Shown: positions 1 through 64,000 of the stretch, piece after piece
How positions within the stretch are numbered: position 1 is the stretch's first letter
Layout of the letters: each line of letters begins with the position of its first letter
DNA from: Acidimicrobiia bacterium
GTDB lineage: Bacteria; Actinomycetota; Acidimicrobiia; Acidimicrobiales; AC-14
Length of the DNA: 64,000 bases
Reading direction: 5' to 3'
NCBI GenBank assembly: GCA_023265025.1
Contig: JAHFUP010000003.1
Location: 1 to 64,000, forward strand
The notes under the pieces: model-generated
What the model was told of the DNA's origin: nothing
The model's database searches: none
What the model saw: the letters and a program-made list of their open reading frames with translations, nothing else
Made by a program: the position numbers and the translations under genes

Positions 1-94
1 ACCGGCAAGCGGACGGCAGGGTTCTGGCAGGGGGGTGACCGGATGCTGTCCCTGTCGGACACTCCGACCCACCGAACCCGAAAGGAACACCGAA

Positions 95-496
95 ATGATC
101 AAGAAGGCATTCGCCGCCATCGCCCTCGCCGGCACCCTCCTCGTCTTGGCTCCCCAGGCCGGTTTCGCCTCCGACACCCCCCTCCGCCAGCCGACCAGCG
201 GCACGCTCAAGACCACCGACTACGACCTCGCGGCCAAGCAGGCGTTCGCCGATATCGAGCAGCGCCTCGTCGCCGACCCTCTCCTCGCCCGCCAGGTACA
301 GCGGGCCGCCAGCGTCGGGGACAGCGACGCCGTCTCCTCGCTGCTCAGCACCGACGGCACCGAGGTCGTGGCCGTCGGCTCCTCGACCGAGAGCGCGCAG
401 CTCGACTCCGTGCGCATCAGGGTCACGGTCACCGTCTGCGTGCGGGTGTGGGGCACGACGTACTGCGGCACCGTCATCGTCACCGTCGAGGTGTGA
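95..496 (+). CDS. Small secreted protein of unknown function
   Basis: This 133-residue protein has a clear signal peptide: two lysines, then a hydrophobic run and an Ala-rich cleavage region near residue 25. I chose the ATG at 95 because AAAGGA lies about seven bases upstream and the signal peptide then starts at residue 1; a longer reading from 35 would bury it. The mature part is polar and mostly helical in composition. The last 30 residues alternate Val and Thr and carry two Cys nine residues apart, which could form a disulfide-closed beta hairpin. I do not recognise the family. A hairpin follows the gene, so it is probably monocistronic. Confidence 0.7.
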   Translation: MIKKAFAAIALAGTLLVLAPQAGFASDTPLRQPTSGTLKTTDYDLAAKQAFADIEQRLVADPLLARQVQRAASVGDSDAVSSLLSTDGTEVVAVGSSTESAQLDSVRIRVTVTVCVRVWGTTYCGTVIVTVEV

Positions 497-525
497 CGCC
501 GGCGACTTCCGACGCCCGAGACCTG

Positions 526-549
526 GCGGCCCTTCCTCGGAGGGGCCGC
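526..549. terminator. GC-rich hairpin after the small secreted protein gene
   Basis: The arms GCGGCCCTTC and GAGGGGCCGC pair over ten positions with one G-T wobble around a CTCG loop. There is no T tract. It lies 30 bases after a stop codon and 23 before the next start, so it is a plausible terminator, but promoter function for the next gene is not excluded. Confidence 0.5.
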
Positions 550-571
550 TTGGCCGCGTACCCTTGACCAC

Positions 572-1063
572 GTGACCCATGTCGTCGTCCTCGCCGACAC
601 CCACATCCGCCGCGGTGGCACCCGAAGGTTGCCTGACGCGGCCTACGTCCACCTGGATCGGGCGGACGTCATCCTCCACGCCGGCGACGTCGTGGTCGCC
701 GAGGTGGTCGACGAGCTGGCCGGCTTTGCGCCCGTGCATGCGGTGCTCGGGAACAATGACGCCGAGCTGTTCGGCCTGCTGCCCGAAACCCTGTCGCTGG
801 ACCTCGACGGCGTGCGGGTGGCCATGGTCCACGACGGCGGGCCGGCGCAGGGCCGGGCCGGGCGGATGCGCCGACGGTTCCCCGACGCGGACGTCGTCGT
901 TTTCGGTCACAGCCACGTCCCGTGGGACGATGCTGGCCTGGACGGACAGCTGCTCTTCAATCCTGGGTCCCCGACAGAACGTCGGGCCCAGCCGCACCAC
1001 ACGCTCGGGACGCTCGACCTCGATGGCGGCCGGGTGGTGTCGCGCATCCACGTCGTTGGATGA
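572..1063 (+). CDS. YfcE/MJ0936-type metallophosphoesterase
   Basis: This 163-residue protein is a compact calcineurin-like phosphoesterase. The metal-binding motifs appear in the expected order: DTH at residues 9-11, GD at about 38, GNND near 61-64, a single His near 87 and GHSH near 112. The length matches the YfcE/MJ0936 family, whose members are cytoplasmic Mn-dependent phosphodiesterases of uncertain physiological substrate. The start is GTG at 572. The stop lies ten bases before the next start, so it may be cotranscribed with the serine hydrolase gene; nothing else links the two functions. Confidence 0.88.
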   Translation: MTHVVVLADTHIRRGGTRRLPDAAYVHLDRADVILHAGDVVVAEVVDELAGFAPVHAVLGNNDAELFGLLPETLSLDLDGVRVAMVHDGGPAQGRAGRMRRRFPDADVVVFGHSHVPWDDAGLDGQLLFNPGSPTERRAQPHHTLGTLDLDGGRVVSRIHVVG

Positions 1064-1073
1064 CACGGCTGGG

Positions 1074-2162
1074 ATGACTCGCGTACAGCTGGCGCTGGCC
1101 AGCGCGATGACCGCCCTGTTGACCGTGGCCGGCACCACCGTCGCCGTCCGCGCCTCGGTGGCGCCCGGGGCGCTGGCCTTCATTGCCGGCGGGCGGGTGG
1201 CGACGGCGGCGGCCAAGGCCGCGCCGGCTCCGGCACCCGCGGCCGCCCCCGCCTCGCTCGGCGCCCGGAGCCGCCCGCTGTCGGACCCGGTGTCGATGGA
1301 CGCCGCCCTCGCCGCCGCGGGCTACACGTTCCCGCCGGGCGCCGGCGTCTACGCGGCCAAGATCACCAAGGAGTCCGGCGGGCTGGCATACGACGACTTC
1401 CAGGGCGGGGTCGGAGCGGTCACCACCAACTTCTGGCCCGCCTCCTCGATCAAGGTGTTCGCCGCCGTCGGAGCGCTGGAGTTCGTGGGTCAGCAGGGCT
1501 TCACCGGCGCGGCGACAGTGGCCTTCGGGGGCGGCTCGCCCCGCACCATCAAGTCGATCTACGACGCCGCCATCCGGATCAGCTCCAACGCCGACTACGA
1601 CCTGCTGGTCGAGATCGCCGGCGTCGACTGGCTGAACCAGGAGCTCCTCTCGCCGTCCCGCGGCCTGCCCTCGACGGTCATCCAGCGCTCCTACACCGTC
1701 GGCGGCAACCTCCGGGTGACGCCGGCCATGACCATCGCCGAGGGAGGTCGGACCGTCACGGTGCCGGCCCGCAACGGGAAGGTGTACTCCGAGTGCCCCC
1801 AGGGGCAGTGCTCGAACCTGTACGAGATGAGCGAGTCGGTCCGCCGGGTCGTCCTGCACAACGAGATCCCGACCTCGGAGCGGTTCAAGCTGGCGCCGGC
1901 CGACGTCACCGGCCTGACGTCCGCCCTGCTCGGCGCCGAGGGCTGGTTCGAGCCGGCGGTGGCCAAGGTGGTCGGCACCGGCGCCCGGATCTACGGCAAG
2001 CCGGGTGAGGTGCCGGGCCGGGACTGCCTCGACGTGACCCTCATCGACAACGGCAAGGGCCAGCGCATCCTGCTCTCGGCCACGGTGCCGGAGCGCCAGG
2101 GCGGCTGCCCTGCGCTGGTGAACCTGGCGACAGCCGCGCTCAAGCTCCTTACGTCGCGCTGA
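1074..2162 (+). CDS. Class A beta-lactamase-like serine hydrolase, exported
   Basis: This 362-residue protein has an N-terminal hydrophobic segment (residues 5-25) and then an Ala/Pro-rich linker to about residue 65. The enzyme domain follows. SSIK at 124-127 fits the SxxK nucleophile motif, SSN at 170-172 fits SxN, and a GKPG near the C-terminus could stand for the KTG box. These are the marks of the penicillin-binding/beta-lactamase superfamily. The KTG box is imperfect and I see no clear Glu166-type omega loop, so a peptidase or non-lactamase role is as likely as antibiotic hydrolysis. The ATG at 1074 begins the export signal. The gene ends 14 bases inside the convergent regulator gene. 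Confidence 0.8.
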   Translation: MTRVQLALASAMTALLTVAGTTVAVRASVAPGALAFIAGGRVATAAAKAAPAPAPAAAPASLGARSRPLSDPVSMDAALAAAGYTFPPGAGVYAAKITKESGGLAYDDFQGGVGAVTTNFWPASSIKVFAAVGALEFVGQQGFTGAATVAFGGGSPRTIKSIYDAAIRISSNADYDLLVEIAGVDWLNQELLSPSRGLPSTVIQRSYTVGGNLRVTPAMTIAEGGRTVTVPARNGKVYSECPQGQCSNLYEMSESVRRVVLHNEIPTSERFKLAPADVTGLTSALLGAEGWFEPAVAKVVGTGARIYGKPGEVPGRDCLDVTLIDNGKGQRILLSATVPERQGGCPALVNLATAALKLLTSR

Positions 2163-4773
2163 CCCCCGAGAGCTCGCTGTGGAGCTTTTCGCTCTCCGGC
2201 GTCGGCTCCAGGTCGATCTCGACGAGTCGGGCCTGCAGCCGCCGGTAGGTGGCGACCGCGTCGTCGGGGCGGCCGAGCTTGGACTGGAGGCGCATGATCC
2301 GGCGGTAGATCTGCTCGGCGTAGGGGTCGACCTCGACGGCGCGCTGGAGCGCCTGCCAGGAGCCGCGGGCGTCACCCGACGCCCACCGGATGTCGCCCAG
2401 CCAGACCTGCACGTCGAGCACCCGCTGGCGCAGGTCCTCCCGGGGCGTCTCGGCCCACGCCCAGTCGGCGCCGGCCAGCAGGTCGCCGGCGTAGGTCTGG
2501 GCGACGCGGTCGTAGGCCGCGGCCCGCACGAAGTCGTCCGGGCCGGCGGCGCCTTCCTTCAGGGCCTGCTCGAGGCGCCACAGGTCGACGTCGAACAGCG
2601 GCTCGACCCGGTACCGGTCGCCGTCGCGCTCGATCACCTTGAGATTCTTCTCGCCGGTGGCGTCGCGGAGGCGGCTGCGCAGGTTGCCGAGGGCGGTCCA
2701 GAACCACTCCGAGCCCCGGCCCGGGTCGGCCTCGGGCCACAGGGCCTCGACGGCGGCGTCGAGGGTGGTGCCGGCGGGGTGGAGCAGGTAGAAGGCGAGG
2801 AGCTCGCGGGCCTTGGCCCGCAGGCCGGCGCGGATCTCCGTGCCGCCGACGTCGATCCGGTAGGTGCCCATGAGCTGGACGGACACCATCGGCGCCTCGG
2901 CCATGGTGACCTCGAAGGGCTCGGCCTCCTCGACCACCGCGGTGATGACGTCGTCGTCGGTGCGGGCGCTGGCCAGGACGGCCAGCAGCTCGCTCGCCGC
3001 CTCCCGGCCCAGGGTGTAGAGGCGGGCGCCGGCCAGCCGGTCCGCGAGCGTCCCGTCACTCACTTCCGCCACCCGCTCGTTGGCCTCGAGGCGAACGGTC
3101 GTGCCGCCGGCGACCGGCCCGCCGTCGACCGGCCCGCCGTCGACCAGCACAGCGTCGACCAGGACCGCGAGCACGGTGCCGGCGCCGGCCGCAACCAGCC
3201 GGGACAGCTCGGCCATGTCGTCCGGTGAGGGCTCCCGCGCCACGATCAAGGTCAGCGTGGCGCGGGCGGTCGTGTCGTCGGCCACGCGGACGAGCGCGTT
3301 GGCCAGGTCCCGGGGCTGGCTGAGGCCGGGGACGGCCTGCCCGGGCGGTAGCAGGTCGCCCACCACCACCGCCTCGCCGGCGCCGGCCGTCTGGGCGAGG
3401 AACGAGGTGGCGACCGTGCGGGCCACGTCGGCGGCGGCCGGCCCGATGAGGGTGAGGGTGCCCAACTCGGCCAGGTCGACGGTGACCTCCTCGGCGTCGC
3501 GGTAGCCCAGGGCCACCGACGACGCGCTGGCCGCCGTCGCCGACTTGGCGCCGCCGGACGGGCCCGACGGCCGGACCGACGCCAGGTCGGCCCGGGCCCG
3601 GGCGTAGCGGTCGATGCGGCGGGTGACCTGGGTGGCGTACGGGTCGCGCCGGTGGAGCCCGGGGGACGGCGAGTTGGCCCGGCGCCGGCGCCGGCGACGG
3701 AGCCCGGCCCGAGTCAGAGCATCGCTGACGCCCAGGGCCAGCGAAGGGCCGACGACGAGGCCGGGGAGGGTGCAGGCCAGGGGGTCCTCGCCCACCCCAC
3801 CGTCGGCGGAGGCGACTGGCGCCGGCCGGGCCGCGGGCGGGGCGCCGAAGGCGGGGGCGGCGAGGTCGTCACTGGGCTCGTCGGCCAGGGCGCCCTCGGG
3901 GGCCGGTTCGACGACCAGGTCGGGCGCGAGCAGCGCCGGGTCGGGGGCGAACCCATTGGCCTCCGACGAGGACTGGGAGGGCGCGGGGCCGGGCGCGGCG
4001 ACTGCGGCGGGCGGGGTGAAGCCGGCCAGCGCCTCGCGCACCGCGGCCTCGACCAGCCGGGGGAGCTGCTCGTTCAGCCCGTCCCGCACGGCCCGGAGCT
4101 GGGACGCCTCCTCCCGCAGGCCGGCGGTGATGGCCTCGACCTCCCGGAGGGCGGCCCGCAGCTCGGGCTGGACCGCCTCGGCGACGACCTGGGGCAGCCG
4201 CTCGCTCACGTCGCGCTCGATCTCGCGCAGCCGGGCCGACTCCCGGCGCAGCTCGGCGCCGTCCTCCTGCAGCCCGCCGGCGTCGCGCCGCATGCGCGAC
4301 GCCTCCGTCCGCAGCTGGGTGGCCGACCCTTCCAGCTCGGCCAGCGCGCTGTTCATGTCGCCCGCCCGGCTGGCGGCCAGGTCGGCGACCAGCGCCTGCT
4401 GATGGGCCAGGCTGCTGGCCATGGCGTGGAGCTGGGACTTCACCCCGTCGAACTCGGCCCGCATCCAGTGCAGGACCCGGGCGCCGTTCTCCCTGGAGAG
4501 CATGGCGCCTCCTTGCGGTCTGGCGGCCGGGGCCGCAGCGGCGGGCGCCGGCTGGGGCGCTTGCTGACCGAGACCTGGTGGAGGGGTGGGGCGGGCGGCC
4601 GCGGTCACCGGCGCGGCCACGGCGACGGCGCGGGCGAAGACCTCGGGGCAGCCCGAGAACTTGCCCTCGCAGACCGTGTCGCACACCGAGCACGTGCAGG
4701 AAGCAGCTCCGGCTTTCATCGGATGGTTGCAACCGCTCGTGATCTGGCAGCCGAACTCGTGGCACCAACCCAT
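2149..4773 (-). CDS. Large BTAD-containing regulator with coiled coil and N-terminal Cys cluster
   Basis: This 874-residue protein has four visible parts. Residues 1-45 hold eight Cys (positions 4, 9, 15, 26, 28, 31, 35 and 42), probably binding metal. A Pro/Ala linker leads to a long charged coiled coil at about 96-240, where a hydrophobic heptad pattern with Arg and Glu is clear. A middle Ala/Val-rich alpha/beta region (about 400-600) contains a TLTLIGP strand-loop and resembles the middle part of actinobacterial multidomain regulators. The last 240 residues form a winged-helix plus bacterial transcriptional activator domain, as in SARP/AfsR proteins, but without an obvious NB-ARC ATPase. 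Start 4773 is uncertain because no ribosome site is visible; 4719 is an alternative that keeps five of the eight Cys. Confidence 0.8.
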   Translation of the reverse strand: MGWCHEFGCQITSGCNHPMKAGAASCTCSVCDTVCEGKFSGCPEVFARAVAVAAPVTAAARPTPPPGLGQQAPQPAPAAAAPAARPQGGAMLSRENGARVLHWMRAEFDGVKSQLHAMASSLAHQQALVADLAASRAGDMNSALAELEGSATQLRTEASRMRRDAGGLQEDGAELRRESARLREIERDVSERLPQVVAEAVQPELRAALREVEAITAGLREEASQLRAVRDGLNEQLPRLVEAAVREALAGFTPPAAVAAPGPAPSQSSSEANGFAPDPALLAPDLVVEPAPEGALADEPSDDLAAPAFGAPPAARPAPVASADGGVGEDPLACTLPGLVVGPSLALGVSDALTRAGLRRRRRRRANSPSPGLHRRDPYATQVTRRIDRYARARADLASVRPSGPSGGAKSATAASASSVALGYRDAEEVTVDLAELGTLTLIGPAAADVARTVATSFLAQTAGAGEAVVVGDLLPPGQAVPGLSQPRDLANALVRVADDTTARATLTLIVAREPSPDDMAELSRLVAAGAGTVLAVLVDAVLVDGGPVDGGPVAGGTTVRLEANERVAEVSDGTLADRLAGARLYTLGREAASELLAVLASARTDDDVITAVVEEAEPFEVTMAEAPMVSVQLMGTYRIDVGGTEIRAGLRAKARELLAFYLLHPAGTTLDAAVEALWPEADPGRGSEWFWTALGNLRSRLRDATGEKNLKVIERDGDRYRVEPLFDVDLWRLEQALKEGAAGPDDFVRAAAYDRVAQTYAGDLLAGADWAWAETPREDLRQRVLDVQVWLGDIRWASGDARGSWQALQRAVEVDPYAEQIYRRIMRLQSKLGRPDDAVATYRRLQARLVEIDLEPTPESEKLHSELSGVSAT

Positions 4774-4816
4774 CGGCCGCCCATGCTATGTGCCAAGGGG
4801 GCTACCTTCCGGGACA

Positions 4817-5836
4817 GTGCCCCATTCCACCCAGAGTCGAGGAGATTCGGCCCTCGATCGGCGCCTTTTGCTGGCCGTGCTGCCGACCCCGCTGGAGCCG
4901 GCGGACCGGCTCGGTTCGGCGCTCGGGATGGAGCCCGGGGCCCTCTGGGTGAAGCGGGACGACGTCACCGGCCTGGGCGGTGGGGGTAACAAGGTCCGCA
5001 AGCTCGAGTACCTGTGCGCCGACGCCCTCGCCCGGGGCGCCGACGTGCTGGTGACCGGCGGCGGGCCGCAGAGCAACCACGTCCGGATCACCGCGGCCGC
5101 CGCCAACCGCCTGGGCCTGGACTGCGCCGTCGTGCTGGCCGGTCCCCGCCCCGCTGTCGCCACCGGAAACGTCCTGCTCGTCGAGGTGCTGGGCTCGGAG
5201 GTGACCTGGCTCGGCGGTGAGGGGTCGCTGGACCACTACGCCATCGAGGCGGCCATCCACGAGGTCGCCGACCGCCTGGGGGCCGCCGGCCGGCGCCCCT
5301 ACCGGATCCCCGTCGGCGGGGCCAGCGCCGTCGGTGAGCTCGGCTACATCCGCGCCGCGGCCGAGCTTCGGGAGCAGGCCGCCGTCCTGTTCGGCGACGT
5401 CGACCTGGTCGTGGTGGCCGATGGCTCCGGCGGTACCCACGCCGGCCTGGCCGCCGGCCTGGGTGACCTGAGCCTGGTCCTCGGCGTCGACGTCGGCGCC
5501 CGGCCGGACCTCGACACTCAGGTGCCGGCCAAGGCGGCCGAGGCGGCGGCCCTCGCCGGCCTGCCGGCGCCGGCCGGCGAGGTACGGGTCGACCACGGGC
5601 ACATCGGGCCGGGCTACGGCGCGCCGACCGAGGACTGCCGGCAGGCCGTGCTGCTCGCCGCCCGCTCGGAGGGCCTCGTGCTCGACCCCGTGTACACCGG
5701 CAAAGCGCTGGCCGGGTTGGTCGCGGCCCTGCGGGACGGCTCGGTGGGGCCGTCGACCCGCACCGTCTTCATGCACACGGGCGGCATGCCGGCGCTCTTC
5801 GCCGGCCCCTACGCGGCGTGGGGACGTGACGGCTGA
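4817..5836 (+). CDS. D-cysteine desulfhydrase / ACC deaminase-like PLP enzyme
   Basis: This 339-residue fold-type II PLP enzyme resembles D-cysteine desulfhydrases (DcyD) and 1-aminocyclopropane-1-carboxylate deaminases. The N-terminal PTPLEP stretch, the KRDD and GGGGNKVRKLEYL segment with the PLP lysine, GGGPQSNHVR, and the C-terminal DPVYTGKA and HTGG motifs are all characteristic. The reaction would release ammonia and pyruvate or oxobutyrate. I cannot tell D-cysteine from ACC specificity. GTG at 4817 is the best start in frame; TTG at 4868 or GTG at 4877 would also preserve the domain, and an AGGAGA at 4840 does not fit either well. The gene diverges from the BTAD regulator. Confidence 0.85.
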   Translation: MPHSTQSRGDSALDRRLLLAVLPTPLEPADRLGSALGMEPGALWVKRDDVTGLGGGGNKVRKLEYLCADALARGADVLVTGGGPQSNHVRITAAAANRLGLDCAVVLAGPRPAVATGNVLLVEVLGSEVTWLGGEGSLDHYAIEAAIHEVADRLGAAGRRPYRIPVGGASAVGELGYIRAAAELREQAAVLFGDVDLVVVADGSGGTHAGLAAGLGDLSLVLGVDVGARPDLDTQVPAKAAEAAALAGLPAPAGEVRVDHGHIGPGYGAPTEDCRQAVLLAARSEGLVLDPVYTGKALAGLVAALRDGSVGPSTRTVFMHTGGMPALFAGPYAAWGRDG

Positions 5837-5860
5837 CGCGCTCCTGGCAGACTGAGGGCG

Positions 5861-6901
5861 ATGCTCCCGGCTTACACCGACGACCGGCCCAGCCCGGTCG
5901 TCGGCGCGCTGGGTGGCGCCATCGCGCTCCTGCTGGTCGCCGCGATCGTCCTGGTCTTCACCCGGGGGGACGATGACGACCTGCCGATCGCCGCCGGCGG
6001 TGGCCCCGGCAAGATCGTCTTCGCCAGCAACCAGAAGGACGACCTCGACATCTACGTCATGAACGCCGACGGGTCGGGGCGGACCCAGCTCACCGACAGC
6101 CGCTCGACCGAGTCCTACCCGTCCTGGTCGCCCGACGGGACGAAGATCGCCTTCGAGTCTGACCGGGACGGCAACAACGAGATCTACGTCATGGACGCCG
6201 ACGGGAAGAATCAGACCCGCCTCACCGACAGCAGGGGCGAGGACGGGTACGCCAAGTGGTCGCCCGACGGCTCCAAGCTCGCCTTCGCCAGCACCCGGGA
6301 CGGCAACTACGAGATCTACGTCATGGACGCCAACGGCAAGAACCAGACCCGCCTGACCCGTGAGATCCAGTCCGATGTGTCGCCGGCGTGGTCGCCCGAC
6401 GGTGGCAGGATCGTGTTCCAGAGCCTCCGGGGCGAGAACGCGGACATCTGGATCATGAACGCCGACGGCGGGAACCCTGTCCGGCTGACCGACGACCCAT
6501 TTGACGACCAGCTCCCGGCCTGGTCGCCCGACGGGAAGAGCATCGCCTTCCAGAGCGCACGAGCCAGCGCCGGCAAGTACTTCGACATCTGGATGATGAA
6601 CGCCGACGGCGGCGACGAACGGCAGGTCAGCCGGACCAAGTCCGAGTCGAATGCCCCGGCGTGGTCGCCCGACGGGAGCAGGCTGGCCTTCACCAACAAC
6701 CGCTCCGGCGGGGTGAAGATCCTCGTCATCAACCCTGACGGCACGGGGCTGCGCCAGCTCACGGGCGGGTCGGGCTTCGGCAACTTCGTGCCCGACTGGC
6801 AGCGGGACCCGGCCAAGATCGTGACGACGACCACGACCACCACCCCGCCGACCACGGCGACCACCCGCCGGCCGACCACACCCACGACCCGCCGGCGCTG
6901 A
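5861..6901 (+). CDS. Membrane-anchored TolB-like beta-propeller protein
   Basis: In this 346-residue protein one transmembrane segment at residues 13-35 is followed by a short acidic DDDD linker. Six repeats of about 43 residues come next, each with a WSPDG turn and a DIYVMNADG-type strand, typical of TolB/PD40 beta propellers. A Thr/Pro-rich tail with Arg repeats closes the protein, probably a cell-wall-spanning region. The propeller would face outside. Such proteins usually bind partners rather than catalyse; no Tol-Pal neighbours are present. The start is ATG at 5861, 24 bases after the PLP enzyme. Confidence 0.85.
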   Translation: MLPAYTDDRPSPVVGALGGAIALLLVAAIVLVFTRGDDDDLPIAAGGGPGKIVFASNQKDDLDIYVMNADGSGRTQLTDSRSTESYPSWSPDGTKIAFESDRDGNNEIYVMDADGKNQTRLTDSRGEDGYAKWSPDGSKLAFASTRDGNYEIYVMDANGKNQTRLTREIQSDVSPAWSPDGGRIVFQSLRGENADIWIMNADGGNPVRLTDDPFDDQLPAWSPDGKSIAFQSARASAGKYFDIWMMNADGGDERQVSRTKSESNAPAWSPDGSRLAFTNNRSGGVKILVINPDGTGLRQLTGGSGFGNFVPDWQRDPAKIVTTTTTTTPPTTATTRRPTTPTTRRR

Positions 6902-6951
6902 AAGCGGTCGTTTTTCCCTTTGGGGTCGCGTCCCCGTAGTCTCGGAGCGCA

Positions 6952-7887
6952 ATGACCGAGGCCCTGCCAGTCACTGGTCCCCTGCCACTGGAGCGCGAGG
7001 GCCTCGCCCCTGTGGCGCCCGGCCGCAGCCGGCTGGCCGCCTACATCGCCCTCACCAAGCCCCGGATCATCGAGCTGCTGCTCGTCACCACCGTCCCGGC
7101 CATGATCGTCGCCGAGCGGGGCATGCCGCCCGCCTGGCTGATCCTGGCCACCCTCGTCGGCGGCACCCTGGCCGCCGCCGGCGCCAACGCCACCAACATG
7201 GTGATCGACCGCGACATCGACAAGTTGATGCGCCGCACCAGCAAGCGGCCGCTCGTCACCGGCGAGATCACCCCCCGCAACGCCCTCATCTTCGCCATCG
7301 GGCTGGAGCTGGGCGCCGCCGTCTGGCTGGCGCTGGTCGTCAACCCCTTGAGCGCGGCCCTGGCTGTGGCCGCCACCCTCTTCTACGTCTTCGTCTACAC
7401 GATCTGGCTGAAGCGGACGTCGGTTCAGAACATCGTGATCGGCGGCGCCGCCGGCGCCGTCCCGGTGCTCGTCGGGTGGGCGGCGGTGACCAACGAGCTG
7501 GCCATCGCCCCGTTCGCCATGTTCGCCATCATCTTCGTCTGGACGCCGCCGCACTTCTGGGCCCTGGCCATCCGCTACCGGGCCGACTACGCGGCGGCCG
7601 ACGTGCCGATGCTCCCCGTCGTGGCCAGCTTCGAGGACACCACGAAAAAGATGGTGGTGTACACGCTTGTGCTCTGGGCGGTCAGCCTGGCCTTGTGGCC
7701 ACTCGGGTCGATGGGGCCGATCTACCTGGTCGCGGCGATGGCCCTGGGCGCCATGTTCACGTGGAAGGCCGTCCAGCTGGCCCGCAGCCACAACCCCGAC
7801 CTGGCCATGCGCCTGTTCAAGTTCTCCATCACCTACATCACCCTGCTGTTCGGGGCGATGGCCGCCGATCAGCTTCTTCTTCACTGA
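6952..7887 (+). CDS. ctaB: Protoheme IX farnesyltransferase (heme O synthase)
   Basis: This 311-residue UbiA-family membrane protein has the CtaB signature NATNMVIDRDIDKLMRRT near residues 80-97 and a second Asp motif near 200 (YRADYAAADVPML). It transfers a farnesyl group from FPP to heme b, giving heme O, the precursor of heme A. About seven to nine transmembrane segments are visible. Heme A would serve the aa3 oxidase at 16930-20970 and possibly the unusual CtaD paralogue at 8548. The last 50 bases overlap the convergent CtaG-like gene. Confidence 0.95.
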   Translation: MTEALPVTGPLPLEREGLAPVAPGRSRLAAYIALTKPRIIELLLVTTVPAMIVAERGMPPAWLILATLVGGTLAAAGANATNMVIDRDIDKLMRRTSKRPLVTGEITPRNALIFAIGLELGAAVWLALVVNPLSAALAVAATLFYVFVYTIWLKRTSVQNIVIGGAAGAVPVLVGWAAVTNELAIAPFAMFAIIFVWTPPHFWALAIRYRADYAAADVPMLPVVASFEDTTKKMVVYTLVLWAVSLALWPLGSMGPIYLVAAMALGAMFTWKAVQLARSHNPDLAMRLFKFSITYITLLFGAMAADQLLLH

Positions 7888-8437
7888 GCCTGGTCTGTTG
7901 CTCCTCGTGCCGGGCCCAGGCCGCGGCGACCACCAGCACGGCGGCGAGCAGGACCAGGTCGCCGGCCACCCACATGATCCCGCCGGCCAGGCGCTGGTCG
8001 GCCAGCGCATCGGGGACGCTCCCGTAGTGGGGGTAGAGGACGTCGCGGCTCGAGAAGATGGCCAGGGCCAGGAAGGTGTTCTGGGGCATGGCCACGGCCA
8101 GGTAGAGCAGGCGCAGCGGGTACGACAGCCGCGATTCGGTGGTCACGACCTGGACCCAGAACAGCACCGCGCCGCCGAGCAGGAGGGCGTGCTCGAAGAC
8201 GTGGACGGGAATGTTCTCGGTGGCCGTCTCGAACAGGGGGGTGAAGTGGACCAGCCAACCGGTGGCGGCGAACACCAGCCACGCCAGCAGCGGGTGGACC
8301 CGCGGCCGGCGGCGCACGCCGGCGGCCAGCAGCGGTGCCGCCACCATGGTCAGGGTCACGTGCTGCACCATGTGGGCGGCCAGGGTGGCGTCGGCCCGGG
8401 CGTCGACCGGCGGGCTGATGGCCACGGCGACGACCAC
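7838..8437 (-). CDS. Short CtaG-like membrane protein (caa3_CtaG family)
   Basis: The 199-residue reading has AAHMVQHVTLTM near its start, the HMVQH motif also present in the full CtaG at 20981, and four to five transmembrane helices. CtaG proteins of this type assist copper insertion into cytochrome oxidase. This copy is about 90 residues shorter than the second one and lacks its N-terminal helices. The GTG at 8437 cuts into a hydrophobic run that continues upstream to a CTG at 8452, with an in-frame stop at 8485. Either the start is non-standard or the gene has lost its 5' end. It faces the CtaD-paralogue operon divergently, which suggests a role in assembling that complex. Confidence 0.7.
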   Translation of the reverse strand: MVVAVAISPPVDARADATLAAHMVQHVTLTMVAAPLLAAGVRRRPRVHPLLAWLVFAATGWLVHFTPLFETATENIPVHVFEHALLLGGAVLFWVQVVTTESRLSYPLRLLYLAVAMPQNTFLALAIFSSRDVLYPHYGSVPDALADQRLAGGIMWVAGDLVLLAAVLVVAAAWARHEEQQTRLSEEEADRRPSPRTAG

Positions 8438-8530
8438 GACGCCGGCGATCAGGAGGGCTGCTTGAGGGCGCGCACAGGCACGCTAGCCCGGCCGGTGCGG
8501 CGCTCGACTCGAAGGGTCGGGGGCGGTCTG

Positions 8531-8536
8531 TATAAA
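8531..8536 (+). promoter_or_regulatory. Possible -10 box for a leaderless mRNA
   Basis: TATAAA sits eleven bases before the ATG of the CtaD-paralogue gene in an otherwise G+C-rich stretch. A transcript from it would start at or within a few bases of the ATG, and no Shine-Dalgarno is visible. Leaderless mRNAs are common in actinobacteria. No clear -35 element is seen. Confidence 0.45.
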
Positions 8537-8547
8537 GTCCGGCGACG

Positions 8548-10290
8548 ATGGCGATGACCGACACAGAGGTGGCAGAAGGGGCAGCGCCCGGGGCCACCGG
8601 CCTCTCGCAGCCGGTCGCCGACCTTCCTGACGCCTGGCCCAAGGGCACCGACCACAAGACCGTCGGGTCGTGGTTCGTTGCCGCCGCCCTCGTCTTCCTG
8701 GTCGCCGGGGTGGTGATGGCGCTGCTCATGCGGGCCCAGCTGACCTCCGCCGACGCCGACATCGTGGGCGACCGCACCTACCGCCAGCTGTTCACCATGC
8801 ACGGCGTGCTGTCGGTGTTCCTGTTCCTGCTGCCCGTCTGGCTGGGCCTGGGCTCGGCGATCGTCCCCTTGCAGATCGGGGCCGCCCGCCTGGCGTTCCC
8901 CCGCCTGCACGCCATGGCCTTCTGGCTCTTCCTCGGCGGCGGCGCCATGGTCGTCGCCGCGCCGGCGCTCTCCGACGTCTTCCACGGATGGGCCCTGAGC
9001 GACCCGATCCCGGTGAAGCTGGGCCTCCCCGGCCAGGGGCCCGACTTTCTCCTGCTCGGGCTGATCGTGGTGTGCATGGCGGCGATCCTGGTGATCGTCA
9101 ACGTCCTGGTCACGATCCTGCAGCTCCGGGCACCCGGGATGACGCTCCGGCGGGTCCCGGTGTTCAGCTGGTCGATCATGGTCTCCGGAGCCGTGCTCCT
9201 CCTCGCCCTCCCGATCCTCATCGGGGCCTTCGGGCTCCTCTTCGTCGACCGCCACTACGGCTCGTCGCTGTTCAGCGGGTTCACCGGCAGCCGGGGCGGC
9301 AACCCCCTCGTCTGGCCCCGGCTGTTCTGGTTTGGCGCCTACCCCGTCCTGTGGGCGCTGCTCATCCCCGCCCTGGGCGCGGTCAGCGAGATCGTCGCCA
9401 CCTTCGCCGGCCGGCCGCTCTTCAGCCGGGAACGGGCATCGGCCGCCCTCGTCGGTGTCGGCGTGCTCAGCTTCGCCGGCTGGGGCAGCGAGGTCTCCAC
9501 GCTGCCGCGGGCTCGCGTCCTCTTCATCCTGGGGGCCCTGGCCGTACTCGCCCCCGTTGCCTCGCTGGTCCTCAACTGGCTGATGACGCTGCGCCTGGCC
9601 GGCAAGGAGGGCGACCGCGACGCCCTGCGGGGGAGGTTCACGGCCACGCCGATGCTGTGGGCACTGGGCATGCTGCCCGTGCTGGCCCTGGGCCTGGCCG
9701 CGTCGGTGGTCTCCGCCGTCGACGCCGGCCGCGAGGCCCATGCCAACTACTGGCAAGCCGGCCAGCAGCACGCCCTGTTCTTCGGCGCCGCCACCATCGG
9801 CGCGGTCGCCGCCCTGAGCTTCTGGGGCCCGAAGCTGTGGGGCCGGCGCCTTTCCGCGGCCCTCGGCAAGCTGGAGGTGCTCGCCGTCGTCGGCGGCACC
9901 CTCCTGACCGTGCTGGGTATGCTGCTCCTGGGTGTCCAGGACATGCTGGTCCACACATCCACCTTCGATTCCGGCGACGACTGGGCCCTCGGCAACCTGA
10001 TCGTCTCCGCCGGCGCCGCCATCGTCGGCCTGGGCCTCATCGTCCTGCTGCTCGACCTCCTGACCAGCATCCTGGGCCGTCGGGGTCGGGCCGCCGGCGC
10101 CGACCCGTGGGGCGGGCAGACCCTGGAGTGGGCCACGCCCTCGCCGCCGCCGATCCACAACTTCGACGCCCTGTTGGAGATCCGCTCCGGAACGCCGCTA
10201 CTCGACCTCCGCACCGCCCAGCCCTGGGCGGCCGAATCCGAATCGACCCAATCCGAATCCGACCTCGTGCCCGAGGGGCAGTCCAGCTGA
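8548..10290 (+). CDS. CtaD paralogue lacking the oxygen-reduction site
   Basis: This 580-residue, roughly 12-helix protein aligns along its length with the true CtaD at 17955, from TDHKTVG to the C-terminal TLEW and SPPP motifs. It keeps the two low-spin heme ligands: His85 in FTMHG and His408 in GQQHALF. All other key residues are replaced. The CuB His of HPEVY is Ala264, the following Glu is Pro, the His-His pair is Ser317-Thr318, and the high-spin heme His is Gln406. The D-channel Asp is Arg, the K-channel Lys is hydrophobic, and the Arg pair that binds heme propionates is Val-His. It may therefore bind one heme and carry electrons, but it should not reduce oxygen or pump protons. It is the first gene of an operon with a subunit III homologue and a cupredoxin. 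Confidence 0.9.
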   Translation: MAMTDTEVAEGAAPGATGLSQPVADLPDAWPKGTDHKTVGSWFVAAALVFLVAGVVMALLMRAQLTSADADIVGDRTYRQLFTMHGVLSVFLFLLPVWLGLGSAIVPLQIGAARLAFPRLHAMAFWLFLGGGAMVVAAPALSDVFHGWALSDPIPVKLGLPGQGPDFLLLGLIVVCMAAILVIVNVLVTILQLRAPGMTLRRVPVFSWSIMVSGAVLLLALPILIGAFGLLFVDRHYGSSLFSGFTGSRGGNPLVWPRLFWFGAYPVLWALLIPALGAVSEIVATFAGRPLFSRERASAALVGVGVLSFAGWGSEVSTLPRARVLFILGALAVLAPVASLVLNWLMTLRLAGKEGDRDALRGRFTATPMLWALGMLPVLALGLAASVVSAVDAGREAHANYWQAGQQHALFFGAATIGAVAALSFWGPKLWGRRLSAALGKLEVLAVVGGTLLTVLGMLLLGVQDMLVHTSTFDSGDDWALGNLIVSAGAAIVGLGLIVLLLDLLTSILGRRGRAAGADPWGGQTLEWATPSPPPIHNFDALLEIRSGTPLLDLRTAQPWAAESESTQSESDLVPEGQSS

Positions 10291-10958
10291 TGTCAATGGT
10301 CGCCGTCTCCACCACCGCCGCCGACAACCTGCCGGTCCCGGCCTCCGACCAGGCGCCGGTCGTCCTGCCCACCGGCGCCCCGCTGCCCGGCCGGGTCCCC
10401 GGCCGTCCCCGTCCCGGCACCACCACGATCGGCGCCTTGCTATTCGTCACCGCCGACTTCATGGTGCTGGCCGCGATCGTGGCGGTGTACCTGGCCATCA
10501 AGGAGGGGTCGGTCACATGGCCGCCCAAAGGGGTCCAGGTCGGCACCTACATCCCGACGATGATGACGATCACCGCGTTGATGTCGGCGTTCTCGGTCCA
10601 GTGGGGCATGTTCGCCGCCCGCCGCAACGACGGGCGCAACGCGGCCATGGCCCTCGGCCTGACGCTGTTCCTCGGGCTGGCGATGGCCAACCTGGACTGG
10701 CTGTCCTTCGTCCGCAGCGGCTTCGGCTTCAACGACCACCCCTACGGCACCCTCTACGACGTGCTGATCGGCTTCCACCTGCTTCACCTGCTGGCCGCCA
10801 TCGTCGTTCTGCTCCTGCTCGCCTTCCGCACCGTGGCCGGCCATTTCTCCGGCGACCGCCACGACGCGCTGCGGGCGGGCGTGGTCCTGTGGCAGTACTC
10901 GAACGCGGTGTGGTTCGTGGTGGTCACCGTCCTGTTCATCCTCAGCAGGCACGGCTAG
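10290..10958 (+). CDS. Cytochrome oxidase subunit III homologue, paired with the CtaD paralogue
   Basis: This 222-residue membrane protein has a 40-residue Pro/Thr-rich N-terminus and five apparent helices. GFHLLHLL near 165 matches the GFHGxHV helix of subunit III, and LWQYSNAVWFVVV matches the YWHFVDVVW segment of CtaE. It lacks the extra N-terminal two helices of long subunit III proteins, as does the CtaE at 19994. The ATG at 10290 overlaps the preceding TGA, so translation is probably coupled. Subunit III carries no cofactor and stabilises subunit I; its presence argues that the CtaD paralogue still forms an oxidase-like complex. Confidence 0.88.
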   Translation: MSMVAVSTTAADNLPVPASDQAPVVLPTGAPLPGRVPGRPRPGTTTIGALLFVTADFMVLAAIVAVYLAIKEGSVTWPPKGVQVGTYIPTMMTITALMSAFSVQWGMFAARRNDGRNAAMALGLTLFLGLAMANLDWLSFVRSGFGFNDHPYGTLYDVLIGFHLLHLLAAIVVLLLLAFRTVAGHFSGDRHDALRAGVVLWQYSNAVWFVVVTVLFILSRHG

Positions 10959-10964
10959 CGACCC

Positions 10965-11948
10965 ATGCTCACCCCCACCTCCAAGCTCTTCCTGCCCGTC
11001 GCCGGCGTCGCCCTCTTCCTGGGCGCGGTCTACAAGATCATCAGCGGCGACCTGCTGGGCTCCGTCCTGTACCTGATGGTCGGCGCGGCCGCATTCCTTC
11101 TCGGGGTCATGCTCTCCTCGATCCGGGAGAACGAGTACGCGCCGGCGATGGCACCCAACGCCCCGCCGCCGGGCGTGCGGCCGGTGGCCGTCGCCCCGCT
11201 ACCCGGCGGTGGCGGGTGGCCGGTGGCGGGTGGCATCGCCGTTGCGCTGGTCATGGTCGGCCTCATCCAGCATCCGGTGTTCACCTGGGCCGGCGTGCTC
11301 GTCGGGATGGTGGCCGGCGCCGGCTGGCTGGCCCGGTCGGCCTCGGAGTCCACCGGGCGCCCGATCAGCCTGCTGCCCCTCGGTCTGCCGGTCCTCGGCT
11401 TGGCCACGATCGCCAGCGTGATGTTCTTCCTGTCACGGATCCTGCTCGCCGTGCCCGAGGCGGCCTCCACCGCCATTGCGCTGTCCGTCGCCGTCCTCAT
11501 CCTGGGGGCCGCCAGCCTCGCCGCCGTCCGTCCCAACATCACCGGGCGCACGTTGGCCACCGCCCTCGCCATCGGCACCGTGCTCATGGTCGGCGGCGGC
11601 ATCACCGCCGCCGCGGTGGGTGAGCGCCACCTGGAGAAGCATTCCGAGGAGCACGCCGGCGAGGCCGGCCTCGTCCAGCTCAAGGCCGAAGGCGTCACCT
11701 TCAAGACCGACCACATCGAGCTGGCGGCCGACGAGGAGGTCGAGGTCCGGTTCGACAACAACGACCGCGACGTCCAGCACAACTTCGCCATCTACGGCGC
11801 CGACCCGTCCAAGCCCGTGTTCCGGGGCCAGCTGGTCAGTGGTGTGGCGACGGTGTCCTACAAGTTCCACGCCCCGGGGGTCGGCGAGTACAAGTTCCAG
11901 TGCGACGTGCACCCGACCCAGATGAAGGGCACCGTCACAGTGAAGTAG
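10965..11948 (+). CDS. Membrane protein with C-terminal cupredoxin domain
   Basis: In this 327-residue protein two helices at 8-22 and 32-50 resemble the start of actinobacterial CtaF. Two to four more helices follow (about 86-120 and 138-218). The last 95 residues form a cupredoxin, with His272 in QHNF and the ligand loop Cys313-x2-His316-x3-Met320. That is a single type 1 copper site; a CuA site would need two Cys in the loop. The domain should face outside the membrane and shuttle electrons. It lies six bases after the subunit III homologue and clearly belongs to the same operon, so it is the likely redox partner of the heme in the CtaD paralogue. Confidence 0.87.
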   Translation: MLTPTSKLFLPVAGVALFLGAVYKIISGDLLGSVLYLMVGAAAFLLGVMLSSIRENEYAPAMAPNAPPPGVRPVAVAPLPGGGGWPVAGGIAVALVMVGLIQHPVFTWAGVLVGMVAGAGWLARSASESTGRPISLLPLGLPVLGLATIASVMFFLSRILLAVPEAASTAIALSVAVLILGAASLAAVRPNITGRTLATALAIGTVLMVGGGITAAAVGERHLEKHSEEHAGEAGLVQLKAEGVTFKTDHIELAADEEVEVRFDNNDRDVQHNFAIYGADPSKPVFRGQLVSGVATVSYKFHAPGVGEYKFQCDVHPTQMKGTVTVK

Positions 11949-11960
11949 CGCGGAACGCGC

Positions 11961-12395
11961 TCAAGGGCGCATCGCGCACGCCCGGCAGTGCCCGGTCACC
12001 GCGAAGTGGCGGGGCTGGAGGGCGAACCCGAACTCCGCCTGCAGCCGCCCCCGCAGGTCGGCGAACACCTCGTCGGGCACTTCCTCCACCGCCCCGCACC
12101 CGTCGCACACCAGGTGGTGGTGGGCGTCGGCGGCCAGGTGGTAGACGGCGGGCCCGTGGCCGAGGTGCACGTGGTCGACCACGCCCAGGCGCTCGAGCTC
12201 GTCCAGGAAGCGGTACACGGTCGACTCGTGGACGTCGGGCTGGACGGCCTGGACCCGGGCGGTGAGGGCTTCCGCGGTCACGTGCCCGGCGACGCCGAGG
12301 AGCGTCTCGAGGATGGCGCGACGGGACGTGGTGACCCGCCCGCCCCGGGCCCGGAGGAGGGCGAGGATCGGCTCGGCCTTCTCCCGAACAAGCAT
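11961..12395 (-). CDS. Fur-family metal-responsive repressor, probably Zur-like
   Basis: This 144-residue protein has a winged-helix domain (residues 1-85, with the VTTSRRAIL and ESTVYRFLDELERLG helices) and then a dimerisation domain. The domain holds HHHLVCDGCG at 92-101 and HCRAC at 136-140, two CxxC pairs that bind structural zinc. It diverges from a zinc/manganese-type ABC transporter operon, which favours a Zur role over iron or peroxide sensing. It ends 13 bases from the cupredoxin gene in convergent orientation. The start is ATG at 12395. Confidence 0.88.
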   Translation of the reverse strand: MLVREKAEPILALLRARGGRVTTSRRAILETLLGVAGHVTAEALTARVQAVQPDVHESTVYRFLDELERLGVVDHVHLGHGPAVYHLAADAHHHLVCDGCGAVEEVPDEVFADLRGRLQAEFGFALQPRHFAVTGHCRACAMRP

Positions 12396-12443
12396 GGCCC
12401 GAGCGTAGCCGTCGCGTCGCTGTAGCGAGCAGCTTGCGATAGC
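12396..12443. promoter_or_regulatory. Divergent promoter region between the Fur/Zur gene and the metal ABC operon
   Basis: Only 48 bases separate the two starts. The stretch includes the dyad TCGCTGTAGCGA and an overlapping imperfect repeat around GCGAGC and TTGCGA. It is the natural place for an autoregulatory operator, but I cannot match it to a defined Zur box. Confidence 0.35.
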
Positions 12444-13457
12444 GTGCAGCTCGTGCGAGGAAGAGGACGGCTCTCCGTGGCCGCGTCCGCGGCGGCCCTC
12501 GCCCTCGTGGCGGGGGCGTGTGGCACGGGGGCCGGCGCCGGCGCCGACGACCTCGCCAAGCTGAACGTCGTCACGACGGTGTCCCCGCTGACGAGCATCG
12601 TCGCCGGCGTGGCCGGCGACCTGGCCGAGGTTCGCGGCCTGATCCCCGAGGGCGCCGATTCCCACACCTTCGAGCCTCCCCCGAGCGCGGCGCGGGCCCT
12701 GGCCCGGGCCGACGTCGTGTTCGTCAACGGCCTGAAGCTCGAGGACCCAACCAAGGATCTGGCCAAGGGCAACCTCAGGAAGGGCGCCGAGGTCGTCGAG
12801 CTGGGCGGGCGCACGATCACGCCCCAGCAGTACCTCTACGACTTCTCGTTCCCCCGGGCCGAGGGCAAGCCCAACCCCCACCTGTGGACCAACCCGCCCT
12901 ACGCCCGCCAGTACGCCCGGGTCGTCCGGGATGTGCTCGCCCGCCGTGATCCGGCCCACGCCGGCGGGTACATCGCCAACTACGAGGCGTTCGGGGCGAC
13001 AGTCGACGAGCTGGACAGGGCGATGGCGGCGGCCAGCGCCACGGTGCCCCGCCGGCAGCTGCTGACGTACCACGACGCCTACGCCTACTTCGCCGAGCAC
13101 TACGGCTGGACGGTGATCGGCGCCGTCCAGGTGTCGAGCTTCGAGGAGCCGACCCCGCGGGAGGTGGCGGCGCTGATCCGCCAGGTCCGCGAGGTCGGGG
13201 TGCCGGCGATCTTCGGCTCCGAGGTCTTCCCGAGCAAGGTGCTGGCCCAGATCGGCACCGAGGCCGGCGTCCGCTACGTAGACACCTTGCGTGACGACGA
13301 CCTGCCCGGCCGCCCCGGCGAGCCCGACCACTCCTGGCTCGGCCTGATGAAGTTCGACTTCGTCACCATGGTCGAGAGCCTGGGCGGCGACGCGACCGCC
13401 CTGAAGTCCGTCCGGGCCGCGCCCGCCGGCCCCGACCAGGCCGTGTATCCCCAGTGA
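12444..13457 (+). CDS. Zinc/manganese ABC transporter substrate-binding lipoprotein (ZnuA-like)
   Basis: This 337-residue protein has a signal peptide ending in a lipobox with Cys near residue 26 (LVAGAC). The cluster A-I binding-protein fold follows. Likely metal ligands are the His in SHTFEP near 73, the His in PNPHLW near 147, a His/Glu in the second lobe, and Asp in YVDTL near 278. It lacks the long His-rich loop of many ZnuA proteins, so Mn is also possible. The start is GTG at 12444, with GTG at 12453 an alternative. It opens a three-gene operon with four-base overlaps. Confidence 0.88.
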   Translation: MQLVRGRGRLSVAASAAALALVAGACGTGAGAGADDLAKLNVVTTVSPLTSIVAGVAGDLAEVRGLIPEGADSHTFEPPPSAARALARADVVFVNGLKLEDPTKDLAKGNLRKGAEVVELGGRTITPQQYLYDFSFPRAEGKPNPHLWTNPPYARQYARVVRDVLARRDPAHAGGYIANYEAFGATVDELDRAMAAASATVPRRQLLTYHDAYAYFAEHYGWTVIGAVQVSSFEEPTPREVAALIRQVREVGVPAIFGSEVFPSKVLAQIGTEAGVRYVDTLRDDDLPGRPGEPDHSWLGLMKFDFVTMVESLGGDATALKSVRAAPAGPDQAVYPQ

Positions 13458-14260
13458 GTGAGTCGCTCCTCCGCCTCGAAGGTGTCACCTGTGCCTACGA
13501 CGGCGCCCCGGTGTTGGTGGGTGTCGACGTGGACATCGCCGGCTCCGAGTTCCTGGGCATCGTGGGCCCGTCCGGGTCGGGCAAGACGACCCTGCTCCGG
13601 GCCATGCTGGGGACGGTCGAACCGGTGGCCGGGCGCATGTGGCGCCGGCCGGGGCTGCGGATGGGCTACGTCCCCCAGGTCGAGACGGTGAACTGGAGCT
13701 TTCCCGTGACCGTCGCCGAGGCCGTCCTCATGTCCCGGACGACGGGCCGGCGCCTGCCGTGGCCCTCGGCCGCGGAGAAGGCCGAGGTGGCGTCGGTGCT
13801 CGACCGCCTCGGCATCGGCGGTCTCGGCACGCGCCACATCCGCGAGCTGTCCGGCGGCCAGCAGCAGCGGGTGTTCCTGGCCCGGGCCCTCCTGCGCCGG
13901 CCTCAGCTCCTCCTGCTCGACGAGCCGACATCGGGGGTCGACGTCCGCACCCGCCACGACATCCTCCACCTGCTGGCCGACCTCAACCTCGCCGGCCTGG
14001 CCGTCGTCCTGACCACCCACGACCTGAACGGGATCGCCGCCCACCTCCCGCAGCTCGTGGGCCTGAACACCGAGGTGACCGGGCGGGGCACGCCCCGCGA
14101 GGTGCTGACCCCCGACGTCCTGGAGCGCACGTTCGGTGCCCCCATGGAGGTCCTCGACCACGACGGGATGCTGATCGTCGTCGACCCCGCCGAACTGGTG
14201 ACACGAACGGTGGCCAGGGCCACCATTTCCGTCACCAGTTCGAGGGGGGAGGCGTCGTGA
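13454..14260 (+). CDS. Metal ABC transporter ATPase
   Basis: This 268-residue protein has a Walker A GPSGSGKTT near 37-45, the signature LSGGQQQR near 137, Walker B LLLLDEP near 155 and the switch His in TTHD near 193. The long C-terminus after 220 is typical of ZnuC/MntB-type ATPases. GTG at 13454 overlaps the upstream TGA by four bases, and its own stop overlaps the permease start in the same way. Confidence 0.93.
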   Translation: MSESLLRLEGVTCAYDGAPVLVGVDVDIAGSEFLGIVGPSGSGKTTLLRAMLGTVEPVAGRMWRRPGLRMGYVPQVETVNWSFPVTVAEAVLMSRTTGRRLPWPSAAEKAEVASVLDRLGIGGLGTRHIRELSGGQQQRVFLARALLRRPQLLLLDEPTSGVDVRTRHDILHLLADLNLAGLAVVLTTHDLNGIAAHLPQLVGLNTEVTGRGTPREVLTPDVLERTFGAPMEVLDHDGMLIVVDPAELVTRTVARATISVTSSRGEAS

Positions 14261-15132
14261 CGTGGCTGACGGAGCCTTTCGAGTTCGCCTTCTTCCGCCA
14301 CGGGGTCATGGTCGCCACCATGGCCGGCGCCCTGTGCGGCCTGATCGGCGTCTACGTCACCCTCCGGGGCATGAGCTACATCGGCCACGGCCTGTCCCAC
14401 GCCATCTTCGGCGGGGCGGCGGCCTCCGCCCTCGTCGGCTTCAACTTCTATCTGGGCGCCGGCCTCTGGGGCATGGCATCCGCCCTGGCCATCGGTCGGG
14501 TGACCCGCCGGCGCATCATCGGCTCCGACGCCGCCATCGGGGTGATCACCACCGCCTCCTTCGCCTTCGGCATCGCCCTGCTCGGCCTCTACGGCCAGGT
14601 CCGCACGAGCATCGACGCCGCCATTTTCGGCAGCGTGCTGGGCGTCACGGCGGCCGACGTGTGGGTGGTGGCCGGCGTGACCCTCGCCGCCGGCGCCGTC
14701 GTCTTCGCCTTCTACCGCAAGCTGCTGTTCACCACCTTCGACCCCGAGGTGGCCGACGTCTCCGGAGTGAACACCGCCCGCATGGACGCCCTGCTCATGC
14801 TGCTGCTGTCGGTATCGATCCTGGCGACCATGAAGGTGCTCGGCGTGGTCCTGATCGCCGCCATCCTTGTCATTCCGCCGGTCGTGGCCCGGATGCTGAC
14901 CAACAGCTTCGCCCGCATGCTCTGGCTGTCGACGCTGGTCGGGGCCCTGTGTGGCTTCGTCGGCATGATCTTGAGCTTCCACCTCGACGTCTCGTCGGGG
15001 GCGACGATCGTCCTGGTCGGGGCGGCCGTCTTCGCCGTCGTCTTCGCCGTCACCGGCCCCGGTGGCCGCCGGCAGGCGGCAGGCCTCGACGCCCACGACG
15101 CTCCGGTCGGGGCCGGCCGGCCCGGCCGGTAA
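14257..15132 (+). CDS. Metal ABC transporter permease (ABC-3 family)
   Basis: This 291-residue protein has about eight or nine transmembrane helices and the ABC-3 features GMSYIGHGLSHA near 46-57 and VNTARMDALLML near 185. It exports nothing itself but forms the channel for the binding protein and ATPase encoded just upstream. GTG at 14257 follows GGGGGAGG at ideal spacing. The tail after residue 270 is hydrophilic and rich in Gly, Arg and Ala. Confidence 0.93.
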   Translation: MTWLTEPFEFAFFRHGVMVATMAGALCGLIGVYVTLRGMSYIGHGLSHAIFGGAAASALVGFNFYLGAGLWGMASALAIGRVTRRRIIGSDAAIGVITTASFAFGIALLGLYGQVRTSIDAAIFGSVLGVTAADVWVVAGVTLAAGAVVFAFYRKLLFTTFDPEVADVSGVNTARMDALLMLLLSVSILATMKVLGVVLIAAILVIPPVVARMLTNSFARMLWLSTLVGALCGFVGMILSFHLDVSSGATIVLVGAAVFAVVFAVTGPGGRRQAAGLDAHDAPVGAGRPGR

Positions 15133-15215
15133 CTGTCGCCGACACCCTTGCCGTCCCGGCCCGCACGTCCGATAGTGGGGGCGGGTTGGGGGAACCGGAG
15201 CGGAAGGGGTGCGCC

Positions 15216-16868
15216 ATGCGGTGCCGGACGGCCGTCGTAGGTCTCGCAGGGGCGCTGACCGCTCTCGCGGCGGCGATGCCGCTGGGAGCCGCCGAGGTGC
15301 CGCGACCTGCGGTGGTCGACGCCGCCGTCCAGGTGACGCCCGACCCAGGCGCCTCCCGGGCCCACACCGCACCCGTGATCGCCGTCCACCCGAGGAACGA
15401 CCGGATCGTGGCCCTGGCCGAGGCCGACGCCCTTTCGGGCAAGTGCGCGGTCTACGTGTCGACCAACGCCGGCCTGAGCTGGGCGCCGACGACCCAGCCC
15501 ACCATCCCGGCCGAGTGGCCCAACTGCGCCTTCATCCCGTTCGGCCCGGTGGTCGACGTGGCCTTCGGCCCCGACGGGACGCTCTACTACGCCCTCAGCG
15601 GGTTCAATCCCACCACCAAGCAGAGCCGTATCTTCCTGGCCCGCTCCGAGGATCTGGGGGGCACCTGGGACACGACCACCCTGCCCTGGATCGCCCCCAA
15701 CCTGGAGAAGGGCGAGGCCGGCGTCGACGGGGTCCCCTCGATCGCGGTCGATCCGAAGAACCCCAGGCGGGTATCGGTCGGGTGGGGGTCCAACTGGGCG
15801 ACCTACGCCCTCAACGCCAACGTCCTGCAGGGCAAGCTCTACTACTGGGACGTGATCGAGCGGGTCTACGTGGCCACCTCGAACGACGGCGGGGCCACCT
15901 TCGGCGAGCCGGTCAACGTCGGCGACGGGCTGAAACTGACGCCCACCGTCGAGGGCGTGAAGCCGCCGCCGCAGGTGGTGGCCGGCAACAACGGCGAGGT
16001 CTACGCCATCTTCGGCGAGTACGCCCGGGCCGGCACCCGTGACGACCGGACGGGGACGGCCCCGCCGGCCCACATCTTCTTCGCCACCTCCCGCGACGGC
16101 GGGCGGACCTACGAAAAGGCCACCATCTTCACCGGGCCCACCCCGACGGCGAACGCCGACTGGACCTGGGTGCCCCGCATGGGGATCGACCGCAAGAACG
16201 GGAACCTGTACGCGGTCTGGGAGAACATGTCCTCCGCCGGCGACCCCGTGCAGATCTCGGCCATCCGCTCCATCGACGGCGGCCGGACCTGGAGCGAGCC
16301 GGCCAAGATCAACGATGCCGAGTGGTCCCGGAAGTGGAACTACCCCGAGCTCTACCCGTCCTTGTCGGTGGCCGCCAACGGCCGGGTCGACGTGGCCTGG
16401 TACGACTGGCGCAACGACGCCGGCCTGACGACCGACGGCAAGAAGAACATCTTCCAGGACGTCTACTACACGTCTTCGGCCGACGGCGGGCTGACCTGGG
16501 CGCCCAACCTCAAGCTCAACGACCGGGCCATCGACCGCCACATCGGCGTCTCGCAACAGGGCGGCATCCGGGGCCCGATCGGCATCGGCTCCCGTGACGA
16601 GGCCGCGTACGTGGCATGGGACGACACCCGCAACGGCACCGAGCTGACCCAGAGCCAGGACATCTACTTCACCCGGGCCCGCACGCCGGACCCGGCCGAC
16701 CTGTTCTCCTCCGGGAGCGACGACGGGTCTCCGGCGGCGTGGGCCGCCGGAGGGGTCGCTGCCGGCCTGGCCATCGCCGGGCTGGCGCTCCTCGCCGGCA
16801 ACCGGCTGGTCAGACGGCGTTCAGACCCCCAGGCGGTGGTCGATCGGGTGCCGGTCGGGCGGACCTGA
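15216..16868 (+). CDS. Surface-anchored BNR-repeat (sialidase-like fold) protein, copy 1
   Basis: This 550-residue protein has a signal peptide at 1-28. Repeated Asp-box motifs (SxDGGxTW type) follow at about 90, 225, 290, 350 and 420, marking a six-bladed sialidase-like propeller. A transmembrane helix near 510-530 and an Arg-rich tail anchor it. The catalytic Arg triad of sialidases is not evident, so binding rather than hydrolysis is more likely. GGAAGGGG lies six bases before ATG 15216. It sits 62 bases upstream of ctaC and is paralogous to the gene at 22586, which lies just past the other end of the oxidase operon. Confidence 0.82.
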   Translation: MRCRTAVVGLAGALTALAAAMPLGAAEVPRPAVVDAAVQVTPDPGASRAHTAPVIAVHPRNDRIVALAEADALSGKCAVYVSTNAGLSWAPTTQPTIPAEWPNCAFIPFGPVVDVAFGPDGTLYYALSGFNPTTKQSRIFLARSEDLGGTWDTTTLPWIAPNLEKGEAGVDGVPSIAVDPKNPRRVSVGWGSNWATYALNANVLQGKLYYWDVIERVYVATSNDGGATFGEPVNVGDGLKLTPTVEGVKPPPQVVAGNNGEVYAIFGEYARAGTRDDRTGTAPPAHIFFATSRDGGRTYEKATIFTGPTPTANADWTWVPRMGIDRKNGNLYAVWENMSSAGDPVQISAIRSIDGGRTWSEPAKINDAEWSRKWNYPELYPSLSVAANGRVDVAWYDWRNDAGLTTDGKKNIFQDVYYTSSADGGLTWAPNLKLNDRAIDRHIGVSQQGGIRGPIGIGSRDEAAYVAWDDTRNGTELTQSQDIYFTRARTPDPADLFSSGSDDGSPAAWAAGGVAAGLAIAGLALLAGNRLVRRRSDPQAVVDRVPVGRT

Positions 16869-16929
16869 GGCGGGCGCGGCCGGCGCCGATTGGACTCGCC
16901 ACGCCGCGCCCGACAGTGTAGGAAGTGCC

Positions 16930-17934
16930 GTGCGACGCAACCGCCGTTTGGCTGCCTTCAGCGCCAGCCTCTTCCTCTTCCTTGCCGCCTGCGCAGGAAA
17001 CGCGCCCCAGGACACCCTCGAGCCGAAGGGGCCGGTCGCCAGGCAGATCGACCACCTCATCAACCCGGTGTTCATCGTGGCCGGCGTGGTGTTCGTGCTG
17101 GTCGAGGGCCTGGTCCTGCTGGCCGTCATCAAGTTCCGGGCCCGACCCGACTCCCCGGAGCCCGAGCAGATCCACGGCAACACGCGGTTGGAGGTGGGCT
17201 GGACGCTCGCGCCGGCCCTGATCCTCCTGGCCGTCGCCGTGCCGACGATCGCCACCATCTTCGACCTGTCCAAGAAGCCGGAGAACGCGGTCAACGTGAC
17301 CGTGATCGGCCACCAGTTCTGGTGGGAGTACCGCTACGAGGACCTCGGCGTGGTCACCGCCAACGAGCTCCGGATGCCCGTCGGGCGCCCGGTCGAGCTG
17401 ACCCTGAACAGCGACGACGTGATCCACAGCTACTGGATCCCGCCGCTGGGTGGCAAGACCGACGTCGTCCCCGGCCGGAACAACACGATGCACCTCGAGG
17501 CCGAGACCCCGGGCGAGTACCTCGGCCAGTGCACCGAGTTCTGCGGCGCCTCCCATGCCAACATGCGGGCCAAGGCCATCGCCATGGCCCCCGCCGACTT
17601 CGACGCCTGGGTGGCGGGCCAGAAGGCGGCGGCCCCGGCGCCGGCGGCCGGCACCATGGCCGAGGAGGGTGCCTTGCTCTTCGCCCAGAAGGGCTGCGGC
17701 GGCTGCCACACCGTCCAGGGCGTCTCGGAGGGCAAGATCGGGCCCAACCTGACCCACCTGGCCACCCGCACCACCTTCGCCGGCAGCATCTTCAACAACA
17801 ACGACCAGAACCTGCGTACGTGGCTCCGCGATCCCCAGGCCGCCAAGCCGGGGAACAAGATGATCATCCCGGGCGGGCCGCTCGCCCCCGACGAGATCAC
17901 CAAGCTCATCGCCTACCTGGATACCCTCCGATGA
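16930..17934 (+). CDS. ctaC: Cytochrome c oxidase subunit II with fused cytochrome c
   Basis: This 334-residue lipoprotein-like precursor (FLAACAG near residue 20) has two transmembrane helices (about 43-65 and 88-112). The CuA domain contains HSYWIPP and the CuA loop GQCTEFCGASHANM. The C-terminal class I cytochrome c has CGGCH near 256 and an axial Met near 310. It is thus a caa3-type subunit II that accepts electrons from a cytochrome c or bc1 complex and passes them to heme a. The start is GTG at 16930 with AGGAAG upstream. Confidence 0.96.
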   Translation: MRRNRRLAAFSASLFLFLAACAGNAPQDTLEPKGPVARQIDHLINPVFIVAGVVFVLVEGLVLLAVIKFRARPDSPEPEQIHGNTRLEVGWTLAPALILLAVAVPTIATIFDLSKKPENAVNVTVIGHQFWWEYRYEDLGVVTANELRMPVGRPVELTLNSDDVIHSYWIPPLGGKTDVVPGRNNTMHLEAETPGEYLGQCTEFCGASHANMRAKAIAMAPADFDAWVAGQKAAAPAPAAGTMAEEGALLFAQKGCGGCHTVQGVSEGKIGPNLTHLATRTTFAGSIFNNNDQNLRTWLRDPQAAKPGNKMIIPGGPLAPDEITKLIAYLDTLR

Positions 17935-17954
17935 CGCCCGTGGAGGCTTTTTAG

Positions 17955-19997
17955 ATGGCAATCGTCACGCCGCCGCGGCCGGAGGCCCTGGCGCCCGAGC
18001 AGCCCCTCAACAAACCCGTCCGCTTCATCCGCCGGCCCACCGGCTACACCCCCGGGATCTGGGGGTGGATGACCACCGTCGATCACAAGAAGATCGGCAT
18101 CATGTACTCGGTCACCGCCTTCTTCTTCTTCCTGATCGGCGGTATCGAGGCCCTGCTCCTGCGCATCCAGCTGGGCGGCCCCGACCAGACCTTCCTGCGG
18201 GCGGACACCTACAACCAGGTGTTCACCATGCACGGCACGACGATGATCTTCCTCGTCATCATGCCGCTGTCGGCCGGCCTGGCGAACTACCTCCTGCCGA
18301 TCATGATCGGGGCGCGCGACGTCGCCTTCCCCCGCCTCAACGCCCTGGGCTACTGGGTCTTCCTCGCCGGCGGCCTGTTCATGTACTCCAGCTTCTTCCT
18401 GGGCGGGGCGCCCAACGGCGGGTGGTTCGGGTACGTCCCCCTGACCCGGAACCTGCCCGGCCACAACGTCGACTACTGGGTCTTCGGCCTCCAGATCCTC
18501 GGCATCGCCTCGCTGACCGGTGCGGTCAACCTGATCGTCACCGTGATCAACATGCGGGCGCCGGGCATGAGCCTGATGCGCATGCCCATCTTCGTGTGGA
18601 TGAGCCTGGTGGCCCAGTTCCTGCTGCTCTTCGCCATCCCGGTCATCACCGTCGCCCTGTTCCTGCTCAGCTTCGACCGGCTGTTCTCCACCAACTTCTT
18701 CAACGTCGCCGCGGGATCGGATCCACTCCTCTGGCAACACCTCTTCTGGTTGTTCGGCCACCCGGAGGTGTACATCCTCATCCTGCCGGCCATGGGCATC
18801 GTGTCCGAAGTGCTGCCGGTGTTCTCCCGCAAGCCGCTGTTCGGCTACCAGGTCATGGTGTTCTCGGGCATCGCCATCGGCTTCATGGGCTGGGGCGTGT
18901 GGGCCCACCACATGTTCGCCACCGGCCTCGGACCGGTGGCCGTGTCCGCCTTCAGCGCCTCGACGATGTTCATCGCGGTGCCGACGGGCGTGAAGATCTT
19001 CAACTGGATCAGCACGTTGTGGAAGGGGAAACTCACCTTCCCGACCCCGATGCTCTTCGCCATCGGGTTCGTCGCCATGTTCACCATCGGTGGGCTGTCC
19101 GGCGTGACCCACGGCGTCGTGCCCGCCGACACCCAGCAGACCGACACCTACTACATCGTCGCCCACTTCCACTACGTGCTCTTCGGCGGGAGCATGTTCG
19201 GCCTCTTCGCCGGGGCCTACTACTGGTACCCGAAGTTCGCCGGCAAGTTGCTGAACGAGCGGCTGGGCAAGATCCACTTCTGGCTGATGTTCATCGGCTT
19301 CAACATGACGTTCGGCCCGTTCCACATCCTGGGCCTCCAGGGCATGCCCCGCCGCATCTACACCTACCCGGAGGGCCGGGGCTGGGACGTGTGGAACCTG
19401 GTGTCCACCATCGGGTCGTTCGTCATCGCCCTGTCGATCCTGACCTTCTGCATCAACGTCCTGAAGACCCGGAAGACGCAGCAGGACGTGGGCGAGGACC
19501 CCTGGGACGCCCGCACGCTCGAGTGGACGATCCCGTCGCCGCCGCCGGAGTACAACTTCAAGGAGATCCCGCTCGTCACCAGCCGCGACGAGCTGTGGCA
19601 CCGCAAGTACACCGAGGACGACGACGGCCGCAGCGTGCGCCGTGCGGTCACCCTCGAGCAGCCCGAAATGCCGGGGACCGAGGTGGAGCCCTCGACCGAC
19701 GCCCACGACGGCCCGGACCACGCGGAGGGCGACGATGGCCATACGGACCCGGCTCACGACGACGAGGAGCACGAGCCGCACATCCACATGCCGTCGCCGT
19801 CGTACTGGCCGCTGCTCACCGCCCTCGGCCTGCCGATCCTGTCCTACGGGATGATCTACAAGACCTGGGCCGTCGCCATCCTGGGCGGCGTCTGGATCTT
19901 CGGCAGCATCTACTCCTGGGCCCTCGAGCCGGCGACCGCCCCCGAGGACCTGCCCGACCACGGCTCGGACGAGAGCCTTGAGGCGGTGCACGCATGA
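17955..19997 (+). CDS. ctaD: Cytochrome c oxidase subunit I (canonical), with C-terminal helical extension
   Basis: This 680-residue protein has every heme-copper oxidase ligand: His93 (FTMHG), His269 with Glu271 (HPEVY), His318-His319, Lys347 of the K channel, His404 and His406 (AHFHYV), and Asp122 of the D channel. It reduces oxygen to water and pumps protons. After the usual end (SPPPEYNF near 540) comes an acidic His/Asp-rich linker. Two extra helices follow at about 615-655 (YWPLLTALG and VAILGGVWIFG), resembling a fused small subunit IV. It is the reference for judging the defective paralogue at 8548. Confidence 0.97.
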   Translation: MAIVTPPRPEALAPEQPLNKPVRFIRRPTGYTPGIWGWMTTVDHKKIGIMYSVTAFFFFLIGGIEALLLRIQLGGPDQTFLRADTYNQVFTMHGTTMIFLVIMPLSAGLANYLLPIMIGARDVAFPRLNALGYWVFLAGGLFMYSSFFLGGAPNGGWFGYVPLTRNLPGHNVDYWVFGLQILGIASLTGAVNLIVTVINMRAPGMSLMRMPIFVWMSLVAQFLLLFAIPVITVALFLLSFDRLFSTNFFNVAAGSDPLLWQHLFWLFGHPEVYILILPAMGIVSEVLPVFSRKPLFGYQVMVFSGIAIGFMGWGVWAHHMFATGLGPVAVSAFSASTMFIAVPTGVKIFNWISTLWKGKLTFPTPMLFAIGFVAMFTIGGLSGVTHGVVPADTQQTDTYYIVAHFHYVLFGGSMFGLFAGAYYWYPKFAGKLLNERLGKIHFWLMFIGFNMTFGPFHILGLQGMPRRIYTYPEGRGWDVWNLVSTIGSFVIALSILTFCINVLKTRKTQQDVGEDPWDARTLEWTIPSPPPEYNFKEIPLVTSRDELWHRKYTEDDDGRSVRRAVTLEQPEMPGTEVEPSTDAHDGPDHAEGDDGHTDPAHDDEEHEPHIHMPSPSYWPLLTALGLPILSYGMIYKTWAVAILGGVWIFGSIYSWALEPATAPEDLPDHGSDESLEAVHA

Positions 19998-20617
19998 CCG
20001 ACGTGATCAGCGCCGCCGCTGGCAGCCACACCGAAGTCGAGCCCGGGCACCCGCCCACGTCCACCGGTCTCACCAACGAGAAGGTGGGGATGTGGGCGTT
20101 CCTGGGGTCGGAGTGCCTGCTCTTCGGCGCCCTGATCTCGACCTACCTGCTGTTCAAGGGCCAGAGCGCCCCCGGCACGATCACGCCGCACGACGTCTTC
20201 GACATCCCCTACACCTCGGTCAGCTCCTTCGTCCTGCTGATGAGCAGCCTCACCATGGTGCTGGCCCTCGCCGGCATCCAGCGGGGCGACCACCGCCTCA
20301 CCCGCGTGTGGCTGCTGACCACCGCCCTCCTCGGCGCCAGCTTCGTCGCCGGCCAGGCCTACGAGTTCACCGTCTTCGTGCGCGAGGGCATGAACCTCCG
20401 GGTCAACCTGTTCGGGTCGAGCTTCTTCGTCCTCACCGGGTTCCACGGCGCCCACGTGACCATCGGCGTGCTCATGCTTCTCTCGCTGTACAGCCTCTCG
20501 CTGAAGGGGAAGCTGCCGGCCGAGAAGGCCGAGACGGTCGAGCTGGTCGGTCTCTACTGGCACTTCGTCGACGTGGTCTGGATCGTGATCTTCACCCTCG
20601 TGTACCTCATCCCATGA
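19994..20617 (+). CDS. ctaE: Cytochrome c oxidase subunit III
   Basis: This 207-residue membrane protein of five helices has GFHGAHVTIG near 147-156 and YWHFVDVVWIVIF near 186-198, both diagnostic of subunit III. ATG 19994 overlaps the ctaD stop by four bases. The five-helix form is usual in actinobacteria. Confidence 0.96.
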   Translation: MTDVISAAAGSHTEVEPGHPPTSTGLTNEKVGMWAFLGSECLLFGALISTYLLFKGQSAPGTITPHDVFDIPYTSVSSFVLLMSSLTMVLALAGIQRGDHRLTRVWLLTTALLGASFVAGQAYEFTVFVREGMNLRVNLFGSSFFVLTGFHGAHVTIGVLMLLSLYSLSLKGKLPAEKAETVELVGLYWHFVDVVWIVIFTLVYLIP

Positions 20618-20970
20618 GCACGCCTCCCTCCACCCGCGACGAGGCCACCGGCCCGGTCGTCGAGGTCGACCCCGCCGAAGGCGGCACCCACCACCAGCAC
20701 CCGGGCGAGGGCCAGTACATCAAGATCGCTCTGATCCTGGCCGCGATCACGGCCGTCGAGGTGGGTCTCTCCTACTGGGACGCGGTCAAGGACTTCCGCG
20801 CCCCGCTCCTTATCTTCCTGTCGGTCATCAAGTTCGTCATGGTCGTCGCCTTCTTCATGCACCTCCGGTTCGACAGCCGCCTCTTCCGGCGGTTGTTCAT
20901 CGCCGGCATCGGGCTGGCGATCTTCTGCTTCACCATCGTGCTCACCACCTTCCACGTCTGGACGAGGTGA
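20614..20970 (+). CDS. Cytochrome c oxidase subunit IV family protein
   Basis: This 118-residue protein has a hydrophilic His/Glu-rich N-terminus of 33 residues and three transmembrane helices. The AFFMHLRFDSRLFRRLF segment near 85-101 is typical of the CyoD/COX4-pro family. ATG 20614 overlaps the ctaE stop (ATGA). It should stabilise the oxidase rather than bind cofactors. Confidence 0.9.
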   Translation: MSTPPSTRDEATGPVVEVDPAEGGTHHQHPGEGQYIKIALILAAITAVEVGLSYWDAVKDFRAPLLIFLSVIKFVMVVAFFMHLRFDSRLFRRLFIAGIGLAIFCFTIVLTTFHVWTR

Positions 20971-20980
20971 CCCGAGGGCG

Positions 20981-21850
20981 ATGACCGTGGCGGCTGCCGT
21001 CCCGTTCCCGCACTGGCACCCCCACGTCGACGTCTGGGCCCTGATCGGCGCCTTCGCCGTCCTGTACGTCCTCTCGGTCCGCCGGGAGCGGGCCCGCCGG
21101 CCCGGCGAGGCGGTGCTCACCCGGGCGCAGGGGTGGTGCTTCGCCGGCGCCCTGGTCACGACGTTCCTGGCCTCGGACTGGCCGGTGCACGACGTGGCCG
21201 AGGGCTACCTGTACAGCGTCCACATGGTCCAGCACCTGATGCTGACCCTGGTCGTGGCCCTGCTCCTGCTGGCCGGCACGCCGGCGTGGATGGCCCGCAA
21301 CATCCTCGGACGCGGAAGAACGCTCCGCGCCGTGCGGACCATGAGCCGCCCGGTCACAGGGCTCATTCAGTTCAACATCGTGCTGGTCCTGAGCCACTGG
21401 CCCGTGGTCGTGGAGGCCACCGTCCGCCACCACCCGTTGCACTTCGTCGCCCATGCGGTGCTGCTGGTGTCGGCCGTGCTGATGTGGATGCCCGTCGCCA
21501 GCCCGCTGCAGGAGATCCGGCGGATCAAGCCGCCGGCGCAGATGCTCTACCTGTTCCTGCAGACGATCGTCCCCACCGTGCCGGCGTCGTTCCTGACCTT
21601 CAACGACCACCCGCTCTACAAGATCTACGCCACCTTTCCCCGGCTCTGGGGCATCTCCGCGCTCACCGACCAGCAGACCGCCGGGTTGATCATGAAGATC
21701 GTCGGTGGCCTCTACCTGTGGGTCATCATCGCCATCGTGTTCTTCCGCTGGTACGCCAGCGAGGAGCGGCGGGAGGTCGCGGAGAAGAACGGCGTCCTGA
21801 CCTGGGAGGACGTTGAGCAGGAGCTGCTGGCCCCGCCGAACTCGCGCTGA
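20981..21850 (+). CDS. ctaG: CtaG-type cytochrome oxidase assembly protein
   Basis: This 289-residue protein of about seven helices has the HMVQHLMLTLV motif near 80, SHWPVVVEA near 139 and FNDHPLYKIYA near 206, as in the caa3_CtaG family. It is thought to help deliver copper to the oxidase. It is the last gene of the aa3 operon, ten bases after the subunit IV gene. The N-terminal HWHPH at 11-15 may bind copper. A CsoR-like site begins directly after its stop codon. Confidence 0.92.
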   Translation: MTVAAAVPFPHWHPHVDVWALIGAFAVLYVLSVRRERARRPGEAVLTRAQGWCFAGALVTTFLASDWPVHDVAEGYLYSVHMVQHLMLTLVVALLLLAGTPAWMARNILGRGRTLRAVRTMSRPVTGLIQFNIVLVLSHWPVVVEATVRHHPLHFVAHAVLLVSAVLMWMPVASPLQEIRRIKPPAQMLYLFLQTIVPTVPASFLTFNDHPLYKIYATFPRLWGISALTDQQTAGLIMKIVGGLYLWVIIAIVFFRWYASEERREVAEKNGVLTWEDVEQELLAPPNSR

Positions 21851-21851
21851 C

Positions 21852-21866
21852 ACCCCCTAGGGGTAT
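21852..21866. promoter_or_regulatory. CsoR-like copper operator
   Basis: ACCCCCTAGGGGTAT differs by one base from ACCCCGTAGGGGTAT at 27740-27754 in front of csoR. CsoR sites are GC-rich dyads of this kind. The site would control transcription of the secreted-protein pair at 21975-24250 under copper stress. Confidence 0.65.
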
Positions 21867-21921
21867 CCACCTAGATGTCAGCGGCACCTATTGATGACCG
21901 CCGGGTCGCCGGGGAGGATGA

Positions 21922-21949
21922 AAAGAGCCGCCGCCCTCGGCGGCTCTTT
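21922..21949 (+). terminator. Intrinsic terminator or leader hairpin
   Basis: A perfect 12-base stem (AAAGAGCCGCCG and its complement) closes a CCCT loop, and its 3' arm ends in CTTTCGTTTC. It most simply terminates the oxidase operon. It lies downstream of the CsoR-like site and upstream of ATG 21975, so it could also attenuate transcription from a promoter at that operator. Confidence 0.75.
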
Positions 21950-21974
21950 CGTTTCACGGACTGGGGGAAATCAG

Positions 21975-22589
21975 ATGCAGAGACGACTTCCGCGCCGCTG
22001 GTTCGCAGCGCTCGCCGGAGCTGCGGGAGCGGCCGGCGTGCTGCTTCCGGTCAGCGCGGCCTGGGCGCCCCACGTGGCCCAACTCCAGGTGACGCCCACG
22101 AGCTTCAAGGCCGGCGACACCGTGACGGTGTTCGGGCCCAGTGGCTACGGCGCAACCAACCCCGTCGAGATCCGTCTCGACTCCGCCGACGCACCCGTGC
22201 TCGGCAGCTTCAGGACCTCCGGGTCCGGCTTCGCCATGTGGGGCCCCGGCACGATCACCATTCCCGCCGACGTGAAGCCCGGCGTCCACACCCTCTGGGC
22301 CACCCAGAAGCTGGAGGAGTCCGAGAAGCTGATCCGGGGCATGCCGACCAAGACCCTGGTCCAGGTGCGCAACGCTGACGGGTCCGGACCTGTGCTCGGG
22401 ATCGACACGTCGCCGCAGATCGAGCCCCGGCCCACCGGCCTGGTCGAGGACAAGCCGGTCAGCACCGGCGCCCTCGTCCTGGTGGGGCTCGGTGTGGCCG
22501 GCGTGGCCATGTTCGCCGCCGGCGGCGCGGCCCTGATGTCGTCCCGCCGCAGCTCGCCGTCGGTCCAGAAGGTCGGAGGTCGCAAGTGA
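21975..22589 (+). CDS. Secreted membrane-anchored Ig-like protein
   Basis: In this 204-residue protein a signal peptide (RR near residues 4-7, then a hydrophobic run to about 30) precedes a beta domain of about 115 residues. That domain (VTPTSFKAGDTVTVFGPSGYG) resembles an IPT/Ig-like module. A transmembrane helix at about 160-185 and a basic tail anchor it. GGGGGA lies six bases before the ATG. The stop overlaps the start of the BNR-protein gene, so both are made together. The first mature residues include HVAQL, but no copper-binding motif is obvious. It resembles CopC only in size and export. Confidence 0.75.
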   Translation: MQRRLPRRWFAALAGAAGAAGVLLPVSAAWAPHVAQLQVTPTSFKAGDTVTVFGPSGYGATNPVEIRLDSADAPVLGSFRTSGSGFAMWGPGTITIPADVKPGVHTLWATQKLEESEKLIRGMPTKTLVQVRNADGSGPVLGIDTSPQIEPRPTGLVEDKPVSTGALVLVGLGVAGVAMFAAGGAALMSSRRSSPSVQKVGGRK

Positions 22590-24250
22590 GCCGCCAGACG
22601 ACCCGCCGCCGGCTCGCCGCCCTCGGCGCGCTGCCCATCCTCGCCCTCGCCGGCGGGGAGGGCATGGCCGCCGAGGCCGACGGCCCCCGCGTGACCGCCT
22701 CGGTCCGCGCCACCGGCGAGGACCTGGCACCGACCCGTACCTACGGCGCGCCGTTCCTGGCCGTCGACCCTGAGAACCCCGACCACATCGTGGCCGCCAC
22801 TCCCGAGATGCGCAGCCGGACGTGCCGGCTCATGCGCTCCCTCGACGCCGGCCGCAGTTGGAAGCTGATGGAGGCGTTCCCGTCGCCCCAGAGCTACCCG
22901 TTCTGCTTCCACACCTCCGGCACCAGCACCCAGACGCCGATCTCCTTCGGGCGTGACGGCGCCGTCTACTACGCGCTCAACGGCTGGGACAACCAGGACG
23001 TCGGCTCCGGCTCGGACCACCCCGGCACCTATGCAAACTTCAGCGTCCTCGTGGCCAGGACCGGTGACCTGGGCGAGACCTGGGACCCGGTCATGGTGCG
23101 CGACGCCCGGGGCAAGACGGGCGCCGGCCAGGCCGAGAACAACCGGCCCATCAATGGCATCGCGGTCGACTCGAAGACCGGCAGCGTCGACACCGTCTAC
23201 GTCGGCTGGAGCCAGAGCTTCCCGCAGGCCACGCCGGCCCAGGTGGGCCAGACGGTCATCGCCACGTCCACCGATGGCGGCAAGACCTACGGTGAGCCGG
23301 TCAAGGTGACGACCGACTATTGGAAGTCGGTGGTCAACAAGCCTGACGCCGACAAGTGGGGCGGCAGCAGCCCGACCCTCACCGTGACCGACAACGGCAC
23401 GCTCTACGCTGTCTTCTACGCCTCGGCCACCGGGCAGCCCGCCGGCGCCCAGGTCAACTCGATCCTGCTGGCCAAGTCGACCGACAAGGGCAAGACCTTC
23501 CAGGTCAACGAGATCGCCCCGCCGAGCGGCTTCTACCAGGCCGGCGCCCTCATGGACTGGTCGACGGAGGGCGGCCCCGAGGGCACCCTGCACATCGTCT
23601 ACGAGGACAAGGTCGCCTCGCCGGGGCAGACCACCATCCCGCTGGGCGACCGTGACGTCTTCACCCGCCGGTCCACCGACGGCGGAAAGACGTGGTCGGA
23701 GGGCAAGCTGCTCAACGACGACCCGTACGACCCGAAGGACGGCGGCCACAGTCAGAACAACCCGAGCGTCAGCGTCGCCCCCAATGGGCGGGTGGACGCT
23801 GTCTGGTGGGACTTCCGCAACGACATGGGCCAGTTCCAGAACGACGTCTACTACTCCTACTCGGAGGACAACGGCGCCACTTGGTCCAAGAACATCCGGG
23901 CCAACGACCGGTCTATCGACCGCCGGCTCGGCGTGTGGAGCAACGGCTACGACATGCGGATGCCGGTCGGGGTGGTGTCCACCGACAAGGTGGCCGTCTT
24001 CGCCTGGGACGACACCCGCAACGCCGACACCCTGACCCAGGGCCAGGACGTCTACACCGCCATCGTCCAGCACGAGGCGCTGGGGTCGGGTACCTCCGAC
24101 GCCCTGCGGTACGCCCTCGCCGGCCTGATCGGCCTCGCGGCGGTGGGCCTCGTCCTTCTGGCGGCCAGCACGATCAGCGGCCGGCGGCGCCCGAAGGGGT
24201 CGCCGGCGCCGGACCCGGAGGCCTCGCGGGGCCGGGTGGGAAGCGCGTAG
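22586..24250 (+). CDS. Surface-anchored BNR-repeat protein, copy 2
   Basis: This 554-residue paralogue of the protein at 15216 has a signal peptide, Asp boxes such as STDGGKTY, STDGGKTW and SEDNGATW, and a transmembrane helix near 510-535 with an Arg-rich tail. The two share the segments DVYY, ANDRSIDR/LNDRAIDR and WDDTRN in the last blade. GTG 22586 overlaps the preceding stop by four bases. Its location behind a CsoR-like site suggests copper-responsive expression. A catalytic sialidase function is not supported by visible residues. Confidence 0.82.
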   Translation: MSRQTTRRRLAALGALPILALAGGEGMAAEADGPRVTASVRATGEDLAPTRTYGAPFLAVDPENPDHIVAATPEMRSRTCRLMRSLDAGRSWKLMEAFPSPQSYPFCFHTSGTSTQTPISFGRDGAVYYALNGWDNQDVGSGSDHPGTYANFSVLVARTGDLGETWDPVMVRDARGKTGAGQAENNRPINGIAVDSKTGSVDTVYVGWSQSFPQATPAQVGQTVIATSTDGGKTYGEPVKVTTDYWKSVVNKPDADKWGGSSPTLTVTDNGTLYAVFYASATGQPAGAQVNSILLAKSTDKGKTFQVNEIAPPSGFYQAGALMDWSTEGGPEGTLHIVYEDKVASPGQTTIPLGDRDVFTRRSTDGGKTWSEGKLLNDDPYDPKDGGHSQNNPSVSVAPNGRVDAVWWDFRNDMGQFQNDVYYSYSEDNGATWSKNIRANDRSIDRRLGVWSNGYDMRMPVGVVSTDKVAVFAWDDTRNADTLTQGQDVYTAIVQHEALGSGTSDALRYALAGLIGLAAVGLVLLAASTISGRRRPKGSPAPDPEASRGRVGSA

Positions 24251-24271
24251 CTCGACCGCACAACTGACGAC

Positions 24272-24308
24272 GGACCGGTTCGGCCGCATCGCGCGGGCGA
24301 ACCGGTCC
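24272..24308. terminator. Hairpin after the second BNR gene
   Basis: GGACCGGTTCG and CGAACCGGTCC form a perfect 11-base stem around a 15-base loop. It begins 22 bases after the BNR stop codon and ends 24 before the next start. A short TTT follows downstream. It probably terminates the Ig-like/BNR operon. Confidence 0.65.
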
Positions 24309-24331
24309 TCGTCGCGTTTAGCCTTCCGGCG

Positions 24332-25672
24332 ATGAAGGCCCTGAAGTTCCGCGTCAGCGGGATCCCGGTACGGGTCGAGCCCATCTTCTTTCTGCTCCTG
24401 GGCTTCCTGGCGTTGGCGTGGGGCTTCACGGGCGTGCTCATCCCGATCTTCATGGTGATCGCCGCCCTGTCCGTGCTGATCCACGAGCTGGGGCACGCCA
24501 CGGCCGAGCGGTCCTTCGGTGCCCACCCCACCATCACCCTCCACGGGTTCGGGGGCCACACGACCGCGTCGAACCAGCCCCGAGGCCGGTCGATCGTGGT
24601 CACGCTCGCCGGGCCGGGGGCGGGATTCCTGTTGGCCATCCTCGGCGTGGCCCTGTCCCAGGTGGTAACCACGGACTCGGACACAGTCCAGCGCGCGCTC
24701 GACGCTCTCGTCTGGGTGAACGTGCTCTGGGGGGTCATCAACCTCCTGCCCATCCTGCCGATGGACGGCGGGCACGTGGCCGCCGACGTGTTCGGCCTGC
24801 ATACCGCCCGGGTGCTGTCGATCGCCGGCGCCGCCATCCTGGGCATCTACGGCCTCACCCAGGGGCTGATCTTCATGACCATCATGGCGGCCATGTTCGG
24901 AAGCCAGAGCCTGAACGCCCTGCGGGCCGACAAGAACCGTCCCCAGCTCCAGCAGCTCGACGAGGCGCGAGCCGCCCTGCTGCAGGGCCGTACCCCCGAG
25001 GCGGTGGAGAAAATCCAGGCCGTCATCACGCGGCCGTTGACCTTCGAGGTCGAGGTGACGGCGGCCGAGCTGTTGGCCTGGGCCCGGCTGGCCGAGTTGC
25101 AGCCGGAGGAAGCCCGGGCCGCCCTCGACACGCTGCGGGGTGGCGTCTCCCGCACGAGCCAGCTCGTGCAGCGAATGGTGGACCTGGCCGAGGGCAAGCA
25201 GAACGAGCACCTGGCGCCGGCCTTCGTCTACTGCGACGACGTGGTGGCGGCCATGATCGCGTCCCGCACGATCTGCGCCGCCGGTCTGCTCGACCGGGTG
25301 CTCGAGGAGATGGCCACCCTGCCGGCGCTGCCCGGGCCGCCGAGGAACAACGGCTACCGGGCCCTCCAGCTCGGTCTGCACCACGCCGGCCGGTACCGGG
25401 ACGCGGCGCGGGTGGGCGACATCCTGTTCCAGGCCGAGCCGGGGGCGCTGGTGGCTTACAACGTGGCGTGCAGCTCGGCCCTCGCCGGCGAGGAGGAGTC
25501 GGCGCTGGCGTGGCTGGACCGCGCCGTCGAGCACGGGTTCCGCGACACCGACCTGCTCGACCGCGACAACAACTTCGACACCATCCGTGACACCGACGGC
25601 TTCCGCGCCCTTCGGTCCTGGATGGAAGCGGGGCCGCCCGGCACCGAGTCGCAGGAGGCGGCCGGGTCTTAG
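24332..25672 (+). CDS. M50 (site-2-protease-like) membrane metalloprotease with C-terminal helical domain
   Basis: This 446-residue protein has the zinc motif HELGH at 51-55 in a transmembrane helix and a second motif NLLPILPMDGG at 138-147, whose Asp145 is the third ligand. This is the fold of intramembrane M50 peptidases. About six helices end near 205. The remaining 240 residues are soluble and helical with TPR-like repeats, for example the pattern around 380-415. The family usually cleaves membrane-bound anti-sigma factors or signalling proteins; the helical tail may recognise them. The gene ends four bases inside the convergent copper ATPase gene. Confidence 0.88.
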   Translation: MKALKFRVSGIPVRVEPIFFLLLGFLALAWGFTGVLIPIFMVIAALSVLIHELGHATAERSFGAHPTITLHGFGGHTTASNQPRGRSIVVTLAGPGAGFLLAILGVALSQVVTTDSDTVQRALDALVWVNVLWGVINLLPILPMDGGHVAADVFGLHTARVLSIAGAAILGIYGLTQGLIFMTIMAAMFGSQSLNALRADKNRPQLQQLDEARAALLQGRTPEAVEKIQAVITRPLTFEVEVTAAELLAWARLAELQPEEARAALDTLRGGVSRTSQLVQRMVDLAEGKQNEHLAPAFVYCDDVVAAMIASRTICAAGLLDRVLEEMATLPALPGPPRNNGYRALQLGLHHAGRYRDAARVGDILFQAEPGALVAYNVACSSALAGEEESALAWLDRAVEHGFRDTDLLDRDNNFDTIRDTDGFRALRSWMEAGPPGTESQEAAGS

Positions 25673-27702
25673 TGGTGGGCCATGGCGCCGTGATGGTCGG
25701 CGGGCGCCGGCGGGGGGGCCGGCGGTCGTTTCTCACCGTCGGGTGACAGGTCGAGCCGGCGCAGCAGCTGGGCGTTGAGGGCGACGACCACCGTGGAGAC
25801 GCTCATCAGAATGGCCCCCACCGCCGGCGACAGCGTGATGCCGGCCCATGCCAGCACGCCGGCGGCCAGGGGGATGGCGACGAGGTTGTAGCCGGCGCCC
25901 CACGCCAGGTTCTGGACCATCTTCCGGTAGGCGGCCCGGGACAGCGTGATGACCCCGATCACGGCCCGAGGGTCCGACGACGCCAGCACCACGCCGGCCG
26001 ACTCGATGGCCACGTCGGTGCCGGCGCCGATGGCGATCCCGACGTCGGCCCGGGCCAGGGCGGGGGCGTCGTTGACCCCGTCGCCCACCATGGCGACGAC
26101 CCGTAAACCACGATCCTGCAGCCTGGTGACGGCGGCGTCCTTGTCCTCGGGGAGGACATCGGCCATCACCTCGTCGACGCCGAGCTGCACGCCGACGGCC
26201 TCGGCCACTGTCCTGGCGTCGCCCGTGATCATGACGACCCGGACCCCGAGGCGGTGGAGCCCGTCCACCGCCTGCTTCGACTCGGGTCGGACCTCGTCCT
26301 CCAGGGCGAGGGCGCCGGCGATCCGGCCGTCCCGGACGACGTGGAGCACCGCCGCGCCCCGCGCCGACCAGGCGTCCACCTGGGTGGCCAGCTCGGCCGC
26401 CGGCGCCAGGCCGAGCTGGCGGAGCAGGGCGGGGCCGCCGACGGCGACCCGGCTCCCGTCGACGGTCGCCTCCACGCCCCGGCCGGCGATGGCCTTGAAG
26501 TCCGTGGCCCGGGGGGCGCCGACTGCGGTCGCGACGATTGCCCGGGCCAGCGGGTGCTCGGAGTCGGCCTCGACCGCGCCCGCCAGTGCCAGCAGTTCGT
26601 CCTCGGACACGCCGGCGGCCGGCGCCACCCCGGTTACCACGTGGGCGCCCCTGGTCAGGGTGCCGGTCTTGTCGAACAGGACGGCGTCGACGGTGCGCAT
26701 CCGCTCCAGGGCCAGGCGGTCCTTGACCAAAATGCCGGCCCGGGCCGCGATCGACGTCGACAGGCTCACGACCAGCGGGATGGCCAGGCCGAGGGCGTGG
26801 GGGCAGGCGATGACCAGCACCGTCACCGTGCGCAGGAAGGCCTCGTCGGTGCTGCCGATCGCCGTCCACACCGCGAAGGTGGCGAAGCCCGAGAGGAGGG
26901 CGACGTAGAACAGCAGCGCCGCGGCCCGGTCGGCCAGCGCCTGGGCCCGCGACTTCGACGCCTCGGCTTCGGCCACGAGGCGCTGGATGCCGGCCAGGGC
27001 CGTCTCCTCGCCGACTCTGTCGACCCGGATGCGCAGCGGCGCGTCGGTGGCGACCGTGCCGGCGACCACCCGCTCGCCGGCCTCCTTCGAGACGGGGCGG
27101 GACTCGCCGGTGACCATGGACTCGTCGACCTCGGCCGTGCCCTCGATCACCTCGCCGTCAGCCGGGATTCGGCCCCCTGGACGGACCAGCACCACGTCGC
27201 CGGCCCGCAGGTCGCCCACCGGGACCGTCTCGGTGGCGCCGTCGGGGCGGACGACCCGCTCGGCCTCGTCGGGCAGCAGGGCGGCGAGCGCAGCGAGGGC
27301 CCCCTGGGCCTGGCCGAGGGCCCGCATCTCCAGCCAGTGGCCGAGCAGCATGATCGTCACGAGGGTGGTCAGCTCGGCCCACAGGTCGGCGTCGAGAAGG
27401 TCGAGGGTGGTGGCCGCCGACGCGCCGAAGGCCACCAGCAGGCCCATGGAGATCAGCAACATCATCCCCGGCCGGCGGCTGCGGAGCTCGTCCCAGCCGG
27501 CCCGGAGGAACACCGGGCCGCCGTAGAGGAAGGTCAGGGTGCCCAGGACGGGGCCGACCCAGTGGTCGCCGGAGAACGCCGGCGGCGTCCACCCGGTGAG
27601 GGTCATGAGCATGTGGCTGTAGATGACGACGGGGACGGTCAGGACGAGGCTGAGCCAGAACCGCCGGCGAAACATCGCTGCGTGATCGTGGTGCCCGTGC
27701 AT
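25669..27702 (-). CDS. Copper-type P1B ATPase (CopB-like, CPH motif)
   Basis: This 677-residue protein shows the P-type ATPase hallmarks TGES at 198-201, phosphorylated Asp344 in DKTGT, and MVGDGVNDAPAL in the P domain. The transmembrane metal motif is CPH (300-302), which marks the CopB subgroup, probably Cu(I)/Cu(II) export. There is no CxxC metal-binding domain. Instead the N-terminus carries HGHHDH and the C-terminus DHHGAMAHH. ATG 27702 is preceded by GGAGG five bases away; a TTG at 27714 is less likely. It diverges from csoR with CsoR-like sites between. Confidence 0.92.
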   Translation of the reverse strand: MHGHHDHAAMFRRRFWLSLVLTVPVVIYSHMLMTLTGWTPPAFSGDHWVGPVLGTLTFLYGGPVFLRAGWDELRSRRPGMMLLISMGLLVAFGASAATTLDLLDADLWAELTTLVTIMLLGHWLEMRALGQAQGALAALAALLPDEAERVVRPDGATETVPVGDLRAGDVVLVRPGGRIPADGEVIEGTAEVDESMVTGESRPVSKEAGERVVAGTVATDAPLRIRVDRVGEETALAGIQRLVAEAEASKSRAQALADRAAALLFYVALLSGFATFAVWTAIGSTDEAFLRTVTVLVIACPHALGLAIPLVVSLSTSIAARAGILVKDRLALERMRTVDAVLFDKTGTLTRGAHVVTGVAPAAGVSEDELLALAGAVEADSEHPLARAIVATAVGAPRATDFKAIAGRGVEATVDGSRVAVGGPALLRQLGLAPAAELATQVDAWSARGAAVLHVVRDGRIAGALALEDEVRPESKQAVDGLHRLGVRVVMITGDARTVAEAVGVQLGVDEVMADVLPEDKDAAVTRLQDRGLRVVAMVGDGVNDAPALARADVGIAIGAGTDVAIESAGVVLASSDPRAVIGVITLSRAAYRKMVQNLAWGAGYNLVAIPLAAGVLAWAGITLSPAVGAILMSVSTVVVALNAQLLRRLDLSPDGEKRPPAPPPAPADHHGAMAHH

Positions 27703-27712
27703 GGGGGCCTCC

Positions 27713-27730
27713 AATACCCAGTGGGGGTAT
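27713..27730 (-). promoter_or_regulatory. CsoR-like operator in front of the copper ATPase gene
   Basis: ATACCC-AGTG-GGGGTAT forms an imperfect dyad ending eleven bases before the ATPase start codon. It overlaps the ATPase ribosome-binding region or transcription start, a position suited to repression. Confidence 0.6.
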
Positions 27731-27739
27731 CGTAGTCTT

Positions 27740-27757
27740 ACCCCGTAGGGGTATACT
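27740..27757 (+). promoter_or_regulatory. CsoR-like operator overlapping the csoR -10 box
   Basis: ACCCCGTAGGGGTAT (27740-27754) is a near-perfect dyad. Its right arm runs into TATACT (27752-27757), a consensus-like -10 hexamer 31 bases before the csoR start. Bound repressor would block RNA polymerase directly. Confidence 0.7.
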
Positions 27758-27788
27758 CGTCAAGAGCATTGAGGAGAGGACGGACACG

Positions 27789-28076
27789 ATGGCACAGGCC
27801 AGGGGGTACGCGGCCACCAAGGACCAGCTCCGCGACCGTCTGGCCCGCATCGAGGGCCAGGTGCGGGGCATCGCCCGCATGGTCGAGGAGGACCGCTACT
27901 GCGTGGACATCCTCACCCAGATCAGCGCCATCCAGGCCGCCCTCGACCGGGTGGGCCTCGGTCTCCTCGATGACCACGCCCGGCACTGCCTCATCGGCGG
28001 CCACGGCGGCCCGACCGACCCGGAGGATCAGGTCCAGGAGCTGATGGGCGCCGTCGGCCGCATGCTCTCCCGCTAG
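27789..28076 (+). CDS. csoR: Copper-sensing repressor CsoR
   Basis: This 95-residue helical protein of the CsoR/RcnR family has the Cu(I) ligand set Cys38 (DRYCVDIL), His63 and Cys67 (HARHC), in the spacing of mycobacterial CsoR. Copper binding releases DNA. GAGGAGAGGA lies upstream of ATG 27789. Two operator-like dyads occupy the divergent promoter shared with the copper ATPase gene. A third very similar site is found at 21852. Confidence 0.94.
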   Translation: MAQARGYAATKDQLRDRLARIEGQVRGIARMVEEDRYCVDILTQISAIQAALDRVGLGLLDDHARHCLIGGHGGPTDPEDQVQELMGAVGRMLSR

Positions 28077-28096
28077 CTAGACCCCACCCCGAATCT

Positions 28097-28132
28097 GCTG
28101 CAGTTGGCCGCGTATGCGCGGCCAACTGCAGC
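28097..28132. terminator. Strong hairpin between csoR and the ABC-2 permease gene
   Basis: A perfect 16-base stem, GCTGCAGTTGGCCGCG and its complement, closes a TATG loop. It lies between two convergent genes and could terminate both; it has no T tract on either strand. Confidence 0.75.
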
Positions 28133-28145
28133 CAGTTCGCTTCAG

Positions 28146-28868
28146 TCACTCCCAGCGGAAGGTCGCCGCCGCCGCCGCCGGAGCGGCGACGGCCCAGACC
28201 GCCAGGACCGCCCACGCCCGGCCGGGCACGGCGCCGGCGGTCGACGCGGCGTGGACGACGTCGGATAGGGCGGCCGCCGGCAACGCCCGGGCGACGGCCC
28301 GGAGGGCGCCGGGCAGCTCCTCGACCGGGATGACCATCCCGCCGAGCAGCAGCAATACCAGGTAGAGCCCGTTGGCCGCAGCGAGGACGGCCTCGCCCCG
28401 GAGGCGGCCGGCCATGAGCAGGCCGAGGCCGGCGAAGGCCACCGTCGCCAGCACCATGGCCAGCACGATGGCGCCGGCCGACCCCGACGGGCGCCAGCCG
28501 AGCAACAGCGAGACGACCGTCAGCACCGCGACCTGGAGCAGCTCGACGGCGAGAATGGCCAGCGTCTTGGCCGCCAGCAGGGCGCCCCGGCCCAGCGGGG
28601 TCGACCCCAGGCGCTTGAGCACGCCGTACTGGCGCTCGAAGCCGGTGGCGATGCCCAGGCCCACCATGGCGGTCGACATCACCGCCAGGGCCAGGATGCC
28701 GGGCGCCAGGAAGTCGATGGGGTCGTCGGTGCCGGTGGGCAGGACGTCGACCAGCGAGAAGAACACGAGCAGCAGCACGGGGATGCCGAGCGACAGCAGC
28801 ACCGACTCGCCCCGCCGAAGGGTCAGGACCAGCTCGACTCGGGTCTGGGCCAGCACCCGCTTGATCAC
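28146..28868 (-). CDS. ABC-2 type transporter permease
   Basis: This 240-residue membrane protein of six helices has the ABC-2 features FERQYGVLKRLGSTPLGRG near 78-96 and GGMVIPVEELPG in the last third. It starts at GTG 28868, preceded by GGGGGAG, and overlaps the ATPase stop by four bases. With the ATPase it forms an exporter of the drug/lipid/polyketide type; the substrate is unknown. Confidence 0.88.
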   Translation of the reverse strand: MIKRVLAQTRVELVLTLRRGESVLLSLGIPVLLLVFFSLVDVLPTGTDDPIDFLAPGILALAVMSTAMVGLGIATGFERQYGVLKRLGSTPLGRGALLAAKTLAILAVELLQVAVLTVVSLLLGWRPSGSAGAIVLAMVLATVAFAGLGLLMAGRLRGEAVLAAANGLYLVLLLLGGMVIPVEELPGALRAVARALPAAALSDVVHAASTAGAVPGRAWAVLAVWAVAAPAAAAATFRWE

Positions 28869-29779
28869 GGCTCCCCCGTCAGGCGCAGGAAGACGTCTTC
28901 GAGCGACTGCCGCCCCGCCCGCAGGTCGCCCAGGGGCAGGTCGTGCTCGGCCAGCCACGCGGTCAACGCCGCGATCGTCGCCGGCGCCGGCGGCGTGGCC
29001 ACCGAGTACTCACCGGCGCGGACCTCGACCACGGGCGCACCCAGCGCGGCCGACAACGCGGCGACGTCGAGCCCCGCCGGCGCCCCGAAGTCGATCGTCG
29101 TCCGCTCGACCGCCGACATGAGCTCGGCCGGCGTGCCCTGGGCCAGCAGCCGGCCATGGTCGACGATCACGACCCGGTCGGCCACCCGCTCGGCCTCGTC
29201 GAGCTCGTGGGTGGCGAGGAGCACGCACGTTCCCCGTTCCCGCAGCTCGGCGATGACCTCCCGGATCACCTGGCGCCCGGCCACGTCCACGCCGGCGGTG
29301 GGCTCGTCGAGGAACGCGACATCGGGCCGGCCGACCAGGGCCAGCGCCAGGGACAGCCGCTGCTGCTCGCCCCCCGACAGCCGGCGCCACGGTGTGCGGG
29401 CCACGCCGGCCAGGCCGAGGCGGTCGAGCAGCGCGGCCGGATCCTCCGGCGTGTCGTAGAAGGCGGCGAACAGCCGGAGCGCCTCGATCGGCTTGATGCC
29501 CGGGTAGACGCCACCCTTCTGGAGCATGACCCCGATACGGGGCGTGAGCCGGGCGTGATCGGCAACCGGATCCAGGTCGAGCACCCGCACCGAGCCCGAG
29601 GTGGGCGACTTGTAGCCCTCCAGCGTCTCCACCGTTGTGGTCTTGCCGGCGCCGTTCGGGCCCAGCAGGGCCAGCACCTCGCCGGCCTCGGCCGAGAACG
29701 AGAGGCCGTCGACGGCGGTCACGTCGCCGGCGTAGCGCACCACCAGCCGGGAAACGTCGAGAGCCGGCACCGGCGGCAC
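28865..29779 (-). CDS. ABC-2 type transporter ATPase
   Basis: This 304-residue protein has Walker A GPNGAGKTT near 42, signature LSGGEQQR near 139, Walker B VAFLDEPTAGVD near 158 and the switch His in ATHEL. The C-terminal 80 residues match the DrrA-type extension and end in SLEDVFLRLTG, typical of this family. GTG 29779 is chosen because AGGGGA stands upstream; GTG 29770 is nine bases further in. It starts 15 bases from the divergent serS. Confidence 0.92.
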   Translation of the reverse strand: MPPVPALDVSRLVVRYAGDVTAVDGLSFSAEAGEVLALLGPNGAGKTTTVETLEGYKSPTSGSVRVLDLDPVADHARLTPRIGVMLQKGGVYPGIKPIEALRLFAAFYDTPEDPAALLDRLGLAGVARTPWRRLSGGEQQRLSLALALVGRPDVAFLDEPTAGVDVAGRQVIREVIAELRERGTCVLLATHELDEAERVADRVVIVDHGRLLAQGTPAELMSAVERTTIDFGAPAGLDVAALSAALGAPVVEVRAGEYSVATPPAPATIAALTAWLAEHDLPLGDLRAGRQSLEDVFLRLTGEP

Positions 29780-29794
29780 GCTACCGTCCCCTGC

Positions 29795-31078
29795 ATGCTC
29801 GACCCCAGGCGGCTGCGGACCGACCTCGACGCCGTGAAGGCGGGACTGGCCCGCCGGGGCCTCGATCTGTCCGAGATCGAGCGGGCCGCCGCCCTGGAGG
29901 CCGAGGAGCGGTCCCTGAAGGCGACGGTAGAGGGCCTCCGAGCCCAGGTGCGCAACCTCTCCAAGGAGGTCGGGCAGGCGCGAAAGGCGGGAGATGTCGC
30001 CACGGCAGAGGCCAAGGCCGACGAGAGCCGCCGCGTGGGCGAGGACGAGCGCAAGCTCGACGCCGAGGTGGCCCGGATCGGCGCCGAGCTGCGCGACATC
30101 CTCCTGCGCACCCCCAACCTGCCCGCCGACGACTGCCCCGGGGGGGCGAGCGAGCACGACAACGTGATCGTCCGGGTCGAGGACTACGACGCCGGCGCCT
30201 ACGGCGACCACCAGCGCGTCCCGCACTGGGAGGTGGGCGCCACGCTGGGCATCCTCGACCTCGAGCGCGGGGCCAAGCTGTCCGGCTCGATGTTCCCGGT
30301 CTTCCGGGGCCAGGGCGCCACCCTCGGGCGGGCACTCTGCCAGCTGGCCCTCGACCGCAACGCGGACGCGTACGAGGAGATCCGCCCGCCCAGCCTCGTC
30401 CGCACCGACACGATGGTGTCCACCGGGCACCTGCCCAAGTTCGCCGACGAGGGCTACCACCTGGAGCGCGACGACCTGTGGGCCATCCCTACGGCCGAAG
30501 TCCCGCTGACCTCCCTCGGCCGCGACGAGATCATCCCCGAGGCCGACCTGCCCATGCGGCTCATGGCGTACACCCCGTGCTTCCGCCGGGAGGCCGGCGC
30601 CGCCGGCCGTGACACCCGCGGCCTCCTGCGGGTGCACGAATTCGACAAGGTGGAGATCCTCAGCTACGCCACGCCGGACCAGGCGGCCGAGGCGCACGCC
30701 GACATCCTGGCCAGAGCCGAGGGATCGCTCAAGGCCCTGGGCCTGGCGTACCGGGTCCTCGACCTGTGCGCCGGCGACCTCGGCGCGTCGGCGGCCCGCA
30801 CCTTCGACCTGGAGGTCTACGCCCCGGGCTGCGACATGTGGCTGGAGGCCTCGTCGGTGTCGTGGTTCAGCGACTACCAGGCCCGCCGGGCCAACATCCG
30901 CTACCGGCCGGCGACGGGCGGCGGCACGAACGTCGTGCACACCCTCAACGGCTCCGCGCTGGCGGTCCCGAGGGTCTGGGCCGCGGTGGTCGAGACCTAC
31001 CGCCGGCCCGACGGCAGCGTCGCCGTCCCCGAGGCGTTGTGGCCGTACTTCCGGGGTGCTCGTAGCATCTCGGGATGA
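29795..31078 (+). CDS. serS: Serine-tRNA ligase
   Basis: This 427-residue protein has an N-terminal antiparallel coiled coil (residues 30-100) that binds the long variable arm of tRNA-Ser. The class II catalytic core follows, with motif 2 (FRREAGAAGRDTRGLLRVHEF) and motif 3 (NGSALAVPR). It charges tRNA-Ser with serine. Full length and no defects are visible. The start is ATG 29795, the only one that gives the usual MLDPRxLR beginning. Confidence 0.97.
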   Translation: MLDPRRLRTDLDAVKAGLARRGLDLSEIERAAALEAEERSLKATVEGLRAQVRNLSKEVGQARKAGDVATAEAKADESRRVGEDERKLDAEVARIGAELRDILLRTPNLPADDCPGGASEHDNVIVRVEDYDAGAYGDHQRVPHWEVGATLGILDLERGAKLSGSMFPVFRGQGATLGRALCQLALDRNADAYEEIRPPSLVRTDTMVSTGHLPKFADEGYHLERDDLWAIPTAEVPLTSLGRDEIIPEADLPMRLMAYTPCFRREAGAAGRDTRGLLRVHEFDKVEILSYATPDQAAEAHADILARAEGSLKALGLAYRVLDLCAGDLGASAARTFDLEVYAPGCDMWLEASSVSWFSDYQARRANIRYRPATGGGTNVVHTLNGSALAVPRVWAAVVETYRRPDGSVAVPEALWPYFRGARSISG

Positions 31079-31091
31079 GCGGCATTCCCGC

Positions 31092-31217
31092 ATGAGCACG
31101 GCCCAGGTGCTGTTCGGGATCGCGCTCGGCATCGTGGCCCTGATCATCACCGGGTTCGCCCTGTATGTCGCCTCGTCCACGATGTGGGGCGACCGCTGGT
31201 ACCGCCGCAAGCCATGA
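31092..31217 (+). CDS. 41-residue single-pass membrane peptide upstream of sdhC
   Basis: One hydrophobic segment (residues 5-29) is followed by WGDRWYRRKP, giving a short positively charged tail. The stop TGA overlaps the sdhC ATG at 31214, so the two are probably translated together. It could be an extra small subunit or assembly peptide of the succinate dehydrogenase anchor. The call rests on the overlap, the composition and the absence of another gene here. Confidence 0.6.
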   Translation: MSTAQVLFGIALGIVALIITGFALYVASSTMWGDRWYRRKP

Positions 31218-31591
31218 GCCCGGCCAGCACCCGGTACAAGGGCAAGTCCGGCCAGTGGGCCTTCCTCGGTCACCGCATCACCGGGTTCCTGGTCTTCCTG
31301 TTCCTGCTGCTGCACATCGTCGACGTCTCGTTGCTCCGCTGGCCGGCCACCTACGACCAGGTCCACCGCCTCTACGGCAACGTGATGCTGCGGTTGTTCG
31401 AGGTCGGCCTGCTCTTCGCCCTCGTGTTCCACACGTTCAACGGCCTGCGGATCGTGGCCGTCGACCTGTTTCCCGACGCCGTCCGCAACCAGCGCCGGCT
31501 ATTCCAGGCCGTGATCGCCATCACCCTGCTGATGGGCATCCCCGGCGGCATCGTGATCCTCTGGCCGTTCATCGACGGGCACCTCTTGTGA
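31214..31591 (+). CDS. sdhC: Succinate dehydrogenase cytochrome b556 subunit
   Basis: This 125-residue protein has three transmembrane helices. The N-terminal GQWAFLGHRITGFLVFLFLLLH segment contains the Ser/Arg-type quinone-site region, and VFHTFNGLRI near 76 carries the likely heme-ligating His. It anchors the dehydrogenase and passes electrons to quinone. The usual sdhA and sdhB are not downstream; only sdhD follows. Confidence 0.9.
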   Translation: MSPASTRYKGKSGQWAFLGHRITGFLVFLFLLLHIVDVSLLRWPATYDQVHRLYGNVMLRLFEVGLLFALVFHTFNGLRIVAVDLFPDAVRNQRRLFQAVIAITLLMGIPGGIVILWPFIDGHLL

Positions 31592-31989
31592 CCGCTCTCG
31601 ATGTCCCGCCCACCAAGCCCCGCAAGCCCAATTCTCGGAAACGGAGTGCCGAGGCGTGGTCGTGGGCGTTCATGCGGCTGTCGGGCCTGGCGCTCGTGTT
31701 CCTGGCCCTCGTCCACTTCTCGATCACCCACATCGTCAACGACGTGGTCGACACCGACTACGACTTCGTCCTCGATCGCTGGCACAACCCGGCGTGGCGA
31801 CTGTTCGACTGGCTGCTGCTGGTCCTCGCCCTGGGCCACGGGGTCAACGGCCTGCGCTGGATCGTCGACGACTACGTGCGCCGGCCCGGCCCGCGCAAAG
31901 CGGTGAAGGGCGTGCTCTACAGCCTCACCGCGGTGCTCGTCGTGGTGGGGACGCTGACCATCCTGGCCTTCCCGACCCGGCCCCGATAG
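31588..31989 (+). CDS. sdhD: Succinate dehydrogenase membrane anchor subunit
   Basis: This 133-residue protein has three helices, HFSITHIVND near 44-53 and LALGHGVNGLRWIVDDY near 81-97. It pairs with SdhC to bind heme b and quinone. GTG 31588 overlaps the sdhC stop by four bases. The neighbouring gene is an unrelated peptidase-like protein, so the catalytic SdhAB must be encoded elsewhere. Confidence 0.88.
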   Translation: MTALDVPPTKPRKPNSRKRSAEAWSWAFMRLSGLALVFLALVHFSITHIVNDVVDTDYDFVLDRWHNPAWRLFDWLLLVLALGHGVNGLRWIVDDYVRRPGPRKAVKGVLYSLTAVLVVVGTLTILAFPTRPR

Positions 31990-32018
31990 CCGACCGGCCG
32001 GCGTTACCGTTGCTCCCC

Positions 32019-33404
32019 ATGGACGACGACGGCCCGCGCAAGCCCGGCCGTCTCAACGACAGCACCAAGACCACCATCGGCGTGCTGGTGGCCATGGTCG
32101 TCGTCCTGATCGTCGCCGGCATCGGCATCGCCACCGTCCGCGACGCCCAGGACACCATCGAGCGGGTCAAGGAGTCGGCGGCGACGACGTCGACCGTGCC
32201 CGGTGCCACGGCCACGACGGCGCCGGCCAGCGACCTCACGCCGGAGCAGTCGCGTGTGGTCGAGGAGATCAAGGCCCAGGTGGCCGCCATCCGGGGCCTG
32301 CCCTGGAAGGGCACCCTGCCCATCAAGGTGCTGACCAAGGACCAGCTGGCCCAGCGGGTGCGGGCGCTCAACGCCAAGGAGATCGCCGAGAACCGCGAGG
32401 AGCTGACCACCGACGAGTCGATCCTCAAGCTGCTCCGGCTCATCGGCAAGGACGTGGACTACGCCAAGACCCTCGACGCCATCCTCGCCGGCGGCGTGCT
32501 GGGGTTCTACGACGACGAGCTCAAGGAACTGTTCGTCGGCGGTGGTGGCACGGCCACCCCCGACCCGGCGACGCGGGCCACGCTGGCCCACGAGCTCACC
32601 CACGCCCTGACCGACCAGCACTTCGACTTCGGCACCCGGACCAAGGCGCTCGACGACGCGGACAAGACCGAGGAGGTGGCCGCCTTCAGCGCCCTCATCG
32701 AGGGTGACGCCGAGTTGGTGGCCACCTTGTGGCAGGACAAGCACCTGAGCGCTCGGGAACGCCAGCAGGCGGCCAACGGGAGCTCGGCCGACCCGGGCGT
32801 CTACGCCTCGGCCCCGCCCTACCTGCTGGCGTCGCTGTTCTTCCCCTACGAGGACGGCCTGAACTTCGTGCAGAGCCGCTACAAGGCCGGCGGCTTCGCC
32901 GAGGTCGACAAGGCCTACCGCAACCCGCCCACGTCCACCGAGCACATCCTCCACCCCGAGACCTACGTCTCGAGCCCGGCGTGGACGGCGCCATCGCTGC
33001 CGGACCTGGCCGCGGCGACAGGGTGCGGCAAGGTCGACTCCGGCACCCTCGGCGAGTTCGACATGGGCCAGGTGCTGGCCCGCCAGCTCCCCAGCACCGA
33101 CGCCCACAACGCCGCCGCCGGTTGGAACGGCGACGCCTACGGCGTGGTGCGCTGCGGCGCCGCCCTCGGCCTGGCCGACCGGTGGCAGGCCGACGACATG
33201 GCCGCCGCCACCCGGCTGGCCGATGCGCTGGCTCGCTGGGGCAGGGGCTGGTCGGGGTCGACGCGGAACACCGACGCCGAGGGACGCTTCACCGGGCCGA
33301 ACGGGAGTGGGCGGGTCGTCCGCACGGGCGGGCGGGTCGACCTCATCCTGGCCGACGACGCCGCCACCGCCGACAAGGTGGCCCGGGCGCTGCTCGCCGC
33401 GTGA
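32019..33404 (+). CDS. Membrane-anchored putative zinc metallopeptidase
   Basis: This 461-residue protein has one transmembrane helix at 19-40 and a Thr/Ala-rich linker. An external domain follows with LAHELTHALTDQHFD (HELTH at 191-195), an HExxH zinc site. An EGDAEL stretch about 30 residues on may give the third ligand. I know no exact family match. A peptidase role in the cell envelope is likely but unproven. It starts 29 bases after sdhD. Confidence 0.75.
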   Translation: MDDDGPRKPGRLNDSTKTTIGVLVAMVVVLIVAGIGIATVRDAQDTIERVKESAATTSTVPGATATTAPASDLTPEQSRVVEEIKAQVAAIRGLPWKGTLPIKVLTKDQLAQRVRALNAKEIAENREELTTDESILKLLRLIGKDVDYAKTLDAILAGGVLGFYDDELKELFVGGGGTATPDPATRATLAHELTHALTDQHFDFGTRTKALDDADKTEEVAAFSALIEGDAELVATLWQDKHLSARERQQAANGSSADPGVYASAPPYLLASLFFPYEDGLNFVQSRYKAGGFAEVDKAYRNPPTSTEHILHPETYVSSPAWTAPSLPDLAAATGCGKVDSGTLGEFDMGQVLARQLPSTDAHNAAAGWNGDAYGVVRCGAALGLADRWQADDMAAATRLADALARWGRGWSGSTRNTDAEGRFTGPNGSGRVVRTGGRVDLILADDAATADKVARALLAA

Positions 33405-33467
33405 CCGGCCCGGGAGGCCGGTCCATCAAGCACTCACTGGGACACTCTCCCGAAGGGAGTATGGACC
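33403..33467. terminator. Nested inverted repeats between convergent genes
   Basis: GACCGGCC/GGCCGGTC (33403-33423) is an 8-base stem with a CGGGA loop that overlaps the peptidase stop codon. GGTCCAT at 33420 pairs with ATGGACC at 33461 and encloses a CTCCC-GAA-GGGAG hairpin. Together they can form alternative terminators for the two convergent genes. Confidence 0.55.
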
Positions 33468-33478
33468 AGTGACCCCGA

Positions 33479-34810
33479 TCACGCCCGGCGCCGGCGGGCG
33501 CCACTCGGCACGGGGCTGCCGGCGGTCTGGGGTGCGCCCGCCGGCGACCGCCGCGCCGCCCACCGGGGCAGGAGCGCGAAGGCGGCGGCGACCAGCGGGA
33601 ACCCGAGGTAGGGGAGCAGGGTCAGGAACTGCGACCAGAAGCCGGCCCGTCCGCCACCCTCGTCGGGACGGGCCAGCACGTAGAGCCCGAGGCCGGCGTC
33701 GGTGACGACCACGTGCTCCGGCAGCAGGGCGACGCCCACGACGTCGGCGTCGGCGGCGGCGAACTGGGCGACCGTGCGGGGCGTCACCTCGCCGAAGTCG
33801 ACGACGCGCAGCCCGGCGGCATGCCAGGCGACGTAGGCCAGGGACCCGCTGCCCACCAGGCGGCCTGGCGCACCGGCGCCGGGATAGGAGATCGGCTCTT
33901 CCTCGCTCGGCGGCGCGCCCCGCTGCACGTCGAGCACGCGCAGGCGGCCGCCGCCTGCGACCGTGTTCGCGGTGCAGCCTTCCTCGGAGACGACGGCGAT
34001 CGTGCGGTTTCCGAGCGGCAGCAGCGCGGCGTGGGTGGTGTGCGGCTCGCCGCCGGCGCCCTCGGCCGGGCCCGCCGCCGGCCGGGCCGGGCCGGTGGGG
34101 TCGAGCTCGTAGACCCGGCCGTCGCCACGCGCCACGACCACCTCCTCGCCGTCGTCCTGGAGCCGGGCCGCGCCGGCGCAGCCCCGGTCCCGGCCCAGCG
34201 GGTCCGTCCACCGGAACAGTGGCGCCGGTCGGGCGGGATCGGTCACGTTGCTCAGGTCCACGCCGGCCGGGTCGGAGCGGACGGCGAGCACCTGCCCGTC
34301 GCGCCGCTGCGCAAGGGAAATGGTGGTTGCCGCGCCGGCGGTCTCGGCCAGCAGCCGGGGGTGGGGCGGGTCGGTCAGGTCGTAGTACGCCACTTTCCCG
34401 CCAGAACCGCAGCCGGCGCGCGGCGAGAGGGCGACGGCCAGGAGGTCGCCGGTGAACGCCGGCCCCTCGACCGCCAGGGCGTCGAGCGCCGCCGTCGTCC
34501 CCGCCGATAGGGGGATCGACGCGACGACCGCCGGGTGGCGCGGGTCCTTGAGGTTCACGACCTGGGCCGCGGTCGCGGGGCATGCCGTCCCGGCGGCCGG
34601 CGGCGCCTCCGTCGCGACCACGGCGGTCGTGCCGACGACCGTCACGTCGCCGAAGACGCCGGGGCGGCCGAGGTCGGACGCGCCGACCTGCTCGAGGTTG
34701 ACGGCGACCTGTGCGGCCGGCGCCGGCCCGGCGGCCAGGAGCGTTGCCGCCCACAGGGCCGGCGCCACCCGCCAGAACCGTGACGTCCGGGCTACGGTCG
34801 CGTCCGCCAT
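33479..34810 (-). CDS. Secreted LVIVD-repeat-like propeller protein with C-terminal membrane anchor
   Basis: This 443-residue protein has an N-terminal signal-like segment at about 12-32. Repeated units of the form VVNLKDPRHPAVV, YYDLTDPPHPRLL and VDLSNVTDPARPAPL resemble LVIVD-type propeller repeats. A transmembrane helix near 393-415 and an Arg-rich tail follow. Several Cys pairs suggest disulfides. No catalytic motif is seen. Its ATG at 34810 overlaps the ATG of the divergent gene at 34809, so one of the two annotated starts may be shifted. Confidence 0.75.
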   Translation of the reverse strand: MADATVARTSRFWRVAPALWAATLLAAGPAPAAQVAVNLEQVGASDLGRPGVFGDVTVVGTTAVVATEAPPAAGTACPATAAQVVNLKDPRHPAVVASIPLSAGTTAALDALAVEGPAFTGDLLAVALSPRAGCGSGGKVAYYDLTDPPHPRLLAETAGAATTISLAQRRDGQVLAVRSDPAGVDLSNVTDPARPAPLFRWTDPLGRDRGCAGAARLQDDGEEVVVARGDGRVYELDPTGPARPAAGPAEGAGGEPHTTHAALLPLGNRTIAVVSEEGCTANTVAGGGRLRVLDVQRGAPPSEEEPISYPGAGAPGRLVGSGSLAYVAWHAAGLRVVDFGEVTPRTVAQFAAADADVVGVALLPEHVVVTDAGLGLYVLARPDEGGGRAGFWSQFLTLLPYLGFPLVAAAFALLPRWAARRSPAGAPQTAGSPVPSGARRRRA

Positions 34811-35342
34811 GGGAAGTGACTACCAGTTCTTCACCGAGTGGCGGGTCGCAGCGACCATCGACGAGGTCAAGACGGTGCTGCTCGACGCGCCGTCGCTCAC
34901 CCGGTGGTGGCCGGCGGTGTACCTCGACGTGGTCATGGTGACCGAAGGCCGCGACGACGGCCTGGGCGCCGTGCTCGACCTGTACACCAAGGGCTGGGCG
35001 CCGTACACGCTGCGCTGGCAGCTCCACATCACCGAGCCCATGACCGACGCCGGCTTCGCCCTCGAGGCCACCGGCGACCTTGAAGGCACCGGGCGGTGGA
35101 CGTTCCGCCAGGACGGGCCGGAGGTCGTGATCACCTACGACTGGCGCATCCACGCCACGAAGCCGCTGCTTCGCCGGCTGAGCTGGCTGCTCAAGCCGGC
35201 ATTCGGCGCCAACCACCACTGGGCCATGCGGCAAGGCGAGGAGAGCCTCCGGCTGGAGCTGCGCCGCCGGCGCCCGGGCGCCGGGCCGATCCCTCCACCA
35301 CCGCCGGCGACGTTCAGCCGGCTGCGGCTCCGCCGCCGCTGA
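34809..35342 (+). CDS. SRPBCC (START-like) superfamily protein
   Basis: This 177-residue protein starts with MGSDYQFFTEW and continues in the strand-helix-strand pattern of polyketide-cyclase/START folds. LTRWWPAVYLDV near 37 and a long C-terminal helix are typical. It would bind a hydrophobic ligand; no catalytic residues are evident. The Pro-rich tail after 160 is unusual. No ribosome site precedes ATG 34809. Confidence 0.75.
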   Translation: MGSDYQFFTEWRVAATIDEVKTVLLDAPSLTRWWPAVYLDVVMVTEGRDDGLGAVLDLYTKGWAPYTLRWQLHITEPMTDAGFALEATGDLEGTGRWTFRQDGPEVVITYDWRIHATKPLLRRLSWLLKPAFGANHHWAMRQGEESLRLELRRRRPGAGPIPPPPPATFSRLRLRRR

Positions 35343-35392
35343 GGGGGGCACTAGGGTCGGATTCGGCTGGCCGACGGCGTAGGAGGAGTGAC

Positions 35393-35782
35393 ATGGCTGA
35401 CATCGACGGCAAGGAGCTGGTGACCCGGTACCTGGAGGAGGCCTGGAACAAAGGCAACGTCGACGTGCTCGATGAGCTCTTCAGCCCCGAGCTGGTCGTG
35501 CGGCTGAAGCCGCTCATCGGCGCCTTCCGCACCGGCTTCCCGGACTGGCACTGCGTGATCGACGAGTTCGTGGTCGAGGGCGACAAGGTCGTCAACCGCT
35601 GGACCGGCACCGCGACCCACACGGGGAACTTCTTCGGCATCCCGGCCACCGGCAAGTCCGTCGTGGTCGAGGGGATCACGATCCACCAGATCGCCGACGG
35701 CCGCATCGTGGCCGACTGGAGCCAGAGCGACCAGCTCGCCCTGATGCAGCAGCTCGGCGTGGCGCCCGGCCCTCAGGGCTGA
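35393..35782 (+). CDS. SnoaL-like / ester cyclase family protein
   Basis: This 129-residue alpha+beta-barrel protein of the NTF2-like group has a YLEEAWNKGNVDVLDELF helix, FPDWHCVIDEFVVEGDKVVNRWT and GRIVADWSQSD, the pattern of SnoaL-like hydrolases/cyclases. The substrate is unknown. AGGAGG about six bases upstream supports ATG 35393. Its last ten bases overlap the convergent Arg/Ala-rich gene. Confidence 0.85.
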   Translation: MADIDGKELVTRYLEEAWNKGNVDVLDELFSPELVVRLKPLIGAFRTGFPDWHCVIDEFVVEGDKVVNRWTGTATHTGNFFGIPATGKSVVVEGITIHQIADGRIVADWSQSDQLALMQQLGVAPGPQG

Positions 35783-36873
35783 GGCGACCGCCGGCCGCGG
35801 ATCGCGGCGCGCAACTGGGCACGAGTGCGGCGGGCTAGGGCCCGGGCGTTCGCCTGTGCGGTCATGACCGCGGCCCGGCCCTGCCGCATGGCGCCGGCCA
35901 CCGGGCCGGACAGCCGGCGGAACGCCCGCCGTGCCCGGCTGGCGCCGGCGGCGATCGGCACCCACGCGGCGCTGGCCATCCGCCGGGCCCGAGCCAGGGC
36001 CCGGACAACCGGCCGGACCAGGCGGCGGGCGGCGCGCCGGGCGATGGCGGCTGCGGAGGCAAGCACCTGACGTACCGCACTCGTCGTTGCGAGGACCGCC
36101 CGGCCGGCGGCGCGCAACGGGCCGGCGAGGGCGCGCGCCACGGCGCGGGCAGCGGCGCCGGCGAAGGCGACGGCGGCGACGACGGCGTGGGCCGCGGTGC
36201 GGATCGGGCGGGCGAGCGCCCGGCCGGCGGCCCGCACCCCGACCGCGGCCCGGCGGGCCACCGCCATGACGGCACGGCCCGCGGTCCGGATCGGGCCGGC
36301 GATCGCCCGAGCCACGGCACGGAGGGCGACCCCCAGCCGGCGGACCAGGGCGAGGACCCACCGGCCCGCGGCGCGGAGACTGGCGGCAGCGGCGCGGGCC
36401 GCCGCTCGGGCGGCCACGAACCACCGTCGCAGCACGGCGCCGACGGTCCGAGCTGCGGCCCGCACCGGCCCGGTCAGGACGTGGGCCAGCGCCCGCAGCG
36501 CCACCCCGACCCGGCGGGCCAGAACCCCGATCGCCCGGCCGGCGGCGCGCACCGGAGCGGCGAGGGCCCGCACTGCGGCGGCGGCGGTGCTGAGCACGGC
36601 TCGGCCCACGGATCGGGCCGTGCGCGCCGCCCACCGAACGGGCCGGCCGAGGAGTTCGACGCCGACCCGCACCGCGGCGACCAGCCTCCGGCCCGCCCCC
36701 AACAGGGCCCGCCAGGCGGCGCCCGCCGCCTCCCACGCGGCCACCAGCGGGAGGAGCGGGACGGCCAGCACCCTGCCGGCCAGTCCGAGCGGCGGTTCGG
36801 CCGGCGCCGGCGGCCGCGGCCGCGCCGGCCCGGCGTCGGGGACCGCCGGCGGGACCTCAGCGATGTCGGCCAC
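35773..36873 (-). CDS. Arg/Ala/Val-rich helical repeat protein of unknown function
   Basis: This protein has 366 residues if started at GTG 36873. After a Pro-rich N-terminus of about 30 residues, nearly the whole protein is built from degenerate repeats of about 30 residues of the form RVGVALRAxAxxLxGPVRAAxRxVxAVxRR. It is composed mainly of Ala, Arg and Val with very few acidic residues. Each unit would form an amphipathic, strongly basic helix pair. It could coat membranes or bind nucleic acid; neither is shown. The GTG overlaps the upstream gene by 17 bases, supporting co-translation. The extreme composition leaves some doubt that it is a stable protein. Confidence 0.6.
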   Translation of the reverse strand: MADIAEVPPAVPDAGPARPRPPAPAEPPLGLAGRVLAVPLLPLVAAWEAAGAAWRALLGAGRRLVAAVRVGVELLGRPVRWAARTARSVGRAVLSTAAAAVRALAAPVRAAGRAIGVLARRVGVALRALAHVLTGPVRAAARTVGAVLRRWFVAARAAARAAAASLRAAGRWVLALVRRLGVALRAVARAIAGPIRTAGRAVMAVARRAAVGVRAAGRALARPIRTAAHAVVAAVAFAGAAARAVARALAGPLRAAGRAVLATTSAVRQVLASAAAIARRAARRLVRPVVRALARARRMASAAWVPIAAGASRARRAFRRLSGPVAGAMRQGRAAVMTAQANARALARRTRAQLRAAIRGRRSPQP

Positions 36874-37591
36874 GGGTACGTACGTCGGCGGTGACGTCCT
36901 CCAGGAGGGCGAGGGCGCTGACGCCGCCGAGGGCGTCGAGCTCCTCCCGCGCCGCCACCACCAGCTCGGGCTCCACGCCGGCTGGTTCGTCCACCGACGC
37001 AGTGCCCGGCGGGAGCCCTCGCAGTGCCTCGGCGAGCTCCTCGACCGCGGTGACCCGGGCCTCCACGTAGCGCCGCTCGCGCTCCGAGTCGGGCGCGCGG
37101 CCGGCCAGCAGCGACGCCACCTCCAGCACGGCGCCGTGGGCCGCGGCGCGGGCCGTGGCGGTCGTGACCGGCAGCGCGTCGAGCGCGCCATAGGCGGCGA
37201 CCAGGCGGGCCAGCGCCGGCTCGTCGGCGCGCATGGCGACGCCGCGGGCCAGCCGTCTCGAACGCCGGTGGCCCCCCATCCACCGCCACCCCGCCCGGAG
37301 CGGGAGGATGCAGCCCAGCCCCACGGCGACGACGCCGGCCACCGTGGCCACGGCCGGCGGGCTTCCGAGCATGGTCCAGCCGACCAGGCCGGCGCCGCCG
37401 GCGAGGAGGGCGGCGTCGGTGAGCCCCGGGCCCTCGTCGGTGTCGGGCAGCAGGTCGTCGATCAGGTCGTCCAGGCCGTCCCGGCTCCGATTGTCGCCGG
37501 GCCCGCCGTCCGGCCGCACCAGGGGCCCGGGCGCCGGAGGGACGACGACGATCGATCCGTCACCCACCTCGTGGCCTCGTCCGCCGGGCAT
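36857..37591 (-). CDS. Membrane protein of unknown function, upstream of the Arg/Ala-rich gene
   Basis: This 244-residue protein has an acidic, Pro-rich N-terminus (residues 1-52, DDLIDDLLPD). Two adjacent transmembrane helices at about 55-95 are followed by GWRWMGGHRRSRRLARG. The cytoplasmic C-terminal half is helical and ends in an acidic stretch. ATG 37591 has a weak GAAGAG upstream. It overlaps the Arg/Ala-rich gene, and its acidic N-terminus could pair with that basic protein; this is inference. Confidence 0.7.
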   Translation of the reverse strand: MPGGRGHEVGDGSIVVVPPAPGPLVRPDGGPGDNRSRDGLDDLIDDLLPDTDEGPGLTDAALLAGGAGLVGWTMLGSPPAVATVAGVVAVGLGCILPLRAGWRWMGGHRRSRRLARGVAMRADEPALARLVAAYGALDALPVTTATARAAAHGAVLEVASLLAGRAPDSERERRYVEARVTAVEELAEALRGLPPGTASVDEPAGVEPELVVAAREELDALGGVSALALLEDVTADVRTRGRHR

Positions 37592-37642
37592 CTCTTCAGT
37601 ATGCGTTCGCCCCCCGCTCTACGCAGGACGCGACCGGCGGAA

Positions 37643-37969
37643 TCAGCCGGTGACGCCCAGCCGCACGACGACCTCGGCGTCGTCGGAGTCGGCCTCGGGC
37701 CCGTAGCCCAGGACCGCCGTCCCCTTCGTGCCGCACTTGGGGCAGGCGATGCCGACGACCGCCAGCATGTCGTCGGGGTCGGAGGCACCCTCGGTGCGCC
37801 GCATCGCCTCGAGGACGAAGTCGGCGGCGGGGCTCTCCTGGCGACAGGTCAGGCAGAGGATCATGCCGTCGGGGCGGGCGGCCATCTGGGCGCTGAACCC
37901 GGCGGCGTCCAGGGTGGCGAGGATCTCCGTCAGCGTGGCGCCGTAGGCGGGGTTCTGGGCCGAGCTCAA
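37643..37969 (-). CDS. Small putative zinc-ribbon protein
   Basis: This 108-residue protein has CLTC near 46 and CPKC near 84, two CxxC pairs 38 residues apart that could hold one zinc. The N-terminal helix (LTEILATLDAAGFSAQM) resembles a small dimerisation unit. The likely start is TTG 37969, which overlaps the topoisomerase stop by four bases (TTGA). No earlier standard start is near. Function is unknown. Confidence 0.65.
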   Translation of the reverse strand: MSSAQNPAYGATLTEILATLDAAGFSAQMAARPDGMILCLTCRQESPAADFVLEAMRRTEGASDPDDMLAVVGIACPKCGTKGTAVLGYGPEADSDDAEVVVRLGVTG

Positions 37970-39042
37970 CTGGCGACCTGCACCCGAAGCGTCACATCGT
38001 CCTCCAGCAGGTCGAGGACGGCTTCCTCGATGGGCCCCTGCGTCAGCAGCGTACCCGCCTCCGCGGCGCCGGCCGGCGCGTCGACCAGCGCCCGTTCCAC
38101 GGCAGGGGCGATGGTGGCGCCGGCCACGTAGCGGTCGACGACCCTCGGGTCGACATAGGACGACCGGCACACCGCCGGCGTGTTGCCGAGGTAGTGGGCG
38201 ACCTCCTTCATGGCCCGGGCGACCGCCCGCGTGCGGCCCGTCGGGGTGCTGGCGCCGGTCGAGACGGCCAGGGCGACGGCGGCCAGGACGGTGGCGTTCC
38301 ACGTGCGGAAGTCCTTGGCCGAGAACTCGCCGCCGGTGGCCTCCTTGATGTAGGCGTTGATGTCGGCGGAGCGGACGTCGACCCAGTGGGAGCCCCGCCG
38401 CCAGGCCAGCAGCTCGGGCTTGCCACCCCGCCGGCGCTTGAGGGCCTCGACGACGTCGTAGACCTCGGTGTCCACGACCGATTGGAGCCGGCGCTTGCTG
38501 CCCTTGGCCATGTAGTCGAAGTTGACGGTGTTCGGCGGATCCAGCTTCACGTGGCGCTTGTGCATCGTCGCCAGGCCGTAGGTCTGGTTCTCCTCGGCGT
38601 AGCCCTCGGTGCCGATGCGGAAGAAGCCGAGGTCGAGCAGCCGGGCGGCGCAGGCGACCCGCTCCCTGGTGAGCTCATCCTCGGACAGGTGCACGCGGGC
38701 GGCGTCGCGCAGCTTGGGCAGGGCCCGGGCGAACTCCAGCATGTGGTCGAACTTCTCGCGGTCGCGCCGCTCCCGCCACACGTCGTGGTAGCGGTACTGG
38801 CGCCGTCCCCGGGCGTCGACGCCGGTCGCCTGGATGTGGCCGCGCGTGTCGAGGCAGATCCACACGTCGGTCCACGCCGGCGGGATCACCAGGGCGCGGG
38901 CCCGATCCAGCACCGCGGCGTCGGTGATCCGGGCGCCGGAGGGGTCGAGGTAGACGAAGCCGCGCCCGACCTTGCGGCGGCGGATGCCGGGCGCCGAGCA
39001 GTCAACCCGTCGCAGTCGTGGGGCCATCGCACCGCCGTTCAT
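37966..39042 (-). CDS. Type IB DNA topoisomerase
   Basis: This 358-residue protein is of the bacterial poxvirus-like topoisomerase IB type. Visible catalytic pieces include the Arg-Lys region KRRLQSVVDTEVYDVV with the KRRRGGKPELLAWRRG loop, an Arg-Thr pair near 250 (DFRTWNATVLA), a His in AHYLGNTP, and the Tyr nucleophile in SSYVDPRV. It relaxes supercoils by a transient 3'-phosphotyrosine. ATG 39042 is used; ATG 39027 is five codons further in and would also leave the domain whole. Confidence 0.92.
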   Translation of the reverse strand: MNGGAMAPRLRRVDCSAPGIRRRKVGRGFVYLDPSGARITDAAVLDRARALVIPPAWTDVWICLDTRGHIQATGVDARGRRQYRYHDVWRERRDREKFDHMLEFARALPKLRDAARVHLSEDELTRERVACAARLLDLGFFRIGTEGYAEENQTYGLATMHKRHVKLDPPNTVNFDYMAKGSKRRLQSVVDTEVYDVVEALKRRRGGKPELLAWRRGSHWVDVRSADINAYIKEATGGEFSAKDFRTWNATVLAAVALAVSTGASTPTGRTRAVARAMKEVAHYLGNTPAVCRSSYVDPRVVDRYVAGATIAPAVERALVDAPAGAAEAGTLLTQGPIEEAVLDLLEDDVTLRVQVAS

Positions 39043-39110
39043 GCCCCGTGGCGACCTGGGCCAACCGGCCCAAGGGTTTCCCGGCGACCGGGGCCGGGTA
39101 CCCGCGGGAC

Positions 39111-39248
39111 ATGTCCGTCCCCGATCCGTACCCGCCGATCGACCCGCCACCGTCCCCGCTACCGGACCCGGAGCCGCTGCCCTACCCGCCGGCACCGCAG
39201 CCGCCCATGCCCGACCCACTGCCCATTTCGAAGAGGACGAACAGATGA
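39111..39248 (+). CDS. 45-residue proline-rich peptide
   Basis: Almost half of the residues are Pro, in PDPYPP and PLPDPEP units, ending KRTNR. The TGA overlaps the ATG of the next gene at 39245, as in translationally coupled pairs. No clear ribosome site precedes ATG 39111. It may instead be untranslated leader DNA of the following gene. Confidence 0.4.
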   Translation: MSVPDPYPPIDPPPSPLPDPEPLPYPPAPQPPMPDPLPISKRTNR

Positions 39249-39817
39249 CACGGATCACCGGTGAGAACGTCGTGGCCACATTCCCCGACCTGGACAAGGC
39301 CAACGGCGCCGCCCTGGCGCTGAGTCAGGCCGGCATCGAGGCCGACCGGGTCTCGATCCTGGGACGCGAGCAGGAGCAGGCCGCCAGCGACCCCGACACG
39401 CGCCTGCGCGACATGGAGGCCAGCGGTGAGATCGCGAAGCGCGCCGCGACCGGCGGTGGCGCCGGCGCCGCGCTCGGCATGGCCGCCGGCGCGGCTGCCT
39501 TCGTCATCCCCGGCATCGGGCCGATCATCGGCAGCGGCATCTGGGCGGGCCTGCTGGCCGGCGGCATCGCCGGCGGGGTGGTCGGCGGCATGGTCGGCGG
39601 GATCGGTGGGCTGAGCACGGAGGAGTTCGACCTCAAGTACCAGCACGTGCTGCGCGACGGCAAGGCCATGGTGGCCGTCGCCGTCGACGACGAGGAGTCC
39701 GCCGAGGAGGCCCAGAAGCTCCTCGAGAAGGAGGGCCCCGAGGACATCCACATGATCGACGCCGCCGGCCGCCGGCTCGGCGCAGAGGGGCCGGTCGCCC
39801 ATATCCCAGGCAACTAG
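39245..39817 (+). CDS. Glycine-zipper membrane-associated stress-type protein
   Basis: In this 190-residue protein the first 70 residues form a ferredoxin-like strand-helix module (VVATFPDLDKANGAALALSQAGI). A central Gly/Ala-rich hydrophobic region at 73-120 has GxxxG repeats (GGIAGGVVGGMVGGIGG). Another strand-helix module follows. This layout is common in DUF1269/general stress proteins. The Gly zipper may insert in membranes or oligomerise. Confidence 0.75.
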   Translation: MTRITGENVVATFPDLDKANGAALALSQAGIEADRVSILGREQEQAASDPDTRLRDMEASGEIAKRAATGGGAGAALGMAAGAAAFVIPGIGPIIGSGIWAGLLAGGIAGGVVGGMVGGIGGLSTEEFDLKYQHVLRDGKAMVAVAVDDEESAEEAQKLLEKEGPEDIHMIDAAGRRLGAEGPVAHIPGN

Positions 39818-39848
39818 CGTCGGGATCACCACGACATTGGGAGGCGAC

Positions 39849-40139
39849 GTGAAGTTCCTCGTCATCTGGAACATCGAGATCAGCAGGTTGTCGGGTGAGG
39901 TGCTGAAGGCGGTCCTGCGCATGCGGGACCACGCCGTGCCCCTCGAGGAGTCGGGCAAGATCATCGGCCGCTACCACATCGTCGGCAGCCACGGCGGGGC
40001 CTGGATCTACAACGTCTCCAGCAACGACGAGCTGGAGATGCTGCTGGCCCAGTCGCCCGTCTACAACTTCTCCCACTACAAGGTGTACCCGCTGGCCGAC
40101 ATGACGTCCTTGCCCATGCCCACCGCGGCGGCGGAATAG
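39849..40139 (+). CDS. Muconolactone isomerase-like small protein
   Basis: This 96-residue protein has the ferredoxin-like fold pattern of the muconolactone delta-isomerase family, with IIGRYHIVGSHGGAWIYNVSSNDELEMLL near 38-66. In true isomerases this forms a decamer. No beta-ketoadipate genes are near, so the substrate is unknown. GTG 39849 follows GGGAGG at five bases. Confidence 0.8.
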   Translation: MKFLVIWNIEISRLSGEVLKAVLRMRDHAVPLEESGKIIGRYHIVGSHGGAWIYNVSSNDELEMLLAQSPVYNFSHYKVYPLADMTSLPMPTAAAE

Positions 40140-40142
40140 CGA

Positions 40143-41012
40143 GTGGCCGTCGTCGACCAGCTGCGGGAGCTCGCGCACCGGGCGGCGACGGCCGAGGGGC
40201 TCGACCGGGTCGGCAAGCCGGCCGCCTCGGCCGTGGCCAAGGTCGTCGGCCGGGACCCACTCAAGAACCTGTTGAGCGGCACGTGGATGGGCCATCCCCT
40301 CCACCCGATGCTGACCGACCTGCCGATCGGGTTCTGGACCAGCTCCTGGGTGCTCGATGTGATGGGCGGCAAGTCGAGCCGCGCCGCGGCCCAGCGGTTG
40401 ATCGGTCTGGGCATCCTCAGTGCGGTTCCGACCGCGGCGTCGGGCCTCTCCGACTGGTCCGACACCATCGGGGATGACCGCCGGGTCGGCACCGCCCACG
40501 CCCTCGCCAACAGCGCCGCGCTCGTGCTCTACAGCCTCTCGTGGCTGGCCCGCCGGGGGGGCCGGCGGGGCCGCGGGCTGGTCCTCGGCCAGCTCGGCGC
40601 GGCGGCGGCGACCGCCGGCGGCTATCTGGGCGGGCACCTGGTGTTCCGCCTGGGCGTGGGCCCCGACCGCAACGCCTGGAAGCACGGCGACGACGGCTGG
40701 GTCGACGTGGGGGAGGACACCGCGCTGGCGGCGGACGACCCGCTGGTGGTGAAGGTGGGCGACGACGACGTGCTCGTGATACAGGTCGCCGGCGTGGCCT
40801 GCGCAATCTCCAACGTGTGCGGCCACGCCGGCGGGCCGCTGCACGAGGGGACGTTCGACGCCGGGTGTGTGACGTGCCCGTGGCACGGGAGCATGTTCCA
40901 GCTGGCCGACGGCCACGTGGTGCGGGGGCCGGCGACCGGGCACCAGCCCCGCTATGACGTGCGGTCCGCGGGCGGCCGGCTGTCGGTGCGCCGGGTGCGC
41001 GGCCCGGCCTGA
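40143..41012 (+). CDS. DUF2231 membrane domain fused to a Rieske [2Fe-2S] domain
   Basis: In this 289-residue protein residues 40-170 have HPLHPMLTDLPIGFW and four helices, the DUF2231 signature with conserved His that may bind heme. Residues 195-285 form a Rieske domain with Cys226-x-His228 and Cys245-x2-His248. The pair could move electrons between a heme and an iron-sulfur cluster. The Rieske loop lacks the extended disulfide Cys of bc1 proteins and looks like the soluble ferredoxin type. GTG 40143 is four bases after the previous stop. Confidence 0.85.
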   Translation: MAVVDQLRELAHRAATAEGLDRVGKPAASAVAKVVGRDPLKNLLSGTWMGHPLHPMLTDLPIGFWTSSWVLDVMGGKSSRAAAQRLIGLGILSAVPTAASGLSDWSDTIGDDRRVGTAHALANSAALVLYSLSWLARRGGRRGRGLVLGQLGAAAATAGGYLGGHLVFRLGVGPDRNAWKHGDDGWVDVGEDTALAADDPLVVKVGDDDVLVIQVAGVACAISNVCGHAGGPLHEGTFDAGCVTCPWHGSMFQLADGHVVRGPATGHQPRYDVRSAGGRLSVRRVRGPA

Positions 41013-42556
41013 CGCAGGACCCTCCGGCGCCGGTCGGACGAGAGCGCGGCGCGAGCCGCGTTCGCTCCGCACGCCCCGTGCACGCCGGCGCCCGGGTGGG
41101 CCGACGCCCCGGCGAGGAACAGGCCGGGGACCGGCGTCGACGGCCGGCCGAGCCCCGGCGTGGGCCGGAACACCAGCTGCTGGTGGAGCTGCTGGGTGCC
41201 GCCGCCCACCGCGCCGCCGCGCAGGTTGGCGTCGGCCGCCTCGAACGCCGGCGGCGCCATCACATGGCGGGCGGCGACCAGCGACCGGAAGCCAGGCGCC
41301 AGCTCCTCGATCCGGGCCTCGATCACATCGGCGTAGGCCTCGGCCTCGCCGGCGTCGAAGCGGGCCGACCTGGGGACGTGCGTGTACGCCCACCCGGTGG
41401 CGGCGCCGGCCGGGCAGCGGGTGGGGTCGGCCACCGCCTGTTGGCCGAACAGCAGGAAGGGCCGCGATGGGACAGTGCCCGTGGCCACGTCGGTGAAGTA
41501 GCGGGCCAGCTCGTCGAGGCTGTCGGTGACGTGGACGGTGCCGGCCCGGCGGGCGGCCTCGGCCGTCCAGGGGACGGGGCCGTCGAGGGCCCAGTCGACC
41601 TTGAACGTCGCCGCGTCCCACTCGAAGCGTCGGAGGTCCTCGAGCGTACGGGGCGACAGGTGGTCAGGGCCGACGAGGTCGAGGAGGAGGGTGGGGGCGT
41701 CCACGTCGGCCAGGACGGCCCGGCGGGCGTCGATCTCGGTGCCGTCGGCGGTGCGCACGGCCACCGCCCGGTCGCCGCGCACGACGACCTTGGTCACCGG
41801 GGTCCCGGTGGTGACGGTCGCGCCGGCGGCCTCGGCCCGCCGGCGGAGGGCGGCGACGAGCTGGCCGGCGCCGCCCTCGGGGACGGGGAAGCCGTGCTCC
41901 TGGCCGACGGCGGCCAGGATCCAGCCGAACAGGCCGCTGCCGGCGGCGTCGGGCCCGATGTCGGTGTGGGCCGCGTTGCCGCCGAGGAGCAACCGCCCGC
42001 CCTCGCCCCCGCCGGCGAACTCCTCCCGGGCCATGCGCCGGGCGGGCAGGAGGGCGAACCGGGCGAACCGCAGCCACTCCGAGGGCCCGATGGCCGCGGC
42101 CAGGCGGGCGCCGGACCGCACCGGCGGGAAGAGGCCGAGGAACGTCGCCATCAGGGGCCGGCTCAGCTCCTCCCAGCGGCGGGAGAGGCGCCGCCAGCTG
42201 TCCCCGTCGCCGGCCGCGTAGGTGTCGAGCGACGCCGCCGTCTCCTCCACGTCGGTGGACAGGGCCACGCACCGGCCGTCGGGGGTGGGGTGGGCCAGCA
42301 CCAGTGGCGACCGGCGCCACCGCAGGCCGTGGGCCCCCAGGTCGAGGGCGTCCAGGGCCGGCGAGGCGGCGGCGAAGGGGTAGAAGGCGCTGAACGTGTC
42401 GTGCCGGAAACCGGGCAGGGTCAGCTCCTCGGTGCGCACCGCACCGCCGATCACGTCCTGGGCCTCGAGGACGGCCACGCTCCAGCCGGCGTCGGCCAGC
42501 ATGGCCGCCGCCACCAGGCCGTTGTGGCCCGCTCCGATGACGACGGCGTCGGGCAT
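40952..42556 (-). CDS. Phytoene desaturase-like FAD oxidoreductase
   Basis: This 534-residue protein starts with the Rossmann motif VVIGAGHNGLVAAAMLADAGWSVAVLE for FAD, then GGAVRTEELTLPGFRHD. It ends with PVPGLFLAGASAHPGAGVHGACGANAA, the conserved FAD-binding end of CrtI/Pyr_redox-type amine or carotenoid oxidoreductases. The substrate is unknown; no carotenoid genes are in the window. GGGGGAGA precedes ATG 42556. Its 3' end overlaps the Rieske gene by 61 bases in convergent orientation. Confidence 0.87.
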   Translation of the reverse strand: MPDAVVIGAGHNGLVAAAMLADAGWSVAVLEAQDVIGGAVRTEELTLPGFRHDTFSAFYPFAAASPALDALDLGAHGLRWRRSPLVLAHPTPDGRCVALSTDVEETAASLDTYAAGDGDSWRRLSRRWEELSRPLMATFLGLFPPVRSGARLAAAIGPSEWLRFARFALLPARRMAREEFAGGGEGGRLLLGGNAAHTDIGPDAAGSGLFGWILAAVGQEHGFPVPEGGAGQLVAALRRRAEAAGATVTTGTPVTKVVVRGDRAVAVRTADGTEIDARRAVLADVDAPTLLLDLVGPDHLSPRTLEDLRRFEWDAATFKVDWALDGPVPWTAEAARRAGTVHVTDSLDELARYFTDVATGTVPSRPFLLFGQQAVADPTRCPAGAATGWAYTHVPRSARFDAGEAEAYADVIEARIEELAPGFRSLVAARHVMAPPAFEAADANLRGGAVGGGTQQLHQQLVFRPTPGLGRPSTPVPGLFLAGASAHPGAGVHGACGANAARAALSSDRRRRVLRQAGPRTRRTDSRPPADRTS

Positions 42557-42592
42557 TTCCCATTCTCCCCCGATGGGGAAGAGTCTCTCGTG

Positions 42593-43243
42593 ATGCACTT
42601 CCGCGACAGGGCCGCCGCCGGCCGCGCCGTCGCCGGCCTGCTCGGCCACCTGGCCGGGCGCAACGACGTGGTGGTGCTGGGCCTGCCCCGGGGTGGCGTG
42701 CCGGTCGCCGCCGAGGTGGCGGCCGCGCTCGGGGCGCCGCTCGACGTGCTGGTGGTGCGCAAGCTCGGCGTCCCCGGCCAGCGGGAACTGGCCATGGGCG
42801 CCATCGCCGGCGGCGGCGTCCGGGTGCTGCACCAGGCGGTGGTCGACGAAATGGCCATCGGGTCGGACGTGATCGACGCCGTCGCCGCCCACGAGGGCGC
42901 CGAGCTGGCCCGCCGGGAGGAGGCCTACCGGGCCGGGCGGCCGCCCCTTGACGTCGCCGGTCGCACGGTTGTCGTGGTCGACGACGGACTCGCCACGGGC
43001 TCCACCATGCGGGCCGCGGTCGCCGCCCTCCGGGCCATGCGGGCCGGGCGGATCGTCGTCGCCGTGCCCGTCGGGGCGCGTGAGACGTGCCACGATCTGG
43101 CCGGCGAGGCCGACGAGGTGGTGTGCGCCCGCATCCCGCACGCGTTCCACGCCGTGGGCCAGTGGTACGACGACTTCTTCCCGACCACCGACGACGAGAT
43201 CCGGGCTCTGCTGGCCCGGAAGGAGGACGATCATGGCGAATGA
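42593..43243 (+). CDS. Phosphoribosyltransferase-domain protein
   Basis: This 216-residue protein carries the PRPP-binding motif [13 protein letters not shown] near 124-136 and the N-terminal [15 protein letters not shown] loop. This is the architecture of standalone PRT proteins, sometimes linked to stress operons. The nucleobase is not predictable. A GTG lies at 42590; ATG 42593 sits nine bases after GGGGAAGAG. It overlaps mscR by 11 bases, which suggests coupling. Confidence 0.83.
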
Positions 43244-44318
43244 GGTGCGGGCCGTGGTGGCGGCGGGCAAGGGCCTGCCCGTCACCGTGGCGACGATCCT
43301 CGTGCCCGATCCCAGGCCGGGGGAGGCGCTGGTGCGGGTGCAGGCCTGCGGCGTCTGTCACACCGACCTCCACTACCGCGAGGGGGCGATCAACGACGAC
43401 TTCCCGTTCCTGCTCGGGCACGAGGCCGCCGGCACCGTCGAGGCGGTCGGTGACGGCGTGGTCAACATCACCCCGGGCGACTTCGTCGTCCTGGCCTGGC
43501 GAGCGCCGTGTGGGCAGTGCCGCTCCTGCCTTCGGGGCCGCCCCTGGTACTGCTTCGACAGCGCCAACGCCACGCAGAAGATGACCCTGGCCGACGGCAC
43601 GGTCCTGAGTCCGGCGCTGGGCATCGGCGCCTTCGCCGAGCTGACCCTGGTGGCCGCCGGCCAGGCGGTGAAAGTCGACAAGGCGGTGGGCGCCGCCGCC
43701 GCCGGCCTGATCGGATGCGGCGTGATGGCCGGCTTCGGCGCCGCACTGAACACCGGGGGCGTGGGCCGGGGCGACACCGTCGCCGTCTTCGGGTGCGGCG
43801 GTGTGGGCGACGCCGCCATCGCCGCCTCGGGGCTGGCCGGCGCCCGTCAGGTCATCGCCGTCGACCTCGACGCCCGCAAGCTGGAGTGGGCCAGAGAGTT
43901 CGGCGCCACCGACACGGTGAACGCCTCCGACGGCGACCCGGTGGAGGCCGTGCGGGCCCTGACCGGTGGGTTCGGCGTCGACGTGGCCATCGAGGCGGTC
44001 GGCCACCCTGAGGTCTTCCGCCAGGCCTTCTTCTCCCGGGACCTCGCCGGCACCCTGGTCCAGGTGGGTGTGCCGTCGCCCACCATGACGCTCGAGGTGC
44101 CGATGATCGAGTTCTTCGGGCGGGGCGGGGCGCTGAAGCCGTCGTGGTACGGCGACTGCCTGCCCACCCGGGACTTCCCGATGCTCGTCGACCTGTACCT
44201 GTCCGGGCGGTTCCCACTCGACCGGTTCGTCTCCGAGACGATCGCCCTCGGCGGGGTGGAGGAGGCGTTTGCCAAGATGCAGCGAGGGGAAGTTCTTCGT
44301 TCAGTCGTCGAGATGTGA
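43233..44318 (+). CDS. mscR: S-(hydroxymethyl)mycothiol dehydrogenase
   Basis: This 361-residue zinc-dependent medium-chain dehydrogenase has catalytic zinc ligands Cys39, His63 and Glu64. Structural zinc ligands are Cys93, Cys96, Cys99 and Cys107 ([15 protein letters not shown]). NAD binds at [11 protein letters not shown] near 180. The signatures [12 protein letters not shown] and SSWYGDCLP-like [14 protein letters not shown] are those of MscR. It oxidises the formaldehyde-mycothiol adduct. This implies mycothiol in the organism. AGGAGG lies eight bases upstream of ATG 43233. Confidence 0.93.
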
Positions 44319-44344
44319 GGTTTGTCCATCCGCGACTGGCCGAG

Positions 44345-44360
44345 CCTACCGACCGGTAGG
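44345..44360. promoter_or_regulatory. Perfect 16-base palindrome, TetR-type operator candidate
   Basis: CCTACCGACCGGTAGG is a perfect dyad 47 bases before the desaturase start. TetR regulators often bind such sites. No TetR gene is adjacent, so the regulator must be elsewhere. Confidence 0.55.
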
Positions 44361-44407
44361 TAGACTGGCTCTACGGCGACGAAGCAGCCGTTGCCCGGGG
44401 AGGAACC

Positions 44408-45319
44408 CTGAACGAGATCGATCTTCTCCACGAGCTGGCGCCGGAGGCCGAGCGGCTCCTGGAGCGGCACCTGGCCGCGTCCAAGGAGTGGTTCCCGCAC
44501 GAGCTCGTGCCGTGGGACGAGGTCATTAAGCGTGACCCTCGGGACCACTGGGACCCCGAGTACCGGCCGATGCCCGAGGCCGTCCGCCGGGCCCTCGTCG
44601 TCAACCTCCTGACCGAGGACAACCTGCCCTACTACACGACGGAGATCACCCGGCTCTTCGGCATCGACCACGCCTGGGGCGCGTGGAGCCGGCGGTGGAC
44701 GGCCGAGGAAGGCCGCCATGCCATCGTCATCCGCGACTACCTCACCGTCACCGGCTCGTGCGACCCCGTGGGCCTCGAGCGGGGCCGCATGCAGCACGCC
44801 GAGCACGGATTCCACCAGCCGATCATGGGTGCGGCCGACGGCTTCGTCTACGTCGCCCTGCAGGAGCTGGCCACCCGCATCTCGCACTGGAACACCGGCA
44901 AGCTGATGGACGACAAGGCCGGCAACGACGTGATGAAGCGGGTCGCCGCGGATGAGAACATGCACTACCTGTTCTACAAGGACGTGGCCGCCGCCGCCCT
45001 CGCCCTCGACCCCTCCGCCATGGTGCTGGCCATGGAGCGCCAGGTCCGCAACTTCGCCATGCCCGGCGCCGGCATCGACGACTTCTCGACCGCGGCCAAG
45101 CTGATCGCCGAGGCCGGCATCTACAACCTGAGCATCCACCACGACCAGATCCTCGTCCCCGTCATCCTGCGGGCCTGGCACCTTGAGTCGCTGGAAGGCC
45201 TCTCCCCGGAGGCCGAGGAGGCCCGGGAGAAGCTGGTGAAGCGCATGCAGCGCATCGACAAGGTGGCCAAGTCGCAGGCGGCGCGCCACGCGGCCCGCAC
45301 TGCGGCGCAAGCGGTCTGA
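44408..45319 (+). CDS. Acyl-ACP desaturase-like diiron protein (FAB2 family), CTG start
   Basis: This 303-residue protein has the diiron motifs EDNLPYY, TAEEGRHA near 99 and DENMHYLFYKD near 180, all as in DesA1/FAB2 desaturases. It should introduce a double bond into acyl chains or oxidise a related substrate. No ATG, GTG or TTG lies in frame upstream of GTG 44507. Starting there would lose the conserved first helix. CTG 44408 has GGGGAGGA four bases before it and restores LNEIDLLHELAPEAERL, so I call CTG as the start. A palindrome lies just upstream. Confidence 0.85.
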   Translation: MNEIDLLHELAPEAERLLERHLAASKEWFPHELVPWDEVIKRDPRDHWDPEYRPMPEAVRRALVVNLLTEDNLPYYTTEITRLFGIDHAWGAWSRRWTAEEGRHAIVIRDYLTVTGSCDPVGLERGRMQHAEHGFHQPIMGAADGFVYVALQELATRISHWNTGKLMDDKAGNDVMKRVAADENMHYLFYKDVAAAALALDPSAMVLAMERQVRNFAMPGAGIDDFSTAAKLIAEAGIYNLSIHHDQILVPVILRAWHLESLEGLSPEAEEAREKLVKRMQRIDKVAKSQAARHAARTAAQAV

Positions 45320-45328
45320 GCCGCCGGC

Positions 45329-45886
45329 GTGGACTCCGCCCAGTACCGGCGCGCCCTCCTGAACACCGGGCGCATCGTCCTCGCCACCCGTCCCGACCAG
45401 CTCTCCGCTCCGACGCCGTGCCGCGACTGGGACGTGCGGCTCCTCCTGAACCACATCATCGGCGGCAACTACACCTTCGCCGAGGTCGCCCTCGGAGGGC
45501 GCCCCGACCCCACGGGCACGATGGACGACCACACCGTCCCCGACCCCGGCAGCAACTACATCGCGTCGGCGGACGCGGTGATGGCCGCCTGGGCCCAGCC
45601 GGGGGCCATGGAGCGCCGGGTGCACATGCCCTTCGGGGACATCCCCGCGTCGGCGGCGGTGAGCATCCACTTCCTCGACATCGTGGTTCACGGCTGGGAC
45701 CTGGCCCGGGCCACCGGCCAGGACACCACCATCGAGCCCGACCTGGCCGCGGAGGCGCTCGACATCTCCCACGGCCTGCTCAGCCCCGAGCTGCGCGAGA
45801 CCGGTGTGTTCGGCCCCGAGGTGCCCATCTCGGCCGACGACCCCCTCCACGACCGACTGGTGGCGTTCGTGGGCCGGCGGCCCTGA
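45329..45886 (+). CDS. DinB/maleylpyruvate-isomerase-fold metal-binding protein (TIGR03086-like)
   Basis: This 185-residue protein has TPCRDWDVRLLLNHIIGGN near 29-47 and HFLDIVVHGWDLARATGQ near 114-131. Its His residues fit the three-His metal site of the DinB-like fold. This fold is used by mycothiol-dependent isomerases. With mscR nearby a mycothiol link is plausible. The start is GTG 45329, ten bases after the desaturase gene. Confidence 0.83.
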   Translation: MDSAQYRRALLNTGRIVLATRPDQLSAPTPCRDWDVRLLLNHIIGGNYTFAEVALGGRPDPTGTMDDHTVPDPGSNYIASADAVMAAWAQPGAMERRVHMPFGDIPASAAVSIHFLDIVVHGWDLARATGQDTTIEPDLAAEALDISHGLLSPELRETGVFGPEVPISADDPLHDRLVAFVGRRP

Positions 45887-45913
45887 TCGGCCACACGCGT
45901 AGGGTTCGCGGGC

Positions 45914-46495
45914 ATGTGGCATGACATGTTCCATCTGGACGTCACCGTCCTGGAGAAGCTCCTCCGGGCAGTTCTGATCTACGTGTTCCTTGCCGCCGCC
46001 TTGCGGCTGGCCGGGAAGCGGGAGTTGGCCCAGCTCAACTCGCTGGACTTCGTCGTGCTGTTGTCGGTCACGAATGCGGTGCAGAACGGGATCATCGGAA
46101 ACGACAACACGGTCACGGGTGGTGTGATCGGGGCGAGTGCGCTGTTCCTCCTCAACGGCACCATCGCCGTGATCCTCTTTCGCTTCGCCCGGCTCCGCCG
46201 GCTGGTCGAAGGGTCACCCCGGGTGCTGGTCACCATGGGGGTGGTCGACGAGGAGGCGCTGCGGAAGGAGCGTCTGACCATCGACCAGCTCCTGGCCGCC
46301 GCCGCCACCCAGGGCGCCTCGACGATCGACGACGTCGCCGAGGCCACCATCGAGCCCAACGGGACGATCGTCGCGCGCACCAAGGACATGGACAGCGACG
46401 CCATGCGGCTCATGGACATCACCCGCCAGCTCGACGAGCTGAAGGCGATGGTGGCCCGTCTCGGGCCGGCTCATACCTCCACGACGTCGGCGTAG
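45914..46495 (+). CDS. DUF421 (YetF-like) membrane protein
   Basis: This 193-residue protein has three transmembrane helices and then the YetF-type cytoplasmic domain with TIDQLLAAAATQGASTIDDVAEATIEPNGT. The family is widespread and involved in envelope or spore functions. No catalytic role is known. Its last 25 bases overlap the convergent large gene. Confidence 0.88.
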   Translation: MWHDMFHLDVTVLEKLLRAVLIYVFLAAALRLAGKRELAQLNSLDFVVLLSVTNAVQNGIIGNDNTVTGGVIGASALFLLNGTIAVILFRFARLRRLVEGSPRVLVTMGVVDEEALRKERLTIDQLLAAAATQGASTIDDVAEATIEPNGTIVARTKDMDSDAMRLMDITRQLDELKAMVARLGPAHTSTTSA

Positions 46496-49400
46496 ACCAC
46501 CCGGGGGACCACGCCGGCGGCATCGGCGGTCTCGTCGTCGCCGACGAGGTGGTCGTGCTCGACGACGGCCACCCGTCGGGGTCGCCCATCGCCGGCGGGG
46601 CCGACGGAGAGCCGACCGGTCCAGGTGACCGCCCCGCCGGCCGGGGCCGGCGCCAGCTCGACCTCCGTGCCGTCCACCGGCCGCCACCCGATGACGTCGT
46701 CGGCGAGGCTGGGGTCGCGCTCCTCCAGGGTGGCGACCATCCGCCCGAGGGCGGCGGCGTCGGTCCTGGGGCCGATCGGGCCGGCGATGCCCGTGTAGGA
46801 CGCCCCGGCGACGGTGATGTCGACCACGCCGGCGTCGGCGGGGTCCCGGCGCACGGTCAGCGTGCGGTCGGGCAGCGTCTGGACGATGTCGCACCGCACC
46901 ACCTGGGAGACGTGGCAGCCGGGCAGCGAGTCGGGCTGGTAGCGGACCAGGGCCAGGCGGACGAAAGGCAGGTAGGCGGCCTCGGTGTCGAGCTCGATGT
47001 CGCAGAACCACCGCTGCGTCGCCTCGTCGTACGCCGGCTCGTAGCCGACGATCGTCACCCAGTCGTTCTGGCCCGGCATCTCCATCACCCGCATGCGGGT
47101 GGCGACCGCCGCCGGCGCCCGGAACCGCTCCACCCGGGCGAACTCGAGCGGCTCGGAGGACCGGACGGGATCCTGGCCGAGCAGGGTGACGTGCGGGTAG
47201 TCGTTCGCGGCCGGGCTGGTGAGCGGGTAGCCGACGACCACGCCCAGCAGCTCGCCGTCCCCCGAGGACCACCACGGCCGGCCCAGGTACACCCGCAGCC
47301 CCCCGCCGCGCCGGCGCCGCACGGACTGGCCGTCACCATCGTCGGTCTCCCACCCCTGGGTGGGCACCACGTAGAGCACCAGAGGCACCGCCGGTGGGGC
47401 GCTGCTGGGCACGCTCATGCCGGCCACGCCGCTGGAGCGGCTGAGCAGCTTCGGATCGTCGGCCCACGCCGGCGGGAAGTACTCCCGGAACGGGGTGGTG
47501 GCCACCACGCTGTAGCCGACCCACCGGTGCTTGGTGTCGCCGAAGAAATGGGGCGTCACCGGCAGGGTGCTTCGGTCCTCCCGGGGCCGGCTGAAGAAGG
47601 TGACGAAGCGCTCGTCGCGGAGGCTGAAGGGCACCGACCGGACCGCCGTCTCGTTCCCGTAGCGGGCTGCCACCTTCAGCGGCAGGGAGAAGACGACCTG
47701 CGACGACGACCGCACGGCGGGCCGGAGGTCGGCGAGGTCGTCGACGTTCTCCGTCCATTGCGCCATGAGGTCGATCTTCTCGGTGCTCGCCGGATGGACG
47801 GGGACGACCCCGAACACCTGGGCGACGGTGGCGGAGGTGTCCCTGGTGATCTCCAGCTCGGCGAAGTCGGGCGGCTCCAGGGGCTGCTGCACGGCGTGGA
47901 CCAGGCGGACTTCGTGCCAGGGCGTGAGCATCCAGCACCGGTTCTCCGAGGCGGCGCGGTAGACGGCCTCGAGCGCGTCGCCGGCCAGCGTTTCCTCACA
48001 CCAGGAGACGATGCCCATGTCCCGGATGTCGCCGCCGAACAAGGAGCACACGCGGAAGGTCGCGGTGGTGGCCTGCGGGAGCGACACCGTCAGCACCCGG
48101 GCGTCGGCGTCCCAGGCCGGCGCGGCCTCGCCTTCCCGCAGGGCGAGCCGGAAGGGAGCGACTTCGTACCAGGACGGACCGTCGAAGGTGACGACGAAGG
48201 GCTCGCCGGCGGGGAGGCCGGGCAGGCCCAGGAACATGGCGCCGGCGGCGAGCGGGTCGGGGAGGTACGGCAGGGTGAGCTGGTCGGCAGGCTCGACGTC
48301 GGCCACCGATCCCTTCTCCCGCCGGGCGACTTCGTAGGTGGCGGCGATGGCGGCCCGCCGGGCCTCGTCGGGCGGGGTGCCGTCGGAGCCGATGACTCCG
48401 TCGAGGAGGCCGTGGCGCTCGACCATGTCGAGGGCGGCCTTCGGGGCGACGACGTGACGGTCGTCGAACCCCGCGTAGGGCGGGTGCTCGGCGGCGTAGG
48501 CCTCGGCGGTGACGCCGGCGTTGCTGCGCACCACGAGGCGCAGCAGCGACGCACCCTCGCCGAACGCCACCCGCGGGACCAGCGCCGGCGCCGCGACCGG
48601 CTCGAACCGGAGGTACCGGGACTCGCCGGCCACCGGCACGATCGGCGTGTCGGTGGCGGCCATGGCCAGGCGCCGGTCGGCTTCGGCAACCGCCGGACCG
48701 TTGCCGGCCACGTCGACTGTCCGCAGCCGGAAGCGGTAGGCCCGGCCGAAGCGCAGCCGGGGGAGGGTGCCCGGCCTCACCCGGGTCTCGATCGACAGGC
48801 CGAGCGACGTGAGGGCGTCGTTGGTGACCCGCTGCGGCTGGGTGGCGGGGTCGTCGTCGGCCGGCGCCCGGGCGTCGCGGCTCAGGGCCTTGCCCGGACG
48901 GGAGGCGGCCAGGCTCCACCCGTCCCAGCTCACGACCGTCTCGTGCACGTAGAGCTCGCTGTTGGGATCCGGTGGCTGCGTGGGCGCCACCGCCTTGCCG
49001 GCCACGGCCAGCTGGAAGAACCCCTCGTCGAGGACCTCCGGGAGCGGCGGGACCAGCCCGACGACGTCGTAGGTCGCCACCCGTTCGTGCAGCGACCGCC
49101 AGGCGCCGGCCGCGCCCTCCCAGACGTCGAGGCGGTAGCCGCGCACGAGGTCCTCGGCGTACAGCGGGACCGGCCCGCCGGCCTCCACGCCGTCGTTGAT
49201 CGTGACGGCCCGGCTGAAGTCCGACTGCAGCGCGGCGGCGCGATCGGTGTGGACGAGGGCCAGCCCCCCGGTGCGCAGCGCCGGCACGCCGGTTCGCTCC
49301 GGCTCCTCCAGCGGGGTGTCCCCGGGGTCGCGCCGGACCACCCGGTTGAGGCCGGCGGCGAGGTTGAGGGCCTTCAGCGCGGCGCCGTCGACGTCGACCT

Positions 49401-50481
49401 GCTCCACGCCGAACCGGGCCGGCGGCAGCGGGGCCAGGCCCGTGGGCGGCGCCTGGAAGGGAGCGAGCGGGTTCGGCTCGCGGTCGGCGGGCCCGAAGAA
49501 CACCTCGCCGTCCACCTCCTGATGGACGCACGCGGTGAGCGGCAGCACGTCGGCCGACTCCCCGGGCGCCAGCGTCGACGTCCACGTCGGGCGCACCCGC
49601 AGGAGCAGCGGCGCCAGGTCGTCGGCCGCCGGGAGTGCGGCGCGCGGGACGGTGAGGTCGACGACCAGGCCGAGGCGGCGGAGCAGGGCCGGGTGGTCGC
49701 CGAGGGCGGAGAGCATCTGATGGAAGTCGACGGACGCCTCGAAGTGGTCGACCGCCGGCTCGTCGTCGCCGGGCATGGCCACGGGATCGCCGGGCCGGCG
49801 GTGGAAGATGACGACCCGCTGGAAGTGGTTGGCCACCGCGCCCGACGCCGGCATCGGCTCGTTTGGCACGAGGGACGGAACGCCGCCCCGGGCCCGTCGC
49901 TCCGCCGACTCCGCCCGGGCGCCCTCGAGCAGCCCCTCGATGCGGGCGTCGAGCTCGGGCCCGCTGCGTACGCCCTCGCCAAGCGGGCCGTCGGCGGTGG
50001 CCTCCATCAGGTTGCCGAACCAGTCGACCAGCCCCGGCTCGCGGGGCTCCTGACGCGCGGTGGGCACCATCCTCGGCAGCTCGTCCGGCGATGCCGCGGC
50101 GACGAGCGCGTAGATCCGGCGGAGCGCGCCGATCACCTCGCCCACCGAAAACGAGACCAGCGGGCGGTCGGCGAACCGCTCGAACGCGAACGGCGCCAGC
50201 ACGGTCGCCGGCCCGAAGAAGGCGGTCCACAGCGTCGATTCGGGCGCCTCGCCCTCGACCGTCGCTGGGATCGAAGTGCCGTCGTCGAGCTCCACCGCGA
50301 ACGACACGCCGGCCGCGTTGAGGACCGCCGGCCAGTCGAGGAAGTCGGTGAACGGGGCGAGGGTCACGCCCTCGTCGGTGCGCAGGCGGGGCGCCACGAA
50401 CACCGACAGGCGTAGCTGCGTCCCGTCGGCGCTGGCCCCGTTCGGGAGGGCGACCCACTGCAGCCGCTGCTCGACCGTCAT
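46471..50481 (-). CDS. Giant (1336 aa) beta-rich protein of unknown function
   Basis: The protein has no signal peptide and no transmembrane segment that I can see. It is acidic, with few Cys and long runs of alternating polar and hydrophobic residues. An Ig/Fn3-like strand stretch (YRFRLRTVDVAGNGP) lies near residue 590, and many PxxP turns suggest linked beta domains. GGAGGGAGGG stands five bases before ATG 50481. It begins 16 bases after the 1047-aa gene, so they form one operon. I do not recognise the family. The opposite strand also has a long open frame here, but its composition does not look like protein. Confidence 0.82.
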   Translation of the reverse strand: MTVEQRLQWVALPNGASADGTQLRLSVFVAPRLRTDEGVTLAPFTDFLDWPAVLNAAGVSFAVELDDGTSIPATVEGEAPESTLWTAFFGPATVLAPFAFERFADRPLVSFSVGEVIGALRRIYALVAAASPDELPRMVPTARQEPREPGLVDWFGNLMEATADGPLGEGVRSGPELDARIEGLLEGARAESAERRARGGVPSLVPNEPMPASGAVANHFQRVVIFHRRPGDPVAMPGDDEPAVDHFEASVDFHQMLSALGDHPALLRRLGLVVDLTVPRAALPAADDLAPLLLRVRPTWTSTLAPGESADVLPLTACVHQEVDGEVFFGPADREPNPLAPFQAPPTGLAPLPPARFGVEQVDVDGAALKALNLAAGLNRVVRRDPGDTPLEEPERTGVPALRTGGLALVHTDRAAALQSDFSRAVTINDGVEAGGPVPLYAEDLVRGYRLDVWEGAAGAWRSLHERVATYDVVGLVPPLPEVLDEGFFQLAVAGKAVAPTQPPDPNSELYVHETVVSWDGWSLAASRPGKALSRDARAPADDDPATQPQRVTNDALTSLGLSIETRVRPGTLPRLRFGRAYRFRLRTVDVAGNGPAVAEADRRLAMAATDTPIVPVAGESRYLRFEPVAAPALVPRVAFGEGASLLRLVVRSNAGVTAEAYAAEHPPYAGFDDRHVVAPKAALDMVERHGLLDGVIGSDGTPPDEARRAAIAATYEVARREKGSVADVEPADQLTLPYLPDPLAAGAMFLGLPGLPAGEPFVVTFDGPSWYEVAPFRLALREGEAAPAWDADARVLTVSLPQATTATFRVCSLFGGDIRDMGIVSWCEETLAGDALEAVYRAASENRCWMLTPWHEVRLVHAVQQPLEPPDFAELEITRDTSATVAQVFGVVPVHPASTEKIDLMAQWTENVDDLADLRPAVRSSSQVVFSLPLKVAARYGNETAVRSVPFSLRDERFVTFFSRPREDRSTLPVTPHFFGDTKHRWVGYSVVATTPFREYFPPAWADDPKLLSRSSGVAGMSVPSSAPPAVPLVLYVVPTQGWETDDGDGQSVRRRRGGGLRVYLGRPWWSSGDGELLGVVVGYPLTSPAANDYPHVTLLGQDPVRSSEPLEFARVERFRAPAAVATRMRVMEMPGQNDWVTIVGYEPAYDEATQRWFCDIELDTEAAYLPFVRLALVRYQPDSLPGCHVSQVVRCDIVQTLPDRTLTVRRDPADAGVVDITVAGASYTGIAGPIGPRTDAAALGRMVATLEERDPSLADDVIGWRPVDGTEVELAPAPAGGAVTWTGRLSVGPAGDGRPRRVAVVEHDHLVGDDETADAAGVVPRVVYADVVEV

Positions 50482-50497
50482 CGTCCCTCCCTCCTGC

Positions 50498-53400
50498 TCA
50501 ACCGGCGAACGCCAGGCAATACTGCTCCCAGTCCTCGGGCTCGACGACCTGGTCGAACGTGGGGTCCCCGGCGGCCCCGGCGAAGCGGCGCTCGATGCTG
50601 AGCGACACCGACGTGCTGAAGAAGGCCACCTTCACCGACACCGTGACCCGGGCCTGGCCCCAGATCTCCGACTTGCCGCCGCCCTTGTCCCGGTAGGTGA
50701 ACGCCAGGTAGAACTCGACGGAGATGCTGACCAGCCCGAGCACGCTCAGGTAGCCGTTGACCCGGAGGTAGCCGGTCAGCGTGGTGACCGACCCGGTCAT
50801 CCCGAAGTAGATGCCGGCCATCACCGACACGCCGCCGCTGGCGACGCCGAGGTTGAGCGAGAGGCTGCCACCGAACTCGATGGCCGCCTCGATGGACTCC
50901 AACCCCTTGGCGCTGACCCCCAGGGCGAAGAAGCCGCCGCCGCCGAACATGGTCACGGTGACGACGAAGGGGTGGTGGCGCTCGGAGACGGCGAACCGGA
51001 AGCTGGCCGGCTGGTCGTTGAAGGGGATGGCCAGCGCGGCCGACAGCGACAGGTTCTCCAGGCTGAAGATGCCGACGCCGAACGACGGGATGCCGAGGGT
51101 GTAGCCGGCGCTGATGCCGGCCGGGCTGACCGACACCGCCGGCGGGTCGCTGAAGCCGTCGGCGGGCAGGATCTCCTTGAGCGTGTTGATGAACTGCAGC
51201 GGGCCGAGGAACGTGAGGTCGAACCCCTCGGCGGTGATGTCCGGCTTGCGGCCCGGGAGGGCGGTGAACGCCAGCCGGTCCATGTGGATGCCGACCACAT
51301 CGGCGAACGTGAGGCTGAAGTGGCGCAGCTCGCCCCGCATCTCCGAGCGGGCCTCGCCGCCGTCGAGCGGCGTGACGGTCCGGGCGTCGAGGACGAGCGC
51401 CGAGGTGGCCTGGTCGAACTCGAACGTGAAGCCGGCGACGGTCTGGGACTGCAGGACCGGCTTCCACACGTAGCGGGCCTCGACCGCGCTCGGGCGGCCG
51501 TCCGTCTGCAGCACCCGGGTCCGCAGCACGGGGACGCGTAGCTGCCGGCCCGGCGCGTCCAGCAGCTCCTGGAGCGCGCCCTCCGAAAGGTCGGACAGCG
51601 CGAAGTCGCCCGGGCCGATGCCGGCCAGCGGGGCCAGGATCGCCGTGAGCGGGACGGTGCCGAAGAGCTTGGCCCCGCCGAAGAGGGCGGCCAGCTCCGC
51701 GGTCGAGACGGTCGGTTTGGCGAACGTCGGCGCCAGGGCGCCTTGGCGGCTGGAGAGCAGGCTCACGGGCGCGTCGGGCCGGGCCAGGCCACCGCCGCGT
51801 TCGGCGGGGAAGCTCACCCCGAGCGGGCCCGAGGTCAGCTCGGCGAACACGCCGGCGGCGTTGTCCCCGTTGGTCAGGTACACGCCGGCCAGTCGGACGG
51901 CGACGGCCGTCCGTGACCCCGTCACCCGCTCCACTGCGTCGACGTGGAGCTCGGCACCCTCGATGGCCGGCACCCACCGGGGACGGTACGTGGGCGGCAG
52001 CGCGGCGATCTTCGCCGCCGGGACGCGCTGGAGGGCGAAGGTCAGCGTCTCGACCGGCGCCCGGGTCGAGCCGGCCGAGCTGCCGGCGGGGTCGGCGACG
52101 GCGACCGATTGGTTCGAGAACGGCCGGGTGCGCCGGCTCTGCGGGCCTTCGGCGAACTTGGCGATGACTGCGGTGGGGTTGTCGGAGATCGCCTCGTAGG
52201 GGATGAACACGAGCGGCGCGGTGAATGAGACGGGGGTGCGCTCCCAGTCGGTGCCGGAGAGGCCGAACTCGAAGTCGGCGCCGGCCACCCGGATCCAGAA
52301 CGGCACGGTCAGCGCCTTCTCGATGGCGGCCTGGATGGCCTGCTGGAGGAGCAGGGCGTCGACGCTGGCCTTCGCCGACTGCGGTATCCAGGCGTCGCGC
52401 ACGCGCTTCTCGGTGGCGGCCGGCGACTCGGGGTCGAAGTCGATCTTGGGGGTGCTGAGGGTGGTGAGGGTGAGCGTGCGCAGCGGCATCTCCCGCCCGT
52501 CGAACGGGTAGCCGCCCGTCAGCCGGGTGTAGTCGAGGTACGGCTCCTGGATGACCACCTTGAAGTACTGCCGGAGGTACGACGTGGCGCCGAACACCCC
52601 GACCGGGCCCTGCGGCGTCTGCACCGTGCGCAGTTGGCGGGGCTCGAACCGCCGCTCGGTGATCTTCACCAGCGAGGCGCGGTGGCCGGTGGACACGAAC
52701 CCCCGCCGGACGACCTTGACGAACTGGTCGCGTCCCAGGCCGGCGACATGCTCGTACTGCTGCAGGCTGGGCGTGGGCATCCCGAAATTGGCCAGCTGGA
52801 CCGGGTCCTGGTCGGGGCGGGGGTAGTCCCATGCGCCCCGCAGCCGGGCCGACGCCCCGAGCGCGGTCAGCATGAGCTGCTCGGCCTGCAACGGCTGGGG
52901 GACGTAGTGGAAGTCCGCCCGCAGCCGGGCCTGGGCCAGCCGGTAGGCCCACACGCGGGGGTTCCAGCCGAGCTGGAGGAAGCTCAGCGGGCGGATGCCG
53001 AAGTCGGCGGTGAGGGTGACGATCTCGTCGAGGTCGCGGTCCGACAGCGAGGACCGCAGCGAGTCGGGGACGGGCCGGCGCCCGACGGCCCGCACGGCGA
53101 CCGTGGGGCCGTCGCCGTGGAGGCGGGTGTGCCACAGCTCGGTCCGGTCGCCGGCGGTGAACGGCTGGGCCCGATGGGCCCAGCGCCCGCCGGCGTCGGG
53201 GGAGAGGAGCAGCCGGTACGGGAACTCGACCGCGGTCTCCTGCGGGCCCGGCACCGCCGGCCGGGGCCCGTCCGTGGCGCCCGGCGGGAGCGCGTTGGCG
53301 GCCAGCGCCGGCAGGAGGCGGTCCCAGCCCAGCAGGCCGTCGACGGACAGCGGCAGGTCGGCCTGGCCGTCGGGCAGGTCGAAGACGAGCCGGCTGGGGC

Positions 53401-53641
53401 CGGCGGCCAGCGCCTTCACCGGCGGGGGGCCGGCGGGGATGAACACGCCCTCCTGCTCGAAGAACGCCTCCTCGGCCACGTGCTGCGAGGGGAACTGCAG
53501 GATCAGCCGGGCCGGCTGGTCGGGGGCGACCCGCTCGAGCCGTTCGCCGTCGACGGACGGCGCCAGGTTGACCAGCTCGACGTCGACCACCAGCAGGTCG
53601 GCGGCGCGGACGAGCCGGAACCGGTTCCCCAGCTCTGCCAT
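50498..53641 (-). CDS. Giant (1047 aa) protein of unknown function
   Basis: The N-terminal half contains mixed alpha/beta segments with many Arg and Pro, for example FLQLGWNPRVWAYRLAQARLRADFHYV. The C-terminal 280 residues are glycine-rich and hydrophobic in alternation (FGGGGFFALGVSAKG, SLNLGVASGGVSVMAGIYFG), as in beta-barrel or lipid-transfer proteins. There is no signal peptide and no long transmembrane helix. ATG 53641 is used; a TTG at 53662 would add seven residues. It forms an operon with the 1336-aa gene downstream and probably with the zinc-ribbon gene upstream. Family not recognised. Confidence 0.82.
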   Translation of the reverse strand: MAELGNRFRLVRAADLLVVDVELVNLAPSVDGERLERVAPDQPARLILQFPSQHVAEEAFFEQEGVFIPAGPPPVKALAAGPSRLVFDLPDGQADLPLSVDGLLGWDRLLPALAANALPPGATDGPRPAVPGPQETAVEFPYRLLLSPDAGGRWAHRAQPFTAGDRTELWHTRLHGDGPTVAVRAVGRRPVPDSLRSSLSDRDLDEIVTLTADFGIRPLSFLQLGWNPRVWAYRLAQARLRADFHYVPQPLQAEQLMLTALGASARLRGAWDYPRPDQDPVQLANFGMPTPSLQQYEHVAGLGRDQFVKVVRRGFVSTGHRASLVKITERRFEPRQLRTVQTPQGPVGVFGATSYLRQYFKVVIQEPYLDYTRLTGGYPFDGREMPLRTLTLTTLSTPKIDFDPESPAATEKRVRDAWIPQSAKASVDALLLQQAIQAAIEKALTVPFWIRVAGADFEFGLSGTDWERTPVSFTAPLVFIPYEAISDNPTAVIAKFAEGPQSRRTRPFSNQSVAVADPAGSSAGSTRAPVETLTFALQRVPAAKIAALPPTYRPRWVPAIEGAELHVDAVERVTGSRTAVAVRLAGVYLTNGDNAAGVFAELTSGPLGVSFPAERGGGLARPDAPVSLLSSRQGALAPTFAKPTVSTAELAALFGGAKLFGTVPLTAILAPLAGIGPGDFALSDLSEGALQELLDAPGRQLRVPVLRTRVLQTDGRPSAVEARYVWKPVLQSQTVAGFTFEFDQATSALVLDARTVTPLDGGEARSEMRGELRHFSLTFADVVGIHMDRLAFTALPGRKPDITAEGFDLTFLGPLQFINTLKEILPADGFSDPPAVSVSPAGISAGYTLGIPSFGVGIFSLENLSLSAALAIPFNDQPASFRFAVSERHHPFVVTVTMFGGGGFFALGVSAKGLESIEAAIEFGGSLSLNLGVASGGVSVMAGIYFGMTGSVTTLTGYLRVNGYLSVLGLVSISVEFYLAFTYRDKGGGKSEIWGQARVTVSVKVAFFSTSVSLSIERRFAGAAGDPTFDQVVEPEDWEQYCLAFAG

Positions 53642-53698
53642 GGCGGGACGATACCGCCGCAACGCACGAACTGGCAGCCAGTTCGAAGGTGGGGGCGG

Positions 53699-55138
53699 CT
53701 ACCCCTCGGGGACGGCCAGGCGGGTGCCGCAGTTGAAGCAGAACTTGGCCATGGCCGGGTTCTTCTCGCCGCACTCCATGCAGAAGATGGTCTTGGCCTT
53801 GCCGGCGGGCGTTGCCGCCGGCGCCTTCGCTTTGGTGGCCGGCTTGGCCACCTTCGCCGCCGGCGCCGCCTTCGTTGCCTTCGCCGCCGGCGCAACCTTC
53901 GTCGCCGGCGCCTTGGCGGCCTTCGTCGCCGCCGGCGCCTTGGCCGTCTTCGCCTTCGCCGCCGGCGCCTTGGCGGCCTTCGTCGCCGCCGGCGCCTTGG
54001 CCGTCTTCGCCTTCGCCGCCGGCGCAACCTTCGCCGCCGGCGCCTTGGCCGTCTCCGCCTTCGCCGCCGGCCGGGAGGCGACGCGCCGCGTCGGCGTCGA
54101 CGCTGCCATGTCCTCCAACGACGGTGCGTCGTCGTCGTCCTCGTCGTGGTCGAGGTGGGGCGTCGGCACGGCGCGGAGGCCGGGGGAGGCAGCGGCACGC
54201 GCCCCGGCGGGGCGACGCGCCGGTGCCACGGGCTCGGGCGCGGGCTCCGGTGCCGCCGCCCTGTCCACGCCCAGGGCCTGGCGCCGGCGGGCCAGCACGC
54301 GCGACAGCGCCCCCTCGTCGACCTCCGCCTCGGCCCGCGCCTGCGACCCGGCGCCGGGGTCGGCCTCGGCGGCGGCGGCCCGGCGGGCCTCTTCCTCCTC
54401 CCGCCGGCGCTTGTTGGCCAGGCGCTGGGCCAGTGCGCCACCGGCGGCCGCCGGGTCGTCACGGCGCACCGGGCCGCCGCTCGGAGCCGGACCTCGCCGC
54501 ATGCCGGCGGGGGCGAAGGGGTTGCTGGTGCCCGCGCCGGGGCGGCGGGCCTGCTGGCGCTCGTAGAACTGGCGCATGGCGATGTCGCGCATCTCCTCGG
54601 CCGAGCTCGCGTCGTACTGCATGACGAGATCCTCGGGCCGGTGGCCGGTGTGGGCGGCGTGGTCCATCAGCGCCAGCTCGGTGATGGACATCTCTTCGTC
54701 TTCGTCGAAGTCGGTTGGGTTGTTGTAGTACACCGACGGCCCGGTGACATGGCCGCCGTAGTCCTCGCCCCCACCGAACGCCGGCGGCGGCGGCGCACCG
54801 CCGCCGCCTCGGGGCCCCGGGTTCAGCCCACCGGGGCCGAAGCTCGAGCCGACCTCGCCGGAGGGCATGGGCGTGAACGCCTGTTGCTGGCGGGAGGCCG
54901 CCGGGCGGGGGGCCCGGGCGCCGCGCTGGACCGGGCGGGGCTCGTCGGCGATCTCGGCGGCCATCATCTCCAGCGGCGACGGCATCCCGACGGATGGTCC
55001 ACCGCCATACCCTCCGCCCCCCATGCCACCGCCCATGGAGGGGGGACCGCCCCGCCGGGTGAGGCGTTCCACCTCCTCCGCGGCCTGGCGGTCGAGCTCT
55101 TCGTTCCTACCGCTCTTGTCCTTGCCGAACCGAGGCAC
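53699..55138 (-). CDS. Lys/Ala-repeat protein with C-terminal zinc ribbon
   Basis: This protein has 479 residues from GTG 55138, preceded by AGGGAG. Residues 30-150 are rich in Gly, Pro and Met. A helical charged stretch follows (LANKRRREEEEARRAAA near 225). Residues 330-455 are low-complexity Lys-Ala-Pro-Thr with a perfect 19-residue tandem repeat. The last 30 residues hold CMEC...CFNC, a zinc ribbon. The Lys/Ala part resembles histone-H1-like DNA-binding tails. GTG 55168 would add ten residues but has no ribosome site. It leads the giant-protein operon. Confidence 0.75.
   Translation of the reverse strand: MPRFGKDKSGRNEELDRQAAEEVERLTRRGGPPSMGGGMGGGGYGGGPSVGMPSPLEMMAAEIADEPRPVQRGARAPRPAASRQQQAFTPMPSGEVGSSFGPGGLNPGPRGGGGAPPPPAFGGGEDYGGHVTGPSVYYNNPTDFDEDEEMSITELALMDHAAHTGHRPEDLVMQYDASSAEEMRDIAMRQFYERQQARRPGAGTSNPFAPAGMRRGPAPSGGPVRRDDPAAAGGALAQRLANKRRREEEEARRAAAAEADPGAGSQARAEAEVDEGALSRVLARRRQALGVDRAAAPEPAPEPVAPARRPAGARAAASPGLRAVPTPHLDHDEDDDDAPSLEDMAASTPTRRVASRPAAKAETAKAPAAKVAPAAKAKTAKAPAATKAAKAPAAKAKTAKAPAATKAAKAPATKVAPAAKATKAAPAAKVAKPATKAKAPAATPAGKAKTIFCMECGEKNPAMAKFCFNCGTRLAVPEG
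53904..54017 (-). repeat. Two perfect 57-base tandem repeats within the zinc-ribbon gene
   Basis: The copies at 53904-53960 and 53961-54017 encode a 19-residue unit rich in Lys, Ala, Pro and Thr. Partial copies flank them. Identity at every base points to recent duplication, and copy number may vary between strains. Confidence 0.85.
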
Positions 55139-55177
55139 GATCGGACTCCCTACGACCCGGTGAAACACTCATGGTAG

Positions 55178-55207
55178 CGCCGGCCGGGGCTCTACCCCCG
55201 GCCGGCG
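55178..55207. terminator. Strong hairpin between the haloperoxidase-like gene and the zinc-ribbon operon
   Basis: CGCCGGCCGGGG and its exact complement form a 12-base stem with a CTCTAC loop, 16 bases past the stop of the minus-strand gene at 55223. It should separate that gene from the giant-protein operon. No T tract follows. Confidence 0.7.
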
Positions 55208-55222
55208 AACCCCCCGAAAATG

Positions 55223-56728
55223 TCAGGCGCCGCCGCCCACGGTGTCGCCCTTGACCTTGTCGATGACGAGCTGGGAGATCTTTCGACCGCCCTCCTCGCT
55301 CACCGCATCGAACCGCCAGTGCACGCCGGCGTAGATGCGGGCGATGATCTGGTCGTCGGCCCGCTGCTTGTGCACGGCGGTGTTGTTCGGGAAGAGGTAG
55401 TCCATGATGGCGGCCTCACCGCCGGCGTAGCCGGCGCTGCCCGAGGGGTAAGCCGGGAAGCGGGGCGTAGCCAGGAGCGGCTTGTAGTTTCGGTCGACGC
55501 CGAGGTCGCGCACGACGTTCTCCGGCCGCGGGTACCAGTAGACGTACTTGGCCTCCCACACGGCGATGCCCCCGTCGGCCATGGTGATTGTCAGCAGGGC
55601 CATCGCCCGGGTGGTCCGCGGGAGTGTCCACCGGACACCCCTGTCGCCCTCGCCGGCCGCCTTCTCGACGTCGGGCAGGGCCACGCTGAGGGTCACCCCG
55701 CCGGGGTTCTTGGTCCCCTCGCCACCCTCCCAGAACCGAGCGAGCCGCTCCTGCTCGGCGGTGAGGTTCTTCTTGACGTCGACCGCGTCCACCGCCGCCG
55801 CCTTCAGCTCGGCGCCGTTGTAGGCCGGCGGGGGCGGCGGGCGGAAGGCGGCGTTGTTGGTGAGGACCCAGCCCTTCCACTTGCCGGCCTCGGGGTCGAT
55901 CGGGGGCGACACGACGCCGGGCGCCGGCTGCCAGAAGTTCTTCGTGTCCGTGACGCCGGCCGGGCGCTTGCCGTTCCACGGTGTGCCCGCCCCGTCCGTC
56001 TTGGCGTAGGCGATGACCTTGTCGGCGACGGCCCGGCCGAGGGCCAGGCCGGCCTCGATGTCGCTCGGGGTGTTGGTGCCGGCGTCGACGCGGGACTGGG
56101 CCGCCTCGTCGGCCATCTCGTCCAGCCGCAGGGACGCCTGGGCCGGGAAAAGGTAGGCCAGCACCTTCGACGCCGCGCCGGCCATGGCCGCGTGCTCCGA
56201 CGGGTACGAGGGGTCCGGTGAGGCGGGCACGAGCGTCTTCACGCCCTCGGGCGCCTTTACGTCGTACTCGTACTTCCAGTGGTAGGCGGCGATGACGGCG
56301 TCGGATATGGCGACGTGCAGCAGCGCGTAGTTCCGGGTCGACAGCGGCGGGTTCTTGGGGCCCTTGGCGGTGAAGTCGAATGCGGTCTCCGTCCAGACCT
56401 TGGTGGGTAGCGGGCCGCTCCACTTGTCGACGGTCGCCTGGGTGGCGGCGGTGCGCTTGCCGGCCGCGTCCTTGACCGCTTTGACGTCGGCCTTGGCCTT
56501 GTCGGAGTCCTTCGCCGGCGGCGCCGGCACCGCAATCTCGCTCCCCGAGGCGAGGACCCACGTCTTCCAGTTGCCGGCCGTCGGCTCGGCTCGAACCACC
56601 GCGTCCTGGGCGCTGTCACCATCGTCCCCGCAGGCCACCATGGCCGAGCTGAGGGCCAGGCCGGCGAGGCCTAGCGCGGTCATGCGCCAACGGTGCGGGC
56701 GCGTTCGAACTGTTCCGGTCCGTGTCAT
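55223..56728 (-). CDS. Vanadium-haloperoxidase/PAP2-like lipoprotein with split catalytic motifs, copy 1
   Basis: This 501-residue protein has a signal peptide and lipobox Cys33 (MVACGDD). It contains two related helical halves. The N-half has SEH (His179) but reads R213-x5-Asn219-x3-D223 where the phosphate- or vanadate-binding His should be, and it lacks the KxxxxxxRP motif. The C-half has Lys394-x6-Arg401-Pro and Arg464-x5-His470-x3-Asp474, but PSGS (Ser431) replaces PSGH. The catalytic set is thus complete only across both halves. Halide oxidation or phosphate hydrolysis are both possible; neither can be chosen from sequence. A second copy lies 76 bases upstream. Confidence 0.85.
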   Translation of the reverse strand: MTRTGTVRTRPHRWRMTALGLAGLALSSAMVACGDDGDSAQDAVVRAEPTAGNWKTWVLASGSEIAVPAPPAKDSDKAKADVKAVKDAAGKRTAATQATVDKWSGPLPTKVWTETAFDFTAKGPKNPPLSTRNYALLHVAISDAVIAAYHWKYEYDVKAPEGVKTLVPASPDPSYPSEHAAMAGAASKVLAYLFPAQASLRLDEMADEAAQSRVDAGTNTPSDIEAGLALGRAVADKVIAYAKTDGAGTPWNGKRPAGVTDTKNFWQPAPGVVSPPIDPEAGKWKGWVLTNNAAFRPPPPPAYNGAELKAAAVDAVDVKKNLTAEQERLARFWEGGEGTKNPGGVTLSVALPDVEKAAGEGDRGVRWTLPRTTRAMALLTITMADGGIAVWEAKYVYWYPRPENVVRDLGVDRNYKPLLATPRFPAYPSGSAGYAGGEAAIMDYLFPNNTAVHKQRADDQIIARIYAGVHWRFDAVSEEGGRKISQLVIDKVKGDTVGGGA

Positions 56729-56804
56729 GCCATACCCCCGACGTGCGTGCCGAACGGTCGCAACCTATCCGGCGGGGGCTCGACCGCGCCGAGCGGGCGC
56801 TTCT

Positions 56805-58304
56805 CTAGCGGGCGGCCTGGTCGGCGCCGTCGGTCTTGGCCCGCTCGACGACCAGGTTGCCGATCTTCTGGCCGATGGGCAGCCCGATCTCGTCGTAGGG
56901 CCAGTGGATGCCGGCCCACACCCGGGAGTGGGCCTGGTCCTCGGCCCGCTTCTGGTGGTCGGCCTTGTCGTTCGGGAACAGGTAGTCCATGACGCTCCAG
57001 GACGAGCCGGCGTAGGTCGAGCTGCCCGACATGTAGGCGGGGAACACCGACGTGGCGATGACGGGCTTGAAGTTGGGGTCGAGGCCGAGGGCCTTGATCG
57101 CCGTGTCCGGGCGCGGGCTCCAGTAGGTGAACTTCGTGTCCCACGCCGCCACCCCGGCGTCGGCCATGGCGACGGTCACCAGCGCCATGGCCCGGGACGA
57201 GCGGGGAACGGTCGAGAGACTGCCGTTCCCGGCGACGTCGGCGGTGATGGCCTTGATGATGTCGGCCTGGGACACGTCGGCGACGATGCCGGCCGGCAGC
57301 GCGGTGCCCTGGACGCCGGCGTAGAACTGGACGGCCTGCTCCTGCTCCGGGGTCAGGTGGTTGCGGGCGTAGATCATGTCCTTGGCCGCCTTGATGAACT
57401 CAGGCGAGCCGAACGCCGGGGGCGGGCCGGGGCGGAACTGGTTGCCGGAGGTCATGACCCAGGTCTTCCACGTCCCGGCGAGGGGCTCCACCGGCGGGGA
57501 GGTCGTGCCCAGCGGGGGCTGCCAGTAGGCGGTGGTGTTGGCGATGCCCTTCGGGCGCTTGCCGTCCCACTTGGCGTCGGAGCCGTCGGCCTTGGCGTAG
57601 GCGATCACCTTGTCGGCCACGGCCCGACCGAGGTCGAGCCCGGCGGACACGTCGCTGCGGGTGTTGGTCCCGTTGGCGATGCGCGAGTCGCCGGCCTGGT
57701 CGGCCATCTCGTCCAACCGCTGGCCCGACTCCTTGGGGTACATGTAGGCCAGCAGCCGCGAAGCGGCCCCGGCGATGGCGGCGTGCTCGGAGGGATAGGA
57801 GGGATCGGCGCTCGGTGCGACCAGCGGGGTGACGCCCTTCGGCGCCGCCGACTTGAACTCGTACTTCCAGTGGTACGCGGCGAGGACGGCGTCGTACATG
57901 GCCACGTGGAGGAGCGCGTAGTTCCGCGACGACAGGGGCGGGTCCTTCGGACCGGTCTTGACGATGTCGATCATCGCGTCGGTCCACGGCTTGGTGGCCA
58001 GCGGCCCGCTCCATTTGTTGATCGAGTCCACGACCTCCGGCGATCGGTTCTTGGCCAGCCGCTTGACCTCGTCGAGCTCGGTCTTGGCCTGTGCGCTCCC
58101 CGACGCGGGCGGGGCCGGCACCGTCACCTCCGCGGTGGAGGTCAGTACCCACGGCTTCCAGTCGCCGGCGGTGGGCTCCCCGCGCGTGGCGGTGGTCTTC
58201 GGCTTGTCGTCCCCGCAGGCCACCAGCGTGGTCGTGAGCATCAGGCCGGCGGCCACCGCCTGCAGTGCCCGCGGCCGAAACCGCCTGTTGCCGAGTCCCG
58301 TCAT
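56805..58304 (-). CDS. Vanadium-haloperoxidase/PAP2-like lipoprotein with split catalytic motifs, copy 2
   Basis: This 499-residue paralogue of the previous protein has lipobox Cys30 (TLVACGDD). The same split holds: His174 (PSEH) and R208-x5-Asn214-x3-Asp218 in the N-half; Lys391-x6-Arg398-Pro, MSGS (Ser428) and Arg461-x5-His467-x3-Asp471 in the C-half. ATG 58304 has GGGGGAGA five bases upstream. Both act outside the membrane. The two genes are a tandem duplication; their shared degenerate pattern means it predates the duplication. Confidence 0.85.
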   Translation of the reverse strand: MTGLGNRRFRPRALQAVAAGLMLTTTLVACGDDKPKTTATRGEPTAGDWKPWVLTSTAEVTVPAPPASGSAQAKTELDEVKRLAKNRSPEVVDSINKWSGPLATKPWTDAMIDIVKTGPKDPPLSSRNYALLHVAMYDAVLAAYHWKYEFKSAAPKGVTPLVAPSADPSYPSEHAAIAGAASRLLAYMYPKESGQRLDEMADQAGDSRIANGTNTRSDVSAGLDLGRAVADKVIAYAKADGSDAKWDGKRPKGIANTTAYWQPPLGTTSPPVEPLAGTWKTWVMTSGNQFRPGPPPAFGSPEFIKAAKDMIYARNHLTPEQEQAVQFYAGVQGTALPAGIVADVSQADIIKAITADVAGNGSLSTVPRSSRAMALVTVAMADAGVAAWDTKFTYWSPRPDTAIKALGLDPNFKPVIATSVFPAYMSGSSTYAGSSWSVMDYLFPNDKADHQKRAEDQAHSRVWAGIHWPYDEIGLPIGQKIGNLVVERAKTDGADQAAR

Positions 58305-58375
58305 CGTTCTCCCCCTTGGTCAGCCGACTCCACGCGCACGCGGCAGCCCCAGCCGACCCGGATGCTACGGCTGGC

Positions 58376-58408
58376 CCGTAATCGCGCCGTAATGGGCGCG
58401 TACGCGCC
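58376..58408. promoter_or_regulatory. Phased direct repeats and a 14-base palindrome in a divergent promoter
   Basis: CCGTAAT occurs at 58376 and 58387, exactly 11 bases apart. This spacing is typical of tandem sites for OmpR/PhoP-type response regulators. The perfect palindrome GGCGCGTACGCGCC follows at 58395-58408. They lie in the 168-base gap between the haloperoxidase-like and DoxX-like genes, otherwise without visible features. Confidence 0.45.
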
Positions 58409-58472
58409 AGATACGCCGGCCTTACGCGGTCGTCCCTAGGGTCACGGTCGTGGGAACCCGTGGGGACACTCG

Positions 58473-59600
58473 ATGAGCACGCGACTGCTGGAGCGACCGC
58501 TCGGCCTCGGTTCCGGATCGTCGGCTGGGGCTGCGACGTGGTTCGCCCGGGTGTGGGATGCGCCGTTGGCCGTCAAATTGCACTGGATCCTGCGCATCGG
58601 CGTCGCCGCCGAGTTCCTCGGGCATGGCCTGGCTGGCCTGTACCGCTCGCCGGCGTGGATCCCCTACTTCACGCTCTTCGGGTTCTCGAAGCAGTTCGCC
58701 CACGACCACCTGTACTACGTGACGGGCGCGGTCGACATCGCCATGACCGTCCTGATCCTCGTCCGGCCGATGCGCGCCGTCATGCTCTACATGGCGGTCT
58801 GGGGGATGTTCACCGCCTGGCTGCGCCCGATCACCGGCGAGTCGTGGTTCGAGCTGGTGGAACGGGGCGCCAACTACGGCATGCCACTGGCGTTCCTCAT
58901 GGTCTCGGGTTGGGGGAACGCGTCGCTGCAGGCGTGGTTCGAACGGGTCCGTCCAGGCGAGATCCTCACCGAGGACCTGGTGCGGCGGGTGGCGGTCGTC
59001 ATGCAGGTGAGCATCGCCCTGCTCCTCATCGGCCACGGCGGGCTCGGCCTGGTGGCCGACAAGAAGGAATGGTTCGACTTCTTCGGGTGGTTCGGCATCA
59101 GTGCAGCCACGGTGCGGGCCGACCACCTCATGCAGTGGGTCGGGCTGATCGAGGTGCTCCTGGGCGTGGCGGTGATGGTCAAGCCGCTGCGCGGCCTGCT
59201 CCTGTTCATCCTGGTGTGGAAGGTGGGCACCGAGCTCCTGCGGCCCCTCGTCGGGCAACCCAACTTCCAGTTCATCGAGCGGGGCGGCGACTACGTCCTG
59301 CCCGTCGCCCTGCTGTGGGCGCTGGTGTGGCTCCGCTCGGTGGCCGATCGGTCCGTCCCCCGGCACGCCGTGGCCACTGCCGGCGCCGGCATCTCGTGGC
59401 CCCGACCCGAGGCTGTCCAGCCCGCCGTGCCGCCCGTGCCGGCGCCGCCGGCGCCGGCTCCGTGGGCGAACCGATCCCGTCATGCAGCCACTGTCGCCCC
59501 GGGGCCCGATCCCGAGATCCTCGCCGCCGCCGCGGCGCTGACCGCCCGGCTGGCCGCGGCCCGGCGGGAGCGAGAGGGTCGGGTTCCGGCCCGGAGCTAG
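58473..59600 (+). CDS. Membrane protein with two DoxX-like four-helix repeats
   Basis: This 375-residue protein repeats a unit of about 110 residues. The first (about 40-160) has FLGHGLAGL, VTGAVDIAMTVLILVRPMRAVMLY, TAWLRPITGESWFELVERGANYGMPL. The second (about 185-300) has LIGHGGLGL, WVGLIEVLLGVAVMVKPLRGLLLF and TELLRPLVGQPNFQFIERGGDYVLPV. Each resembles DoxX with four helices. The C-terminus is Pro/Ala-rich and cytoplasmic. DoxX proteins are linked to thiol redox or quinone-linked oxidation; the role here is unknown. Confidence 0.85.
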   Translation: MSTRLLERPLGLGSGSSAGAATWFARVWDAPLAVKLHWILRIGVAAEFLGHGLAGLYRSPAWIPYFTLFGFSKQFAHDHLYYVTGAVDIAMTVLILVRPMRAVMLYMAVWGMFTAWLRPITGESWFELVERGANYGMPLAFLMVSGWGNASLQAWFERVRPGEILTEDLVRRVAVVMQVSIALLLIGHGGLGLVADKKEWFDFFGWFGISAATVRADHLMQWVGLIEVLLGVAVMVKPLRGLLLFILVWKVGTELLRPLVGQPNFQFIERGGDYVLPVALLWALVWLRSVADRSVPRHAVATAGAGISWPRPEAVQPAVPPVPAPPAPAPWANRSRHAATVAPGPDPEILAAAAALTARLAAARREREGRVPARS

Positions 59601-59619
59601 TGCTAGTCGAGCGGAGGGG

Positions 59620-60426
59620 TCAGGCCAGGGCGGCGGCGGCGTAGGCGATGGCCACCGGCTGGCACCAGATCACGACCGACTTGATCTTGTCGGTGGGAAT
59701 CGACGCCGGGATCTCGTAGTTCTGGCTGCCGAGGGTGGACTTCAGGTTGGTGAGCTCGACATGCGGGCTCCTCACCGCTTCGGCGCTGGTTGCCGGCTTG
59801 GCCAGCTCCGAGACCCAGACGAAGAGGTCGGTGTTCTCACCGGTCGAGAAAGCTTCGAAACGCAGGATGCGGCGACCGTCGGCCAGGCGGTACAGCTTGG
59901 CCGTCCCCTCGCCCTTCACCTCCAACTTGTAGAAGGACCCCGACGAGACCACCTTGTCCGGGGTCATACCCGCCAGCAGGGGCTCGTCAAGCGGCGTGTC
60001 GACCTGCTGGTCGATCGTGGCCTTCCAGGTGCCCGTGGTCTCGATCGACAGGCGGACCGGGCCGGTGACGATGGAGTAGCCGGTGTCGTCCTTCGGGCAG
60101 GTCGTGTCGACAACCGGGCCCGGCCGGCGGGGGGGTGGCGTCGAGGTGATCCGCATGGTGCCCGCCGTGCACGTGAAGCGCACCCGCCACTGGATGGCGG
60201 AGGCGAGGATGGTGAAGTCTGGGGTCTGGAACGCGCCCGAGCCGTTGAAGGTGGTGACGGTCTCCCACCGGGCGGCGGCCTTGGGGCCCGACGGCGTCGT
60301 CGCCGACGTGGTGCCCGGCCCGGCCGCGACGGTGGTCGCCGGCGCCGCCGGCGTGTCGTCAGATCCGCCGCATCCGGCCAACGTGAACGTGACCATGAGG
60401 AAGGCGAGGACCGCGCGTCGACCCAT
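59620..60426 (-). CDS. DM13-domain lipoprotein
   Basis: This 268-residue protein has a signal peptide with lipobox Cys19 (TLAGCGG) and a Thr/Ala linker. A beta domain (about 50-150) with two Cys comes next. A DM13 domain follows at about 160-265: GSFYKLEVKGEGTAKLY, LRFEAFSTGENTDLFVWVS and NYEIPASIPTDKIKSVVIWCQP. DM13 domains carry a conserved Cys and are proposed to carry out redox reactions at the cell surface. It converges with the DoxX-like gene. Confidence 0.82.
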   Translation of the reverse strand: MGRRAVLAFLMVTFTLAGCGGSDDTPAAPATTVAAGPGTTSATTPSGPKAAARWETVTTFNGSGAFQTPDFTILASAIQWRVRFTCTAGTMRITSTPPPRRPGPVVDTTCPKDDTGYSIVTGPVRLSIETTGTWKATIDQQVDTPLDEPLLAGMTPDKVVSSGSFYKLEVKGEGTAKLYRLADGRRILRFEAFSTGENTDLFVWVSELAKPATSAEAVRSPHVELTNLKSTLGSQNYEIPASIPTDKIKSVVIWCQPVAIAYAAAALA

Positions 60427-60469
60427 GTCGGGGCAGCGTACCGTTGGTCCGGTCGAGAGGGAGGGCGCC

Positions 60470-61009
60470 GTGCTCTACGCCTTTGGGTTCGAACGGGTCG
60501 GCGTGTTCGTGAGCGACCTGTTCTTCGTCAACCCCCGGCCGGAGAAGGGCCAGGAGGGCGCGGAGCGTGGCGTCCGCCTCGAGCTGCGGGTGCTCGGGCG
60601 TGAGCCGTTGAAGGGCGGCATCTATTCGGCGCAGCCGATCGTCGTGGACCAGCCGATCTGGCGGGTCGACCTGTTGGAGTCGGTTGACAGCCCTCCGGGG
60701 AGCCTCGACCGGGCCCACCACCACCCGGCCTTCGACGGGTGGGAGCCCGGCTCGCGGTTCTTCGTGCCCGAGCTGAGCGCGGCACCGGTCGAGTGGCTCG
60801 CCGGCCAGCTCGCCGATCTCGCCGGCGTGCTGGACCGGGCCGGCGTGGGCGCCGACGTCGCCGGCGCCGGGGACGCGGCTGCCCTGCGTGCCTCGGCGCC
60901 GGAGATCCTCGACGTGGTGCGCCGGCTGCTGGCCCGGGTGGCGGCCGGCGAACTGGGCCGGCCCGACGACGACCGGGACCTGGTCAGTGCCCGGATCGGC
61001 TGGCTGTAG
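60470..61009 (+). CDS. Hypothetical protein, 179 aa
   Basis: The start is GTG 60470, preceded by GAGAGGGAGG. The N-terminal 90 residues have strands with FVSDLFFVNPRPEKGQEGAERGVRLELRVL and IVVDQPIWRVDLLES, and the C-terminal half is helical. No signal peptide or membrane helix. The pattern of YSAQPI and HHHPAFDGW is distinctive but I do not recognise a family. It diverges from the DM13 gene. Confidence 0.75.
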   Translation: MLYAFGFERVGVFVSDLFFVNPRPEKGQEGAERGVRLELRVLGREPLKGGIYSAQPIVVDQPIWRVDLLESVDSPPGSLDRAHHHPAFDGWEPGSRFFVPELSAAPVEWLAGQLADLAGVLDRAGVGADVAGAGDAAALRASAPEILDVVRRLLARVAAGELGRPDDDRDLVSARIGWL

Positions 61010-61018
61010 CGGTCTCGC

Positions 61019-61564
61019 TCAGACCGGTTCGAGGCCGCGGTGGGGCGGCGCCGGCAGCTCGACCGCGATGGCATCGCCCGGCCGGACCTCGCCGCCGGCG
61101 GCGACGACGGCCATGATGCCCGCCTTGCGGACGAGCCCGCCGCCGGCGTCGCGGTCGAGGACGGCGGCCATGAGCCCCGGCTGGATGGTCTCCAGCTGCT
61201 TGCATGGGTGGCGGAGGCCCGTCACCTCGACGACGGCGTCGGGCCCGAGGCGAAGGCGGGTGCCGACCGGCAGGTCGAGCAGGTCGACGCCCCGGGTCGT
61301 CACGTTCTCGCCCATCTCGCCGGCGGCCACCCGGAACCCCCGCGCACGGAGGTCGTCGTGCAGCTCGCCGTGGATCAGGTGGACCTGGCGCAGGTTCGGC
61401 TGGGTGGCATCGCGCCGGACCCGTGACCGGTGCTTCACGGTCGCGCCGGCGTGGGCGTCGCCCTCGACGCCGTGGCCGGCCACGAGCCGGATCACGTCCT
61501 GCGCGGGCTTGCGGAGGGTGTGGCCCGCGCTGGTGTTCACCGACTCGACGCTGGGCGTGTCCAT
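61019..61564 (-). CDS. MOSC-domain protein
   Basis: This 181-residue protein has the MOSC features HGVEGDAHAG, RQVHLIHGEL, GENVTTRGVDLLDLPVGTRLRLG, and the conserved Cys in GLRHPCKQLE near 126. MOSC proteins use this Cys to bind molybdenum cofactor or carry sulfur. A standalone YiiM-like protein often reduces N-hydroxylated compounds. The start is ATG 61564, with the divergent methyltransferase next. Confidence 0.88.
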   Translation of the reverse strand: MDTPSVESVNTSAGHTLRKPAQDVIRLVAGHGVEGDAHAGATVKHRSRVRRDATQPNLRQVHLIHGELHDDLRARGFRVAAGEMGENVTTRGVDLLDLPVGTRLRLGPDAVVEVTGLRHPCKQLETIQPGLMAAVLDRDAGGGLVRKAGIMAVVAAGGEVRPGDAIAVELPAPPHRGLEPV

Positions 61565-61615
61565 GGCGTCCAGTCTGGTCGGGGCGACGGCCGGCGGGCG
61601 AGCGAAAATCGGGGC

Positions 61616-62377
61616 GTGACCGGCATGTACCGGCGTGACCTCGCCCTCGTCCACCACCTCGGGTTCAGCTTCCACGCCGACGCGTGCGCCCCCGGCATCC
61701 TGGCGCTCCTGGACCCGGTGCTGCGGGCCGGGGGCGTCGTCCTGGAGCTCGGCTGCGGGAGCGGGGCGCTGACCCGGCACCTCGTCGCCGCCGGCCACCG
61801 GGTCATCGCCACTGACGCCTCGCCGGCGATGGTGGAGCTGACGGCGGAGCGGGTGCCCGGGGCCGAGGACGTGCGGTTGCTCGTCCTGCCGGACGACCCG
61901 CTGCCCGTCGCCGATGCGGTGGTGTCCGTCGGTCACGTCCTCTGCTACCTGCCCGACGAGGCCGCCATCGACCGGGCGCTGGTGGCGGTCGCCGGCGCGG
62001 TGCGGGCCGGCGGTGTGGTCGCCCTCGACCTGTGCGACCTCCGGTGGGGCGAGGCCCGGCGCGGCGCGCCGCCGTTCGCGCGGGTGGAGGACGACTGGGC
62101 CATCGTGACGAGGTTCGACGTCCCGTCACCCGACCGCTTCGTCCGCCACATCACCACGTTCGTGCGGGCCGGCGCCGCCGGCCCGTGGCGGCGCGACGAC
62201 GAGCGCCATGACAACGTGCTGCTCGACACGTCGAAGGTGCCGGCGCTCCTGGCCCGGTACGGCGTGGCGGTGACGGTGTCGCCGGCGTTCGGCGACGAGC
62301 GGTTGCCCGACGGCCTGGTCGCCGTCGTGGGCACGAGCGTGGGCCGCCCGGGGCTCGAACCCGGCCCAGAAGCTTAA
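61616..62377 (+). CDS. SAM-dependent methyltransferase
   Basis: This 253-residue class I methyltransferase has VLELGCGSGALTRHL near 42-56 and VSVGHVLCYLPDEAAIDRAL near 102. The substrate is unknown. GTG 61616 is used; ATG 61625 is three codons in. The annotated frame ends at 62377, inside the antisense of a tRNA gene, and the last dozen residues are encoded there. Confidence 0.85.
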   Translation: MTGMYRRDLALVHHLGFSFHADACAPGILALLDPVLRAGGVVLELGCGSGALTRHLVAAGHRVIATDASPAMVELTAERVPGAEDVRLLVLPDDPLPVADAVVSVGHVLCYLPDEAAIDRALVAVAGAVRAGGVVALDLCDLRWGEARRGAPPFARVEDDWAIVTRFDVPSPDRFVRHITTFVRAGAAGPWRRDDERHDNVLLDTSKVPALLARYGVAVTVSPAFGDERLPDGLVAVVGTSVGRPGLEPGPEA

Positions 62378-62411
62378 AAGGCTCCCGCTCTACCCGATGA
62401 GCTAACGGCCC
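62340..62411 (-). tRNA. tRNA-Lys (anticodon TTT)
   Basis: The 72-base sequence folds as a full cloverleaf. The acceptor stem is GGGCCGT with GCGGCCC (a T-G pair at the end). The D arm is GCTC/GAGC, the anticodon stem GGAGC/GCTTC, and the loop CTTTTAA gives anticodon TTT. The variable loop has four bases. The T arm is CCGGG-TTCGAGC-CCCGG. Discriminator A is followed by no encoded CCA. Confidence 0.95.
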
Positions 62412-62476
62412 GCCGACCAGCGTACTCAGTGCCGTTTCGCCGGCCGAGGGCGGCTGGTTCCGGCATTGTTAGGGCG

Positions 62477-62926
62477 GTGCCCACCATCCGGATCGTGACG
62501 AAGATCGCGGCGCCCGTCGAGACGTGCTTCGACCTGTCCCGGAGCATCGACTTGCACCTGGAATCGATGGTGGCGTCGAGGGAACGAGCGGTCGCCGGCG
62601 TGACATCGGGCCTTATCGAGGACGGTCAGGAGGTCAGCTGGGAGGCGCACCACCTGGGCGTCCGCTGGCGCATGACGTCGCGGATCACGGCGTTCGACCG
62701 GCCGCATCGGTTCGTCGACGAGATGGTCCGCGGGCCGTTCGCCTTGTTCCGGCACGAGCACCGGTTCGAGGCCGACGGTGACGGCACGGTCATGACCGAC
62801 ACTGTGGAGCTCAAGATGGGGTGGGGCCCGCTCCGGCCGCTGGCCGAAGTGTGCGCCGGCGCCTACCTGCGCCGGCTGATCGTGATCCGGAACGCGGCGA
62901 TCAAGGGGCGTGCCGAGCAGGGCTGA
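62477..62926 (+). CDS. SRPBCC superfamily protein
   Basis: This 149-residue protein has the typical beginning IRIVTKIAAPVETCFDLSRSIDLH, the middle WEAHHLGVRWRMTSRITAFDRPHRFVDEMVRGPFALFRHEHRF, and a C-terminal helix. The family binds hydrophobic ligands. GTG 62477 gives the usual length; a longer reading from 62429 is possible. It converges with and overlaps the DUF2071 gene by 26 bases. Confidence 0.85.
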   Translation: MPTIRIVTKIAAPVETCFDLSRSIDLHLESMVASRERAVAGVTSGLIEDGQEVSWEAHHLGVRWRMTSRITAFDRPHRFVDEMVRGPFALFRHEHRFEADGDGTVMTDTVELKMGWGPLRPLAEVCAGAYLRRLIVIRNAAIKGRAEQG

Positions 62927-63662
62927 TGTCGGAGCCTGGGGCGGTGCGCAGCGAAGGCTGCGCGCACCACGTCGTCTTGAGGCCGGCCATGAGGAATGCG
63001 CTGTCGGGTACCGCCGTGCCGGCGGGGAAGTGGTGCGGGTCGTCGAAGAAGGAGGACCGGACGTCGTCCAGGCGGAGTTGCTGGAACGCCCATCCGTCGG
63101 CGACGAGCGTGACGCCGTCGTACATGCCCGCCCGCGGAGTGGCGGCGTAGCCGAGCGGCGCGCGCCGGAAGAATGCCGATGCCTCGTCGATGTTCCCGAA
63201 GACGGAGCCGTCCATTGCGTCGTTCGTGCCGTGCGCCGCCACCACAACATCCACCTCGCCGTCGCGGCTCTTGACCTCGACGCGGTACGAGCCGCCGGTT
63301 TCCTCGACCAGGAAGTCCGCCCGGCGGTGCCATCCGGGGAACAGCCGGCCGCCGACGAGCACGGTGAGGCGGGACGACGTGTCCCGACGCACGATGTACA
63401 CGCCGGCCACCGGGCCGTCCGGCGTGTCCCACTCGACCGCGATCCGGTGGGCCGCGTTCTCCGACGTCACGCCGAGCGAGGAGGGCACGCCGGCGGGCCG
63501 CACGTCGCCCAGCCGGATGAGGCAGATGCCGGCGATGCCGTAGCCGCCGACGATGGCGGGGCGGAACGGCTGGGGGAGTAGGGCCTCGAGCGTCGCCGGC
63601 TCGACCCGGTAGTTGACGAGGATCCGGCGTTGCATGGTGGCCTTGATGGTCGGTGCTCTCAC
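62901..63662 (-). CDS. DUF2071 family protein
   Basis: This 253-residue protein matches the DUF2071 acetoacetate-decarboxylase-like fold: RRILVNYRVEPATLEALLPQPFRPAIVGGYGIAGICLIRL near the N-terminus and VEWDTPDGPVAGVYIVRRDTSSRL in the middle. Function unknown. GTG 63662 overlaps the ArsR stop by four bases, so it is regulated with arsR. Confidence 0.85.
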   Translation of the reverse strand: MRAPTIKATMQRRILVNYRVEPATLEALLPQPFRPAIVGGYGIAGICLIRLGDVRPAGVPSSLGVTSENAAHRIAVEWDTPDGPVAGVYIVRRDTSSRLTVLVGGRLFPGWHRRADFLVEETGGSYRVEVKSRDGEVDVVVAAHGTNDAMDGSVFGNIDEASAFFRRAPLGYAATPRAGMYDGVTLVADGWAFQQLRLDDVRSSFFDDPHHFPAGTAVPDSAFLMAGLKTTWCAQPSLRTAPGSDISPARHAP

Positions 63663-63970
63663 GTCGCGCTCCTGTTCCGCCGCTTGCGCAGCACCACCTG
63701 TTCCGGGCACACGGCCGAGAGGAACCCGCCGACGCAGCTGGCCAGGCGGTCCTCGACGAGGGCGTAGTAGATCCGGTTCGACTCCCGGCGCTCGGTGACC
63801 AGGCCGGCGGCCTTCAGGACGGAGAGGTGGCGGGAGATCGACGGGCCGGTGATGGTGAAGCGGGCGACGATGTCGCCCGCAGTCAGCTCACCCTCCCGGA
63901 GGTCCTGCAGTATCTGCCGGCGGGTCGGGTCGGCGAGGGCCCGGAACACGCCGGCGCTGTCGTCTGCCAT
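63659..63970 (-). CDS. ArsR-family transcriptional regulator
   Basis: This 103-residue winged-helix protein has FRALADPTRRQILQDL, a recognition helix GPSISRHLSVLKAAGLV and a beta-wing ERRESNRIYYALV. A single Cys pair near 79 and 88 (ASCVGGFLSAVC) does not match the CxC metal site, so a metal sensor role is uncertain. It is followed by DUF2071 in one operon. Confidence 0.9.
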   Translation of the reverse strand: MADDSAGVFRALADPTRRQILQDLREGELTAGDIVARFTITGPSISRHLSVLKAAGLVTERRESNRIYYALVEDRLASCVGGFLSAVCPEQVVLRKRRNRSAT

Positions 63971-63997
63971 GTAGCTATTTAGCCATATTGCTATACT
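63971..63997 (-). promoter_or_regulatory. AT-rich dyad in front of the ArsR gene
   Basis: TAGCCATATTGCTA (63980-63993) forms a 4-6-4 dyad and is followed towards the start by TAGCTA. The region is far richer in A and T than the rest of the window. It suits both a -10 element and an ArsR autoregulatory operator. Confidence 0.5.
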
Positions 63998-64000
63998 GAC

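Follow-up and report, generated by a model that had tools for sequence, protein, structure and literature searches.

A heme-copper oxidase-like module without an oxygen-reduction site beside the caa3 oxidase genes of Acidimicrobiales

Metal centres are the defining feature of subunit I in the heme-copper oxidases. Among described systems, the closest to the locus presented here are the actinobacterial aa3/caa3 oxidases, with CtaC, CtaD, CtaE and CtaF, and the subunit I of the mycobacterial and corynebacterial bcc-aa3 oxidases. CtaG is regarded as a candidate CuB assembly factor (PMC9145763), and Cup proteins are noted near COX genes (PMC8239418). In the open-access literature we found neither a described pseudoenzyme subunit in the heme-copper oxidase superfamily nor a published description of genes such as those reported below, an absence that is no proof; keyword checks of these two papers on related topics turned up no mention of such genes.

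The window analysed here is a stretch of 64,000 nucleotides from an Acidimicrobiia bacterium, and all features described in it lie on the forward strand. It contains a caa3 locus made up of ctaB (heme O synthase, 6952..7887; PF01040, 226 bits), which synteny marks as the conserved upstream neighbour of the module, ctaC (16930..17934), encoding a caa3-type subunit II with fused cytochrome c (COX2 and Cytochrom_C domains), ctaD (17955..19997), encoding an active subunit I in which the six His are all present (TIGR02891, 739.6 bits; cutoff 670.75), and ctaE (19994..20617), encoding a canonical subunit III (PF00510, 71 bits). Between ctaB and ctaC lies a module of three genes, none of which encodes a subunit II. 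Genes 1 and 2 overlap at ATGA and gene 3 starts 6 nt past the end of gene 2, which, together with the intact frame of gene 1, agrees with an earlier claim that the operon is tight and not decaying.

Gene 1 (8548..10290) has an unbroken reading frame of 580 codons. Its product scored 258 bits with PF00115 (COX1; cutoff 34.8) and shares, over the whole length, 31-32% identity with the window's canonical CtaD. It has the subunit I (COX1) fold with the 12 transmembrane (TM) helices of a CtaD: the AF2 model (pLDDT 86, pTM 0.89) matched Rhodobacter subunit I (3fye) with a Z of 49.4 and an rmsd of 1.5 Å over 489 residues. With the NCBI equivalog for CtaD, TIGR02891, it reached 364.2 bits, below the cutoff of 670.75, and an NCBIfam search of the module proteins returned no better-fitting family. 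The cytoplasmic C-terminal tail (10102..10212; DPWGGQTLEW...PSPPP..NFD...IRS..PLLD) is conserved in all clades, the heme-less ones included.

In the alignment with CtaD, the CuB His is replaced by Tyr265 (9340..9342), the CuB His-His pair by Ser314-Glu315 (9487..9492) and the high-spin heme His by Gln406, the first residue of Gln406-Gln407-His408 (9763..9771). The Glu after HP has become Val267, the cross-link Tyr Trp269, the D-channel Asp Arg114 and the K-channel Lys Leu340; Val468-His469 stands at the Arg-Arg pair for the heme propionates. The sequence-only reading had held that no oxygen-reduction site is left, and this was borne out; it was right about the losses and about Gln406, but it had placed the CuB His at Ala264 and the His-His pair at Ser317-Thr318. 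The protein has nine His in total, none of them in TM6, TM7 or TM8, where Cys is also missing, and no substitute His for CuB or the high-spin heme was found in it. Because helices 6-8 contain neither His nor Cys, no oxygen-reduction site can form, and, as judged from its residues, the gene 1 product is no longer able to react with oxygen. The three FeB His and the Glu of NorB-type nitric oxide reductases, which occupy the same columns as CuB, are likewise missing.

Both low-spin heme ligands, His85 (8800..8802) and His408, are retained in the window protein, as the sequence-only reading had stated. In all ten same-family genomes, the window included, the four active-site His are missing and both low-spin His and Arg62 are kept; neither restored ligands nor alternative His at the CuB and high-spin sites, both of which were looked for, were found in this family. 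Most of its members lack the propionate Arg pair. Judged by sequence, the window protein can still hold one low-spin heme, as the sequence-only reading had it.

Gene 2 (10290..10958) encodes a divergent subunit III with the COX3 fold (PF00510, 65.2 bits; Pfam cutoff 23.8), 24% identical to the canonical CtaE of the window. Gene 3 (10965..11948) encodes a membrane protein of about seven TM helices with a C-terminal cupredoxin domain (11649..11945) that matches Cupredoxin_1 (PF13473, 36.4 bits) and PF00127. The ligands H272, C313, H316 and M320 (His-Cys-His-Met) identify it as a type 1 cupredoxin, and this motif is kept in the window's family wherever gene 3 is complete. That the operon also encodes a subunit III and a cupredoxin of type 1 had already been recognized from the sequence. 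The N-terminal half of gene 3 (10965..11348) is CtaF-like, that is, subunit IV-like: hhalign against CtaF rows gave a probability of 85.7% and an E value of 5.5e-6, with no direct Pfam match to PF12270, and the profile A2 picks up true CtaF open reading frames behind other ctaD genes. The AF2 model of gene 3 was poor (pLDDT 60).

The gene order ctaB - dead subunit I - dead subunit III - gene 3 - ctaC - ctaD - ctaE recurs in about 40 families of Acidimicrobiales, and across the order the third gene of the module is a CtaF-like membrane protein with or without the cupredoxin. The module was present in 35 of 36 relatives with a caa3-type oxidase, counted as a CtaD of at least 63% identity, and in none of the 18 relatives without one. 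The active ctaD is in this respect an obligate companion of the module. Neighbourhood and co-occurrence are also explicable by co-inheritance of one locus, which calls for caution about an accessory role. Orders elsewhere in the class and phylum have the same caa3 locus without the module, so caa3 does not need it in general. A search for related loci recovered mostly active oxidases, and all COX1 frames from these loci that fall outside the dead clade have six His. In one genome, G033, ctaC and ctaD do not adjoin the module and gene 3 is shortened; this is real decay, seen where it was expected.

All 54 dead copies in the analysis fall into a single clade (support 100/100), on branches several times longer than those of ctaD from the same genomes. 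Origin by tandem duplication of the adjacent ctaD was rejected (p-AU 2.6e-5 for a clade shared with the caa3 ctaD). Grouping with the second aa3-type oxidase of the genome was only weakly disfavoured (p-AU 0.0385), and long branches may mislead here. Overlooked in the sequence-only reading were the separate descent from the adjacent ctaD, the CtaF-like half of gene 3, the order-wide span of the module and Val468-His469.

The CuB His is replaced in 54/54 copies, by Tyr, Thr, Arg, Gln and others. Five clade B copies (L066, L067, L068, L072 and L103) also retain the high-spin heme His. The low-spin pair is kept in 19 of the 54 and lost in 35, and the cupredoxin is missing from gene 3 in 34 of 52 scored copies, including 32 of the 34 heme-less copies in which gene 3 could be scored. 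The clade, with at least 54 sampled members, has lost the centres stepwise, first CuB, then the high-spin heme, then the low-spin heme, and is still in the operon and under purifying selection. By direct count, pN/pS within the genus was 0.26-0.29 for dead subunit I and 0.30 for ctaD, and 0.19 for a heme-less pair, so that purifying selection on the dead subunit equals that on the active one. Gene 1 shows neither a broken frame nor relaxed selection, and frames are open in almost all copies.

What persists in the module is the cytoplasmic face and the C-terminal tail. Active COX1 has 85 conserved columns, among which the heme-less clade retains 27 of the 43 cytoplasmic ones but 3 of the 27 outer ones (p 1.6e-4 against the rest); because the hemes sit at the outer face, its divergence partly follows heme loss and is no proof that docking occurs on the cytoplasmic face. 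New residues have become fixed in this clade, for example Arg at ctaD position 49 (94%) and Gln at the CuB His position (76%). A dead core kept beside caa3 in nearly every sampled member of the order that has this oxidase, and mostly without a heme site, must have a role other than catalysis.

We slightly favour a module that supports the neighbouring caa3 oxidase as an accessory or scaffold without catalysis of its own, although both the contact with caa3 and the scaffold role are inferred. The trio would be a non-catalytic shadow of an A-type oxidase, composed of dead versions of subunits I and III and a CtaF-like membrane protein carrying a cupredoxin. A COX1 lineage distinct from the adjacent ctaD may have given rise to it in an ancestor of Acidimicrobiales, either within the caa3 locus or with later entry into that locus, with the CuB site probably lost once, at the start of the dead lineage. 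The scaffold would dock to active caa3 or to an assembly intermediate, mainly through the conserved cytoplasmic face and the tail. A copper-heme relay inside the accessory is also possible in the window's family, which has kept ligands for both a low-spin heme and a type 1 copper, provided that the two sites are occupied. Because both centres are gone in most of the order, a scaffold role alone can remain there. A partner or regulator of the oxidase was the last option listed by the sequence-only reading, and it fits better than the others, since presence of the module tracks caa3 almost perfectly.

A second possibility, which we consider unlikely though still worth weighing, is that the module is a caa3 assembly factor outside the finished enzyme: a transient platform from which CtaC or CtaD would receive copper or heme, with the help of the neighbouring CtaG proteins and of the module's own cupredoxin. 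The module genes come after ctaB, a gene of the heme A pathway; the caa3 locus of other orders and classes has, directly 3' of ctaG, a membrane-bound cupredoxin that resembles the C-terminal part of gene 3; and the candidacy of CtaG as a CuB assembly factor (PMC9145763) fits such a platform. However, most orthologues have neither heme ligands nor cupredoxin and so no cofactor to deliver, and no separate ancestral-type cupredoxin was found in the heme-less genomes examined.

Rather improbable is a self-standing redox module, in which electrons would pass from the cupredoxin through the low-spin heme of dead subunit I to a quinone, to caa3 or to another acceptor. The conserved His85, His408, Arg62 and copper motif of the window's family suit it, as does the co-variation of heme pair and cupredoxin across the order (16 copies with both, 32 with neither and 2 and 2 discordant). 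We rejected this joint loss as proof of a redox pair: the tree has just two changes of each trait, the independent-pairs test comprises 2 pairs and is uninformative, and the association proves nothing statistically. The four discordant genomes show that either centre can go alone, the propionate Arg pair is gone in most of the window's family, and modules without heme ligands persist under selection. A copper-to-heme electron module, proposed in the sequence-only reading, is therefore not supported as a general function, with the heme pair lost in 35/54, the cupredoxin mostly gone and the trio still selected.

Slow decay of a redundant oxidase set caught before its loss would account for the long branches and the stepwise loss of cofactor sites, but it is very unlikely and already largely refuted by pN/pS as low as that of active ctaD, open frames, synteny kept in about 40 families, newly fixed residues and genuine decay where it is expected, as in G033. 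Reduction of oxygen or NO at an unusual active site might be argued from the COX1 fold, the one heme site and the high-spin His of clade B, but for the window protein it is refuted, short of an unprecedented metal site, by TM6-TM8 free of His and Cys, by CuB His replaced in every copy and by the lost channel residues, Glu and Tyr.

The dead clade offers a natural series for asking what an oxidase scaffold does beyond catalysis. Automatic annotation will label these genes cytochrome c oxidase subunit I and inflate oxidase counts in Acidimicrobiales; those affected include Ilumatobacter, Microthrix and Ferrithrix as well as many metagenome genomes. Should the module belong to the working enzyme, models of actinobacterial respiration would need a new subunit class. 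More tentatively, and with somewhat less than even confidence, the whole order may build caa3 with, or by means of, a dead and mostly cofactor-free core (I, III and IV), which would be the first heme-copper oxidase pseudoenzyme complex; to this may be added a second, unrelated dead subunit I, of cbb3 type, which a sister lineage would have paired with the same partner cupredoxin.

In comparison with known systems, the module shares with actinobacterial aa3/caa3 oxidases the COX1 fold and length, the subunit III and CtaF-like partners, the C-terminal tail PWxG.TLEW..SPPP..NF and, in the window's family, the low-spin His pair; it differs in having no CuB ligands, high-spin ligand, proton channels or subunit II of its own, and most orthologues have no heme ligand. 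The bcc-aa3 subunits I (6hwh, 6adq and 7qhm) are among its best sequence and fold matches and have a similar tail, but they are catalytic, and the dead clade stands apart, with no clean grouping with them. Gene 3 resembles the Caa3_CtaG-linked membrane cupredoxins of Actinomycetota and the Cup proteins near COX genes (PMC8239418) in combining a membrane anchor with a type 1 cupredoxin beside a caa3 locus; unlike them, it adds a CtaF-like half and sits in a dead-oxidase operon, and most of its orthologues have no cupredoxin. In general concept, the closest parallel is with pseudoenzyme subunits of respiratory and other complexes, in which, as here, an inactive paralogue is kept beside the active enzyme.

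The dead module at 8548-11948 (+) comprises three genes joined by an ATGA overlap and then a 6-nt gap: a 580-aa, full-length COX1 homologue (gene 1, the dead subunit I; PF00115, 258 bits), a COX3 homologue (gene 2, the dead subunit III; 65 bits) and a membrane protein with a C-terminal cupredoxin (gene 3; 36 bits). The genes of an active caa3-type oxidase, ctaC (with a fused cytochrome c), ctaD (17955-19997, +), ctaE and ctaG, are found ~5 kb downstream. The interval at 11961-15132 between the dead module and ctaC holds an open frame for a Fur-like regulator on the minus strand and genes of a ZnuA-type metal ABC transporter on the plus strand, and ctaC immediately adjoins gene 3 in the related genera G005 and G006. 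Divergent from the module is a gene for a second Caa3_CtaG protein (7838-8437, -; 199 aa, 138 bits), which is antisense to ctaB, overlaps its end by 50 bp and is retained in several genomes of the window's family; comparable extra CtaG copies near ctaB also occur elsewhere in the phylum.

The sequence-only reading had proposed that gene 1 lacks an oxygen-reduction site, and a residue check against active subunit I showed that this loss is real. Gene 1 has Tyr265 at the CuB His position, Ser314-Glu315 at the CuB His-His pair and Gln406 at the high-spin heme His; the earlier assignments of Ala264 and Ser317-Thr318 were misplaced, which leaves the conclusion unaffected. The Glu and the cross-link Tyr are replaced by Val267 and Trp269, the D-channel Asp by Arg114, the K-channel Lys by Leu340 and the propionate Arg pair by Val468-His469, while the low-spin heme ligands H85 and H408 are retained. 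A confident AF2 model (12 helices, pLDDT 86, pTM 0.89) superimposed on Rhodobacter sphaeroides subunit I with a Z of 49.4 and 1.5 Å over 489 residues. Neither His nor Cys is present in TM6, TM7 or TM8, the entire protein having nine His, and thus there are no substitute ligands. The CuB triad was found in no dead copy; all six His are intact in every complete local ctaD. Because the defining ligands were looked for and are absent, the dead module is not an oxygen reductase by function.

Within genus, pN/pS was 0.26-0.29 for gene 1, as compared to 0.30 for ctaD and 0.22 for ctaB, and one heme-less pair gave 0.19. Across 82 active COX1 sequences, 85 columns are conserved in ≥95%; of these, 54 were kept at ≥80% in the window's family (10 genomes) and 33 in the heme-less clade. 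The columns were also sorted by side of the membrane, using the helices of the model and the established topology of subunit I, whose N terminus is in the cytoplasm; with a threshold of 75%, the heme-less clade kept 27/43 cytoplasmic-side, 6/15 middle and 3/27 outer-side columns. The cytoplasmic loops and C-terminal tail survive in all copies, unlike the outer half, which in subunit I carries the hemes and contacts subunit II. The heme-less clade has also fixed new residues. Together, the low pN/pS, the surviving cytoplasmic face and the newly fixed residues indicate a scaffold under constraint rather than decay.

The metal centres were lost in steps. The rooted tree places a single loss of CuB at the base of the dead clade. 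Clade B (loci L066, L067, L068, L072 and L103) and L071 still have the high-spin heme His. Of the 54 dead copies, 19 retain the low-spin pair (10/10 of the window's family, most of clade B, L063, L071 and L035) and 35 have lost it. Of the 52 copies scored for a cupredoxin, 18 have one, and 16 of these 18 also have the heme pair; a graded series runs from L071 (heme pair and cupredoxin) through L035 (heme pair only) to the rest of clade C (neither). This association looks strong in the raw table, but each trait changes only twice on the tree. The clade B proteins keep three heme His (the low-spin pair and the high-spin ligand) and have Arg at the CuB His; they are possibly two-heme, copper-free proteins. 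One genus carries a tandem pair of cupredoxin domains in gene 3 (L059:5741-7162, -; L061:2098-3861, +).

The dead gene was present in 41 of 60 genomes, the window's own and its relatives. The order ctaB, dead subunit I, dead subunit III, gene 3, ctaC, ctaD, ctaE is identical across about 40 families, and recurs in further genomes from a class-wide search and in Ilumatobacter, Candidatus Microthrix and Ferrithrix thermotolerans loci. The module is order-wide; none was found at the caa3 locus in the class's other orders or elsewhere in the phylum, many of the genomes compared being metagenome assemblies. When caa3-type CtaD was counted at ≥63% identity to the window's CtaD, it was present in 36/60 genomes, 35 of which had the dead gene, and both were absent from 18, a count drawn from related, non-independent genomes. 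The sole exception, G010, is 84% complete and has the gene at a contig edge. Six genomes had the dead gene and no caa3 CtaD match over the full length; five of these have a broken frame in the module or CtaD, or carry one of them on a short contig or at the end of a contig. In the sixth, G033 (L038:3419-8197), which has no caa3-type CtaD match, neither ctaC nor ctaD adjoins the module and gene 3 is shortened to 144 aa. This module is a candidate for real decay following oxidase loss.

A fully supported branch placed all 54 dead copies on one side of a tree of dead and active copies, which has long branches. Grouping them with the adjacent caa3 ctaD was rejected (p-AU 2.6e-5), indicating that they derive from a different lineage of A-type oxidases rather than from local duplication. 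In a profile-profile comparison, the first half of gene 3 matched CtaF, the actinobacterial subunit IV, with 85.7% probability (E 5.5e-6), and a profile of this half picked up CtaF genes, their identity checked, behind other ctaD genes. The module thus consists of subunits I, III and a IV-like protein without subunit II, and the make-up of gene 3 favours an origin from several subunits. The second half of gene 3 resembles membrane cupredoxins that in other Actinomycetota follow ctaG at the caa3 locus.

A second, unrelated His-less COX1 family, of the cbb3 (CcoN) type, was seen in members of the class from outside the order, at least 30 genera in all (L177:6090-8219, -; L213, L214, L215-L232). 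In G070 its gene lies in the caa3 locus and encodes a fusion with the same membrane cupredoxin; in L234, L235, L239, L241 and L242 its gene adjoins genes resembling a bc-type complex locus.

In canonical oxidases, the equivalent of Arg62 contacts the low-spin heme formyl group. With its intact heme pair, Arg62 and type 1 copper motif, the window's lineage could plausibly house a local electron relay, as the earlier reading had suggested; such a relay cannot be the conserved function of the module. As judged from sequence, the best supported reading is that the dead module is probably an accessory of the caa3 oxidase whose metal centres are dispensable in most species. It might stay in the enzyme as a subunit, act as a platform during assembly or regulate the oxidase. 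The accessible parts of the open-access literature searched, including PMC8239418 and PMC9145763, do not mention such genes. The dead module works like a pseudoenzyme partner, an inactive paralogue beside an active enzyme. The case is unusual in that the superfamily is defined by its metal centres and the inactive form extends across an order.
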